NCBI GenBank assembly: GCA_012719655.1
Contig: JAAXZZ010000141.1
Coordinates: 1-44,720 of the forward strand
Reading direction: 5' to 3'
DNA from: Gammaproteobacteria bacterium
GTDB lineage: Bacteria; Pseudomonadota; Gammaproteobacteria; Pseudomonadales; Pseudomonadaceae
Length of the DNA stretch: 44,720 nt
Numbering within the stretch: position 1 is the stretch's first letter; every line of letters begins with the position of its first letter. A model generated the notes under the pieces. That model ran no database searches. It saw only the letters and a list, made by a program, of their open reading frames with translations, and was not told the DNA's origin. The translations under genes and the position numbers were made by a program. Shown piece after piece: positions 1-44,720 of this stretch.

Positions 1-239
1 CCGCTTTGTCATGCATAATGCGCTCAATGGCTTCAATGCCGCTGATACCGGGCATATTCAAGTCCATGGTGACTAGATCAGGACGCAGCTGCTGCACCAA
101 CTCAATCGCCTCACGACCATTGCGCGCCTCGGCAACCACTTCGATATCCTGTTGATCCTCTAAAAGCGTGCGCAAAATTTCACGTGCGACATCACTGTCA
201 TCAACAATTAAAACTCTGATTTTTTTAGCTGTCACCATT
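1..239 (-). CDS. Response regulator receiver domain, CheB/CheY-like (partial, runs off window start)
   Basis: Reverse-strand translation MVTAKKIRVLIVDDSDVAREILRTLLEDQQDIEVVAEARNGREAIELVQQLRPDLVTMDLNMPGISGIEAIERIMHDKA; receiver motifs DDS and D-x-N-MP; resembles the CheB N-terminus. Confidence 0.8.
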
Positions 240-283
240 GTTTGAACCACTCCTGCTGCAATTGTTGCATGCGCATGAGCGCT

Positions 284-2230
284 CTATTTCTTTAGTTCAA
301 CCGTAAACGCACTGACCAGCTGGCTGAGTTCATCGGCCATACTGATCATCTCCTCACTAATGTGAGTAATGCTGCGTACCGACTGCGCATTGTGGGTACT
401 GGCATTGGCGATATCGCGCAAAGCAATCACCACTTGGCTGCTGGCGGTTTTTTGTTGGCGTGTTGATAAAGAAATTTGTTGTGCAGCATTGCTGGTGCGA
501 CTCGCGGCTTGTACCAACTGTTCCAAGTCTTCAGCGGTTTCTTGACTGACCTGCATGCCCAATTGAATGGAGCTCGCGCCCTTTTCTGAGGTGATCACCA
601 AGCGGTTAATTGAGTCTTGGATTTCTTGGATGCGGTCCTCGATTTCATGGGTGGAGTCCGTCACGCTGTCGGCAAGACGGCGAATTTCACTGGCCACCAC
701 CGAGAAGCGCTTACCTGACTCGCCGGCACTGGACGCCTCTAATGCGGCATTAAACGCAATCAATTTGGTTTGATCAGCCAGTGTATTGATTAAATCCATC
801 ACCTTGCTGATTTCTTTAGATTTACGCCCCAATTGCACAATTTCTTGCAGACTGTTTTCACTGTCATGGTGAATATCCGCCATACGCAACTGCAAGTGCT
901 GCATGGCATCGGCACCTTTCTTACTGCTTTCTAAGGTTAAATTGGCGACATCCACCACCGACTGCGAATGGTCAGCAATTTGTGTTGAGGAGGCTGAGAG
1001 CTCTTCCATGGTCGAAGTGATTTCCGCCACAGACGAAGACATTTGCTCCACAGCGGCGGCCATCGACTGACTGACTTCTTGCTGTCGATCCGTGTTACGA
1101 CTGACTAAGCCTGCGGTATGAGCTAAGTGATCGGCTGTTTCTGAGAGACGGCTAGAACTGCGCAGCACACCGCTGATGGCAAGGGCTAAGCGTTCCAGCA
1201 AGCTGTTGGTCTGCGCGGCCAATTCACCCAGCTCTGCTTCATCGGTTGTCTGTAAGCGTTGTGATAAATCCAGAGTGCGCGAAATGTATTTCAGCTGTTC
1301 TTGGAAGTGATCAAGTGGCGAGGTCAGTGCGCGCGTTAGCCACAACACTAGCATTGCACCAGCGAATAACACGGCGGCCGTTAATAACAGCAGCTGCTTG
1401 AGTAACTCTGTCTGAACGGCTTGCACTTCTTGGGCATCAACCAAGAGCAAAAAATGCCAGTCAGTGCCCTCAACTTGTGTTGCCGAAGCAAGCCACTGGC
1501 GGTCATTAAAGTTGACATACTGCAAGGCTGAATCGGTGACATTATAGTCTGGCAATACTTGCGCTAAACTTTTTTGCTGCAGAGATGCATCACTGTGAGC
1601 CAGAATTTTTTGCTCGCCATCAAACATCAACAGTTGACTGCTCCAACGCATTTTCAGCTTGAGCAGCTCATCAACAATCATCGAAATATAGATATCACCG
1701 CCAACAACCTGTTGGGAATCCTCCTGTAAAGGAACCGCCAAAGTTGCGGTCAAATTTCCAGTTAATGCATCAGGATAAGTAGAGGTTAAAATCAAACCAT
1801 TTGCTTGTTGCGCTTGCATAAACCAAGGGCGCTTACGTGGATCAAAGCCTTGCGGCACATCAATGGCAGGGCTTGATTGAATAAACTGCCCCTGACTGGT
1901 TCCTAAGTACAGCAGACTATAACCACCCGCCTCGCGCCCCGTGGTCAGCATGGTTTGCCACTGTTTTACATCCCCTGATTGCACGGGCAAGTAATGCGCC
2001 AAAGCCAATATCTGCTGTTTTTTCGCCTCAAGCCATTGTTTGGCTAACAAGTTCGTCTGCTCTAAACCACCCTGCATCTCACTCTGCACTGCACGGGTGG
2101 ACTCTTGCTCCAGTAAACGACTGGCCAGCAGGCTGAGCATCAATAACGCGACCAGCATTAAGGCAATAAATGACAGTAAGAATTTTTTCTGCAGCGCTTG
2201 TTTGCGCCACCAATGCACCATACCTTGCAT
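284..2230 (-). CDS. Methyl-accepting chemotaxis protein (periplasmic Cache-like sensor, HAMP, MCP signalling domain)
   Basis: ORF 284..2314; internal ATG (MQGMVHWW) at 2230 preferred because the upstream extension overlaps the neighbouring gene. N-terminal TM, sensor, TM, HAMP, then the tip LINTLADQTKLIAFNAALEASSAGESGKRFSVVASEIRRLA. Confidence 0.9.
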   Translation of the reverse strand: MQGMVHWWRKQALQKKFLLSFIALMLVALLMLSLLASRLLEQESTRAVQSEMQGGLEQTNLLAKQWLEAKKQQILALAHYLPVQSGDVKQWQTMLTTGREAGGYSLLYLGTSQGQFIQSSPAIDVPQGFDPRKRPWFMQAQQANGLILTSTYPDALTGNLTATLAVPLQEDSQQVVGGDIYISMIVDELLKLKMRWSSQLLMFDGEQKILAHSDASLQQKSLAQVLPDYNVTDSALQYVNFNDRQWLASATQVEGTDWHFLLLVDAQEVQAVQTELLKQLLLLTAAVLFAGAMLVLWLTRALTSPLDHFQEQLKYISRTLDLSQRLQTTDEAELGELAAQTNSLLERLALAISGVLRSSSRLSETADHLAHTAGLVSRNTDRQQEVSQSMAAAVEQMSSSVAEITSTMEELSASSTQIADHSQSVVDVANLTLESSKKGADAMQHLQLRMADIHHDSENSLQEIVQLGRKSKEISKVMDLINTLADQTKLIAFNAALEASSAGESGKRFSVVASEIRRLADSVTDSTHEIEDRIQEIQDSINRLVITSEKGASSIQLGMQVSQETAEDLEQLVQAASRTSNAAQQISLSTRQQKTASSQVVIALRDIANASTHNAQSVRSITHISEEMISMADELSQLVSAFTVELKK

Positions 2231-2231
2231 G

Positions 2232-4277
2232 TTATACGTCCTGTTTGTTGGTTTGACTGCTCTGCTCTTCAACATGAGACGGCTCGTCTTGATGAAACTC
2301 ACAAACCAAATCACTCAAATCTTGCGACATACTAATCATTTCTTCACTGATTTGCGTGATGTTGCGCACTGACAGAGCATTATGACTACTGGCATTGGCA
2401 ATATCACGTAAGGCAATCACCACCTGGCTGCTGGCGGTTTTTTGCTGGCGTGTTGATAGAGAGATTTGCTGTGCAGCACTACTGGTTCGACTGGCCGCTT
2501 GCACCAATTCATTCAGATCCTCAGCCGTTTCCTGGCTGACTTGCATGCCCAACTGAATTGAGCTGGCACCTTTTTCCGAAGTGATCACCAAGCGGTTAAT
2601 TGCGTCTTGGATTTCTTGGATGCGGTCCTCGATTTCATGGGTGGAGTCCGTCACGCTGTCGGCAAGACGGCGGATTTCACTGGCCACTACCGAGAAGCGC
2701 TTACCTGATTCGCCAGCACTGGATGCTTCTAGCGCCGCATTAAAAGCAATCAATTTAGTTTGATCGGCCAGCGTATTGATTAAATCCATCACCTTGCTGA
2801 TTTCTTTGGATTTACGCCCCAGTTGCACAATTTCTTGCAGGCTGTTTTCGCTGTCATGATGGATATCAGCCATGCGCAACTGTAAATGTTGCATGGCCGC
2901 CGCACCTTTTTTACTGCTGTCCAAAGTCAGACTGGCAACATCCACCACCGATTGTGAGTGATCGGCAATTTGCGTTGAGGACGCTGATAGTTCTTCCATG
3001 GTCGAGGTAATCTCAGCCACTGAAGAAGACATTTCTTCCACAGCCGCCGCCATCGACTGGGTCACTTCTTGTTGTCGATCCGTATTGCGATTGACCAGCC
3101 CGGCGGTAAGGGCTAAGTTATTTGCCGTTTCAGTCAGGCGACTAGAGCCGTGCTGCACCCCCCTGATGGCAAAGGATAAACGTTCCAACAAGGTATTGGT
3201 CTGTGCGGCAAGCTCACCCAACTCGGCCTTATCCTCGGTCTGCAAGCGCTTGGATAAGTTAAGCGTGCGAGTAATCTCCACCAATTGCTGTTGAAACAGC
3301 TGTAGCGGCCGACTGAGTGACACAGCCAACGGATACAACAACACCAGGCTCACCAATAGCAATCCAGCACCGATCAATAGAGACTGGTACAACTGCTGCT
3401 CAATGGGCAGCATAAAATCACTGCGCGGCACTTCAACTACTAAATAGCGCTGCAAGTCTGCCAACCAGACCACGCCGACAAAGAGTTGCTGCCCTTTATA
3501 GGTGATTTCTCGAACCTGCGCTTTATGCTGGTTGAGCAGCGTCTGTAATTGATCTGAGGCCCCTAGATCATTGATCAAGGCATCGTCGGCTCGGACTTCA
3601 ACCAGCCCATCTTTATTGGCCAAAGACGCTCTGCCATGCTCACCTAAACGGTAGGAGCTGATCATCTTAGCCAACTGCAACATATCCAAACCAACACCGG
3701 CTACGCTAACAGGCTCACCATTGCTGTTGACTGCACTACCGGTGTAGTTAACGAACATCTGCAACTGTGTGCCAGTAAAAGCATTAGTGTCTAAGTTGAG
3801 CTCATAGGGCAATTGACTGGCTAAATAATTGAAGTACCAAGCATCCTGGGTATTTTCACGCTGGATGCGGCGGCTGTTAAATTCGCCATTCTTAAAGTGA
3901 TAATAATTAATCGTACTGCCATCATTGCCTGCTAGAAACACCGCGCCTGCATTTAACTGCTGGCTTATCACTGCCATTTCTTCAACAAGCAAGGGCAACT
4001 CAGCCTCGGACATCCCTCTCTGTATCCAGCGCTGAACGAAGGAGTTCGACGCCAGACTGCGTGACACTTGTAAACTCGGAGTTAATTGTAAAGCCACTTC
4101 AGCGCCGAGATGCTGTAACTGCGCCGGCAGTTCATATTCGAGCAAACTTTGCACTCGACTCTTGGCATAAAAACCTGACTGCAAAACTAAGGTTAAGCCG
4201 GTCATCACCGCAAAAAGCACACCAAAAGACAGGAATAAACGTAAGCGTAAAGACAATTGATTCCAAAAAGTTCGCAT
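2232..4277 (-). CDS. Methyl-accepting chemotaxis protein, tandem paralogue
   Basis: ORF 2232..4364; start at MRTFWNQLSLRLRLFLSFGVLF (4277) preferred. Signalling domain almost identical to the adjacent MCP, sensor domain different. Confidence 0.9.
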   Translation of the reverse strand: MRTFWNQLSLRLRLFLSFGVLFAVMTGLTLVLQSGFYAKSRVQSLLEYELPAQLQHLGAEVALQLTPSLQVSRSLASNSFVQRWIQRGMSEAELPLLVEEMAVISQQLNAGAVFLAGNDGSTINYYHFKNGEFNSRRIQRENTQDAWYFNYLASQLPYELNLDTNAFTGTQLQMFVNYTGSAVNSNGEPVSVAGVGLDMLQLAKMISSYRLGEHGRASLANKDGLVEVRADDALINDLGASDQLQTLLNQHKAQVREITYKGQQLFVGVVWLADLQRYLVVEVPRSDFMLPIEQQLYQSLLIGAGLLLVSLVLLYPLAVSLSRPLQLFQQQLVEITRTLNLSKRLQTEDKAELGELAAQTNTLLERLSFAIRGVQHGSSRLTETANNLALTAGLVNRNTDRQQEVTQSMAAAVEEMSSSVAEITSTMEELSASSTQIADHSQSVVDVASLTLDSSKKGAAAMQHLQLRMADIHHDSENSLQEIVQLGRKSKEISKVMDLINTLADQTKLIAFNAALEASSAGESGKRFSVVASEIRRLADSVTDSTHEIEDRIQEIQDAINRLVITSEKGASSIQLGMQVSQETAEDLNELVQAASRTSSAAQQISLSTRQQKTASSQVVIALRDIANASSHNALSVRNITQISEEMISMSQDLSDLVCEFHQDEPSHVEEQSSQTNKQDV

Positions 4278-4385
4278 TGCTGATGCCTTCCGCTGAGTAA
4301 ATATTGATGATGTTGGCAAAATTACCGTTATAGCCATGACTAAAGCAAGGACATTCATTGGCACAAGCCATTTCTTATCCCAGAA

Positions 4386-5654
4386 CTAACCTTTAAAGAT
4401 CGGTAATAATTGCAGTAGCAATAACACCTGCGCGACAAAAGCGACGACAGCGAAAACCACAATAAAAGCAATCATTGTAGTGCCGCCAAACACTTGATAG
4501 TCGGCTTGAGCAAAACGTTTACGACTGGCCCTCACCAATAAAGCTGGGACTAAGACGGCCCAAATAGCCGCCATCAAACCCACATAGCCCATCACTTTGA
4601 CAAAACCGGTAGGAAAAACCAAGCACGCCAGCATGGGTGGCATAAAGGTCAACAGCGCCGTTTTAAAGCGTCCGCTGGCAGTGTCAGAAAAATCAAACAC
4701 ATCGCGAAGATAATCAAACAGACCGAGCGTCACACCTAAAAACGAACTGGCAATCGCCATATAAGCAAACGCACTCAGCACCCCCGCTATCGTATCAGTA
4801 CGTGTATAAGCAGATAACGCTTGCAAGAGCACAGCCACATCACCGTCAGCCGCAATAACGGGAGCAAACTCAGCACGCGGCAAGTTGCCCTGCACCGCCA
4901 ACTGCCAGAGCACATAGATTCCCAGCGCCAGCAATGAACCCCACAAAATACTGCGCGCCACCGGTTGCGCTTGCTTGTTGTAGTAGCTCACTAAACTTGG
5001 CACATTGCCGTGATAACCAAAGGATGCCAAACACACTGGCAACGCCGTCCACAAATAAGGCCAATAAGTCTGTTGTTCTTGCACGTTAAGATTGAGCAAA
5101 ACACTAGGCGTCACCGTTGGCAGAAGTGCCCCCACAGATAGAAAGAAACTGGTCAGCATGCCGCCAATCAAGAGTGTTGCAAAGCGATCAACCACTTTGG
5201 TAGATACCCACACCGAAGTGGCCAACACCAGCAGAAAAACCACTGATGACAGCTGCCGTGATGGTTGCAAGGGTTGTTCAAACAACCAGCCACTGGCTGC
5301 GGATAATGTATTTTGCGTTAAACCGCCGCCGACAAAAATATAGGCATAGGTTAGCGAATACAAAACAAAAGCGACGGCCACACCCGTAATGATATTCCAG
5401 CGTGGCCCGAGCAAGGCATTGACCACAGTATGAAAGCTCGCACCTTGTGGGAAATGTAACGTTGCCTCTAACAGCATCAAACCCGATATGTACATACAAA
5501 ACCATACATACAGCAATAACAACAGCGAACCGATAAACCAAACACCCGAGGTCGCCGTGGGGTTGGCCAGCATACCGGCACCAATTGCGGTACCGGCAAT
5601 GATCATTGCACCACCGAAGCGTGTGGGTTTAGAAGAGCGCTGGCTGGCCGTCAT
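4386..5654 (-). CDS. Aromatic amino acid permease (HAAAP family, Mtr/TyrP-like)
   Basis: Multi-TM protein beginning RFGGAMIIAGTAIGAGMLANPTATSGVWF, typical of the HAAAP N-terminus. Confidence 0.85.
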   Translation of the reverse strand: MTASQRSSKPTRFGGAMIIAGTAIGAGMLANPTATSGVWFIGSLLLLLYVWFCMYISGLMLLEATLHFPQGASFHTVVNALLGPRWNIITGVAVAFVLYSLTYAYIFVGGGLTQNTLSAASGWLFEQPLQPSRQLSSVVFLLVLATSVWVSTKVVDRFATLLIGGMLTSFFLSVGALLPTVTPSVLLNLNVQEQQTYWPYLWTALPVCLASFGYHGNVPSLVSYYNKQAQPVARSILWGSLLALGIYVLWQLAVQGNLPRAEFAPVIAADGDVAVLLQALSAYTRTDTIAGVLSAFAYMAIASSFLGVTLGLFDYLRDVFDFSDTASGRFKTALLTFMPPMLACLVFPTGFVKVMGYVGLMAAIWAVLVPALLVRASRKRFAQADYQVFGGTTMIAFIVVFAVVAFVAQVLLLLQLLPIFKG

Positions 5655-5740
5655 AACAATTCTTTTAAACTCTGATAAAGCCGCCTATTCTACGCACAAC
5701 TACAGTGTTATGCGCATTAAAAGCACAGCACTACTGGCCA

Positions 5741-6907
5741 CTATAAGTAACCATATAACACCCGCACTTCACCAATGTACTTGAGCGCTTTAACTTTCTC
5801 CTGCAAACACTGATTAAACGTCTGCGCCTGCTCATCCGCAGCTTGCATGCTGCGCACTAAATCAACATGCACTTGACCGTTTAAATAATGCAGCACGGCT
5901 CTATCTAACTCGCTTGCATCGAGCACTTCAGCCCATACGCGGCGTAAGTCCGCCAGCACTTCTCGGCGTAGCGGCAAGTCAGCACACAACACCGCAAGCG
6001 AGTCATCTTCTGGATCAATGTGGACTAAGGCATTACTAATATCTTCATGCGAATCAATGAGCTTTAAGCGCACATACTCTGAAATCTTATGCCCCTCAGA
6101 AACGCTTAAACGCTCATCCACAACAATATGCACATCAATCAGATACATACCGCCCATGCGGCGACTGCGCAACATATGCACGCCACGCACGCCCTCAACA
6201 TTGCCAATAATGCGTTTCAACGCCGCGGCCGTTTTCGGCTCCATGCCCGTATCGACCAATTCACGTAGCGAACTCCAAGCTTGCGTCCAACCGATATGAC
6301 CAATCATTAAAGCAACGCCCACAGCTGCAAAAGCATCCAAATAAGGCAAACCCATTAAACTGCCGGCGACACCGACCAACACCACAATTGAAGACATGGC
6401 ATCAGAGCGATGATGCCAAGCATTGGCTTTCAGCAAACCCGAATTAAACTGCTTAGCGGCGCCAATGGTGTATTGATACAAGCCTTCGTTGGCCAAAATG
6501 GAAATAACAGCAATCAACAGCACTATGGGTGTGGGCTGCAATAACGTTTCAGGATTGAGCAAGCGCTGCGCAGAATCAAAAATGATTCCTGCGGCGGTGA
6601 CAATTACTACGGCACCCAAGCCAACTGTAAAAGCCGTTTCAATCCGCGCGTGCCCGTAAGGATGCTCTTTGTCTGCCGGCTGATTACTGTATTTAGCGGC
6701 AAACCAAACCATTAAGTCAGTGCTTAAATCGGCGAGCGAATGCACACCATCGGCAATCAACGCATGGGACTGACCAACAATGCCAAAGATAACCTTAACA
6801 ACAGTCAAAACTAAATTTACAACCGCACCAACAACACTGGTATTGCGCATCGCTTGGTCGCGTGCTTGCGCACGTTGCTCAGCATCCATCAGCAATCCTC
6901 TATGCAA
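5741..6907 (-). CDS. Cation diffusion facilitator family transporter (FieF-like)
   Basis: HALIADGVHSLADLSTDLMVWFA, DKEHPYGHARIETA and HHRSDAMSS motifs of CDF transporters; C-terminal cytoplasmic domain. Start may be 6889. Confidence 0.9.
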   Translation of the reverse strand: MHRGLLMDAEQRAQARDQAMRNTSVVGAVVNLVLTVVKVIFGIVGQSHALIADGVHSLADLSTDLMVWFAAKYSNQPADKEHPYGHARIETAFTVGLGAVVIVTAAGIIFDSAQRLLNPETLLQPTPIVLLIAVISILANEGLYQYTIGAAKQFNSGLLKANAWHHRSDAMSSIVVLVGVAGSLMGLPYLDAFAAVGVALMIGHIGWTQAWSSLRELVDTGMEPKTAAALKRIIGNVEGVRGVHMLRSRRMGGMYLIDVHIVVDERLSVSEGHKISEYVRLKLIDSHEDISNALVHIDPEDDSLAVLCADLPLRREVLADLRRVWAEVLDASELDRAVLHYLNGQVHVDLVRSMQAADEQAQTFNQCLQEKVKALKYIGEVRVLYGYL

Positions 6908-6915
6908 ATCAAAAC

Positions 6916-7845
6916 TTATCTAGGGTAATCAATAGTGGCTTCTAATAGCAGCGCCGGAACATTTGGATCATCGGCATCACTGACTAAATACAACTGCAAT
7001 TGATCTCCTATTTGTTTGGCGCTAATGCCTTCTAGCTTATACATCGGCTGCACCGGTTTAAGCCAACGCAGCTGTCGCTGTGCATCAATCAAACCAATGG
7101 CCGCCGCAACACACTCGCCATCCAGATAGCTGTTATCGGTATTTTCGGCCGCCGCAGTAAAGAGGCAAGCACCATCGTCGAGCGCATACGCATCAGTGAA
7201 GGTCAAAGGTACACCAGCAAACACACCTAAGTGGTAATAATCAATCCGTTGTGGCTGGAGCATTGTCTGCTCGTCACGGCCCTCCAGTAGCGCATAGAAA
7301 TCTGCCAAAGCATACTCAATCACTGCATTTCCACGATGCTGATTGTTGCCGCGCTGCCAGAGCTTTAGACAATTGCCCTGAATCACCAATCCTTCAATAT
7401 TTAGATCAGCAAACACCTGTTCCAGTGGCTGATAGAGCTTATGCAAATCAAATAGCTGCGCTTGCGCCGCAAGCTGCTGCGGTGCTGTGAACGGCCAGAG
7501 CATTGCGCGTTTGCGTTGCGCAGTTGAACCTGAGCCAAACGCCAATAAAGCACCATATGGGTAGCGTTGCGTCGCTGGCAAACCGGTTAGACTCTCAAAA
7601 TCAGGCTTAGCCGCCTTGCGTTGTTTGGCATTGGCAGGCAAATCACCAGAGATTATGGTTAACACCGTTCCAGGTCGCTGATCCAGCAGCGAAAACACCC
7701 CCATCACCAGCTCATCGTCAGCCACCACATACAGTGTTTGCCCCTCAATCCACATACCACTGGCCGCACTGAGGTGTGGCAGCGCAGAGGTGTTATTTAA
7801 GAGCAATTGACGAACTGAACGCAGTTGTAAAGATTTGATTTGCAT
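6916..7845 (-). CDS. Hypothetical protein (conserved-looking, beta-rich, possible DUF6929-type)
   Basis: 309 aa uninterrupted ORF with 8 bp gap to the CDF gene; no motif confidently recognised. Confidence 0.65.
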   Translation of the reverse strand: MQIKSLQLRSVRQLLLNNTSALPHLSAASGMWIEGQTLYVVADDELVMGVFSLLDQRPGTVLTIISGDLPANAKQRKAAKPDFESLTGLPATQRYPYGALLAFGSGSTAQRKRAMLWPFTAPQQLAAQAQLFDLHKLYQPLEQVFADLNIEGLVIQGNCLKLWQRGNNQHRGNAVIEYALADFYALLEGRDEQTMLQPQRIDYYHLGVFAGVPLTFTDAYALDDGACLFTAAAENTDNSYLDGECVAAAIGLIDAQRQLRWLKPVQPMYKLEGISAKQIGDQLQLYLVSDADDPNVPALLLEATIDYPR

Positions 7846-7988
7846 CTGTTTTATCGAATAGGCCTGAATTTTTACACTATACAGGGCACTCTAGCACAGA
7901 CAGCATGCTGTACTGCGCTAACTGAATCCTCACCTCTAACACTGGCATTTATGCTATATTTTGCCAATCTTGATATAGGTCAATATTC

Positions 7989-10280
7989 ATGCACGCTGCT
8001 AAACCCTTATATGATTATCCCAAGTACTGGGCTGAATGCTTTGGTCCTGCTCCTTTCTTACCCACTTCACGTGAAGAAATGGATCAGTTAGGTTGGGATT
8101 CTTGTGATGTCATCATTGTTACCGGTGACGCTTATGTCGATCACCCCTCTTTTGGTATGGCTGTGATTGGCCGTGTGCTGGAAGCCCAAGGGTTTCGCGT
8201 CGGCATTATCAGCCAACCCAACTGGCGCAATAAAGATGACTTTATGCAACTGGGTGAGCCTAACCTATTTTTTGGCGTGGCAGCGGGCAATATGGATTCA
8301 ATGATCAACCGTTACACCGCTGATCGCAAAATCCGCTCCGATGATGCCTACACAGCGGGCGGCGAAGCAGGCAAGCGCCCTGACCGCGCCAGTTTGGTGT
8401 ACAGCCAGCGCTGTAAAGAAGCCTACAGTCATATTCCGGTTATTTTAGGTGGCATTGAGGCCTCATTACGTCGTATTGCACACTATGACTACTGGCAAGA
8501 CAGCGTACGCCGGTCGATCCTGATGGATGCTACCGCTGATATTCTGCTATACGGTAATGCTGAGCGCGCCATTGTTGAAGTCGCTCAGCGTTTGTCTTGG
8601 GGTGAGTCCATTGCACAGATTGACGATATTCGTGGCACTGCGTTTATCCGTCGTAATACTCCTAGTGATTGGTTTGAACTGGACTCTACGCGCATCGATC
8701 GCCCTGGCCGAGTTGATCGAATTATCAATCCTTATGTCAACACTCAAGACACCGAGGCTTGCGCAGTGGAACAGCAGGCGGCAGCGACCGCCAGCGAAGC
8801 CAATGACGTGCAAGTGGTGCAACTGATTGATCATCCACGCTTAACCCGTGAACGTACGGTCATTCGTATTCCGTCCTTTGAAAAAGTACGCAATGACCCT
8901 GTGCTCTATGCTCACGCGAACCGTGTTCTGCACTTAGAAACCAATCCAGGCAACGCCCGCGCCATTGTGCAGCGCCATGGCGATCAGGATATTTGGCTCA
9001 ATCCGCCGCCTATTCCATTGACCACAGAAGAAATGGACTATGTGTTTGGCCTACCCTATGCACGAGTACCTCACCCGAAGTACGGTAATGCAAAGATCCC
9101 AGCCTACGAAACCATTCGTTTCTCAGTCAATATTATGCGCGGCTGTTTTGGCGGTTGCACCTTCTGTTCAATTACCGAGCACGAAGGTCGTATTATTCAA
9201 AACCGTTCGCACGATTCTATTTTGCAAGAAATCGAAGACATGCGTGACAAGGTGCCGGGCTTTACCGGTGTTGTGTCTGATCTCGGCGGCCCTACGGCCA
9301 ATATGTACCGATTGGCCTGCAACAGCCCAGAGATTGAAGCGGCGTGTCGCAAACCCTCTTGCGTGTTCCCGGGGATTTGTCAAAACCTCAATACCGACCA
9401 TTCGTCGCTGATTGAACTGTATCGCAAAGCACGTGATATCCGCGGCGTAAAAAAAGTACTGATTGCTTCCGGCTTGCGCTATGACTTGGCCGTTGAATCA
9501 CCTGAGTATGTGCGTGAACTGGTCACTCATCACGTGGGTGGTTACTTGAAGATTGCTCCAGAGCACACCGAAGAAGGTCCGCTTGAGCACATGATGAAGC
9601 CCGGTATTGGCAGTTATGAACGCTTTCGCAAAATGTTTGAACGCTTCTCTAAAGAAGCAGGTAAAGAACAGTATTTAATCCCCTATTTTATTGCTGCTCA
9701 CCCAGGTACGACTGATAAAGACATGCTCAATTTGGCCTTATGGTTGAAAAGCAATAACTTCCGTGCCGACCAAGTGCAAGCGTTTTATCCATCACCCATG
9801 GCAACTGCTACGGCGATGTATCACTCTGGGAAAAACCCACTGCGCAAAGTAACCTACAAAAGTCCGGCGACGGAAATCGTCAAAAGCGAGGAACAGCGTC
9901 GCTTGCATAAAGCGTTCTTGCGCTATCACGATCCAAAATCCTGGCCACTGATTCGTGAAGCGTTAATTCGCATGGGCCGTGCTGATTTAATTGGTGACAG
10001 TAAAAATCATCTGATTCCTGCTCAGCAACCTGAAGCTGACGGTTATCGTAGTGCGCGCCGTAAAAACTCGACTCCAGCTAAAGGTGAGAAAACCGCGCGT
10101 CCATTGCTCACCCAGCACACTGGCTTACCGCCACGAGCGACAGGCGCAGCCGATGATAAGCCGCAGTGGCATAAGCGCGAGCAAGCTAAAGCCGCGGCTG
10201 AAGCAAAGCTACGTGCAGATAGAAGCAAGAAGCCTGCAGCGAAAGGTGGCAAGCGTAGCTCGCCGGCTAAACCGCGCTAG
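7989..10280 (+). CDS. ygiQ: YgiQ family radical SAM protein
   Basis: 763 aa; radical SAM cluster motif [17 protein letters not shown]-terminal [56 protein letters not shown]; basic C-terminal tail. Confidence 0.93.
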
Positions 10281-10381
10281 TCGTACATCTTTTTTGAAGT
10301 ACGGCGTATGATTTTTTGCCTTGCAAGGAATGCCCTCTCGATGCGTAGCGTTCACTCGAATGCAACATCACTGCTCATTGA

Positions 10382-10479
10382 GCAGCGTGTGGGTGACCTG
10401 GCAAGCGTAGTCATGGATGACGCAGCGCCCGAATCGAGACAGGATGTCTCGTGAGGGGTAAACGTCATTCACACACTGC
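10382..10479 (+). repeat. Structured repeat element, copy A (98 nt)
   Basis: Outer arms GCAGCGTGTGGGTGAC / GTCATTCACACACTGC; hairpin GTCA-TGGA-TGAC; hairpin CGAGAC-AGGAT-GTCTCG. Confidence 0.85.
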
Positions 10480-10527
10480 GACATGCACATAGACATCTAA
10501 ACACTTTGCTTTAGATCTGCACGTAAC

Positions 10528-10626
10528 GTACTTCGGGGTAAGTGTTAATCCGTCGATGAACCCATCCAGGGTTCAACTCCGGCGTTCGCCATCCCTGGCT
10601 CACTCACCACACCCACCCCGAAGTAC
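10528..10626 (-). repeat. Structured repeat element, copy D (99 nt, inverted relative to the others)
   Basis: Perfect 12-bp arms GTACTTCGGGGT / ACCCCGAAGTAC; on the minus strand, hairpins GCCA-GGGA-TGGC and GAACCC-TGGAT-GGGTTC. Confidence 0.85.
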
Positions 10627-10730
10627 TCGTTGACCATTTACAGGGCTTGCACTATTGCAGCCTGAATAACTTGCATAGATGTTTAATGATCTAATCATTT
10701 TAAAAAGCCGTACTCCATATTGCCAAACAA

Positions 10731-10947
10731 CATCACTGACCAACGAGTATCTTGTTGCTGTCGCGACCAGCGCAGCCAGGGATGGCGCAGCCTCGAATCG
10801 GGTCAGGATGACCCGCTGAGAGAAAAGCGATAGCAACAAGGTACGGCATGCGCATATCGCTCTGGATACTCTACAATATTAAAGACACTCAGCCTATGCA
10901 TTGGACTGAGACTCTATCGCCGGCATGGCCAGCTCATACAGGGTTCA
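10731..10947 (+). repeat. Tandem direct repeat unit 1 (contains element B)
   Basis: CATCACTGACCAACGAGTATCTTGTTGCTGTCGC ... CAGCTCATACAGGGTTC is repeated about 221 bp downstream with scattered substitutions. Confidence 0.9.
10747..10844 (+). repeat. Structured repeat element, copy B (98 nt)
   Basis: Arms GTATCTTGTTGCTGTCGC / GCGATAGCAACAAGGTAC; hairpins GCCA-GGGA-TGGC and CGGGTC-AGGAT-GACCCG. Confidence 0.88.
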
Positions 10948-10950
10948 AAC

Positions 10951-11168
10951 ACATCACTGATCAATGAGTATCTTGTTGCTGTCGCGACCAGCGGAGCCAA
11001 GGATGGCGCAGCCTCGAATCGGGTCAGGATGACCCGTTGAGAGAAAAGCGACAGCAACAAGGTACGGCATGCGCATATCGCTCTGGATACTCTGCAATGT
11101 TAAAGACACTCAGCCTATGCATCGGATTAAAACGCAGTCGCTGGCATGGCCAGCTCATACAGGGTTCG
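10951..11168 (+). repeat. Tandem direct repeat unit 2 (contains element C)
   Basis: Near-copy of 10731..10947. Confidence 0.9.
10968..11065 (+). repeat. Structured repeat element, copy C (98 nt)
   Basis: Arms GTATCTTGTTGCTGTCGC / GCGACAGCAACAAGGTAC; hairpins GCCA-AGGA-TGGC and CGGGTC-AGGAT-GACCCG. Confidence 0.88.
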
Positions 11169-11199
11169 AAGCTCTGGTTGATCATGTGCAGGGTTTGTA

Positions 11200-12201
11200 C
11201 TATTGCAACTCAGCCAGAATTTCAAACGAACGCAAGCGATCAGCGTGCTCATACAAATCACAGGTAAAGATCAGCTCATCGGCTTGAGTATGCTGCAATA
11301 ACACCTGCATTTTCTGCTCAATCGTCTCAGCACTACCAATCATCGCCATGCTTAAAAACTCATTTACAGTCTGCTCCTCATGCGGCTTCCACAAGCCTTG
11401 CATACTCTCTACTGGCGGGCGCATCAGCATACTTTGACCACGGATCAAAGCCAAAATACGCTGATACGTCGTAGTCGCCAAATACTCCGCACGAGCATCC
11501 GTTTGCGCAGCAACCAAAGGAATGCCCAGCATCACATACGGCTTATCCAAAACAGGCGAAGGCTTAAAGTGACGACGATACAACTCAATCGCCTGCATCA
11601 TCATGCGTGGTGCAAAATGCGAAGCAAAAGAATACGGCAAGCCCTTCTGCGCCGCTAACTGCGCGCTAAATAAACTGGAGCCCAACAACCAAATCGGCAC
11701 ATGACTATCGACACCCGGCATCGCGATCACTGACTGACCTGAAACACGCGGGCCTAGAAATTTTTGCAACTCAGCCACATCTTCAGGAAAATCATCTGCA
11801 CTGCCGCTACGATCCCTACGCAACGCCCTTGCCGTTAATGGATCAGTACCCGACGCACGGCCAAGCCCCAAATCAATACGCCCCGGATACAATGCTGCTA
11901 ACGTACCAAACTGTTCAGCAATCACCAACGGAGCGTGATTAGGCAGCATCACTCCACCCGCACCCACTCGAATACGCTGCGTACCGGCCGCCAGATAACC
12001 AATCAACACGGACGTCGCCGAACTGACAATAGCATCCATATTGTGATGTTCAGCCACCCAAAAACGATTAAAACCTAAGGCTTCGACATGTTGAGCTAAA
12101 GCCAGTGAGCGCTGCAAAGCAGGCGCTGGACCTTGATCTGTATCTTTGCGCGAGGCCAAATCCAATACTGAAAAAGCCACCTTTTGCTGACGAATCATCA
12201 C
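11200..12201 (-). CDS. LLM class flavin-dependent oxidoreductase (bacterial luciferase-like monooxygenase)
   Basis: [114 protein letters not shown] is typical of the LLM family. Confidence 0.92.
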
Positions 12202-12304
12202 CTTGCTCCTACTTCATAAACGAATTGGACAGCAGTATAACCGCGTCACATTCACACCTTATGAGTGCTACCATAGCCGCCCCATCACAGTCTTGAAAGC
12301 AACC

Positions 12305-13630
12305 ATGCAAAATAAATACCTAGCCGATCAATCCCTAGCACGTGCTTTATTTAGTATGACTTGGCCAATGCTGTTTGGTACCGTTGCACTCATGAGCTTT
12401 CAGTTGGTCGACAGCATTTTTATCAGTATGCTGGGCATGCAACCTTTGGCGGCTCTAGGCTTCACACTACCTCTGCAGCAACTCTTGATCGGCGTACAAA
12501 TCGGTATTGGTATCGCCTCAACCGCACTCATTTCACGCGCCCTTGGCGCAGACAACCCCGAACGCGCCAAGCATCTAGGAGGAATAGTGGTACTGACCGG
12601 GTGCTGCGTTTCTTTGCTGTTATGTGCACTGATTTGGCTACTACGCCTGCCTCTACTCAGCGCTCTGGGCGCTAGTGCAGAACTCTTACCCTATACTGAA
12701 AGCTACTGGCTGCCTTGGCTAACAAGCGCTTGGCTCGGTGCCTTTCTATATTTTGCCAACAGCATTTCTCGCGCCAATGGCGATACAAAACTGCCAGGGC
12801 TAATGATGGTGGTGACCAGCGTACTGAATATGCTGCTCGACCCCTTGTTTATTTTCACCTTTGATTTAGGCCTCGCTGGAGCAGCCTATGCCACTATTGT
12901 TGCTTGCTTAAGCGGTGCAACAATTATGTATTGGCGGATCCTCAAGCGGCACTGGCTGGCTTTTTCTCCCAGCAAACTCGCCATCGGCCCTGCCTTACGC
13001 GAGATTTTCCAAACCAGTGCGCCGGCCATGCTCAGTCAGCTGATGCCCGGTACTGCCTCATTACTGGCAACACGCCTAGTCGCGGTTTTTGGTGGTTCTG
13101 CCATTGCCGCATGGACCTTAGGCAGTCGCCTCGAACTGTTCTCAATTGTCATTGTGCTAGCACTAACCATGGCATTGCCACCAATGGTTGGTCGCTTATT
13201 GGGTTCAAAACAATTAGATCGCGCCCACAGCCTAGTATTGATTGCCGTACGCTTTGTCATCGGCCTCCAGATTGCCATTGCCTTATTTTGGATGGCCAGT
13301 CGCTGGTGGATCGCTGCAGAGTTGGCCCCCGATCATACCACTGAAATCTACCTCATGAGTTACATGCTCTGGGTCCCCATCAGTTATGCCGCACTGGGTG
13401 TCTGCATGCTGATGGTCTCGGTGTGCAATGCACTAGGTATGCCAATGCGTGCAGTTTGCATTTCGACTCTACGTTTGTTTATCTGCTACTTACCTGCGCT
13501 GTGGCTTGGCGCCAGTTTGGCAGGCATGAGCGGCCTATATATTGGCGTACTCATCGGTAATATTGCGGCAGGCATATTAGCCTGGCAACTGTATCGCCAT
13601 GGCTTACGCCATCTACAACCGGCCAAGTAA
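12305..13630 (+). CDS. MATE family multidrug/Na+ efflux transporter
   Basis: ORF 12203..13630; start at MQNKYLADQSLARALFSMTWPMLFG (12305) preferred; 12-TM MATE-like protein with the repeated FQLVDSIFISMLGMQPLAALGF-type segments. Confidence 0.88.
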   Translation: MQNKYLADQSLARALFSMTWPMLFGTVALMSFQLVDSIFISMLGMQPLAALGFTLPLQQLLIGVQIGIGIASTALISRALGADNPERAKHLGGIVVLTGCCVSLLLCALIWLLRLPLLSALGASAELLPYTESYWLPWLTSAWLGAFLYFANSISRANGDTKLPGLMMVVTSVLNMLLDPLFIFTFDLGLAGAAYATIVACLSGATIMYWRILKRHWLAFSPSKLAIGPALREIFQTSAPAMLSQLMPGTASLLATRLVAVFGGSAIAAWTLGSRLELFSIVIVLALTMALPPMVGRLLGSKQLDRAHSLVLIAVRFVIGLQIAIALFWMASRWWIAAELAPDHTTEIYLMSYMLWVPISYAALGVCMLMVSVCNALGMPMRAVCISTLRLFICYLPALWLGASLAGMSGLYIGVLIGNIAAGILAWQLYRHGLRHLQPAK

Positions 13631-13656
13631 CCTCTGAAAACTTCATCAGTAGCACA

Positions 13657-13687
13657 ATAAAAAACCCGCTAGCTTGCGGGTTTTTTA
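13657..13687. terminator. Bidirectional rho-independent terminator between convergent MATE and metZ genes
   Basis: AAAAAACCCGC-TAGCTT-GCGGGTTTTTT: GC stem with A-run and T-run on both sides. Confidence 0.9.
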
Positions 13688-13709
13688 TTGAACAGCAGGT
13701 AAAGCTGAA

Positions 13710-14921
13710 TCAAAGCACGTTTAAACCACGCTGCACATCGGCTTGAATGTCGGCGAAGTCTTCTAACCCCACAGCAATGCGAATCAAACCATCGTGAATA
13801 CCCGCTTGCTCACGCTCGGCAGCCGGTAAGCGGCCGTGTGTGGTGGTGCCAGGGTGAGTAATAGTAGTTTTGGTATCACCAAGATTAGCGGTGATTGAGA
13901 TCATTTGTGTGGCATCAATAAAGCGCCAAGCCGCATCCTTACCACCTTCGACTTCAAAGCTTAGAACCGCACCAAAACCGCTTTGTTGCTGCTTAGCCAA
14001 CTCGTGCTGCGGATGGCTGGTTAAGCCTGAATAATAGACTCTGCTGACTTTAGCTTGCTGCTCAAGCCACTCAGCAAGCCGCTGAGCACTTTGGCAATGT
14101 GCGTTCATCCGCAAACGCAAAGTTTCCAGACCTTTCAAGAACACCCAAGCATTAAATGGACTCATGGTCGGGCCTGCAGTACGCAAGAAACCCACCACTT
14201 CTTGCATTAATTCAGCACGACCTAACACCGCACCGCCTAAGCAGCGGCCTTGCCCGTCAATGTATTTCGTTGCCGAGTGAATAACAATGTCAGCGCCAAG
14301 GGCTAATGGCTTTTGCAAAACCGGTGTGCAAAAACAGTTATCAACAACCAGTAAAGCATTGGCAGCATGGGCAATTGTACTTAATGCGCGAATATCAGCC
14401 AGCTCTGCCAAGGGATTGGACGGCGACTCAACAAACAACAGCTTCGTTTTCTCAGTGCAAGCCGTTTGCCAAGCATCTAAATCATCAATCGGCACATAGG
14501 TAATCTGGATGCCAAAACGCGCGCAGTATTTATCAAACAAACTGACTGAAGCGCCAAAAATGCTGCGCGACACCAAGACTTGATCACCCATCACGCATAG
14601 GCTCATCACCGTGGCTAAAATCGCTGACATACCTGAAGCTGTCGCCACACACTTTTCAGCACCCTCTAGGGCCGCTAGACGCTCTTCAAAGGTACGCACG
14701 GTTGGATTGGTATAGCGTGAATAAACATTACCATCACGATCACCCGCAAAGGTTGCTGCTGCATCCGCCGCACTGCGAAACACATAGCTTGATGTGGTAA
14801 AAATCGCCTCACCGTGCTCTGCTTCAAAACTACGATGCTGTCCTGCACGCACAGCGAGCGTATCAAAACCTGCATCATCGAGATCACTATTGAGTCGGCC
14901 AGCTTGCCAATCCTTCGTCAT
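13710..14921 (-). CDS. metZ: O-succinylhomoserine sulfhydrylase
   Basis: PLP-dependent Cys/Met metabolism enzyme (VIHSATKYIDGQGRCLGG; AGQHRSFEAEHGEAIFTTSSYVF); adjacent to purF; start MTKDW chosen. Confidence 0.92.
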   Translation of the reverse strand: MTKDWQAGRLNSDLDDAGFDTLAVRAGQHRSFEAEHGEAIFTTSSYVFRSAADAAATFAGDRDGNVYSRYTNPTVRTFEERLAALEGAEKCVATASGMSAILATVMSLCVMGDQVLVSRSIFGASVSLFDKYCARFGIQITYVPIDDLDAWQTACTEKTKLLFVESPSNPLAELADIRALSTIAHAANALLVVDNCFCTPVLQKPLALGADIVIHSATKYIDGQGRCLGGAVLGRAELMQEVVGFLRTAGPTMSPFNAWVFLKGLETLRLRMNAHCQSAQRLAEWLEQQAKVSRVYYSGLTSHPQHELAKQQQSGFGAVLSFEVEGGKDAAWRFIDATQMISITANLGDTKTTITHPGTTTHGRLPAAEREQAGIHDGLIRIAVGLEDFADIQADVQRGLNVL

Positions 14922-15025
14922 GATTTGCACCTTGTTCACTTAAATAACGGATAGGGCACGCTATATTAACAGTGCCCTTATTTGCCATGCGCCAACAGCA
15001 ACATCACGCTTTAAAGATCAGCGTC

Positions 15026-16531
15026 TCAACTGTTATGCAAACCAATGGTGGCATTATTGAACTGCTTTCCAGTTAACTCAAAATCATTACGCTCACTCTC
15101 AATACGCTGCAAATACTGCTCATCAATATCGCCAGTCACATAGACGCCATCAAACACAGCGCAATCATATTGATCAATTTTGATTTTCCCGCCACTGACA
15201 GAATCAATTAAATCGTCTAAGTCTTGGTAAACCAGCCAATCAGCACCAATTAAATCAGCCACTTCTTCAGTACTACGATTGTGCGCAATTAACTCATGCA
15301 CGCTTGGCATATCAATGCCATACACATTCGGATAGCGTACAGCCGGTGCCGCAGAACAAAAATAGACATTTTTTGCTCCAGCATCGCGAGCCATCTGAAT
15401 GATTTGCTTACAAGTCGTACCGCGCACAATGGAGTCATCGACAAGCATGACGTTCTTGCCACGAAACTCTAATTCAATGGCATTGAGTTTTTGACGCACT
15501 GATTTTTTTCGCTCGGCTTGACCTGGCATGATAAAAGTACGACCGATATAACGGTTTTTTACAAAACCTTCACGGTATTTCACACCTAAGCGGTTAGCCA
15601 ACTCCAGCGCAGAGGTACGACTGGTGTCAGGGATTGGAATCACCACATCAATATCGTGCTCAGGACGCTCGCGTAGAATTTTATCAGCGAGCTTCTCACC
15701 CATGCGCAAGCGCGCTTTATAAACAGAAATGCCATCAATGATAGAGTCTGGACGCGCTAAATACACATGTTCAAAAATACAAGGCGTCAACACAGGGTTG
15801 GCTGCACATTGACGGGTATGTAATTTGCCATCTTCGGTAATGTAAACCGCTTCACCCGGTGCGAGGTCACGAATCAGACTAAAACCCAACACATCCAATG
15901 CAACACTTTCAGAAGCAATCATATATTCCACGCCAGCATCAGTATGACGTTGGCCAAATACAATCGGACGAATACCATTGGGATCACGAAAACCCAGCAC
16001 ACCATAGCCAGTAATCATCGCTACCACCGCGTAACCACCACGGCAACGCTCATGTACACGCGTGACGGCAGCAAATACATCTTCTTCCGTCGGCTGTAAC
16101 TTACCGCGTATACCCAGTTCGTGTGCAAACACGTTGAGCAATACTTCAGAATCAGAATTAGTGTTTACATGGCGCAAATCAGATTGGTAAATTTCTTGAG
16201 CCAACTGCTTTACGTTAGTTAAGTTACCGTTATGCGCCAAAGTAATGCCGTATGGCGAATTGACATAAAAAGGCTGCGCTTCTGCGCTGCTCGAACTGCC
16301 TGCAGTTGGGTAGCGAATATGGCCAATACCCACATTGCCAATCAATTCTTTCATATGGCGGGTGCGAAATACATCTCGCACCAAGCCATTGTCTTTGCGT
16401 AGAAACAAACGTCCATTCTGAGTTGTCACCATGCCTGCGGCATCCTGGCCACGGTGCTGAAGTACGGTAAGCGCATCATACAGCGCTTGATTAACATTTG
16501 ATTTACCTACAATACCGACAATGCCACACAT
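15026..16531 (-). CDS. purF: Amidophosphoribosyltransferase
   Basis: [35 protein letters not shown]-terminal Ntn glutamine amidotransferase; PRPP motif [13 protein letters not shown]. Confidence 0.97.
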
Positions 16532-16603
16532 GAAACGCGACCCCTGCTATGTCATTCTAAATATAGACAGCCATACAACTACTAACAACTGCCTAGTTTG
16601 TAC

Positions 16604-17116
16604 TCACTGCTGAGCATTAAGTGCTGTAGTGACCCACTGCCCGGAGAAACCTAAAATCAGGTTTTTTGACCAATCAGCTATCAATAGAAAATGTGGAATC
16701 AAAGTGGATTGTTGCCACCAAGTGTCTTGCTCAACCGGTGCCAGACTCAACAATCCAATCAATATCACCACTAAAAAAAGTCCGCGCGCTGCACCAAATA
16801 CCATACCCAGTAAACGGTCAGTACCGGTTAAACCTGTAGCTCGAATCAGTTGCGCTAATAGAAAATTAATGAGGCCGCCAACCAATAGCGTCACCACAAA
16901 TAATAAAGCACAGGCGGCTATAGTGCGCACTGAAGGAATATCAATGTAGGGCTGCAAATGGTGGGCTAAACTACCGCCAAACATCCAAGCCACCACACCT
17001 GCAAAAATCCAGATGACCAGCGATAGTGCTTCTTTAACAAAGCCACGACTGAGGCTGATCAATGATGAAATCAAAACGATACCAACAATGACCAGATCAA
17101 CCCAATTGAAAGACAC
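16604..17116 (-). CDS. cvpA: CvpA family protein
   Basis: NWVDLVIVGIVLISSLISLSRGFVKEALSLVIWIFAG; located between purF and the SPOR-domain gene. Confidence 0.93.
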   Translation of the reverse strand: MSFNWVDLVIVGIVLISSLISLSRGFVKEALSLVIWIFAGVVAWMFGGSLAHHLQPYIDIPSVRTIAACALLFVVTLLVGGLINFLLAQLIRATGLTGTDRLLGMVFGAARGLFLVVILIGLLSLAPVEQDTWWQQSTLIPHFLLIADWSKNLILGFSGQWVTTALNAQQ

Positions 17117-17208
17117 GGAATAAACTACCTATTGTATAAAGTCAGCATTTTAACAGAGCTACCTAGGACTGATAAGCGCTTGTTACTGTTTTAATGCTGA
17201 ATATGCAA

Positions 17209-17832
17209 TTAAGGCTGGTAGCGCACAACAAAACACTCTTGTTTTTCACGTGTTTTTAAACCTTTACACATTGCCTGTGCTTCGGCCTCTCTAATCAATG
17301 GACCAATTAAAACGCGGTGCACACCGTCGCTGCTACGCACATAGGCATTGTATTGTTTGTTGCGATAGGTATCGCGCAGGGCTTCAGCATTGGCCTTACT
17401 CGTGAGACTGGCCAATTGTACAGACCAAGAAACAGGCAGGTTATTTTTATCAATACCTGGAGCAATGACCGGCTGTTCAGGTTTTTTGCTAACGGGTTGA
17501 GTCACAGCAGGCTTAACGGGTTGAGTTTCAACCGCAACTGCTGGCGCAGGCTCCACAGCAACAGGCTGCGCGGGTGCGCTATCTGGCGTGAGGGGTTGCT
17601 CAGTAATGACCGCACCATCCCACTCATCATCAATCACGGGTTCTGGCACAGCAACTTCGGTCACAGGGTATTGCGGTTGCGCAGGCACTGCCGGCATTGG
17701 CGGTGCGTCTACAACAACCGTGCGTGCAGGATCTTCTTGCTTGAGCAGCATCGGTAAAAAAATCACTGCTACAGCAATCAGTACCACTGCACCGACAATA
17801 CGTTGTTTAAGCTTGCTTTCTGCGCCTGCCAT
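17209..17832 (-). CDS. dedD: SPOR domain-containing protein (DedD-like)
   Basis: N-terminal TM, Pro-rich linker, C-terminal SPOR domain SWSVQLASLTSKANAEALRDTYRNKQYNAYVRSSDGVHRVLIGPL. Confidence 0.88.
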   Translation of the reverse strand: MAGAESKLKQRIVGAVVLIAVAVIFLPMLLKQEDPARTVVVDAPPMPAVPAQPQYPVTEVAVPEPVIDDEWDGAVITEQPLTPDSAPAQPVAVEPAPAVAVETQPVKPAVTQPVSKKPEQPVIAPGIDKNNLPVSWSVQLASLTSKANAEALRDTYRNKQYNAYVRSSDGVHRVLIGPLIREAEAQAMCKGLKTREKQECFVVRYQP

Positions 17833-17940
17833 ATTTGCCTCATTGTTATCATGCGCTGTTTAAAACAGCTGGTATAAAAAATCTACTTAAGCACACTCGC
17901 TGCGCTTTAACAACGTACAGGGCAATACTCTACAATTTTA

Positions 17941-19218
17941 TTATTGTTGCTGCTCCAGCCACAGCAATGCTTCAGCAACAGTGTAGAACGAGCCAAAGAT
18001 AATGATTTGATCATCAGCCGTAGCCTGAGAGCACTGCGCCTCTATTGCTTGAGCAATATTCTCATAGCATTCCACATCGGCATGACGGGCGTGTAGCGTA
18101 CTGTGCAAAAACTCAACACGGCAAGAGCGTGATGTTGGTAAGGGTGCGACCGCCCAATGACTAATCTGCGCTTGCATACAATCAAGAACACCGGATAGAT
18201 CTTTATCATCGAGTACGCCCAAGACAGCCAGACGTCGACCTTTAAGCGGTTGCGCTGCCAAACGGGTGGCTAAATATTGTGCAGCATGCGGGTTATGCGC
18301 AACATCCAGCAGTAGATGCAATGTGCGCGACTGCCACTGCAACGTCACCTGTTGCAGTCGACCTTGCATGGTTGCTTGGCATAACGATTCAATAAGCTTC
18401 TGCGCGTGCCAAGGCAAACCAAGCAGTGCATAAACTTGCAACGCAACAGCGGCATTTTCAATAGGTAAACTGAGCAAGGGAATATCGTGCAGGTAAACAG
18501 GCTTACCCTGCTCATCTAAGCCACGCCAATGCCAAACATGCTCACTCAAGGCTAAATCGAAATCACGACCACGCAGCACTAGAGGTGTTGACAATAAGGC
18601 TGCGCGCGTCAGTAATGGCTCAGGCGGATCGAGGTCACCACAGACGGCCGGTAAGTTGGGGCGGAAAATACCGGCTTTTTCATAGGCCACTGAATCGCGG
18701 GTATCACCGAGCCAGTCTTTATGATCAATACCGATACTGGTGACGACCGCAACATCTGCGTCGACAATATTCACAGCATCCAGACGACCACCTAGACCAA
18801 CTTCAAGAATAACCACATCCAGTGAACTTTGTGCGAACAGCCAAAAAGCCGCCAAGGTACCCATTTCAAAATAAGTCAAACTGACTTCAGCGCGCGCCTG
18901 CTCTACCGCAGTAAAAGCGGCGCACAACTGCGCATCAGTGGCTTCCTGCGCATTAATACGCACGCGCTCGTTGTAACGTAACAAGTGCGGCGAACTGTAG
19001 ACACCAACGCTAAACCCCTGCCCAACAACCAAACTCGCCAACAACGCGCAGGTTGAGCCTTTGCCGTTGGTGCCCGTTACAGTGACAATTTTTTTGGCAA
19101 GGCGCGGTAATCTCAAGCGCTGCGCAACCTCTTGCACACGCGCCAAGCCCATATCAATTTCACTGGGGTGTAATTGCTCTAAGTAACTGAGCCACTCCTT
19201 GAGATTACCCGTATTCAT
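17941..19218 (-). CDS. folC: Bifunctional folylpolyglutamate synthase/dihydrofolate synthase
   Basis: VTVTGTNGKGSTCALLASL P-loop; YSSPHLLRYNERVRIN; adjacent to accD. Confidence 0.95.
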   Translation of the reverse strand: MNTGNLKEWLSYLEQLHPSEIDMGLARVQEVAQRLRLPRLAKKIVTVTGTNGKGSTCALLASLVVGQGFSVGVYSSPHLLRYNERVRINAQEATDAQLCAAFTAVEQARAEVSLTYFEMGTLAAFWLFAQSSLDVVILEVGLGGRLDAVNIVDADVAVVTSIGIDHKDWLGDTRDSVAYEKAGIFRPNLPAVCGDLDPPEPLLTRAALLSTPLVLRGRDFDLALSEHVWHWRGLDEQGKPVYLHDIPLLSLPIENAAVALQVYALLGLPWHAQKLIESLCQATMQGRLQQVTLQWQSRTLHLLLDVAHNPHAAQYLATRLAAQPLKGRRLAVLGVLDDKDLSGVLDCMQAQISHWAVAPLPTSRSCRVEFLHSTLHARHADVECYENIAQAIEAQCSQATADDQIIIFGSFYTVAEALLWLEQQQ

Positions 19219-19223
19219 ATCAA

Positions 19224-20156
19224 TTAAGCTTGCGCGCCGGTAGCTGGATTGGATGCAGCAGCAGTTGCATCAACAAGGTCCATATCAGCCACTGGAATTG
19301 ATGGGCTATTCATCAACTGACGTAACACACTGGCGAGTCGTGAACGTAACTCACTGCGCGGAACAATCATATCTATCGCACCGTGATCAAGTAGGAACTC
19401 ACTACGCTGGAATCCTTCTGGCAGTTTCTCACGCACGGTCTGCTCAATAACCCGCGGACCGGCGAAACCAATCAATGCTTTAGGTTCAGCAACTATAATA
19501 TCACCCAGCATCGCTAAACTGGCTGACACACCACCATAAACCGGGTCAGTTAGCACTGAGATAAAAGGAATGCCTTCTTCACGTAAGCGCGCCAGTACGG
19601 CAGAAGTCTTAGCCATTTGCATTAAAGAAATCAGTGCTTCTTGCATGCGCGCGCCACCGGACGCTGAAAAACATACGAATGGGCAGCGTTGCTCTAATGC
19701 GACATTGGCCGCTTGCACAAAACGCTCGCCAACGACCGCCCCCATTGAGCCCCCCATAAAGGCAAACTCAAACGCAGCGGTGACCACCGGCATCCCTTCC
19801 AAAGTACCACTTAAAGCAATCAATGCATCTTTTTCGCCGGTTTGTTTCTGTGCAGCAGCAAGACGATCTTTATAGCGTTTGCTATCGCGGAATTTAATCC
19901 GATCAACCGGCTCAAGGTCGGCAGCAATTTCTTCACGACCTTCTTCATCTAAAAAAATATCTAAGCGTGTACGTGCGTTAATGCGCATATGATGCTGACA
20001 CTTCGGGCATACATCGAGCGTTTTCTCAAGCTCTGGCTTGTATAAAACCGCATCACAAGATGGGCACTTGTGCCATAAGCCTTCGGGTACTGAACTTTTC
20101 TTAGCTTCAGAACGCATGATTGATGGAATCAATTTATCGACTAACCAGTTGCTCAT
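19224..20156 (-). CDS. accD: Acetyl-CoA carboxylase carboxyltransferase subunit beta
   Basis: [59 protein letters not shown]: zinc-ribbon Cys4 and carboxyltransferase domain; start MSNW at 20156. Confidence 0.96.
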
Positions 20157-20241
20157 CAGTTGTCTACTCCGCCTAGAGGCCAGTGGCAATGCACTGCGCC
20201 TTTATTATTTGTTTAATAACGATCAGGTTATTGACGGCTTG

Positions 20242-20886
20242 CTAACCTAAGCCGTCACATAGCTGAGCATTTTTCATTTGCACAGCATATAAGAACTTGC
20301 GAATTTTATCTGCGTCTTTAAGACCTAGGCTGCTTTCTACGCCACCACTGACATCAACAGCCCAAGGCTGTACTTGCTGCATGGCCTCACTGACATTATC
20401 GGCATTTAAGCCCCCGGCAAGAATTAGCGGTTTGGCTAAATTGTCAGGAATTGCTGACCAATCAAAGCGCTCACCCGTGCCACCATGAATACCCGGCACC
20501 CAGGCATCCAGCAGAATACCTTGTGCACCACTGTATTGCGCTGCCAGCGCAGCAATATCAACACCAGGCTGCATACGCAGTGCGCGGTAATATGGCCTAG
20601 AAAAACCTTCACACTCAGCTGGTGTTTCATCGCCATGAAACTGCAATACATCCAAAGACACTTGACTTAACAATGCGTCTATCTCAGTTCGAGGCGCATT
20701 AACAAACAAGCCTACTGTACTGACAAATGGCGGCAAAGCAGCAATGATCTTTGCAGCCTGCGTCATACTTACCGCTCTTGGGCTTTTGTGATAAAACACC
20801 AAACCGATCGCATCAACGCCTGCTTGTGCAGCAGCCAATGCATCTTCTACACGAGTAATACCACAAATCTTAGTTCGTATTCGCAC
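20242..20886 (-). CDS. trpF: Phosphoribosylanthranilate isomerase
   Basis: [35 protein letters not shown]; probable GTG start at 20886 (VRIRTKICG), overlapping the truA stop by 17 nt. Confidence 0.94.
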
Positions 20887-21763
20887 AGATATGCTCTTTC
20901 TCTTCACGCAAAAAATCAGGTAGCCCTGATAAAAAATGTGGCCCCAGATACCGCTCAGGTAACTGAAACTGTTCTGGATACTCAACCTGTACCAGATAGA
21001 GCCCATACGGCGCTGCAGTCACACCACCTTTTTTTCGATCACAGCTTTCAAGCACAGCGCGCGCCCACTCGACAGGACGCTCACCTGCACCAATCATCAT
21101 TAAAAGCCCCGCCAAGTTGCGTACCATGTGGTGCAAAAAAGCATTGGCGCGCACATCAATAACAATCAACTTACCAAACTCAAACAACTCCAAATGATGA
21201 ATGGTACGTACAGGTGACTTTGCTTGGCATTCACTGGCACGCAACGCATTAAAATTGTGCGTACCCACAAAACAACGTGCCGCTTCGCGCATTTTTTCGA
21301 TATCGAGCCTTTGATAGGTCCAGGTCACCTCTTGTGCTAAATGTGCTGGACGCACTTCATCACTGTAAATCACGTAACGATAACGCCGTGCCAGCGCACT
21401 GAAGCGTGAATGAAACTCCAGTGGCACAGCTTGCGCCCAAGTCACGCTGATATCTTTAGGTAAATAGTGATTCGCACCCCTGACCCATGAGCGCATCGGC
21501 CGCTGCACCTCTGTATCAAAGTGAACCACCTGGTTGCAGGCGTGTACCATCGCATCAGTACGCCCAGCGCAGCTAATATGTACAGGCACGCCGGCATTGA
21601 CCTTCTGCAACGCCTCTTCGAGACAACCTTGAATACTGGGCGTGCTTGAACCTTGCAGTTGAAAGCCACGGTAATTAGAACCCTTGTATTCAACGCCTAA
21701 TGCAATTCTAGAAACGCCAGCGGCAGCCTCTTGGGCTGCCGCTGGCGTTGTTTCAGTTGACAT
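20870..21763 (-). CDS. truA: tRNA pseudouridine(38-40) synthase TruA
   Basis: [35 protein letters not shown] catalytic motif; [14 protein letters not shown]. Confidence 0.96.
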
Positions 21764-21766
21764 GAA

Positions 21767-24565
21767 CTATCCTAATTGAGTAATCATTTCACGTGCTTCA
21801 TCTTGTTGCGCCGGAGAGCCTTCAGCAATCACTTCATCAAGAATATCACGTGCACCTTCAGCATCACCCATCTCAACATAAGCGCGAGCCAGATCAAGCT
21901 TAGTTGCGGTTTCGTCAGTACCGGCCAAGATGCCGAAATAATCATCCATTGCATCTAAATCTTGGAACTCATCAGCAACCTGCAATGAGTCTGCTGCCGT
22001 CTCCGACGCTGATAGCGCATCCAACGTATCTACAGCTGCAGCTTTTGCTGTTGGGTGTAATTCTAAACTGTCATCACTGAGACCAGAGGCCAGATTATCT
22101 AACTCGGCGCTCACCTCATCCAATTGCGCACTGAAATCGCTGTCGAGCTGACTGTCTGCCTCAAAGCTAAACTCATCATCAAGCTCAAAACTTGGCGTTG
22201 GCGTTGGCGCTTGCTCTCTAGCAGGCAGATCAAACTCAAGATCAGCAAGAGATAGATCATCCACATCAGCTGACTCACTAGCCACTGCCTGACTTGTCAC
22301 TGCAGCATCTAAGTCAAGATCTAAATCAAAATCTCCGTGGCGAGCGTCTAAACTTTCAGGCTCAACTTGCGCGTCTGAATCATTAGCCAAAGCAAGATCG
22401 AGATCAGCATCGAAACTCAATTCGCTGCCAGCGGCCTTAATATCCGACTCAGTTTCAGCAAGCAAGGCTGAAAGATCATCCAATTCAGCTGCAACAGTAA
22501 ATTCATCCGACTTGGCCTCTTCCGGTAAATCAAGAGTCAGGTCGTTTAAATCAAAATCATCAAACGCACTATTTTCTGCCACGCTTTCAACTTGCTCAAC
22601 ATCGAACATCTGTGGATAGCGCGCTTTGATTTGAGCCAACTCTGCAGTTGCACCACCAATCTCGGAAATCTCCTGAATTTGACGAGCAAAACCATCACGA
22701 TCTTCTAAATCAGCGTAGACTTCAACCAGTTTTAGGCGCAGATCAATGCGTTGCGGTTCTTGATCAATTGCCGCACTCAGCACACTTGCCGCTTGATTAA
22801 AACGACCAAAGCTAATGTAACTGCTTGCCTCTGCAATAGGATCAGGCGTCTCTGCCTTGAACTGGCTCTCAGTTGCTTTGGTTTCAAAATCAAACTCATC
22901 GGCAAAAGATGCGTCAGTATTATTCTCTACTTGGTTTAAGTCACTAGCAGATAAGAAATCAGTATCAAGTGATTCTTCTACGATAGCAGGCTGAACATCA
23001 TTAACCGATAAATCACTCTGCTGTGCATCATAAAACTCAGCTTCTTTGCGAGCATTGCGACGTGAAATACCCATGAGCAACAAAAGTAATGCTAGGACAG
23101 CACCGCCACCCGCTGCAGCAAGCAACATCGGATCATCCATAACCGTGTCAATGAGACTCTTTTCTTCTTGCACAGGTATTGCAGCGGGAGGCGTCACTTC
23201 AGCCTCCACAACAGGCTCAGGCTCAACGACTGGTTGCGCCTCAACAGCTAAGGTTTCAGTTTCTTGAGCTTCAACAGCTTCGACCGGCTCTACAGTTGCA
23301 AGCTGATCGATTTGCTCAACCGATTCAGCCGGGGCATTTAGAGTATCCTCAGTAACAACTGCTGTATCTTCATTCGCTTCAGTCAACTGCGTTTCTGCAG
23401 CTGGTGTCACGTCTTGAGTTGCAATCGGCGTATCTACTGCATTCTGCAGTTGAGCTAATTGACTGTCTTTTAACTCAATTAAACGCTGCAGCTTCTCTAA
23501 TTGACTGTTAAGGTCGTCAACACGACTTTTCAGGTCTTGGTTTTCTAGGACCGTTGAGTCTAACAATTCTTTAGTAACGGCTAACTGATCCTGCACAGCT
23601 TTATCATTTGTCCCATCGCCTTGATCAGCGGCCTGTTGCGCTTGACCGGGCGCATCAGCCACTAATCTTAAACTGTCTGTCTTCTCAACGACAGCAGGCG
23701 CTGCGCCCGCGACGCTTCGATGTGTAGCATCGAGCTGACGCTCAGCGCCAGCTTGTTCAACACGCCCTGTTTTCCAGCTAGTATTTTGCTGAGTAACTTG
23801 AGCGATTGCTTCGGCACGACTGAGAACATTAATTTCTTGCTCAGTTGGCAAACGTAAAACCTGGCCACTTTTCATCCGATTAATGTTGCCATCTAAAAAA
23901 GCATTCGGATTTAAATCTTGAATGGCCAACATCGTTTGATGCACTGAGGCATTGCCACCCACGCGCGCAGCAATTTCCCACAAGGTGTCGTTTCTCTGAA
24001 CGCTGTACTCAGAACCTTGTAACGCAGGGGTCGCACGTGTTGTTGGCTGCTGTCGTTGTGCCGTTGAAGTTGATGCTTGTGAGGAACGAATGTTTTGTTG
24101 TACTACAGGCGCAGAAGGTCTGACGCTTGCAGGCTGTGGCGCATAAATAACCTGCTGAGGGCTGTATAAAGGTGGGTCAAGCAGTACGGTGTACTCACGT
24201 AACAAACGACCATTTGGCCATAAGACCTCTACTAAGAAGTTTAAATAAGGCTCTTTAATAGGGTTCGCACTTGTCACACGAATGACGTTTTTTCCATTGG
24301 CGTTAAGCACGGGCGTAAATTTCAAACCCGTTAAAAAAAACTGTCGATCAACACCAGCTTTACTGAACTCTTCTGGCGAGGCCAGTTGAGTTTTAATTTC
24401 AACTGAGGTTAAGTCGCGCACCTCTAATAAAGAGATCTCCGCTTCAAAAGGCTGGTTTAAAGATGACTTAACAGATACATCACCCAAACCTAAAGCATGA
24501 GCCAGACCAGATGAAAACGCTGAAGCAGCAGCAACTGCCAACACCAATTTGCGAACTTGAAGCAT
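21767..24565 (-). CDS. fimV: FimV-like pilus assembly/polar hub protein (LysM, coiled coil, TM, acidic C-terminal region, TPR-like C-terminus)
   Basis: Signal peptide; LGLGDVSVKSSLNQPFEAEISLLEVRDL; LysM YSVQRNDTLWEIAARV; C-terminal DLARAYVEMGDAEGARDILDEVIAEG; sits between truA and asd. Confidence 0.93.
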   Translation of the reverse strand: MLQVRKLVLAVAAASAFSSGLAHALGLGDVSVKSSLNQPFEAEISLLEVRDLTSVEIKTQLASPEEFSKAGVDRQFFLTGLKFTPVLNANGKNVIRVTSANPIKEPYLNFLVEVLWPNGRLLREYTVLLDPPLYSPQQVIYAPQPASVRPSAPVVQQNIRSSQASTSTAQRQQPTTRATPALQGSEYSVQRNDTLWEIAARVGGNASVHQTMLAIQDLNPNAFLDGNINRMKSGQVLRLPTEQEINVLSRAEAIAQVTQQNTSWKTGRVEQAGAERQLDATHRSVAGAAPAVVEKTDSLRLVADAPGQAQQAADQGDGTNDKAVQDQLAVTKELLDSTVLENQDLKSRVDDLNSQLEKLQRLIELKDSQLAQLQNAVDTPIATQDVTPAAETQLTEANEDTAVVTEDTLNAPAESVEQIDQLATVEPVEAVEAQETETLAVEAQPVVEPEPVVEAEVTPPAAIPVQEEKSLIDTVMDDPMLLAAAGGGAVLALLLLLMGISRRNARKEAEFYDAQQSDLSVNDVQPAIVEESLDTDFLSASDLNQVENNTDASFADEFDFETKATESQFKAETPDPIAEASSYISFGRFNQAASVLSAAIDQEPQRIDLRLKLVEVYADLEDRDGFARQIQEISEIGGATAELAQIKARYPQMFDVEQVESVAENSAFDDFDLNDLTLDLPEEAKSDEFTVAAELDDLSALLAETESDIKAAGSELSFDADLDLALANDSDAQVEPESLDARHGDFDLDLDLDAAVTSQAVASESADVDDLSLADLEFDLPAREQAPTPTPSFELDDEFSFEADSQLDSDFSAQLDEVSAELDNLASGLSDDSLELHPTAKAAAVDTLDALSASETAADSLQVADEFQDLDAMDDYFGILAGTDETATKLDLARAYVEMGDAEGARDILDEVIAEGSPAQQDEAREMITQLG

Positions 24566-24839
24566 ATAGAGTTATCCCTTTTTATTCGTTCCGGATACCC
24601 GGAGGGTTTTGAATGTACTGCTCACAATCGTCATAGATTGACGGTCCCCGCCAGCGTCATTCAACCTGGTTCCGCTTTAGCAACTCGAAACAGTATTCAG
24701 TCTTGTTGCTAAGTATCTTTTACGGATAGAGTTTTATCAACATTCAATCGACTTACTCAAGCCATATCAAGCCCGTTATGCCATTATTATCAGACACACT
24801 GCACATTTTCAAACACTGACACCGACGACTCAACAAATA

Positions 24840-24877
24840 GGCAGACAAAAAGTTAAATAAATACCAATTTGCCTGCC
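24840..24877 (-). terminator. Putative terminator hairpin downstream of asd
   Basis: Minus strand GGCAGGCAAA ... TTTGTCTGCC, 10-bp stem with one G-U, AT-rich loop; weak T-run. Confidence 0.45.
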
Positions 24878-24888
24878 CATTCATTACT

Positions 24889-26004
24889 TTAACGCTCTAG
24901 CAAGATACGCAACATTCTACGTAAAGGTTCTGCCGCACCCCATAACAATTGGTCACCGACGGTAAAGGCACCTAAGTAATGAGAGCCCATATTAAGTTTG
25001 CGTAAACGTCCAACTGGCACACTTAAAGTACCTGTCACAGCTGTTGGCGTAAGCTCTTTAACAGTCACGTCACGTTCGTTGGGTACTAAGCGCACCCAGG
25101 GGTTATGCTGACTGATTAGGTTTTCGATATCAGCCAAAGGCACATCTTTATTCAACTTAATAGTTAATGCTTGGCTGTGGCAACGCATCGCCCCAACACG
25201 CACACATAAACCATCCACAGGAATTGGATTTTTAAAACGACCTAAAATCTTATTGGTTTCGGCTTGTGCTTTCCATTCTTCGCGGCTTTGACCGTTCGGC
25301 AAAGCGCTATCAATCCAAGGAATTAAACTGCCTGCCAGCGGCACGCCAAAATGATCGGTGGGCAATTCATCACTACGCTGCATCTGTGCAACTTTACGAT
25401 CAATCTCTAAAATTGCACTGGCAGGATCTTGCAACTCACTGGCGACTGCATTGTGAATACTGCCCATTTGCCGAATCAGCTCGCGCATATTTTGCGCACC
25501 AGCACCACTGGCCGCTTGATAGGTCATGGCACTCATCCACTCGACCAAACCTGCTTCGAACAAGCCGCCCAAGCCCATTAACATCAAACTGACAGTGCAG
25601 TTACCACCAACATAGTCTTTAACCCCAGCATCCAGTGACTGGTCAATCACCTTGCGATTAACCGGATCGAGAACAATCACTGAATTGTCTTTCATGCGCA
25701 AAGCTGACGCGGCATCAATCCAATACCCCTCCCAACCTGCTTCGCGCAATTTAGGGAATACTTCATTGGTGTAGTCGCCGCCCTGACAGGTCAAGATAAC
25801 GTCGAGCGTTTTCAGCTCATTGATATCATAAGCATCTTTTAGCGCCGGAATATCTTTACCAATTGCTGGCCCTTGCCCACCTACGTTCGAGGTAGTAAAG
25901 AATACCGGTTCAATTAAGTCGAAATCCCGTTCTTCGAGCATACGCTGCATGAGCACTGAGCCCACCATGCCACGCCAACCTACTAGACCTACACGCTTCA
26001 TCAC
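24889..26004 (-). CDS. asd: Aspartate-semialdehyde dehydrogenase
   Basis: [38 protein letters not shown] active-site Cys region. Confidence 0.97.
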
Positions 26005-26029
26005 GACTACACCTATTGTTAAATGAATA

Positions 26030-26067
26030 ATCCGCTCGCCGCTGTGTCATCACGGCGCCGAACGGAT
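26030..26067 (-). terminator. Putative terminator/attenuator hairpin between leuB and asd
   Basis: Minus strand ATCCGTTCGGCGCCG-TGATGACACA-GCGGCGAGCGGAT followed by TATTC; long GC-rich imperfect stem in an 81-bp gap. Confidence 0.5.
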
Positions 26068-26085
26068 ATATTGAGTTAAACGAGT

Positions 26086-27168
26086 TTACAGTTTTGCAAG
26101 CGCTGCGACTACTGCATCACCCATTTCTACGGTGCCAACTTTACGCATGCCAGCGGAGAAAATGTCACCGGTGCGCAAACCTTGATCCAATACATCGCTG
26201 ACCGCTTGTTCAATGGCATCCGCTGCAGCAATGTGATTAAAGCTGTAACGCAGCATCATTGACACTGACAAAATTGTTGCCAATGGGTTAGCAATGCCCT
26301 GCCCAGCAATATCCGGTGCTGAACCGTGGCATGGCTCATACATACCTTTGTTATTCGAATCCAAAGAGGCTGATGGCAGCATGCCAATGGAGCCAGTCAA
26401 CATTGACGCTTGATCAGATAAAATATCACCAAACAAGTTGTCAGTTACAATCACATCAAACTGCTTTGGCGCGCGCACCAACTGCATAGCGGCGTTATCC
26501 ACGTATAAATGAGTAAGTTCCACATCGGGATAATCTTTACTCACCTCAATAACAATCTCACGCCATAGGCGGCTCGATTCAAGCACGTTAGCTTTATCTA
26601 CAGAGCACAACTTCTTGCTACGCAAACGTGCCATATCAAAACCGACTTTAGCAATACGGCGAATTTCACTTTCACTGTACGGCAGCGTATCAAAGGCCAT
26701 ACGCTCACCATTTTCGAGCGTCACAGTATCACGCGGGGTGCCAAAATAAATGCCCCCGGTCAACTCACGGACAATTAGAATATCTAAACCTGATACAACT
26801 TCAGGTTTTAGTGTTGATGCTTCAGCGAGCTGCGGATACAAAATAGCTGGACGCAAGTTACCAAACAGTCCTAACTCAGAACGGATTTTCAGCAAACCGC
26901 GCTCTGGGCGAATCGCACGATCTAAAGTGTCCCACTTAGGACCACCCACAGCACCTAAAAGTACCGCCTCGACTTCACGCGCCAATGCTAAGGTTGAATC
27001 CGCCAAAGGTACGCCATGCTTATCAATCGCCGCACCACCGAGCTCGCCTTCAACCAACTCAAAACCTAGGCTGAACTTTTCGTTAGCCAACTGTAAAACT
27101 TTGACGGCTTCAGACATGATTTCTGGACCGATGCCATCACCGGGTAACACAAGAATCTTTTTAGACAT
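26086..27168 (-). CDS. leuB: 3-isopropylmalate dehydrogenase
   Basis: [47 protein letters not shown]-like motif ([20 protein letters not shown]). Confidence 0.97.
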
Positions 27169-27221
27169 TTCCAATACTCTCAGCGCCGCAGTGACGTCAC
27201 ACAACAGCGCAGTTAGTTAAA

Positions 27222-27866
27222 TTAAAGGGCGTTGAACAACCATGGATTGGCTTTTTTATAAGCCACTTCGAACTCACGAATCTGCTCAGCATCTTGCAAA
27301 GTCAGACCAATATCATCCAGGCCATTGAGCAAGCAATGTTTACGGAAGGCATCCACTTCAAAAGAATACTGCACACCATCCGGACGGGTCACCGTCTGTG
27401 CGGCCAGGTCGATCGTCAACTGGTAGCCTTCAGTGGCTTGCACTTGTGCGAACAGCTCATTGACTTCAGCAGCCGATAAAATAATCGGCAGCAAACCGTT
27501 TTTAAAACTGTTGTTGTAGAAAATATCGGCAAAACTTGGCGCGATAATCGCACGGAAACCGTATTCTTCTAACGCCCAAGGCGCGTGCTCACGGCTGGAT
27601 CCACAACCAAAGTTTTCTTGCGCCAGCAACACGCTCGCACCTTGGTAACGCGGTTGATTAAGAACGAAATCAGTATTGATCGGGCGCTGACTATTGTCTT
27701 GATCAGGCTGTCCTTCATCGAGGTAGCGCCACTCATCAAATAAATTCGGGCCAAAGCCGGTACGCTTAATGGATTTCAAAAACTGCTTCGGAATAATTTG
27801 GTCAGTATCAACGTTGGCGCGGTCCAACGGAGCAACTAAACCCTGATGCTGAGTAAAGGCTTTCAT
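27222..27866 (-). CDS. leuD: 3-isopropylmalate dehydratase small subunit
   Basis: [54 protein letters not shown]. Confidence 0.97.
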
Positions 27867-29302
27867 GCTGATGCTCCTTCGTTCATTAATTGACGCACAT
27901 CGACAAAGTGCCCTTTTACTGCAGCGGCAGCAGCCATGGCTGGGCTGACTAAGTGCGTACGTCCGCCATTACCCTGACGGCCTTCAAAGTTACGGTTGGA
28001 AGTTGAAGCGCAATGCTCACCACTGCCTAATTTATCGGGATTCATGGCCAAACACATCGAGCAGCCAGGCTCACGCCACTCAAAACCAGCCTCTAAGAAA
28101 ATCTTATCTAAACCTTCTTCTTCTGCTTGTTTCTTGACTAAACCTGAGCCGGGTACAACCAAGGCTTGAATCACATTGCTGGCAACTTTACGGCCTTTCG
28201 CTACGGCGGCGGCGGCACGCAAGTCTTCAATACGCGAGTTGGTGCATGAACCAATAAACACACGGTCGACTTTAATGTCAGTAATGGCTTGGTTGGCCGT
28301 TAAGCCCATGTACTTCAACGCGCGGGTAATCGAATCACGCTTGACTGGATCAGACTCTTTGGCAGGATCAGGCACAGTCGCGTCAACCGGCAACACCATC
28401 TCTGGCGATGTGCCCCAGCTGACTTGCGGGATAATATCTTCAGCACGCATTTCAACGATGGTGTCAAAATGTGCATCAGCATCGGAAACTAAATCTTGCC
28501 ATGCCGCAACTGCTGCGTCCCAATCTGCACCTTTAGGCGCATAAGGACGGCCTTTTACGTAGTCGATAGTTTTCTGATCGACCGCAACCATACCCACGCG
28601 GGCACCCGCTTCGATCGACATATTACACAAGGTCATGCGACCTTCCATTGACAGCTCGCGAATCGCGCTACCGGCAAACTCCAGCGCATGGCCATTACCG
28701 CCTGCGGTACCGATTTTGCCAATAATGGCTAACACAATATCTTTTGCAGTGACGCCAGCAGGCACCTTGCCTTCCACACGCACTTGCATGTTTTTCATTT
28801 TCTTGGCGACGAGGCACTGAGTGGCCAACACGTGCTCAACTTCAGAAGTACCGATACCATGCGCTAAAGCACCGAATGCACCGTGGGTTGAGGTGTGTGA
28901 ATCACCACAGACCACCGTCATACCCGGCAAGGTTGCACCCTGCTCTGGGCCAATCACATGCACGATTCCTTGACGCACATCGTTCATTTTAAACTGCAAA
29001 ATACCGTATTCATCGCAGTTATCATCCAGCGTTTGCACCTGGATACGCGAGACACTATCGGCGATCGCGGCAATACCACCTTCACGCTCTTTCTTAGTGG
29101 TCGGCACGTTATGATCGGGTGTGGCAATATTGGCATCAATACGCCAAGGTTTACGACCTGCTAAGCGCAAGCCTTCAAAAGCCTGCGGAGAGGTCACTTC
29201 ATGCAAAATATGGCGATCGATATAAATCAACGAAGAGTCGTCATCGCGACGTTTAACTTCGTGCATCTCCCAAAGCTTGTCGTACAGCGTTTTTCCAGCC
29301 AT
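27863..29302 (-). CDS. leuC: 3-isopropylmalate dehydratase large subunit
   Basis: [60 protein letters not shown]. Confidence 0.97.
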
Positions 29303-29413
29303 TAGACCGTCCTCATCAGTGTTATCTGCAGCGATTGGATTTCATCCACTGCTTATACCTGTATCCTATGAACTTTGTTGTAATAACTCAAATTGATATT
29401 TCTTATCCAATAG

Positions 29414-29428
29414 ATTCCATTTTGGAAT
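29414..29428. promoter_or_regulatory. Candidate LysR-type regulator binding site (ATTCCA-TTT-TGGAAT)
   Basis: Perfect 6-3-6 palindrome in the divergent leuC/LysR intergenic region; contains T-N11-A (TTCCATTTTGGAA). Confidence 0.55.
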
Positions 29429-29474
29429 GACAGTATAGTTCCAGCACTCTGTTTAAATCATTTAAGAGCCGCTT

Positions 29475-30353
29475 ATGGACCTTGCCAGCTTGCAAACTTT
29501 TATTGCCATCGCCGAACAGCGCAGTTTTTCTTTAGCCGGCGAGCGCTTGCATGTCACCCAACCGGCCATCAGTAAGCGCATTGCCAGTCTTGAAGAGCAG
29601 CTGGGCGTACGCTTGTTTGATCGCGTGGGCCGCGAAACTCGCTTAACCGAAGCCGGGCAAGCGCTATTGCCGCGCGCCTATCGTATCGTCAATGAACTGG
29701 ATGATGCGCGCCGCGCGTTAAGTAATCTCAGCGGTATGGTCAGCGGGCCTTTAAGTATCGCAACCAGCCACCACATTGGCCTACGTCGCCTACCACCGCT
29801 GCTGCGCGCCTTCACGAAGCGCTATCCAGAGGTGATGCTGGATATTCGCTTTCTTGATTCAGAAGTGGCTTACGCCGATGTACTCCACGGGCGTTGTGAG
29901 TTAGCCATTATTACCCTGTCACCGCACTGCGAAGCTCCACTGCAAGCGGTCAAGGTTTGGCAAGATAATCTGGATTTTGTCGTCGCCCCCGATCACCCGC
30001 TGGCACAGCGTAAGCGCATTCGTCTTGCTGATTTATGCGCTTATCCCGCCGTATTTCCAGGCAGTCATACTTTTACTCGTAAAATCGCTTTGCAGCTGTT
30101 TGAGCAAGCCGGTCTCACCCCCAATATCAGCATGAGTACCAACTATATGGAAACCATTAAAATGATGGTCTCCATTGGTTTGGCTTGGAGTGTCTTGCCG
30201 CACAGCATGCTGGATGAGTCAGTGGTGCGCTTGCCTATTAGTGATGCTCATTTGAGTCGCGATTTGGGCTATATCGTACATAGGGAACGAACACTGTCGA
30301 ATGCCGCGCAGGCGTTTATGCAGATGCTCAGCAACACCGATAAAGCACAGTGA
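29475..30353 (+). CDS. LysR family transcriptional regulator
   Basis: N-terminal HTH MDLASLQTFIAIAEQRSFSLAGERLHVTQPAISKRIASLEEQLGVRLFDRVGRETRLTEAG; divergent from leuC. Confidence 0.94.
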   Translation: MDLASLQTFIAIAEQRSFSLAGERLHVTQPAISKRIASLEEQLGVRLFDRVGRETRLTEAGQALLPRAYRIVNELDDARRALSNLSGMVSGPLSIATSHHIGLRRLPPLLRAFTKRYPEVMLDIRFLDSEVAYADVLHGRCELAIITLSPHCEAPLQAVKVWQDNLDFVVAPDHPLAQRKRIRLADLCAYPAVFPGSHTFTRKIALQLFEQAGLTPNISMSTNYMETIKMMVSIGLAWSVLPHSMLDESVVRLPISDAHLSRDLGYIVHRERTLSNAAQAFMQMLSNTDKAQ

Positions 30354-30413
30354 TAGCGGATGCAGCGCACTCAAGGGTTGCTGCTATGAGGCTACTTAAG
30401 AAATCTGCCGGTG

Positions 30414-30430
30414 GCGGGCCAGCGGCCCGC
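30414..30430. repeat. REP-like GC-rich palindrome
   Basis: GCGGGCC-AGC-GGCCCGC perfect 7-bp stem with a 3-nt loop; reverse strand reads GGGAGCGCGGGCCGCTGGCCCGC. Confidence 0.5.
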
Positions 30431-30481
30431 GCTCCCAGAAGGACACATGTACATTTAATCAACACTACTAATGATCAACAA

Positions 30482-30580
30482 GCACTGCGCTGTATCTGTG
30501 ACAAGCGCAGCCATGGATAGCGCAGCGCCCGAATCGAGACAGGATGTCTCGTTGAGGGAATAACAGTTACAGCGCAGTGC
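30482..30580 (+). repeat. Structured repeat element, copy E (99 nt), remote from A-D
   Basis: Arms GCACTGCGCTGTATCTGT / ACAGTTACAGCGCAGTGC; loop TGGA in AGCCATGGATAGC; hairpin CGAGAC-AGGAT-GTCTCG. Confidence 0.87.
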
Positions 30581-30604
30581 GCCATGCGTGAAGCCAAAAA
30601 ACAA

Positions 30605-31594
30605 TCAAGCCGGCTGCTGCTTCAGATACTCAGTGTGCTGCAACTGCCCCACCGCAAAACCAAATAACTGATCAATCACATCGCAGTCCGTCACTTTACG
30701 TAATTGATTAAACAACAGCTGCGCTTCAGGATAATTACGCATCAACATTGCCAGCCATTGTTTTAGCCGCCCCGGCGCACTGCGCGGCAGCTGAAATAAA
30801 CGCACTTGCCGCCAGAATTCACGCAACATCGGCTGCAACTCTTGCCAAGTTTTCAACTGATACTCAATACCATCACGCGCACAAGCGATTTGCTGAGCCA
30901 AGTCAGGTCGCGACACCAAACCACGCCCTAGCATCACATGATCAACGCCACTGATTTCACGGCAACGATACCAATCATCTAAGGTCCAAATATCGCCATT
31001 GGCAAACACTGGAATTCTCACTACATCCTGTACTTTCGCCACCCACTCCCAGTGGGCCGGCGGTTTATAGCCATCCACCTTAGTGCGTGCATGCACCACG
31101 ATTTGCGCTGAACCGCCAGCGGCTAAAGCCCGTGCACAATCCATAGCGCCATCAGGGCTGTCATAGCCTAAACGCATCTTAGTGGTCAGCGGAATATGGG
31201 CTGGCATACCGGCGCGCACCGCCTCAACAATCTTAAATAACACCTCAGGCTCACGCAGCAAAATAGCGCCACCACAAGAATTATTCACCGTTTTCGATGG
31301 GCAGCCAAAGTTCAAATCAACCACTGGTGCTCCCAGCTCACAGGCTTTAGCGGCATTATCAGCCATCGCCTGGGGATCAGATCCGAGTAACTGCACCCGC
31401 AATGGCGTACCCGCAGGTGTTTGAGCATCCTGCGCAAGCTCCGGTGCTAAACGGTGGTAAGTACGACTGGGCAACAACTGATCCGTGATACGCACAAACT
31501 CAGTCACACACCAATCAATACCGCCCTGCTCGGTCAGCACATCGCGCATAATATGATCGACCAAACCTTCCATCGGCGCTAAAGCAATTTGCAC
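30605..31594 (-). CDS. dusC: tRNA dihydrouridine(16) synthase
   Basis: [57 protein letters not shown] Dus motif; DusC-like N-terminus. Confidence 0.93.
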
Positions 31595-31683
31595 AGAACA
31601 TCACTCACAAGTAAACAGGCGCCTAGTGTAAACGCCAGTCAAATAGAAGGGTATTGAATTTAGCGTGGTTCTTTTAAACACCG

Positions 31684-31732
31684 TTTTGACTCAGGGCCAA
31701 GGCCGTCGTTGCTCACGCCACCGAGTCAACAC
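31684..31732 (-). terminator. Putative terminator hairpin downstream of the thioesterase gene
   Basis: TTGACTC ... GAGTCAA 7-bp perfect arms enclosing a secondary hairpin, just beyond the stop at 31736 on the minus strand. Confidence 0.4.
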
Positions 31733-31735
31733 CTG

Positions 31736-32170
31736 TTACTCAGGCTGCATCACGGCGCCATACCCCTTAATAAACTCCGGCGGCATACGTTTGGGTCGTC
31801 CCGTCGAGAGCTCAATACAAACAAAAGTGGTTCTTGCCCGCAATAAGGTTACGCCATCAGCGACGCGAACTAACTGAAATAAACGGTCCATTTTCAAGCG
31901 CTGATCAGAGCTCACAATCCAAGTTGCCATTTCCAACGCTTCATCAGCATAAGCGCTGGCTAGATAATCAATCTCATGACGCAGCACCGCCATCCCACGA
32001 TCCAGTGCTTGGTACTCAGCAAAACCCAAACCCAAGTGTTTGGAGTGTTGCCAAGCACACTGCTCCATCCATTGCACGTACACCGCATTATTGACGTGTG
32101 CAAACTCATCAATATCGCCTGACTGCACGCGTAGCGGTAATACATAGGGCGCAGGTCGATCCCAACTCAT
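31736..32170 (-). CDS. Acyl-CoA thioesterase (4HBT/YbgC-like hotdog fold)
   Basis: LPLRVQSGDIDEFAHVNNAVYVQWMEQCAWQHSKHLG typical of the 4HBT family. Confidence 0.88.
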   Translation of the reverse strand: MSWDRPAPYVLPLRVQSGDIDEFAHVNNAVYVQWMEQCAWQHSKHLGLGFAEYQALDRGMAVLRHEIDYLASAYADEALEMATWIVSSDQRLKMDRLFQLVRVADGVTLLRARTTFVCIELSTGRPKRMPPEFIKGYGAVMQPE

Positions 32171-32814
32171 GTTAAGGATTCCAAATGCCCCGCCATGGCG
32201 CAGGCTTCACGTGCCAGTTGAGTGATTTGATCCCACGCTTGTGCCTGCACCAAACTTGCAGGAGCAATCCAAGTACCACCGCAACAAGCCACATTCGGCA
32301 AGCTCAAATAACTCAACAGGTTATCGCGCGTCACACCGCCGGTTGGGCAGAAGCTGATACCACTAAAGGGTCCTTTAAAGCTATTGAGCATGCGCACACT
32401 CGCGCCACCATTAGCTGGGAACAACTTCAAGGAGCGGTATCCATGCTCCAAAGCTGCCAACACCTCTGAGGGCGTCATCACTGCAGGCAAATACGGCAGT
32501 TCTGTTTCTTGTGCGGTCAGCGCTAAGCGCTCAGTAAAACCTGGACTGACGGCAAACTGTGCACCGGCATCCATCACTTGCGCAAACTGCTCAGTATGAA
32601 TAACAGTCCCCGCGCCGACGATTAAGTCAGGCACCTCTTGGCGAATGACTTTTAAGGCTTCCAGTGCTTGCGGTGTACGCAATGTCACCTCAATGACATT
32701 AATGCCGCCCGCACAGAGTGCCTGCGCCAAAGAAACAGCACGCTCGACATCATCAATCACCAACACCGGTAAAACGGGATAAGCGCGGCGTAAAATATGT
32801 TCCATGGTTAGCAT
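32167..32814 (-). CDS. eda: KDPG (2-dehydro-3-deoxy-phosphogluconate) aldolase
   Basis: VLVIDDVERAVSLAQALCAGGINVIEVTLRTPQALEALK; GAGTVIHTEQ; LKLFPAN; FCPTGGVT. Confidence 0.95.
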   Translation of the reverse strand: MLTMEHILRRAYPVLPVLVIDDVERAVSLAQALCAGGINVIEVTLRTPQALEALKVIRQEVPDLIVGAGTVIHTEQFAQVMDAGAQFAVSPGFTERLALTAQETELPYLPAVMTPSEVLAALEHGYRSLKLFPANGGASVRMLNSFKGPFSGISFCPTGGVTRDNLLSYLSLPNVACCGGTWIAPASLVQAQAWDQITQLAREACAMAGHLESLT

Positions 32815-32817
32815 AAG

Positions 32818-34629
32818 TCAGTCCTCAAGCAAAAAGCTGGCACCTTGATCAGCAGGGCCAACCCAACGACGTTGCGCAGCAAACAGCTGCAGTCCGTAAC
32901 CTTGCGCAGTATTACTCGGCACTGGCGCCGCACCGCGTAGAGCCAATTGCGCTTCACTCACGTGCACATGCAAGACACCTAATGTGGCATCCAGCTCAAT
33001 CAAGTCACCATCCTGCAAACGGCACAGTAAACCACCTTTTGCAGCCTCTGGCGTGACATGCAAAGCGGCTAACACCTTACCTGACGCACCGGACAGCCGG
33101 CCATCAGTAATTAGTGCAACTTTCTGCCCATTGGCCTGCAAATTCGCCAATATAGGAATGAGCTTGTGTAACTCTGGCATGCCATTGGCCGCTGGACCTT
33201 GAAAGCGCAGCACCAGCACTAAATCACCATGCAACTGCCCGGCACTATAGGCCGCAAGCGCATCAGCCTCACAATCAAACACTCGCGCAGGTGCTTTAAT
33301 CTGCCAAAACTTCTCGGCGACAGCTGAGGTTTTCAGCACGGCACGACCGAGATTACCGACCAATAGATGCAAGCCACTGTGTGCAGCAAAAGGAGCTTGG
33401 CGGCTGCGGAGAATATGTTCAGGCAAAACCTGCTTTGACAAGGCGCGCCAACTGAGTTTTTGTTCCTGCACATAAGGTTCTAAACTGTAATCACGCAAGC
33501 CCTTGCCCGCCACAGTAGACACATCTTCATGCAGCAAGCCTGCATCCAGCAGCTCACCGAGCAGCCACGCCACGCCACCAGCGGCATGAAACTGATTTAC
33601 ATCGGCGCTGCCATTGGGATAGATCTGCGCCAGTAACGGTACAACACTCGACAACGCGGCCAAATCATCCCAGGTCAACTCATAGCCTGCCGCTTTAGCA
33701 ATCGCGGGCAAGTGCAAAGAGTGATTCGTTGAGCCGCCACTGGCCAACAAGGCTACCGCGCCATTGACCAAAGCTTTGGCATCGATTTGGAAGGCCAAAG
33801 GCAAATGACGACCACCGTGCTGGGTGTTATTGACCAGCAAACGCGCCGCCTCATCAGTTAAAGCATGACGTAATGCGCTGCTGGGCGGTACAAACGCGCT
33901 ACCCGGCACATGCAAACCCATCGCTTCCATTAACATTTGATTACTATTGGCCGTGCCATAAAACGTGCAAGTGCCCGGCTCATGGTAAGCAGCAAGCTCT
34001 GCTTCTAACAGTTCAATACGACTGACCTCACCGGCCGCGTAGCGCTCACGCACCGCCGCTTTTTCTGGATTGGACAAACCTGAACTCATCGGCCCGGCCG
34101 GCACAAACACCGCAGGTAAATGACCAAAATGCAGCGCACCGATCAGCAAGCCCGGTACGATTTTATCGCAAACGCCCAAATATAAGGCACCATCAAAGAC
34201 GCCGTGGGTTAAACCAATCGCGGTGGCTTGGGCAATTAAATCACGAGAAAACAGTGACAGTTGCATGCCCGGCGTGCCTTGCGTGACACCATCACACATG
34301 GCCGGCACTCCGGCAGCAAACTGAGCGCTGGCACCATAGCGATACAAGGCTTGTTTTAACTGATCAGGGTAGTTTTTCAACGGCGCATGGGCCGACAACA
34401 TATCGTTGTAACTGGAAATAATGGCCACATGAGCCGCTGCGCCTTGACGCATGATGAGGCGCTGATCAGTCGGTTGCGCTGCCATCACGTGAGCGAGATT
34501 AGAGCAGCCGTGTGCGCTATTACGCCCTTGCTCAAGCGCTCTATCGATCCTCTGCAAATACGCAGCACGACGTAAGCAGGAGCGTTTTTCTATCTGCTGG
34601 GTAATCTGTTCAACTACGGGATGCAACAT
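32818..34629 (-). CDS. edd: Phosphogluconate dehydratase
   Basis: IlvD/Edd family: ISSYNDMLSAHAPLKNYPDQLK; VPAMCDGVTQGTPGMQLSLFSRD; GTCTFYGTANSNQMLMEAMGLHVPGSAF. Confidence 0.96.
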   Translation of the reverse strand: MLHPVVEQITQQIEKRSCLRRAAYLQRIDRALEQGRNSAHGCSNLAHVMAAQPTDQRLIMRQGAAAHVAIISSYNDMLSAHAPLKNYPDQLKQALYRYGASAQFAAGVPAMCDGVTQGTPGMQLSLFSRDLIAQATAIGLTHGVFDGALYLGVCDKIVPGLLIGALHFGHLPAVFVPAGPMSSGLSNPEKAAVRERYAAGEVSRIELLEAELAAYHEPGTCTFYGTANSNQMLMEAMGLHVPGSAFVPPSSALRHALTDEAARLLVNNTQHGGRHLPLAFQIDAKALVNGAVALLASGGSTNHSLHLPAIAKAAGYELTWDDLAALSSVVPLLAQIYPNGSADVNQFHAAGGVAWLLGELLDAGLLHEDVSTVAGKGLRDYSLEPYVQEQKLSWRALSKQVLPEHILRSRQAPFAAHSGLHLLVGNLGRAVLKTSAVAEKFWQIKAPARVFDCEADALAAYSAGQLHGDLVLVLRFQGPAANGMPELHKLIPILANLQANGQKVALITDGRLSGASGKVLAALHVTPEAAKGGLLCRLQDGDLIELDATLGVLHVHVSEAQLALRGAAPVPSNTAQGYGLQLFAAQRRWVGPADQGASFLLED

Positions 34630-34673
34630 GCTGACTCCCTATTTCAAGCTGCAGCGATAACATCGTCACCCTC

Positions 34674-35357
34674 TCAGGGCGCCCAATACACCTGCACAGG
34701 GAGAGGCGCTCGCCACAGTAAATGATAAATTGGTAAAGCTTGCGTGGTTGGGTCATTAGCCAGCACACGCTCGAGCATCTGCCCTTTCGTCTCACCAAAT
34801 AAGAGCACCCCCAGCCATTGCGTACTCGCCAACATAGCTAGATTGAGGGATAGGCGTACTCTTGGATCGTCTGGCGCCAGCCCCACTAATGCACAAGGCC
34901 GAGCAGCAAAATCTATTCCTTCGGCTAAACCCGGCATACCTGCAAACAATGAGGCAACATGCCCATCATCGCCCATGCCTAACACACTTGCAGCAAAGGG
35001 TAAGCGTTCTTGTAACGCCTGCGCCCAGGCCACACTGGAGGCTTGGGCGTTATCAGCAAGGCGCGGCTCAAGCAACTGCGCTTTGGGTAACGCTCGGCGC
35101 AGCATCTGCGTATTGCTTTGCGCTGCATCTGCAGCAACCCAGCGCTCATCAGTAACACTAATCTGCACCTGCGACCAAGGCAGCGCACGCTGCTGCAAAC
35201 ACGCCAGCAACCCTTTCGGAGTTGATCCGCCCGGCAACAGCAAGCTTGCAGAGTTTGCATCTGCTAAAGCCTGCTCAATGCGGCTACTCAAAACATTAGC
35301 CAGTGCTTCATTACAGGCTTGCTGTGAGCTAAAACGGTGCAATACAGCCTGAGACAT
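34674..35357 (-). CDS. pgl: 6-phosphogluconolactonase
   Basis: LLLPGGSTPKGLLACL; QISVTDERWV; LGMGDDGHVASLFAG; glucosamine/6PGL isomerase family. Confidence 0.94.
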   Translation of the reverse strand: MSQAVLHRFSSQQACNEALANVLSSRIEQALADANSASLLLPGGSTPKGLLACLQQRALPWSQVQISVTDERWVAADAAQSNTQMLRRALPKAQLLEPRLADNAQASSVAWAQALQERLPFAASVLGMGDDGHVASLFAGMPGLAEGIDFAARPCALVGLAPDDPRVRLSLNLAMLASTQWLGVLLFGETKGQMLERVLANDPTTQALPIYHLLWRAPLPVQVYWAP

Positions 35358-35376
35358 AGCGACCTCCAGACCCTAT

Positions 35377-36696
35377 TTACTCTGGACTCACCACCTTTTT
35401 ACGCAAAGGGGCATGACCATCACTACTGACCAACGAGGGCCCAGTATTAGGACGGCGCTTAGGTGTTTTCTTCACAACCTTCGCCGCCTCTTTTTTATTG
35501 ACAGCTTTCTTCTTTTTTGTACCTGCCGCTTTACCTGAAGCCTTAACGTTTTTCGGTCCTTGATACACGCCTTTAAGCTCTTTAATCACGCGACGCTCAA
35601 ATTTTTGCTTGAGATAACGCTCAACGCTGGACATCAAATTCCAGTCATTGTGGCAAATCAAACTGATCGCCAAGCCTTCTTCACCGGCACGTCCAGTACG
35701 GCCAATACGGTGCAGATACTCATCACCTGAACGTGGCATATCAAAGTTAATCACCACATCCAGGCCATCAATATCAAGACCGCGCGCCGCCACATCAGTG
35801 GCCACCAAGACCCGTGAAGTGCCTTGACTAAAACGCTCTAAAGCACGCTTGCGATCTTTCTGATCTTTATCGCCATGCAAAACATAGGCATTCACATCTT
35901 GCGCAATAAGACGACCATATAAGCGATCAGCCTGCGCTCGCGTATTGGTAAACACAATGGCCTTACGGAACGGTTCATTGGTCAGCAACCAGTGCACCAG
36001 GCGTTCTTTGTGCGCCACATCATCAGCGGTAATAATTTGCTGGCGCGTGCTTTCATTCAGCTCGGCAACCTGATTGACCATCAGATGCAGTGGATCTTTC
36101 AATACGGTGTTCACCATTTCACGTAAGGCGTTGCCGCCAGTGGTCGCGGAAAACAGTAACGTTTGCTGACGATTGGCACACTCATCAACCAGACGCTGCA
36201 TATCTTCAGCAAAACCCATATCGAGCATGCGGTCTGCTTCATCAAGGATCAACACTTCAACTTGGTCAAGTTTTAAGTGACCGGCATTGAGGTGTTCAAT
36301 CAGTCGGCCTGGCGTGGCAATCAGAATATCTGGATCTTTACGCAGCAGCGCACCCTGCTCTTTAAAGTCTTCACCACCGGTAATAATTCCGGATTTAATA
36401 AAGGTGAACCGTGAGAAACGTTCAACTTCAGCTAGTGTTTGTCGAGCTAACTCACGGGTCGGTAATAAAATTAACGAACGAATGGCAACCCGAGGTTTTG
36501 CCCCAGCAATAAAACGATTGAGCAAAGGCAGAACAAAAGCCGCTGTCTTACCGCTACCGGTGCGAGCAATCACACGCAAGTCTCGACCCTCAATAGCCGC
36601 GGGAATAGCCGCCAATTGAACAGGCGTTGGCTCTGTAAAATTTAATTCAACCAGCGCTTTCAATAGACGCTCATGCAGGGCAAGTTCAGAAAACAC
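35377..36696 (-). CDS. DEAD-box ATP-dependent RNA helicase (RhlE/SrmB-like)
   Basis: ARTGSGKTAAFVLPLL, PTRELA, DEADRMLDMGF, SAT, HRIGRTGRAGEEG; Lys-rich C-terminal tail; likely GTG start (VFSELALHERLL). Confidence 0.93.
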   Translation of the reverse strand: MFSELALHERLLKALVELNFTEPTPVQLAAIPAAIEGRDLRVIARTGSGKTAAFVLPLLNRFIAGAKPRVAIRSLILLPTRELARQTLAEVERFSRFTFIKSGIITGGEDFKEQGALLRKDPDILIATPGRLIEHLNAGHLKLDQVEVLILDEADRMLDMGFAEDMQRLVDECANRQQTLLFSATTGGNALREMVNTVLKDPLHLMVNQVAELNESTRQQIITADDVAHKERLVHWLLTNEPFRKAIVFTNTRAQADRLYGRLIAQDVNAYVLHGDKDQKDRKRALERFSQGTSRVLVATDVAARGLDIDGLDVVINFDMPRSGDEYLHRIGRTGRAGEEGLAISLICHNDWNLMSSVERYLKQKFERRVIKELKGVYQGPKNVKASGKAAGTKKKKAVNKKEAAKVVKKTPKRRPNTGPSLVSSDGHAPLRKKVVSPE

Positions 36697-36774
36697 GGTA
36701 TACCTCAAGATCATTGATCATAATAAGTCACAGCCTTTACTTGATACCTAAGGCTGTCTGTTCGTCATTGTACT

Positions 36775-37671
36775 TCAGTTTAAACGTCGAGATTGCTTCA
36801 GTAGCACACGTAAACTATCAAATATCACTAAAGTCACTGCAATCCAAATGGGCACATAAGTCCACCACTGCCCTGACTCAACCGCCTCACCAATCCAAAA
36901 AACGCTAAACAAGAACAATAAGACCGGCTCAATATAGCTCAAAATGCCCAGCAAACCTAAGGGTAACAGGCGACTGGCGCCTAACATCGCGGCAAACGCC
37001 AAGGTACTCAGTAGGCCCAACCCAGGTAGCAAATACCATAATTGCGGAGCCTGACTAAAAATTTGCGCGGGCGCTAAGCTGAGGATTAAATAGATCGCTA
37101 CCGGTGCCATCACCAGCATTTCTAAAAAGAAACCGCTAAAAGCATCAAAGCCCATCCAACGCCGTAACATAAAATACGGTGGATAACCCACAGCACAGAC
37201 GATCGTTACCCAAGACAAACCACCCAAACGCCATAATTCATGCGATATGCCGACAATCGCACATAACACTGCAATGCGTTGTAAGTTGCGCAAGTGTTCG
37301 TTGTAAAACAGACGTCCACTAAGCACCAGCATCAGAGGCATAAGAAAATACCCCAAAGTCAAATCCAGCATATGCCCTGTCAACGGTGCCCACACAAACA
37401 TAAACCATTGCACCCCCATTAAAAGGGCAGCACAGATCAACGCAACCATCAGTAACGGCTCACGCCATAAACGCTGCACACATTCTTTCAATGCAGGGCC
37501 GCGCCCGACTAGCAGCAACAGCACAAAAACAGCTGGCAATGACCACAGCACCCGCTGTGCGAACACTTGGACGCCATCAAGAGGGGCCAATTGCAAAACA
37601 TAGGCTGGAATAATAGTAAATAAGCAGGAGGCGAAAAACGACATCGCCACCCCACGGCCTGACAACGGCAT
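36775..37671 (-). CDS. RarD/EamA family permease
   Basis: 10-TM DMT-type protein: GVAMSFFASCLFTIIPAYVLQLAPLDGVQVFAQRVLWSLPAVF; FLMPLMLVLSGRLFYNEHL; LLGILSYIEPVLLFLFSVFWIGE. Confidence 0.88.
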   Translation of the reverse strand: MPLSGRGVAMSFFASCLFTIIPAYVLQLAPLDGVQVFAQRVLWSLPAVFVLLLLVGRGPALKECVQRLWREPLLMVALICAALLMGVQWFMFVWAPLTGHMLDLTLGYFLMPLMLVLSGRLFYNEHLRNLQRIAVLCAIVGISHELWRLGGLSWVTIVCAVGYPPYFMLRRWMGFDAFSGFFLEMLVMAPVAIYLILSLAPAQIFSQAPQLWYLLPGLGLLSTLAFAAMLGASRLLPLGLLGILSYIEPVLLFLFSVFWIGEAVESGQWWTYVPIWIAVTLVIFDSLRVLLKQSRRLN

Positions 37672-37821
37672 ATAGCTGCCTCAAATAAATAATTGTATCG
37701 GTAGACGCTACATTTGACCTTGGCAAGTACCCGCCAAGCTAAATGCAATCTGTGAAGAGTCCAGCATCAGCAGCGCGCAATCAACTGAGTACGGTGTCGA
37801 CGCTGCCGAATATGGGCTCAG

Positions 37822-38142
37822 TTAATCTTTGCGATTAAAGGTTTTGACTTGCTGCTGCACGGCCGCTTTGGCCAACATATACGCTGACACTGGCGCGCTG
37901 AGCATGAGAAATAACGTAATCAGTAACTCATGCACATGCAGACCTTCATCTTTAGCACTGAAATACAACATCGAAGCAATCAACACACAACCAACACCTA
38001 GCGTGGTGGCTTTAGCAGGACCATGTAAACGCATAAAAAAATCTGGGAAGCGATGCAAGCCAATTGACCCAACCAATGCAAAAGCACTGCCAATCAATAA
38101 AAAAAATGCCACACCGTATTCAATCCAAGCTGCCATTAACAT
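37822..38142 (-). CDS. mnhG: Na+/H+ antiporter subunit G (Mnh/Pha/Sha)
   Basis: GSAFALVGSIGLHRFPDFFMRLHGPAKATTLGVG typical of MnhG/PhaG. Confidence 0.93.
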   Translation of the reverse strand: MLMAAWIEYGVAFFLLIGSAFALVGSIGLHRFPDFFMRLHGPAKATTLGVGCVLIASMLYFSAKDEGLHVHELLITLFLMLSAPVSAYMLAKAAVQQQVKTFNRKD

Positions 38143-38148
38143 CCCAAC

Positions 38149-38418
38149 CTATTCAATAATGTCGCCGCGCAATAAGTATTTACACAGTACCACGGTGCTG
38201 AAAAACCCAAACAAGGCAATCAGTAGTGCCGCCTCAAAAAATAATCGACTGTTTAGCAATACACCAAACACCAATAACAGTGCCAAGCCATTAATATACA
38301 AGGTATCCAGCGCCAAAATGCGGTCAACTGCATCGGGGCCGCGTAGCAGCCTGTAAAAATTAAGCAACAAACTGATGCCAAACATAAACATGCTGATATA
38401 AATCACTGCGTTGAGCAT
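38149..38418 (-). CDS. mnhF: Na+/H+ antiporter subunit F (Mnh/Pha/Sha)
   Basis: RLLRGPDAVDRILALDTLYINGLALLLVFG typical of MnhF. Confidence 0.93.
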   Translation of the reverse strand: MLNAVIYISMFMFGISLLLNFYRLLRGPDAVDRILALDTLYINGLALLLVFGVLLNSRLFFEAALLIALFGFFSTVVLCKYLLRGDIIE

Positions 38419-38909
38419 GTAAACGCCTCCTTTAATGGCTGTTCATAACGCCGCTTAATTTCTGCAATCAGCGCTTGTTCATCCTCACAATGCAATGCAT
38501 GCACAGTCAATTTTGAACGCTCTCGATCAACACTGACCGCCACTGTACCTGGCGCCAAAGAAATAGCGCTGGCCAATAAAAAAATCGCAATGTCTTCATC
38601 CAACTCACAGGGCACCTGCACCCAGAGCGGACGCAAATCATCAGTTTTTTTAAAAGCTAAACGCGCCACCTGAAAATTGGCGACGATGATGTCTGTCAGC
38701 ATATGCCAGATAAACACACACAGGTGTTTCCAGCTGCCAATACGCGGCAAACTTGGCCACCAAGTGCTGGTAAGGCGCGGAATCAAAATTGCTAAAAAGC
38801 TGCCCAGCAGCCAATGCCCAACCGAACTAAAATCATCAACCAGCAGCATCCACACTATTAACAAGCTGAAACTGCCTAAGGGATGAGCAAACCATCTTGC
38901 ACGGCTCAT
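38403..38909 (-). CDS. mnhE: Na+/H+ antiporter subunit E (Mnh/Pha/Sha)
   Basis: MnhE-like with LASAISLAPGTVAVSVDRERSKLTVHALHC. Confidence 0.93.
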   Translation of the reverse strand: MSRARWFAHPLGSFSLLIVWMLLVDDFSSVGHWLLGSFLAILIPRLTSTWWPSLPRIGSWKHLCVFIWHMLTDIIVANFQVARLAFKKTDDLRPLWVQVPCELDEDIAIFLLASAISLAPGTVAVSVDRERSKLTVHALHCEDEQALIAEIKRRYEQPLKEAFTCSTQ

Positions 38910-40408
38910 AGTGTGCCCTCCAATTGCATAGCTTGCAAATAGCTCGCCACATCAAGGACCTGCGCGGCTGCCGCTTGACTATAGCTGATCACTGGCTGAG
39001 CAAAAACCACCAGAAGCGGACTGCTCAGCAGTAAGACCATAGTGACGCTAAGTGCAGTTTTATCTAAAGGTGCAGCATGGCTAGGGGCATTGTGCTGACG
39101 CCAAAACAACAAACTGCCAGCACGACTTAGACCAATCACACCGATCAGACTTGAACCTAAAACCACTGCCCACAACTGCCAAGCTGTATCAGCTGATACA
39201 GCTTGCAGCAACAGCACCTTGCCAAAGAAGCCAGAGAACGGTGGTAGACCTGCTACAGCAATCGCAGCCAAGAAAAAACAAATACCCAGTAAATGCGGAT
39301 TCAATAAGATCGGCCCAACTTTAAAACTACTGCCCAGATCGCCACGCTGCTTCGCAATAATATCAGCGAGCAAGAATAAGCCTGCAATCACCCAGGTACT
39401 GTGTATTAAATAATATAAAGTTGCACTTAACGCAGCTTCCGAACCAAGCGCAATACCCGCCAATAAAGTGCCGACTGAAACCAAAACTAAGTAAGCCAAT
39501 AAACTGGTCAGACTGCTGGCGGCAAAAGCGCCTAACGCAGACAGAAGGATAGTGGCCACCGCCAGCACCCAGAGCAGTTCAGTACCTAATCCGCTGGCAT
39601 CTCCAGCTTGCTCGCCAAACACCAAAGTGCTAAAGCGTAAAATGGCATACAAACCCACCTTGGTCATGATCGCAAACAATGCCGCCACCGGTGCAGTGGC
39701 ATTCGCATACGCACGCGGCAGCCAAAAGTGCAGCGGTAAAAATGCTGCCTTAAGGCCAAAGACTAAGATCAACAGGGCGCCAGCCACTTCGAGCAAAAAT
39801 AATTGATCGCCTTGTGCTTGTGCGACAAATCGAGCCAGATCAACCATATTGAGAGTGCCAGCCACACCATAAAACAACCCAGCTGCAATTAAAAATAATC
39901 CTGAGCCTATTAGATTAAGAATCACATAATGCAACGCAGCACGGATCCGTGCTGCGCCCAAGCCATGCAGCAATAAAGCGTAAGAAGCAATCAATAAAAT
40001 TTCGAAAAATACAAACAGATTAAACAAATCACCGGTTAAAAAAGCACCATTAATACCGGCCAATTGAAACTGCAATAATGCGTGAAAATAACTGCCGCGC
40101 AGATCATCACCGCGCAAGGCATAAAAGGTGACAAAAACCGCCAGCACTGCAGTGACCAGTAGCATTAAGGCACTGAGGCGATCGAGCAGTAAAACAATGC
40201 CAAATGGCGCTGACCAATTTCCCAGTGCATAGACTTGAATCTGTCCATTGCTGGCCGTCATTAACAAATACACGGCGCACAGCAACAGTACTACAACACT
40301 AACAGCACTGACCGATCGCGTCAGGCTCAAAGGGCTGCGCGATGATGTCATCAGCAATGCACCACACATCAGCGGTAACAGTACGGGCACCAACAACCAA
40401 TGATTCAT
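38906..40408 (-). CDS. mnhD: Na+/H+ antiporter subunit D, proton-conducting membrane family
   Basis: Complex I ND2/4/5-like; GINGAFLTGDLFNLFVFFEILLIASYALLLHG; FLPLHFWLPRAYANATAPVAALFAIMTKVG. Confidence 0.95.
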   Translation of the reverse strand: MNHWLLVPVLLPLMCGALLMTSSRSPLSLTRSVSAVSVVVLLLCAVYLLMTASNGQIQVYALGNWSAPFGIVLLLDRLSALMLLVTAVLAVFVTFYALRGDDLRGSYFHALLQFQLAGINGAFLTGDLFNLFVFFEILLIASYALLLHGLGAARIRAALHYVILNLIGSGLFLIAAGLFYGVAGTLNMVDLARFVAQAQGDQLFLLEVAGALLILVFGLKAAFLPLHFWLPRAYANATAPVAALFAIMTKVGLYAILRFSTLVFGEQAGDASGLGTELLWVLAVATILLSALGAFAASSLTSLLAYLVLVSVGTLLAGIALGSEAALSATLYYLIHSTWVIAGLFLLADIIAKQRGDLGSSFKVGPILLNPHLLGICFFLAAIAVAGLPPFSGFFGKVLLLQAVSADTAWQLWAVVLGSSLIGVIGLSRAGSLLFWRQHNAPSHAAPLDKTALSVTMVLLLSSPLLVVFAQPVISYSQAAAAQVLDVASYLQAMQLEGTL

Positions 40409-40806
40409 CGTGCCACTCCTTTAGGCTTTTTCTTCGTTTGCGCACTTTTATTCACGGCCTTAGCTGACTTTTTCAATGACGTGCTTCTTTCGACGCCATC
40501 AACATGATCACTGCCCAATTCAGTATTGGCGCGCAAGGCCAGAATCAAGACAAAAGCCGTCATTGCAAAACCAATCACAATGGCTGTCAACACCAGTGCT
40601 TGCGGTACCGGATCAGTGTAACTGGCCGCATCACTCAGCACGGCAGGCTTGCCTGTATGCAAACGCCCCATCACAAATAAAAACAAGTTCACCGCATAGG
40701 AGAATAAGGTAAGGCCCAATGCCACGCTAAAGGTGCGTGCACGCAGGATCAGATACACCCCACTAAAGGTCAGTACACCAATGGCAATTGCGACTAATAA
40801 TTCCAT
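40405..40806 (-). CDS. mnhC: Na+/H+ antiporter subunit C (NuoK-like)
   Basis: VYLILRARTFSVALGLTLFSYAVNLFLFVMGRL; DPVPQALVLTAIVIGFAMTAF. Confidence 0.94.
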   Translation of the reverse strand: MELLVAIAIGVLTFSGVYLILRARTFSVALGLTLFSYAVNLFLFVMGRLHTGKPAVLSDAASYTDPVPQALVLTAIVIGFAMTAFVLILALRANTELGSDHVDGVERSTSLKKSAKAVNKSAQTKKKPKGVAR

Positions 40807-43610
40807 TACACCTTCTCCGGCAGTTTCACACTGTGACCAATACGGCCTAAGCCACTCAAAATCAACAAAGTGCCGCCAACTACAGTCAAATACACACCTA
40901 AGTCAAATACCATTGCTGAAGCCAATTCAATCTCGCCAATCAACGGCAGATTAAAGTGCCCAAAACTTGAGGTTAAGAAGGGATAACCCAAGAGCAAACT
41001 CACCAGCCCTGTGGCTGTTGCTATCAAGACGCCACTGGCAGCAAGGTTTGGAAAACGCACGCCCATGCGGGTTTGCACCCAACGCTGTCCATACGCCACC
41101 TGCAAGAGAATCAATGCCACTGCGGTAATCAAACCAGCAATAAAACCACCGCCAGGCTCGTTGTGCCCACGCAAAAAAATAAACACTGACACCAATAGCG
41201 CCAATGGCAAAATCAAGCGCGCCAGCATGCCAAGCATCATGGGGTAAGCTTCGCTCGACCAAGCGCGACCTTGATGATCAACGCGCGAGCGCGGTAACCA
41301 CATGCCTTTCAACAGGGCTACGGTAGCAATCGCCGTTATGGCTAAAACGCTGATCTCACCTAAGGTATCAAAACCACGGAAGTCGACTAAAATAACATTA
41401 ACCACGTTAGTACCGCCGCCACCCGTCAGACTGTTAGCCAAGAAAAAGTCCGCAATACTTTGATAAGGCCGGGTCAACACGGCAAAGGTTAGAACCGCCA
41501 TTAATACCCCGCAGCTGGCGGCAATACTAAAATCCCGTAAATGCAACAAACTGCTCGACTCAGCAGGCGCTTTTGCAGGTAAAAAGTACACCACTAACAG
41601 CATCAGCAAGATGGTCACAACTTCTACCACCAATTGCGTTAAGGCAAGATCAGGCGCCGAGAAGCGGGCGAACACCATGGCTACGACTAAACCGACCACA
41701 CTCAGCATTAATAGCGCAGTCAGACGCTGACGATGAAAACCCATCGTCAATAAAGCAGAACCTGCCATCACCAACAACCCTAAAGCTGTTAGTGGATCAA
41801 CGGCGGTTAACTCAACCTCTCCGGTGATTCTCGACAAAGGGGTTAAGCCGGCTACCAGAACAACAATCACCGCCACCAGTAATAAACTGATATAGCGCTG
41901 CAATGAGCCATTCTCGATACGAGCCAAAGATCGCGAGACTAAGCCATATAAGAAACGCAGTGTATTTTCAAAAAGAACCCGCGCATTGATATCCGGCAAG
42001 CCTTCATACCATCGAAACAGTGGTGCACGCTGGGCATACACGAGAATACCGCCCACCAAAGCAATACAACTCATCAGTAATGGCATATTAAAGCCATGCC
42101 AAATCGCCAAGTTATACTCAGGCAAAGCATGCCCTAAACTCGCTTGCGCTGCAGATGCCAGCAAAGAGTCAACAGTAAAGGCCGGCAGCATCCCCACCAG
42201 CAAGCAGCAAAACACCAGCACTTCCACGGGGATTTTCATATAACGCGGCGGCTCATGTGGCGGAAACTTAGGTAAGTTAATGGGCGTGCCGTTAAAAAAC
42301 ACATCATGGATAAAGCGTAACGAATAGGCCACAGAGAACACACCGGCAATGGTTGCCATGGTCGGTAATAACCAACTGAAACTGCCTAATAAGTGCTGAT
42401 GCAAGGTTTCCGAAAAAAACATTTCTTTACTTAAGAAACCATTTAATAGCGGCACACCGGCCATTGCCGAAGACGCCACCATCGCCAACACGGCCGTGTG
42501 CGGCATGTATTTCCACAATCCGTTAATTTTGCGCATATCGCGACTACCGGTTTCATGATCAATGATGCCGGCGGCCATAAACAGTGACGCTTTAAAAGTA
42601 GCGTGATTAATAATATGGAAAATCGCCGCCACCGGGGCAAAATCAGAATCCAATCCAAAGAGCAAGGTAATCAAGCCCAAATGACTGATCGTTGAATAAG
42701 CCAGCAGCCCTTTTAAGTCATGCTGAAACAGCGCTGTGACCGCGCCAACTAACAAAGTCGTTAAGCCGGTAAAGGTCACCAGATAAAACCACCAGTCCGT
42801 ACCCGACAGCAGCGGGTATAGACGCGCCAGTAGAAATACACCTGCTTTCACCATCGTTGCAGAGTGTAAATAGGCAGAAACCGGTGTTGGCGCTGACATC
42901 GCATGCGGCAGCCAAAAGTGAAACGGAAACTGCGCAGACTTGGTAAATACACCCAGCAGCACTAAAACTAAAGCCACTGGATACAAGCTGTGCGCACGTA
43001 GCACCTCCCCCGCAGCCAAGACATCGCTCAACTCATAACTGCCCACCACATGGCCAATCAGCAAAATACCAGCCAACAAAGCTAAGCCACCACCGCCAGT
43101 GACTGTCAGCGCCATACGTGCGCCTTGTCTAGCAGCAGTTTGTTGACTCCAAAAGCCAATCAGCAAAAAGGAGGAAAGACTGGTGAGCTCCCAAAACATC
43201 AGCATCAGCAATAAGTTGCCGGCCAAAACCAAGCCAAGCATTGAGCCCATAAATAGCAAAAGACAGGCAAAGAAACGCGCCACACGCTCTTGTTCAGACA
43301 AGTAATAACGTGCATAAAGAATGACCAGCAGGCCAATACCAAGAATAAGTAGAGCAAATAAAAAACTCAGGCCATCAAGTTGAAAGCTGAGGTTCAAGCC
43401 AAGCTGGGCAATCCAAGGGTAACTGACAGCAACCACTACGCCATCAAGAACCTGCGCTGCCTGACTCAATAGCAGTGCCAGACCAATAGCTGGCGCTAAT
43501 GCTGCACACACAGCAATTGCAGTACGACCGCGGCGCGCTGCAAGAAAAGGTAATAGAACCGCAAGAAATGGTGAGAACACCAATGCCAGTAAGAGCATAA
43601 CAGCCTCCAT
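40806..43610 (-). CDS. mnhA: Na+/H+ antiporter subunit A/B fusion
   Basis: 934 aa; ND5-like N-terminus (LMFWELTSLSSFLLIGFW; FPFHFWLPHAMSAPTPVSAYLHSATMVKAGVFLLARL) with C-terminal MnhB domain (FLRGHNEPGGGFIAGLI). Confidence 0.95.
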   Translation of the reverse strand: MEAVMLLLALVFSPFLAVLLPFLAARRGRTAIAVCAALAPAIGLALLLSQAAQVLDGVVVAVSYPWIAQLGLNLSFQLDGLSFLFALLILGIGLLVILYARYYLSEQERVARFFACLLLFMGSMLGLVLAGNLLLMLMFWELTSLSSFLLIGFWSQQTAARQGARMALTVTGGGGLALLAGILLIGHVVGSYELSDVLAAGEVLRAHSLYPVALVLVLLGVFTKSAQFPFHFWLPHAMSAPTPVSAYLHSATMVKAGVFLLARLYPLLSGTDWWFYLVTFTGLTTLLVGAVTALFQHDLKGLLAYSTISHLGLITLLFGLDSDFAPVAAIFHIINHATFKASLFMAAGIIDHETGSRDMRKINGLWKYMPHTAVLAMVASSAMAGVPLLNGFLSKEMFFSETLHQHLLGSFSWLLPTMATIAGVFSVAYSLRFIHDVFFNGTPINLPKFPPHEPPRYMKIPVEVLVFCCLLVGMLPAFTVDSLLASAAQASLGHALPEYNLAIWHGFNMPLLMSCIALVGGILVYAQRAPLFRWYEGLPDINARVLFENTLRFLYGLVSRSLARIENGSLQRYISLLLVAVIVVLVAGLTPLSRITGEVELTAVDPLTALGLLVMAGSALLTMGFHRQRLTALLMLSVVGLVVAMVFARFSAPDLALTQLVVEVVTILLMLLVVYFLPAKAPAESSSLLHLRDFSIAASCGVLMAVLTFAVLTRPYQSIADFFLANSLTGGGGTNVVNVILVDFRGFDTLGEISVLAITAIATVALLKGMWLPRSRVDHQGRAWSSEAYPMMLGMLARLILPLALLVSVFIFLRGHNEPGGGFIAGLITAVALILLQVAYGQRWVQTRMGVRFPNLAASGVLIATATGLVSLLLGYPFLTSSFGHFNLPLIGEIELASAMVFDLGVYLTVVGGTLLILSGLGRIGHSVKLPEKV

Positions 43611-43814
43611 GTTGTTCTGCCGGACGAACAGGAGACACCCAGCGTGAAACGTAAAAATACGAATTATTCAGTATCGAGCCAATAATGTCTGCATGCAATA
43701 TATTACAAAATTAGACTATAGCCTTTTATTGCGAAACAGCGCGGTGAATTGGGCAGTAATTTTAAAGTTGACCGTTTTTATTAAACCCGCAACAAGCAAT
43801 CAAAGAGTCTATGT

Positions 43815-43855
43815 ATAAAAACGCCCTGGCAAGTAACAACCTCGCACAGGGCGTA
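43815..43855 (-). terminator. Rho-independent terminator downstream of the glycine-zipper lipoprotein gene
   Basis: Minus strand ACGCCCTG-loop-CAGGGCGT followed by TTTTTAT. Confidence 0.8.
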
Positions 43856-43881
43856 TTCAATCGCAAGACAATCGACAATCG

Positions 43882-44346
43882 TTAAGGTGCTACGCGACTC
43901 TGACCATTGACATTAGTAATGCGTACACGCTGACCAACACGGAACACTTGGTTAGGCTCAACTGCCTGTACATAAGCACGCAATGCACCGTCATCTTCAC
44001 GCACAGTAATCTCTACACCTTGAGTGCGAGTCATGCCTTCTTCTACCGCAGCACCGGCTAAACCACCAGCCACAGCGCCAATCACAGCCGCTACAGCACT
44101 ACCACGCCCACCACCAATGGTACTGCCCGCAACACCACCAACAACTGCACCAGCACCAGCTCCAATGGGTGTTTTAGTGCCCTCAATACGCACGGGACGC
44201 AGCGACTCAATAGTGCCTAGGCGAATGGTTTGTACTTTACGCGCATCCTCGCGCGAATAGGTATCACCACTTAAGCTTGAAGCACAACCACTTAAAAGCG
44301 CGGTAAATGCTGTAAAAGTTATGGCTAAAACAATAGACTTGTGCAT
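43882..44346 (-). CDS. Glycine zipper 2TM domain lipoprotein (SlyB/PcpY-like)
   Basis: Lipobox LLSGCAS; Gly-rich GAGAGAVVGGVAGSTIGGGRGSAVAAVIGAVAGGLAGAAVEE. Confidence 0.9.
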   Translation of the reverse strand: MHKSIVLAITFTAFTALLSGCASSLSGDTYSREDARKVQTIRLGTIESLRPVRIEGTKTPIGAGAGAVVGGVAGSTIGGGRGSAVAAVIGAVAGGLAGAAVEEGMTRTQGVEITVREDDGALRAYVQAVEPNQVFRVGQRVRITNVNGQSRVAP

Positions 44347-44429
44347 CTGTAATACTCCTTAATGTAAGCTTCTTACTGCGTGTTAGACAGCTTAACACTT
44401 TAAATATTACCACCAACCATGAGGGTGCT

Positions 44430-44666
44430 ATGGATTATTTTATTATTGCGATTGCAACCTTGTCAGGTTTGTATTTTCACTGGTGGATTTATGCGCGCAT
44501 TAAGCGCTGGATTAATCGTGACCTTGCCCTCTCCATGGCGCAGGATGATAGTGCCAAGCAAGCTTACATGCTAGAAAAGCTTGCTGAAGCACAGAGATTA
44601 AAAATCAAAAAAACAGAACTGCAGCACTGGCTACAAAAGGCTGCTGATCAATATTCAGCGTCTTGA
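44430..44666 (+). CDS. Small hypothetical membrane-anchored protein
   Basis: 78 aa ORF with an N-terminal TM segment (YFIIAIATLSGLYFHWWIYA), plausible upstream region gagggtgct. Confidence 0.6.
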   Translation: MDYFIIAIATLSGLYFHWWIYARIKRWINRDLALSMAQDDSAKQAYMLEKLAEAQRLKIKKTELQHWLQKAADQYSAS

Positions 44667-44720
44667 GCACTTAGGGTTTAAGGCGATAGACGCTCTCGCA
44701 GCCATTGGTTATCTGCTTGC

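What the first reader, a model, noticed from the sequence alone, without database searches (positions are those of the whole stretch)
10382..11065. A family of 98-99 nt structured repeats with a three-stem architecture, four copies in one intergenic region
Seen directly: copies A (10382-10479, +), D (10528-10626, -), B (10747-10844, +) and C (10968-11065, +), plus distant copy E (30482-30580, +), share one layout. It runs: conserved prefix close to TGATCAACGA, left outer arm, short hairpin with loop TGGA/GGGA/AGGA, 12-13 nt spacer, 6-bp hairpin with loop AGGAT or TGGAT, AG-rich linker, right outer arm, conserved suffix close to GGCATGCGCAT. The length is 98 or 99 nt in all five despite large sequence differences (D shares little primary sequence with A or E). 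A fixed length and structure with drifting sequence suggests the folded form is what is maintained. I could not check whether the family is already catalogued as a REP/MITE-like repeat or Rfam entry.
Basis: seen in the sequence. Interest (0 to 1): 0.9.

Follow-up and report, generated by a model that had tools for sequence, protein, structure and literature searches.

The report
Folded RNA-like repeats between genes
In the bacterial genus Denitrificimonas (relatives of Pseudomonas), a roughly 98-base sequence that folds into a three-armed RNA-like shape is scattered in dozens to at least 149 copies between genes; it resembles a known but poorly understood RNA motif thought to soak up the global regulator CsrA/RsmA, so it may be a genome-wide set of docking sites for that regulator.

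Summary
The window holds exactly five copies (10382-10479 +, 10528-10626 -, 10747-10844 +, 10968-11065 +, 30482-30580 +). They belong to a family confined, as far as searched, to Denitrificimonas: about 71 copies in this genome and 12 to at least 149 in each of 11 other genomes of the genus. Each copy is a three-way junction: an 18-bp outer stem with drifting sequence, hairpin 1 with loop ANGGAU, and hairpin 2 with loop NGGAN. Both hairpins carry tandem G/A internal loops. Covariation is significant, and all six significant pairs fall in the proposed structure. The folding is strand-specific (G·U 256 versus A·C 21). Two subtypes, I and II, alternate in inverted pairs, mostly between convergent genes. 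Rfam does not detect the family. A core model built only from these elements recovers Rfam TwoAYGGAY (RF01731) elements in other Pseudomonadaceae, which also reach 69-110 copies per genome. I read the family as a divergent, amplified TwoAYGGAY-like RNA repeat. The likeliest mechanism is binding of CsrA/RsmA dimers by the paired GGA loops when transcribed; this is inferred, not shown. It is not a RAYT-driven REP, a conserved-end MITE, or an attC site. New variant of a known kind.

The parts
10382..10479 (+). Copy A, type I three-way-junction element (flanked unit 10368-10492)
   Evidence: R1 116.6 bits; fold; ortholog in D. caeni 97% identical
10528..10626 (-). Copy D, type II element, inverted relative to A (flanked unit 10515-10640)
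   Evidence: R1 95.6 bits although not in training set; fold -56.2 kcal/mol
10747..10844 (+). Copy B, type I element
   Evidence: R1 136.4 bits
10968..11065 (+). Copy C, type I element, tandem duplicate of B
   Evidence: R1 142.8 bits; 220-bp duplication 10730-10949 / 10951-11170 at 92%; single copy in D. caeni
30482..30580 (+). Copy E, solitary type I element between a LysR gene and a dihydrouridine synthase gene (convergent)
   Evidence: R1 130.4 bits; neighbours; present in D. caeni, absent at the same place in G006, G008 and G011
10368..10381 (+). Conserved 5' flank box of copy A (family consensus CNATGATCAAYGA, preceded by GCAAACAAC)
   Evidence: Flank conservation over 83 D. caeni elements
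11066..11078 (+). Conserved 3' flank box of copy C (GGCATGCGCATAT)
10730..11170 (+). Two 220-bp tandem repeat units holding B and C

Best explanation
These are copies of a divergent, genus-specific relative of the TwoAYGGAY structured RNA, amplified as an intergenic repeat. SHOWN: each copy folds, on one strand only, into a three-way junction. Its long outer stem is free to change sequence. Its two hairpins carry tandem G/A internal loops and GGA in the apical loop. Type I and type II copies sit in inverted pairs, mostly between convergent genes. INFERRED: read-through or local transcription yields an RNA in which the stem clamps the two GGA hairpins about 27 nt apart. A CsrA/RsmA dimer can then bind both. 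The copies would act together as dispersed CsrA/RsmA binding sites (a sponge and/or 3'-end stability or processing elements). Copy number changes by tandem duplication and deletion between like copies. Dispersal to new sites happened in the past by an unknown route.
For: Copy number and restriction to the genus. Structure: 21 of 33 pairs with double changes, 0 of 500 shuffles as high for covariation score; core across both types 99.4% paired; six significant pairs, all in the structure. Strand specificity: G·U 256 versus A·C 21 in the outer stem (p about 1e-52 taken as a sign test). The given strand folds better in 154 of 159 elements, by 9.9 kcal/mol on average with RNA parameters, but only 3.4 with DNA parameters. 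GGA: loop 1 is A-N-GGA-U with N free, and loop 2 is N-GGA-N; GGA is about 97% conserved in each where the hairpin was called. Loop 1 in its C-G closing pair equals CANGGANG, the Rsm recognition motif. Link to TwoAYGGAY: model R2, made only from these elements, lands on the Rfam TwoAYGGAY core in 23 of the 30 RF01731 loci fetched, near full-length. A published analysis proposes TwoAYGGAY as CsrA-binding and notes its tandem GAs (PMC4333381). CsrA is encoded in 12 of 12 genomes. Maintenance: all 19 element sites with orthologous flanks in hand are also occupied in D. caeni. Ortholog changes favour G·U over A·C 16 to 5.
Against: No expression or binding data exist here. Loop 2 is a pentaloop, not the AYGGAY hexaloop. 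RF01731 itself gives no hit to these elements. In tandem gene contexts type I is more often antisense than sense (about 8 versus 3, read), so there is no general coupling to the upstream gene. No promoter was evident. The convergent-gene bias is also what harmless repeats show (PMC2718517). Perfectly paired variants of the internal loop (L115, L108) point to template-switch correction at the DNA level, which can mimic part of the covariation.
Confidence: 0.5

Rival explanations
1. They are non-autonomous mobile DNA (MITE/REPIN-like). The one-strand hairpin is the single-stranded DNA substrate of a transposase or other recombinase, and the conserved loops and flank boxes are its recognition points.
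For: High copy number, genus restriction, inverted pairs and arrays like BIMEs, conserved flank boxes outside the stem. One-strand folding is also expected for ssDNA substrates; DNA parameters also favour the given strand, 151 of 159.
Against: Outer arms (would-be terminal repeats) are not conserved in sequence. The genus's RAYT genes are flanked by their own classical REPs and have no 98-nt element nearby; Y1_Tnp is missing from G004, which has at least 149 copies. All 19 testable sites are shared between two species, so recent transposition is not evident. The strand preference is three times larger with RNA than with DNA energies.
Confidence: 0.25
2. They are REP/BIME-like 3'-end elements. 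The stable hairpins stop or attenuate transcription or protect mRNA 3' ends between convergent genes, with no CsrA role.
For: 21 of 34 element-bearing gaps are convergent versus 13.6% of all gaps of 120 bp or more; divergent gaps are depleted. Folding energies around -45 to -56 kcal/mol.
Against: No T-run after the stem, and no terminator found at the elements. It does not explain conservation of GGA with free neighbours in both loops, the tandem G/A loops, or the conserved flanks. The same placement bias is described for unrelated repeats in P. fluorescens (PMC2718517).
Confidence: 0.15
3. Structure is a by-product. Long imperfect palindromes are kept paired by DNA template-switch correction, not by selection on a folded molecule.
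For: Single copies with the internal loop turned into perfect pairing (L115:2061-2185, L108:3208-3333).
Against: Correction would leave G·U and A·C mismatches equally often; observed 256 to 21, and 16 to 5 between orthologs. It does not conserve unpaired GGA loops and tandem G/A loops.
Confidence: 0.05

Closest known systems
TwoAYGGAY RNA motif, Rfam RF01731 (Weinberg et al. 2010, PMC2864571; CsrA-binding proposal in PMC4333381)
   Same: Closing stem plus two adjacent hairpins with GGA-bearing loops, poorly conserved outer stem, tandem GA in a stem, gammaproteobacterial. In Pseudomonadaceae also multi-copy (69-110 per genome in two genomes) and at times in inverted pairs. R2 finds its core.
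   Different: These elements are not detected by RF01731 in any of the 12 genomes. Loop 1 is ANGGAU with N any of A/U/G, and loop 2 is NGGAN rather than AYGGAY. Two coexisting subtypes form regular inverted pairs with genus-specific flank boxes.
CsrA/RsmA-sequestering sRNAs (RsmX/Y/Z, CsrB/C)
   Same: GGA in hairpin loops; loop 1 matches the Rsm CANGGANG consensus; sites occur in pairs.
   Different: One defined junction with only two sites, repeated about 100 times across the genome rather than one sRNA gene with many sites. Expression unknown.
REP/BIME/REPIN with RAYT
   Same: High copy, intergenic, alternating orientation, one-strand hairpins.
   Different: 98 nt three-way junction rather than a 20-40 nt palindrome, no RAYT linkage; classical REPs exist separately in the same genomes.
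P. fluorescens intergenic repeat families R0, R2, R26, R178, R200 (Silby et al. 2009, PMC2718517)
   Same: Multi-copy intergenic repeats of 89-352 bp, several with stem-loops, and tail-to-tail placement.
   Different: Sequences not available to compare here. Some could be TwoAYGGAY-bearing composites; this was not tested.

Membership tests
TwoAYGGAY (RF01731) | Scores at or above the Rfam gathering score (43 bits) | tested here: not met
   No hit at gathering in the window, none at E up to 10 in the array region or in three other loci, none in 12 Denitrificimonas genomes
TwoAYGGAY (RF01731) | Two hairpins side by side inside a closing stem | tested here: met
TwoAYGGAY (RF01731) | AYGGAY in both terminal loops | tested here: not met
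   Loop 1 ANGGAU with Y at N in only about 38%; loop 2 pentaloop NGGAN. GGA itself is conserved in both
TwoAYGGAY (RF01731) | Tandem GA in a stem (PMC4333381) | tested here: met
   G64A65/G87A88 and G40-A42/G55-A57 (positions of alignment A3); the next pair of the loop changes A-U to G-C between types I and II
TwoAYGGAY (RF01731) | Detectable homology of the core to Rfam members | tested here: met
   R2 near full-length on the core of 23 of 30 RF01731 loci, and reciprocal finding of RF01731-scoring loci by R2
CsrA/RsmA-binding RNA | GGA in the loops of at least two hairpins at workable spacing | tested here: met
   about 27 nt between GGAs
CsrA/RsmA-binding RNA | Cognate CsrA/RsmA in the genome | tested here: met
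   PF02599 in 12 of 12 genomes; intact sequence
CsrA/RsmA-binding RNA | Transcribed and bound by CsrA/RsmA | not testable with these tools
   No transcript or binding data
REP/BIME with RAYT | 20-40 nt palindrome mobilised by a linked RAYT | tested here: not met
REP/BIME with RAYT | Alternating-orientation arrays | tested here: met
MITE | Terminal inverted repeats conserved in sequence | tested here: not met
   Outer arms vary while pairing is kept
MITE | Target-site duplication at clean empty sites | tested here: inconclusive
   Empty sites exist (G006, G008, G011 at the Dus gene) but flanks are too diverged to place ends
Integron attC site | RYYYAAC / GTTRRRY core sites at the ends of the fold | tested here: not met
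   Flank consensus TGATCAAYGAG and CGGCATGCGCA

The most novel reading that the evidence does not exclude
The genus uses a distributed CsrA/RsmA sponge: about a hundred genome-scattered copies of a two-site GGA junction, mostly transcribed from 3' ends of genes, titrate CsrA in proportion to global transcription, in place of or beside a central RsmX/Y/Z sRNA.
Probability: 0.2. Interest if true: 0.85.

Novelty: new variant of a known kind. Interest (0 to 1): 0.55.

Why it matters
TwoAYGGAY has, to my knowledge, had no tested function since it was described in 2010. These data show that in Pseudomonadaceae it, and this unrecognised relative, behave as high-copy, strand-specific folded repeats with two conserved GGA loops. 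That makes the CsrA/RsmA-sponge idea testable at hundreds of natural loci, for example in the culturable type strain D. caeni DSM 24390. It also links two subjects usually kept apart: intergenic repeats and global post-transcriptional regulation.

Tried and rejected
RAYT mobilisation: rejected, because the genus's RAYTs have their own REPs and no 98-nt elements nearby.

Classical MITE with conserved ends: disfavoured, because arms drift.

attC: rejected on flank consensus.

Phage or plasmid origin: no hit in viral contigs, plasmids or phages.

Rfam catalogued family: no hit.

RsmZ search in the genus: no hit, but the control genomes contain no Pseudomonas, so absence cannot be read.

Verifying that clan CL00106 (to which Rfam assigns TwoAYGGAY) is the CsrA clan through E. 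coli csrB failed, probably because the wrong stretch was fetched; the argument does not rest on it.

Gene context of Pseudomonas TwoAYGGAY loci by ORF length was unreliable in GC-rich DNA and is not used.

Literature searches for the loop sequences gave only unrelated papers.

Full report
OBSERVATION. Copy D was not used to build that model. Alignment and folding confirm the layout: an 18-bp outer stem, hairpin 1 with loop NGGA between GCCA and TGGC, a short linker, hairpin 2 with loop AGGAT or TGGAT, and conserved flanks. Two refinements apply. B and C sit in a 220-bp tandem duplication, and D. caeni has a single copy there. D is a second subtype.

EXTENT. The window is contig C113 of a 2.70-Mb genome in 249 contigs. 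The model finds about 71 strong copies there. All 11 other genomes of the genus searched carry 12 to more than 60; with a fuller scoring of five of them, counts were 149 (G004, where the scoring limit was 150), 117, 55, 13 and 12. None of the 24 genomes of other genera of the family has one; one order-level genome has three weak matches. An exact-core pattern over the named genome collection gives 47 stretches, all Denitrificimonas caeni DSM 24390 or unnamed gammaproteobacterial/Pseudomonadaceae MAGs. There were no matches in viral contigs, plasmids or phages. G009 is D. caeni DSM 24390: its contig lengths equal those of NZ_ATXQ01.

STRUCTURE IS WHAT IS KEPT. On 30 type I copies, 95.7% of pair cells are standard pairs, 21 of 33 pairs show changes on both sides, and the covariation score exceeds all 500 shuffles and all slid controls. 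The inner core over both types is 99.4% paired. A test in the style of R-scape, with substitutions re-thrown on a FastTree tree, gives six pairs at E of 0.05 or less; all six are in the structure and none is outside. In the outer stem, G·U cells number 256 and A·C cells 21. A DNA palindrome without strand preference would give equal numbers. The given strand folds better than its complement in 154 of 159 elements, by 9.9 kcal/mol on average with RNA energies and 3.4 with DNA energies. Between G000 and D. caeni orthologs, single-side changes are 16 G·U, 5 A·C and 5 other mismatches, with 4 double changes. The selected form is therefore one strand, more likely RNA than single-stranded DNA; the last step is inference.

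CONSERVED UNPAIRED FEATURES. Loop 1 is A-N-GGA-U with N about equally A, U or G; loop 2 is N-GGA-N. GGA is conserved in about 97% of the copies in which the hairpin was called. The C-ANGGAU-G loop equals the Rsm recognition consensus CANGGANG (established knowledge). Both hairpins hold tandem G/A motifs. In hairpin 2 the internal loop is GAAU/UUGA in type I and GAGU/UCGA in type II, so the pair after the tandem GA covaries.

ARRANGEMENT. Type I and type II elements face each other with their 3' ends, 22-43 nt apart between flanked units in D. caeni and often exactly 34, and repeat in arrays. Both types share a 5' box (GCAAACAAC...TGATCAAYGAG) and a 3' box (CGGCATGCGCA). In 1.56 Mb of D. caeni, 21 of 34 element-bearing gaps lie between convergent genes, against 67 of 492 gaps of 120 bp or more (Fisher p about 8e-12), and divergent gaps are depleted. 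The gene calls are simple ORF calls. All 19 own-genome sites whose orthologous flank was in hand are occupied in D. caeni too. At the Dus gene the element is missing in G006, G008 and G011.

WHAT IT IS RELATED TO. Rfam finds nothing in the window, and at E up to 10 nothing relevant. A 63-nt core model, R2, built only from Denitrificimonas elements gives weak hits in Pseudomonas-type genomes of other genera. Most of those sequences are three-way junctions scored by Rfam as TwoAYGGAY at 34-44 bits, around the 43-bit threshold. RF01731 itself hits 156 of 248 Pseudomonadaceae genomes in 14 of 19 genera but none of the 12 Denitrificimonas genomes. R2 in turn lands near full-length on the RF01731 core of 23 of the 30 loci fetched that way. 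RF01731 copies reach 69 and 110 in two genomes and include inverted pairs, within composite repeats of about 300-430 bp. So this family replaces, or is the local form of, a family-wide class of repeats. A published motif analysis notes two tandem GAs in TwoAYGGAY and proposes that it binds CsrA (PMC4333381).

MECHANISM. Shown: fold, strand, GGA loops, tandem G/A loops, placement, presence of CsrA in all 12 genomes. Inferred: transcription, CsrA/RsmA binding by the two GGA loops of one element, and a titration or 3'-end role. The rivals are given with their evidence; ssDNA mobility is the strongest. The genus's RAYT is an unlikely driver: it carries its own classical REPs, has no 98-nt elements nearby, and Y1_Tnp is missing from the genome with the most copies. 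Template-switch correction of palindromes does occur (perfectly paired variants at L115 and L108) but cannot give the G·U over A·C bias.

VERDICT. A real, well-supported family, new to Rfam, and a new variant of the TwoAYGGAY kind. It is not filed as an RF01731 member, because two defining tests (score, AYGGAY in both loops) were not met.

Noticed in passing
window 30414-30437: A classical REP-like palindrome (GCGGGCCAGCGGCCCGCGCTCCCA) 45-70 bp upstream of copy E; the same motif flanks the RAYT genes of this genus (L087, L089).
   Followed up: partly
window 10922-10943 and 11143-11164: A second repeat, GGCATGGCCAGCTCATACAGGG, sits between the elements. Its complement recurs next to other element arrays in D. 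caeni and near the Dus gene of G004 (L146).
   Followed up: no
L115:2061-2185 and L108:3208-3333: Element copies whose tandem G/A internal loop has become perfectly paired by copying one arm, a sign of template-switch mutation.
   Followed up: partly
L129:3129-3234: An element that has lost hairpin 1 cleanly but keeps the outer stem and hairpin 2: a natural one-site mutant.
   Followed up: no
D. caeni contig C1, first 200 kb (L159-L168): No elements at all, against many in C4, C5, C7 and C8: a repeat desert.
   Followed up: no
G098 (69 copies) and G258 (110 copies), loci L281-L334: Rfam TwoAYGGAY is a high-copy repeat in other Pseudomonadaceae, embedded in composite repeats of about 300-430 bp and found at contig ends; RF01731 is typed in Rfam as cis-regulatory.
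   Followed up: partly
L239 (G000:C217) and the second CsrA hit G000:C55: G000, G004 and G007 encode two CsrA paralogs; the other nine genomes gave one.
   Followed up: no

Follow-up and report, generated by a model that had tools for sequence, protein, structure and literature searches.

An intergenic TwoAYGGAY-like repeat with a variable, self-complementary outer stem and two GGA hairpins in Gammaproteobacteria: a candidate CsrA/RsmA-binding element

In PMC2864571, TwoAYGGAY (RF01731, clan CL00106) figures as a probable RNA from the human gut, from Gammaproteobacteria, and from Clostridiales. It was described as featuring a stem with tandem GA, two matches to the CsrA motif, and a poorly conserved external stem, its function being unknown and CsrA binding being predicted in print (PMC4333381). 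GGA hairpin loops are also known from the CsrA-sequestering small RNAs CsrB, CsrC, RsmX, RsmY, and RsmZ; these derive from a single dedicated sRNA gene or a small number of them, and each has numerous GGA sites. Furthermore, RsmU of Xanthomonas represents an RsmA-sequestering RNA originating from the 3′-UTR of an mRNA (PMC7694677). At the DNA level, REP/BIME sequences associated with RAYT (Y1) transposases are intergenic palindromes of high copy number, arranged in arrays of alternating orientation.

Five copies of an element of approximately 100 nt were identified in the window, i.e., the whole stretch of 44,720 nucleotides analysed here (Table 1), representing contig C113 of a source genome of 2.7 Mb in 249 contigs. 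The nearest named relative of this organism is Denitrificimonas caeni DSM 24390, with a YgiQ protein that is 96% identical. A single covariance model (R1), for which 23 copies served as the basis, recovers all five, including copy D on the minus strand; they reside at the places given in the first-pass annotation, and all possess self-complementary outer arms. The conserved flanks described there are real on the 5′ (..ACACCnATGATCAAtGA) as well as on the 3′ side (GGCATGCGCA..), and copies B and C have a common left arm and differ by a G-U to G-C change within the stem. The arms of copy D, previously given as 12 nt, actually extend over 18 nt and pair at 18 of 18 positions on the minus strand (G-U allowed), and the stem of copy A includes one mismatch and two G-U pairs within the 16 nt quoted before. 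Copies A, D, B, and C form a cluster between the convergent ygiQ and luciferase-like genes.

Table 1. Positions of the element copies, their parts, and the neighbouring genes in the window.
Feature	Positions	Strand	Remarks
YgiQ-type radical SAM gene	7989..10280	+	Pfam PF08497/PF11842/PF04055; left neighbour of cluster A-D-B-C
Conserved 5′ flank of copy A	10363..10381	+	CAACATCACTGCTCATTGA; precedes the majority of copies in the genus
Copy A	10382..10479	+	R1 match E=7.6e-18; folding z -4.5; outer stem GCAGCGTGTGGGTGAC../..GTCATTCACACACTGC; loops CAUGGAUG and CAGGAUG
First GGA hairpin of copy A	10404..10426 (approximate limits)	+	GC, GA-type internal loop, GUC-AUGGAU-GAC, ..GC
Second GGA hairpin of copy A	10427..10459 (approximate limits)	+	CCC-[GAAU]-CGAGAC-AGGAU-GUCUCG-..-GGG
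Copy D (M type)	10528..10626	-	R1 match E=2.3e-13; folding z -8.0; 18-bp outer stem; loops CAGGGAUG and CUGGAUG
Tandem duplication	10730-10949 / 10951-11170		220 bp, 92% identical; holds copies B and C
Copy B	10747..10844	+	R1 match; in unit 1 of the duplication
Copy C	10968..11065	+	R1 match E=2.1e-21; folding z -8.5; in unit 2 of the duplication
Luciferase-like monooxygenase gene	11200..12201	-	Pfam PF00296; right, convergent neighbour of cluster A-D-B-C
LysR-type gene	29475-30353	+	flanks copy E; convergent with the Dus gene
Copy E	30482..30580	+	R1 match E=5.9e-21; used for ortholog comparison
Dus gene	30605-31594	-	flanks copy E; convergent with the LysR-type gene

Ordinary REP-like palindromes coexist with the element, and the source genome encodes a Y1_Tnp gene on contig C129. 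One such palindrome, of the Pseudomonas type (GGCGGGCCAGCGGCCCGCGCTCCC, positions 30410-30440), adjoins copy E, and similar ones adjoin copies on contig C54 and in genome G009. Elsewhere in the window, two neighbouring minus-strand ORFs of 676 and 710 aa (284-4364) are probably paralogues, as judged from a common 300-nt repeat with 79% identity (305-604 / 2295-2594). At the end of the cluster, a weak Rfam match to rpfG (11129-11201, minus strand; 21 bits, E=0.054, cut-off 75.9) is probably due to chance.

The consensus fold of the element comprises an outer stem of 18 bp, which closes a three-way junction bearing two small hairpins. The first hairpin consists of GC, a GA-rich internal loop, three base pairs, and the loop ANGGAU, and the second of CCC/GGG, the internal loop GAAU/UUGA, six base pairs, and, in the P type, the loop AGGAU; in the second hairpin of copy A, the loop is constant and the stem covaries. 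Folding of the GGA strand of the window copies yielded z-scores between -4.5 and -8.5, and none of 200 shuffles was as stable. Among the 23 copies, standard pairs account for 97% of the pair cells (30-49% with the 3′ side slid), and changes on both sides were detected for 23 out of 32 pairs, compared to 14.7 ± 1.7 in shuffles; within the outer stem, this applies to 17 out of 18 pairs. Conservation is highest in the GGA loops and the internal loops. Mean pairwise identity, determined for 104 distinct P-type copies, amounted to 0.59 for the left and 0.55 for the right arm, 0.69-0.75 for the core, and 0.29 for shuffled arms. The first-pass annotation was thus largely right in that variable arms remain paired and are more diverse than the conserved part; that they vary completely was overstated, since the arms follow a common degenerate consensus. 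Many copies group into arm subfamilies. GGA is present in both halves of 274 out of 290 copies of the genus, approximately 5% lacking it in one half, according to a simple count which in some M-type copies may have taken a neighbouring GGA. In genome G345, the corresponding value is 98 out of 100 copies, CANGGANG occurring 99 times in loop 1 and 95 times in loop 2, and in the second genus considered below, all 18 outer pairs are double-changed, with 100% pairing in the 14 seed copies.

This architecture resembles that of TwoAYGGAY: both feature paired short hairpins with (A)NGGAU loops, apparently a GA-type internal loop in the first hairpin, and a long external stem of unconserved sequence, and both occur in Gammaproteobacteria. 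The element possesses two hairpins with AYGGAY-type loops, the second loop of the P type being the pentaloop AGGAU, and a GNA/GNA-type internal loop, which may correspond to the tandem GA in one stem of TwoAYGGAY, can be read from the letters of the first hairpin. However, its second hairpin has a conserved internal loop of its own, and the element is dispersed, with dozens to ~100 copies per genome at intergenic positions and in alternating arrays. No Rfam family matched the window at the gathering threshold, only chance-level matches were obtained for the cluster at E<=10, and neither the window copies nor those of G000 gave a match to TwoAYGGAY, the gathering cut-off of which is 43 bits. 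Below this threshold, RF01731 aligns end to end with several copies, and G607 contains two members of the wider class that exceed it (49.1 and 47.7 bits). The element is accordingly regarded as a divergent, high-copy relative of TwoAYGGAY having the same architecture, the window copies themselves lying outside strict family membership. In comparison to the CsrB-type sRNAs, with which it has in common the GGA hairpin loops, here read as CsrA sites, it is dispersed in many copies, each having two sites, and shows no recognised promoter and no Rfam match. RsmU offers a precedent for RsmA sequestration by a 3′-UTR-derived RNA, but represents a single locus and no repeat. REP/BIME sequences are similar in location, copy number, and array structure, whereas the element differs from them in sequence and size and by its compensatory arms and fixed GGA loops. 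The repeat was not described in the literature covered on dispersed CsrA-binding repeats and Marinobacter palindromes (most subscription journals being outside its scope).

Within the outer stem, G-U and A-C combinations differ widely in frequency on the strand that carries GGA. When 292 distinct copies are read on the GGA strand, 525 cells contain G-U/U-G and 44 contain A-C/C-A; after collapsing to 44 arm clusters, 67 and 14 cells remain, G-U prevailing in 32 clusters and A-C in four. In G345, 72 G-U cells were counted versus nine A-C cells, so that the ratios are 12:1 for the genus and 8:1 for G345. This strand-specific excess reflects selection on one folded single strand, which, as far as the sequences tell, is most simply RNA. 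Together with the compensatory changes, it backs the suggestion of the first-pass annotation that the stem is maintained for RNA function. In ssDNA, too, G-T is tolerated better, and the G-U bias alone is therefore no proof of RNA; that a single strand folds is shown by the sequences, and that this strand is RNA rather than ssDNA we infer.

The history of the arms was followed at two orthologous loci. Four genomes carry the element at the LysR/dusC locus, namely G000, G001, G009, and, with two copies, G005; the arms at these orthologous sites are homologous to one another and differ by compensated changes. Genomes G008, G011, G006, and G007 are clearly empty and devoid of an arm hairpin, and R1 found no match at this locus in G004, with an unrelated longer spacer, and in G002, with a run of N nearby. 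Empty sites without an arm hairpin and homologous arms at occupied sites indicate that, in the genus of the window, the arms travel with the element, contrary to the idea that they derive from the insertion target. At the xth/rph locus, the model R2 (see below) finds the element in 20 out of 30 species of the second genus. Inspection by eye revealed a simple hairpin in the element-free loci L358, L362, and L376, and sequences resembling decayed remnants in L378, L367, and L381; in this genus, pre-existing hairpins at the rph locus may have contributed to the arms. Inserted within the element core in L373 and L377, to the left of the rph gene, is a sequence of ~80 nt (..CCGGCCAGCAATCA.AGATTGCTGTCGTTCG..), possibly another mobile repeat.

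The rph locus also bears on the question of whether the complementarity of the arms is owed mainly to events in the DNA, namely templated correction of the palindrome and its inversion, instead of selection for RNA pairing. Here, 42% of the sites differ in the arms and 18% in the core, pairwise (non-independent) comparisons that stay paired include 1291 double versus 122 single changes, and G-U occupies only 8 out of 360 cells. Moreover, L370 and L373 have one and the same element in opposite orientations at this place, with minus-strand matches over 71 nt (96%) and 40 nt (100%). Given these mostly double changes and the in-place inversion, DNA-level correction and flipping of inverted repeats probably contribute alongside selection. 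As the main cause of arm maintenance they appear rather unlikely, because pure DNA correction is strand-blind and the G-U excess on one strand counts against it; covariation also extends to the stems of the small hairpins. This explanation concerns the maintenance of the arms and is compatible with a function as CsrA-binding RNA.

In the source genome, R1 yielded 83 matches at E<=1, corresponding to ~80 copies, and between 11 and at least 69 scored matches were obtained in each of 11 other sampled genomes of the genus, the remaining genera of the family being essentially empty. Weaker matches in another genus of the order (f22 g40, the second genus) led to the construction of the model R2, which detected 104 copies in G345 and 32 in G287. 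At E<=1e-5, R2 matches were found in 51 out of 387 sampled Gammaproteobacteria, representing 46 out of 289 genera. Copies of this class possess copy-specific stems of ~28 bp or longer and have kept both GGA hairpins. P and M types frequently alternate in opposite orientation. At locus L187 (G004, 213500-221500), three near-identical tandem units of 456 nt, each of which holds a P and an M element, suggest recent array amplification in a genome with no detected Y1 transposase.

High copy number, tandem and alternating plus/minus arrays, unbiased orientation, the near-identical units of G004, and the tolerance of G-T in ssDNA would all fit a repeat acting at the DNA level, either REP/BIME- or MITE-like or moved by a nuclease whose substrate is the ssDNA hairpin. 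Transposition or repair chemistry would then keep the arms complementary, and the GGA loops would be marks for a protein unrelated to CsrA. We consider this unlikely. No match to Y1_Tnp (PF01797) was found in G004 despite its at least 69 copies, which also speaks against a RAYT/REP origin, and G345 shows no replichore strand bias, the origin being taken near base 1. In addition, both hairpin loops fit the CsrA motif across distant families, and TwoAYGGAY is catalogued as an RNA.

A codon-scored gene caller placed none of the elements within a gene. In G004, G007, G008, and G009, the gaps holding elements are convergent in 37, tandem in 24, and divergent in five cases (n=66), as opposed to 5, 62, and 39 for element-free gaps of at least 100 bp in the same stretches (n=106). 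For G345, the corresponding numbers are 19, 53, and 17 with and 6, 62, and 39 without elements. Relative to the upstream gene in tandem gaps, orientation is unbiased in the genus of the window (33 sense, 43 antisense) and only mildly biased in G345 (37 sense versus 20 antisense). Enrichment between convergent genes, long stable stems, and the simple hairpins at the same place in L358, L362, and L376 are features expected of a bidirectional transcription terminator or a stabiliser of mRNA 3′ ends with an incidental apical decoration. This function is nevertheless improbable: a U-tract does not follow the stem, many copies reside in tandem or divergent gaps, and the loops are the most conserved part. 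That the arms, differing from copy to copy, serve as copy-specific addresses or guides is hardly credible in view of their common consensus, their subfamilies, and their compensated conservation at orthologous loci; searches for trans targets gave no good match elsewhere in the window (best outside match with 3/18 mismatches), none for copy A among phages, and only two partial plasmid matches (E=0.8).

The reading we prefer, at a probability of roughly 0.6, is that of a divergent TwoAYGGAY-like intergenic element acting as a CsrA/RsmA-binding RNA, either within 3′-UTRs or on its own. The CsrA/RsmA dimer binds paired GGA hairpins. GGA occurs in the hairpin loops of the element in pairs, as in CsrA/RsmA-binding RNAs, in loops that resemble the CsrA SELEX consensus, and two csrA genes were identified in the source genome. 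Once single-stranded, most simply as RNA, the GGA-bearing strand would fold into the long outer stem with its three-way junction, and the two short loops would each display NGGAU to one half of the dimer. The letters of the outer stem would be free to drift under compensatory change, aided by inverted-repeat flipping, because only its pairing is required, while the GGA loops stay fixed. Exclusively intergenic copies, enriched between convergent 3′ ends and in either orientation, suggest transcription as part of 3′-UTR or read-through RNA, which may bind, sequester, or localise CsrA at gene ends. The main weakness of the proposed CsrA-binding role is an orientation bias weaker than expected for a purely 3′-UTR RNA. 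Outer stems of 28-34 near-perfect base pairs exceed the needs of a CsrA site, and the missing TwoAYGGAY match of the window copies, the failure to recognise a conserved promoter at the elements, and the copies with GGA in one half only likewise count against it.

The element provides context and a testable function for TwoAYGGAY, whose function has been unknown since 2010, and relatives of this family prove to be repeats abundant in no fewer than 46 of the gammaproteobacterial genera sampled. The arms represent a natural experiment on selection for RNA structure versus palindrome correction of DNA. Tentatively, and with more doubt than confidence, it is proposed that many Gammaproteobacteria may titrate much of their CsrA not by one or two dedicated sponge sRNAs but by dozens to hundreds of paired CsrA sites in dispersed 3′-UTR repeats at gene ends that proliferate and flip in place, TwoAYGGAY being the tip of this family. 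If the elements are indeed transcribed and bound by CsrA, they would add a large and hitherto overlooked number of CsrA sites to those counted in existing models of CsrA sponges.
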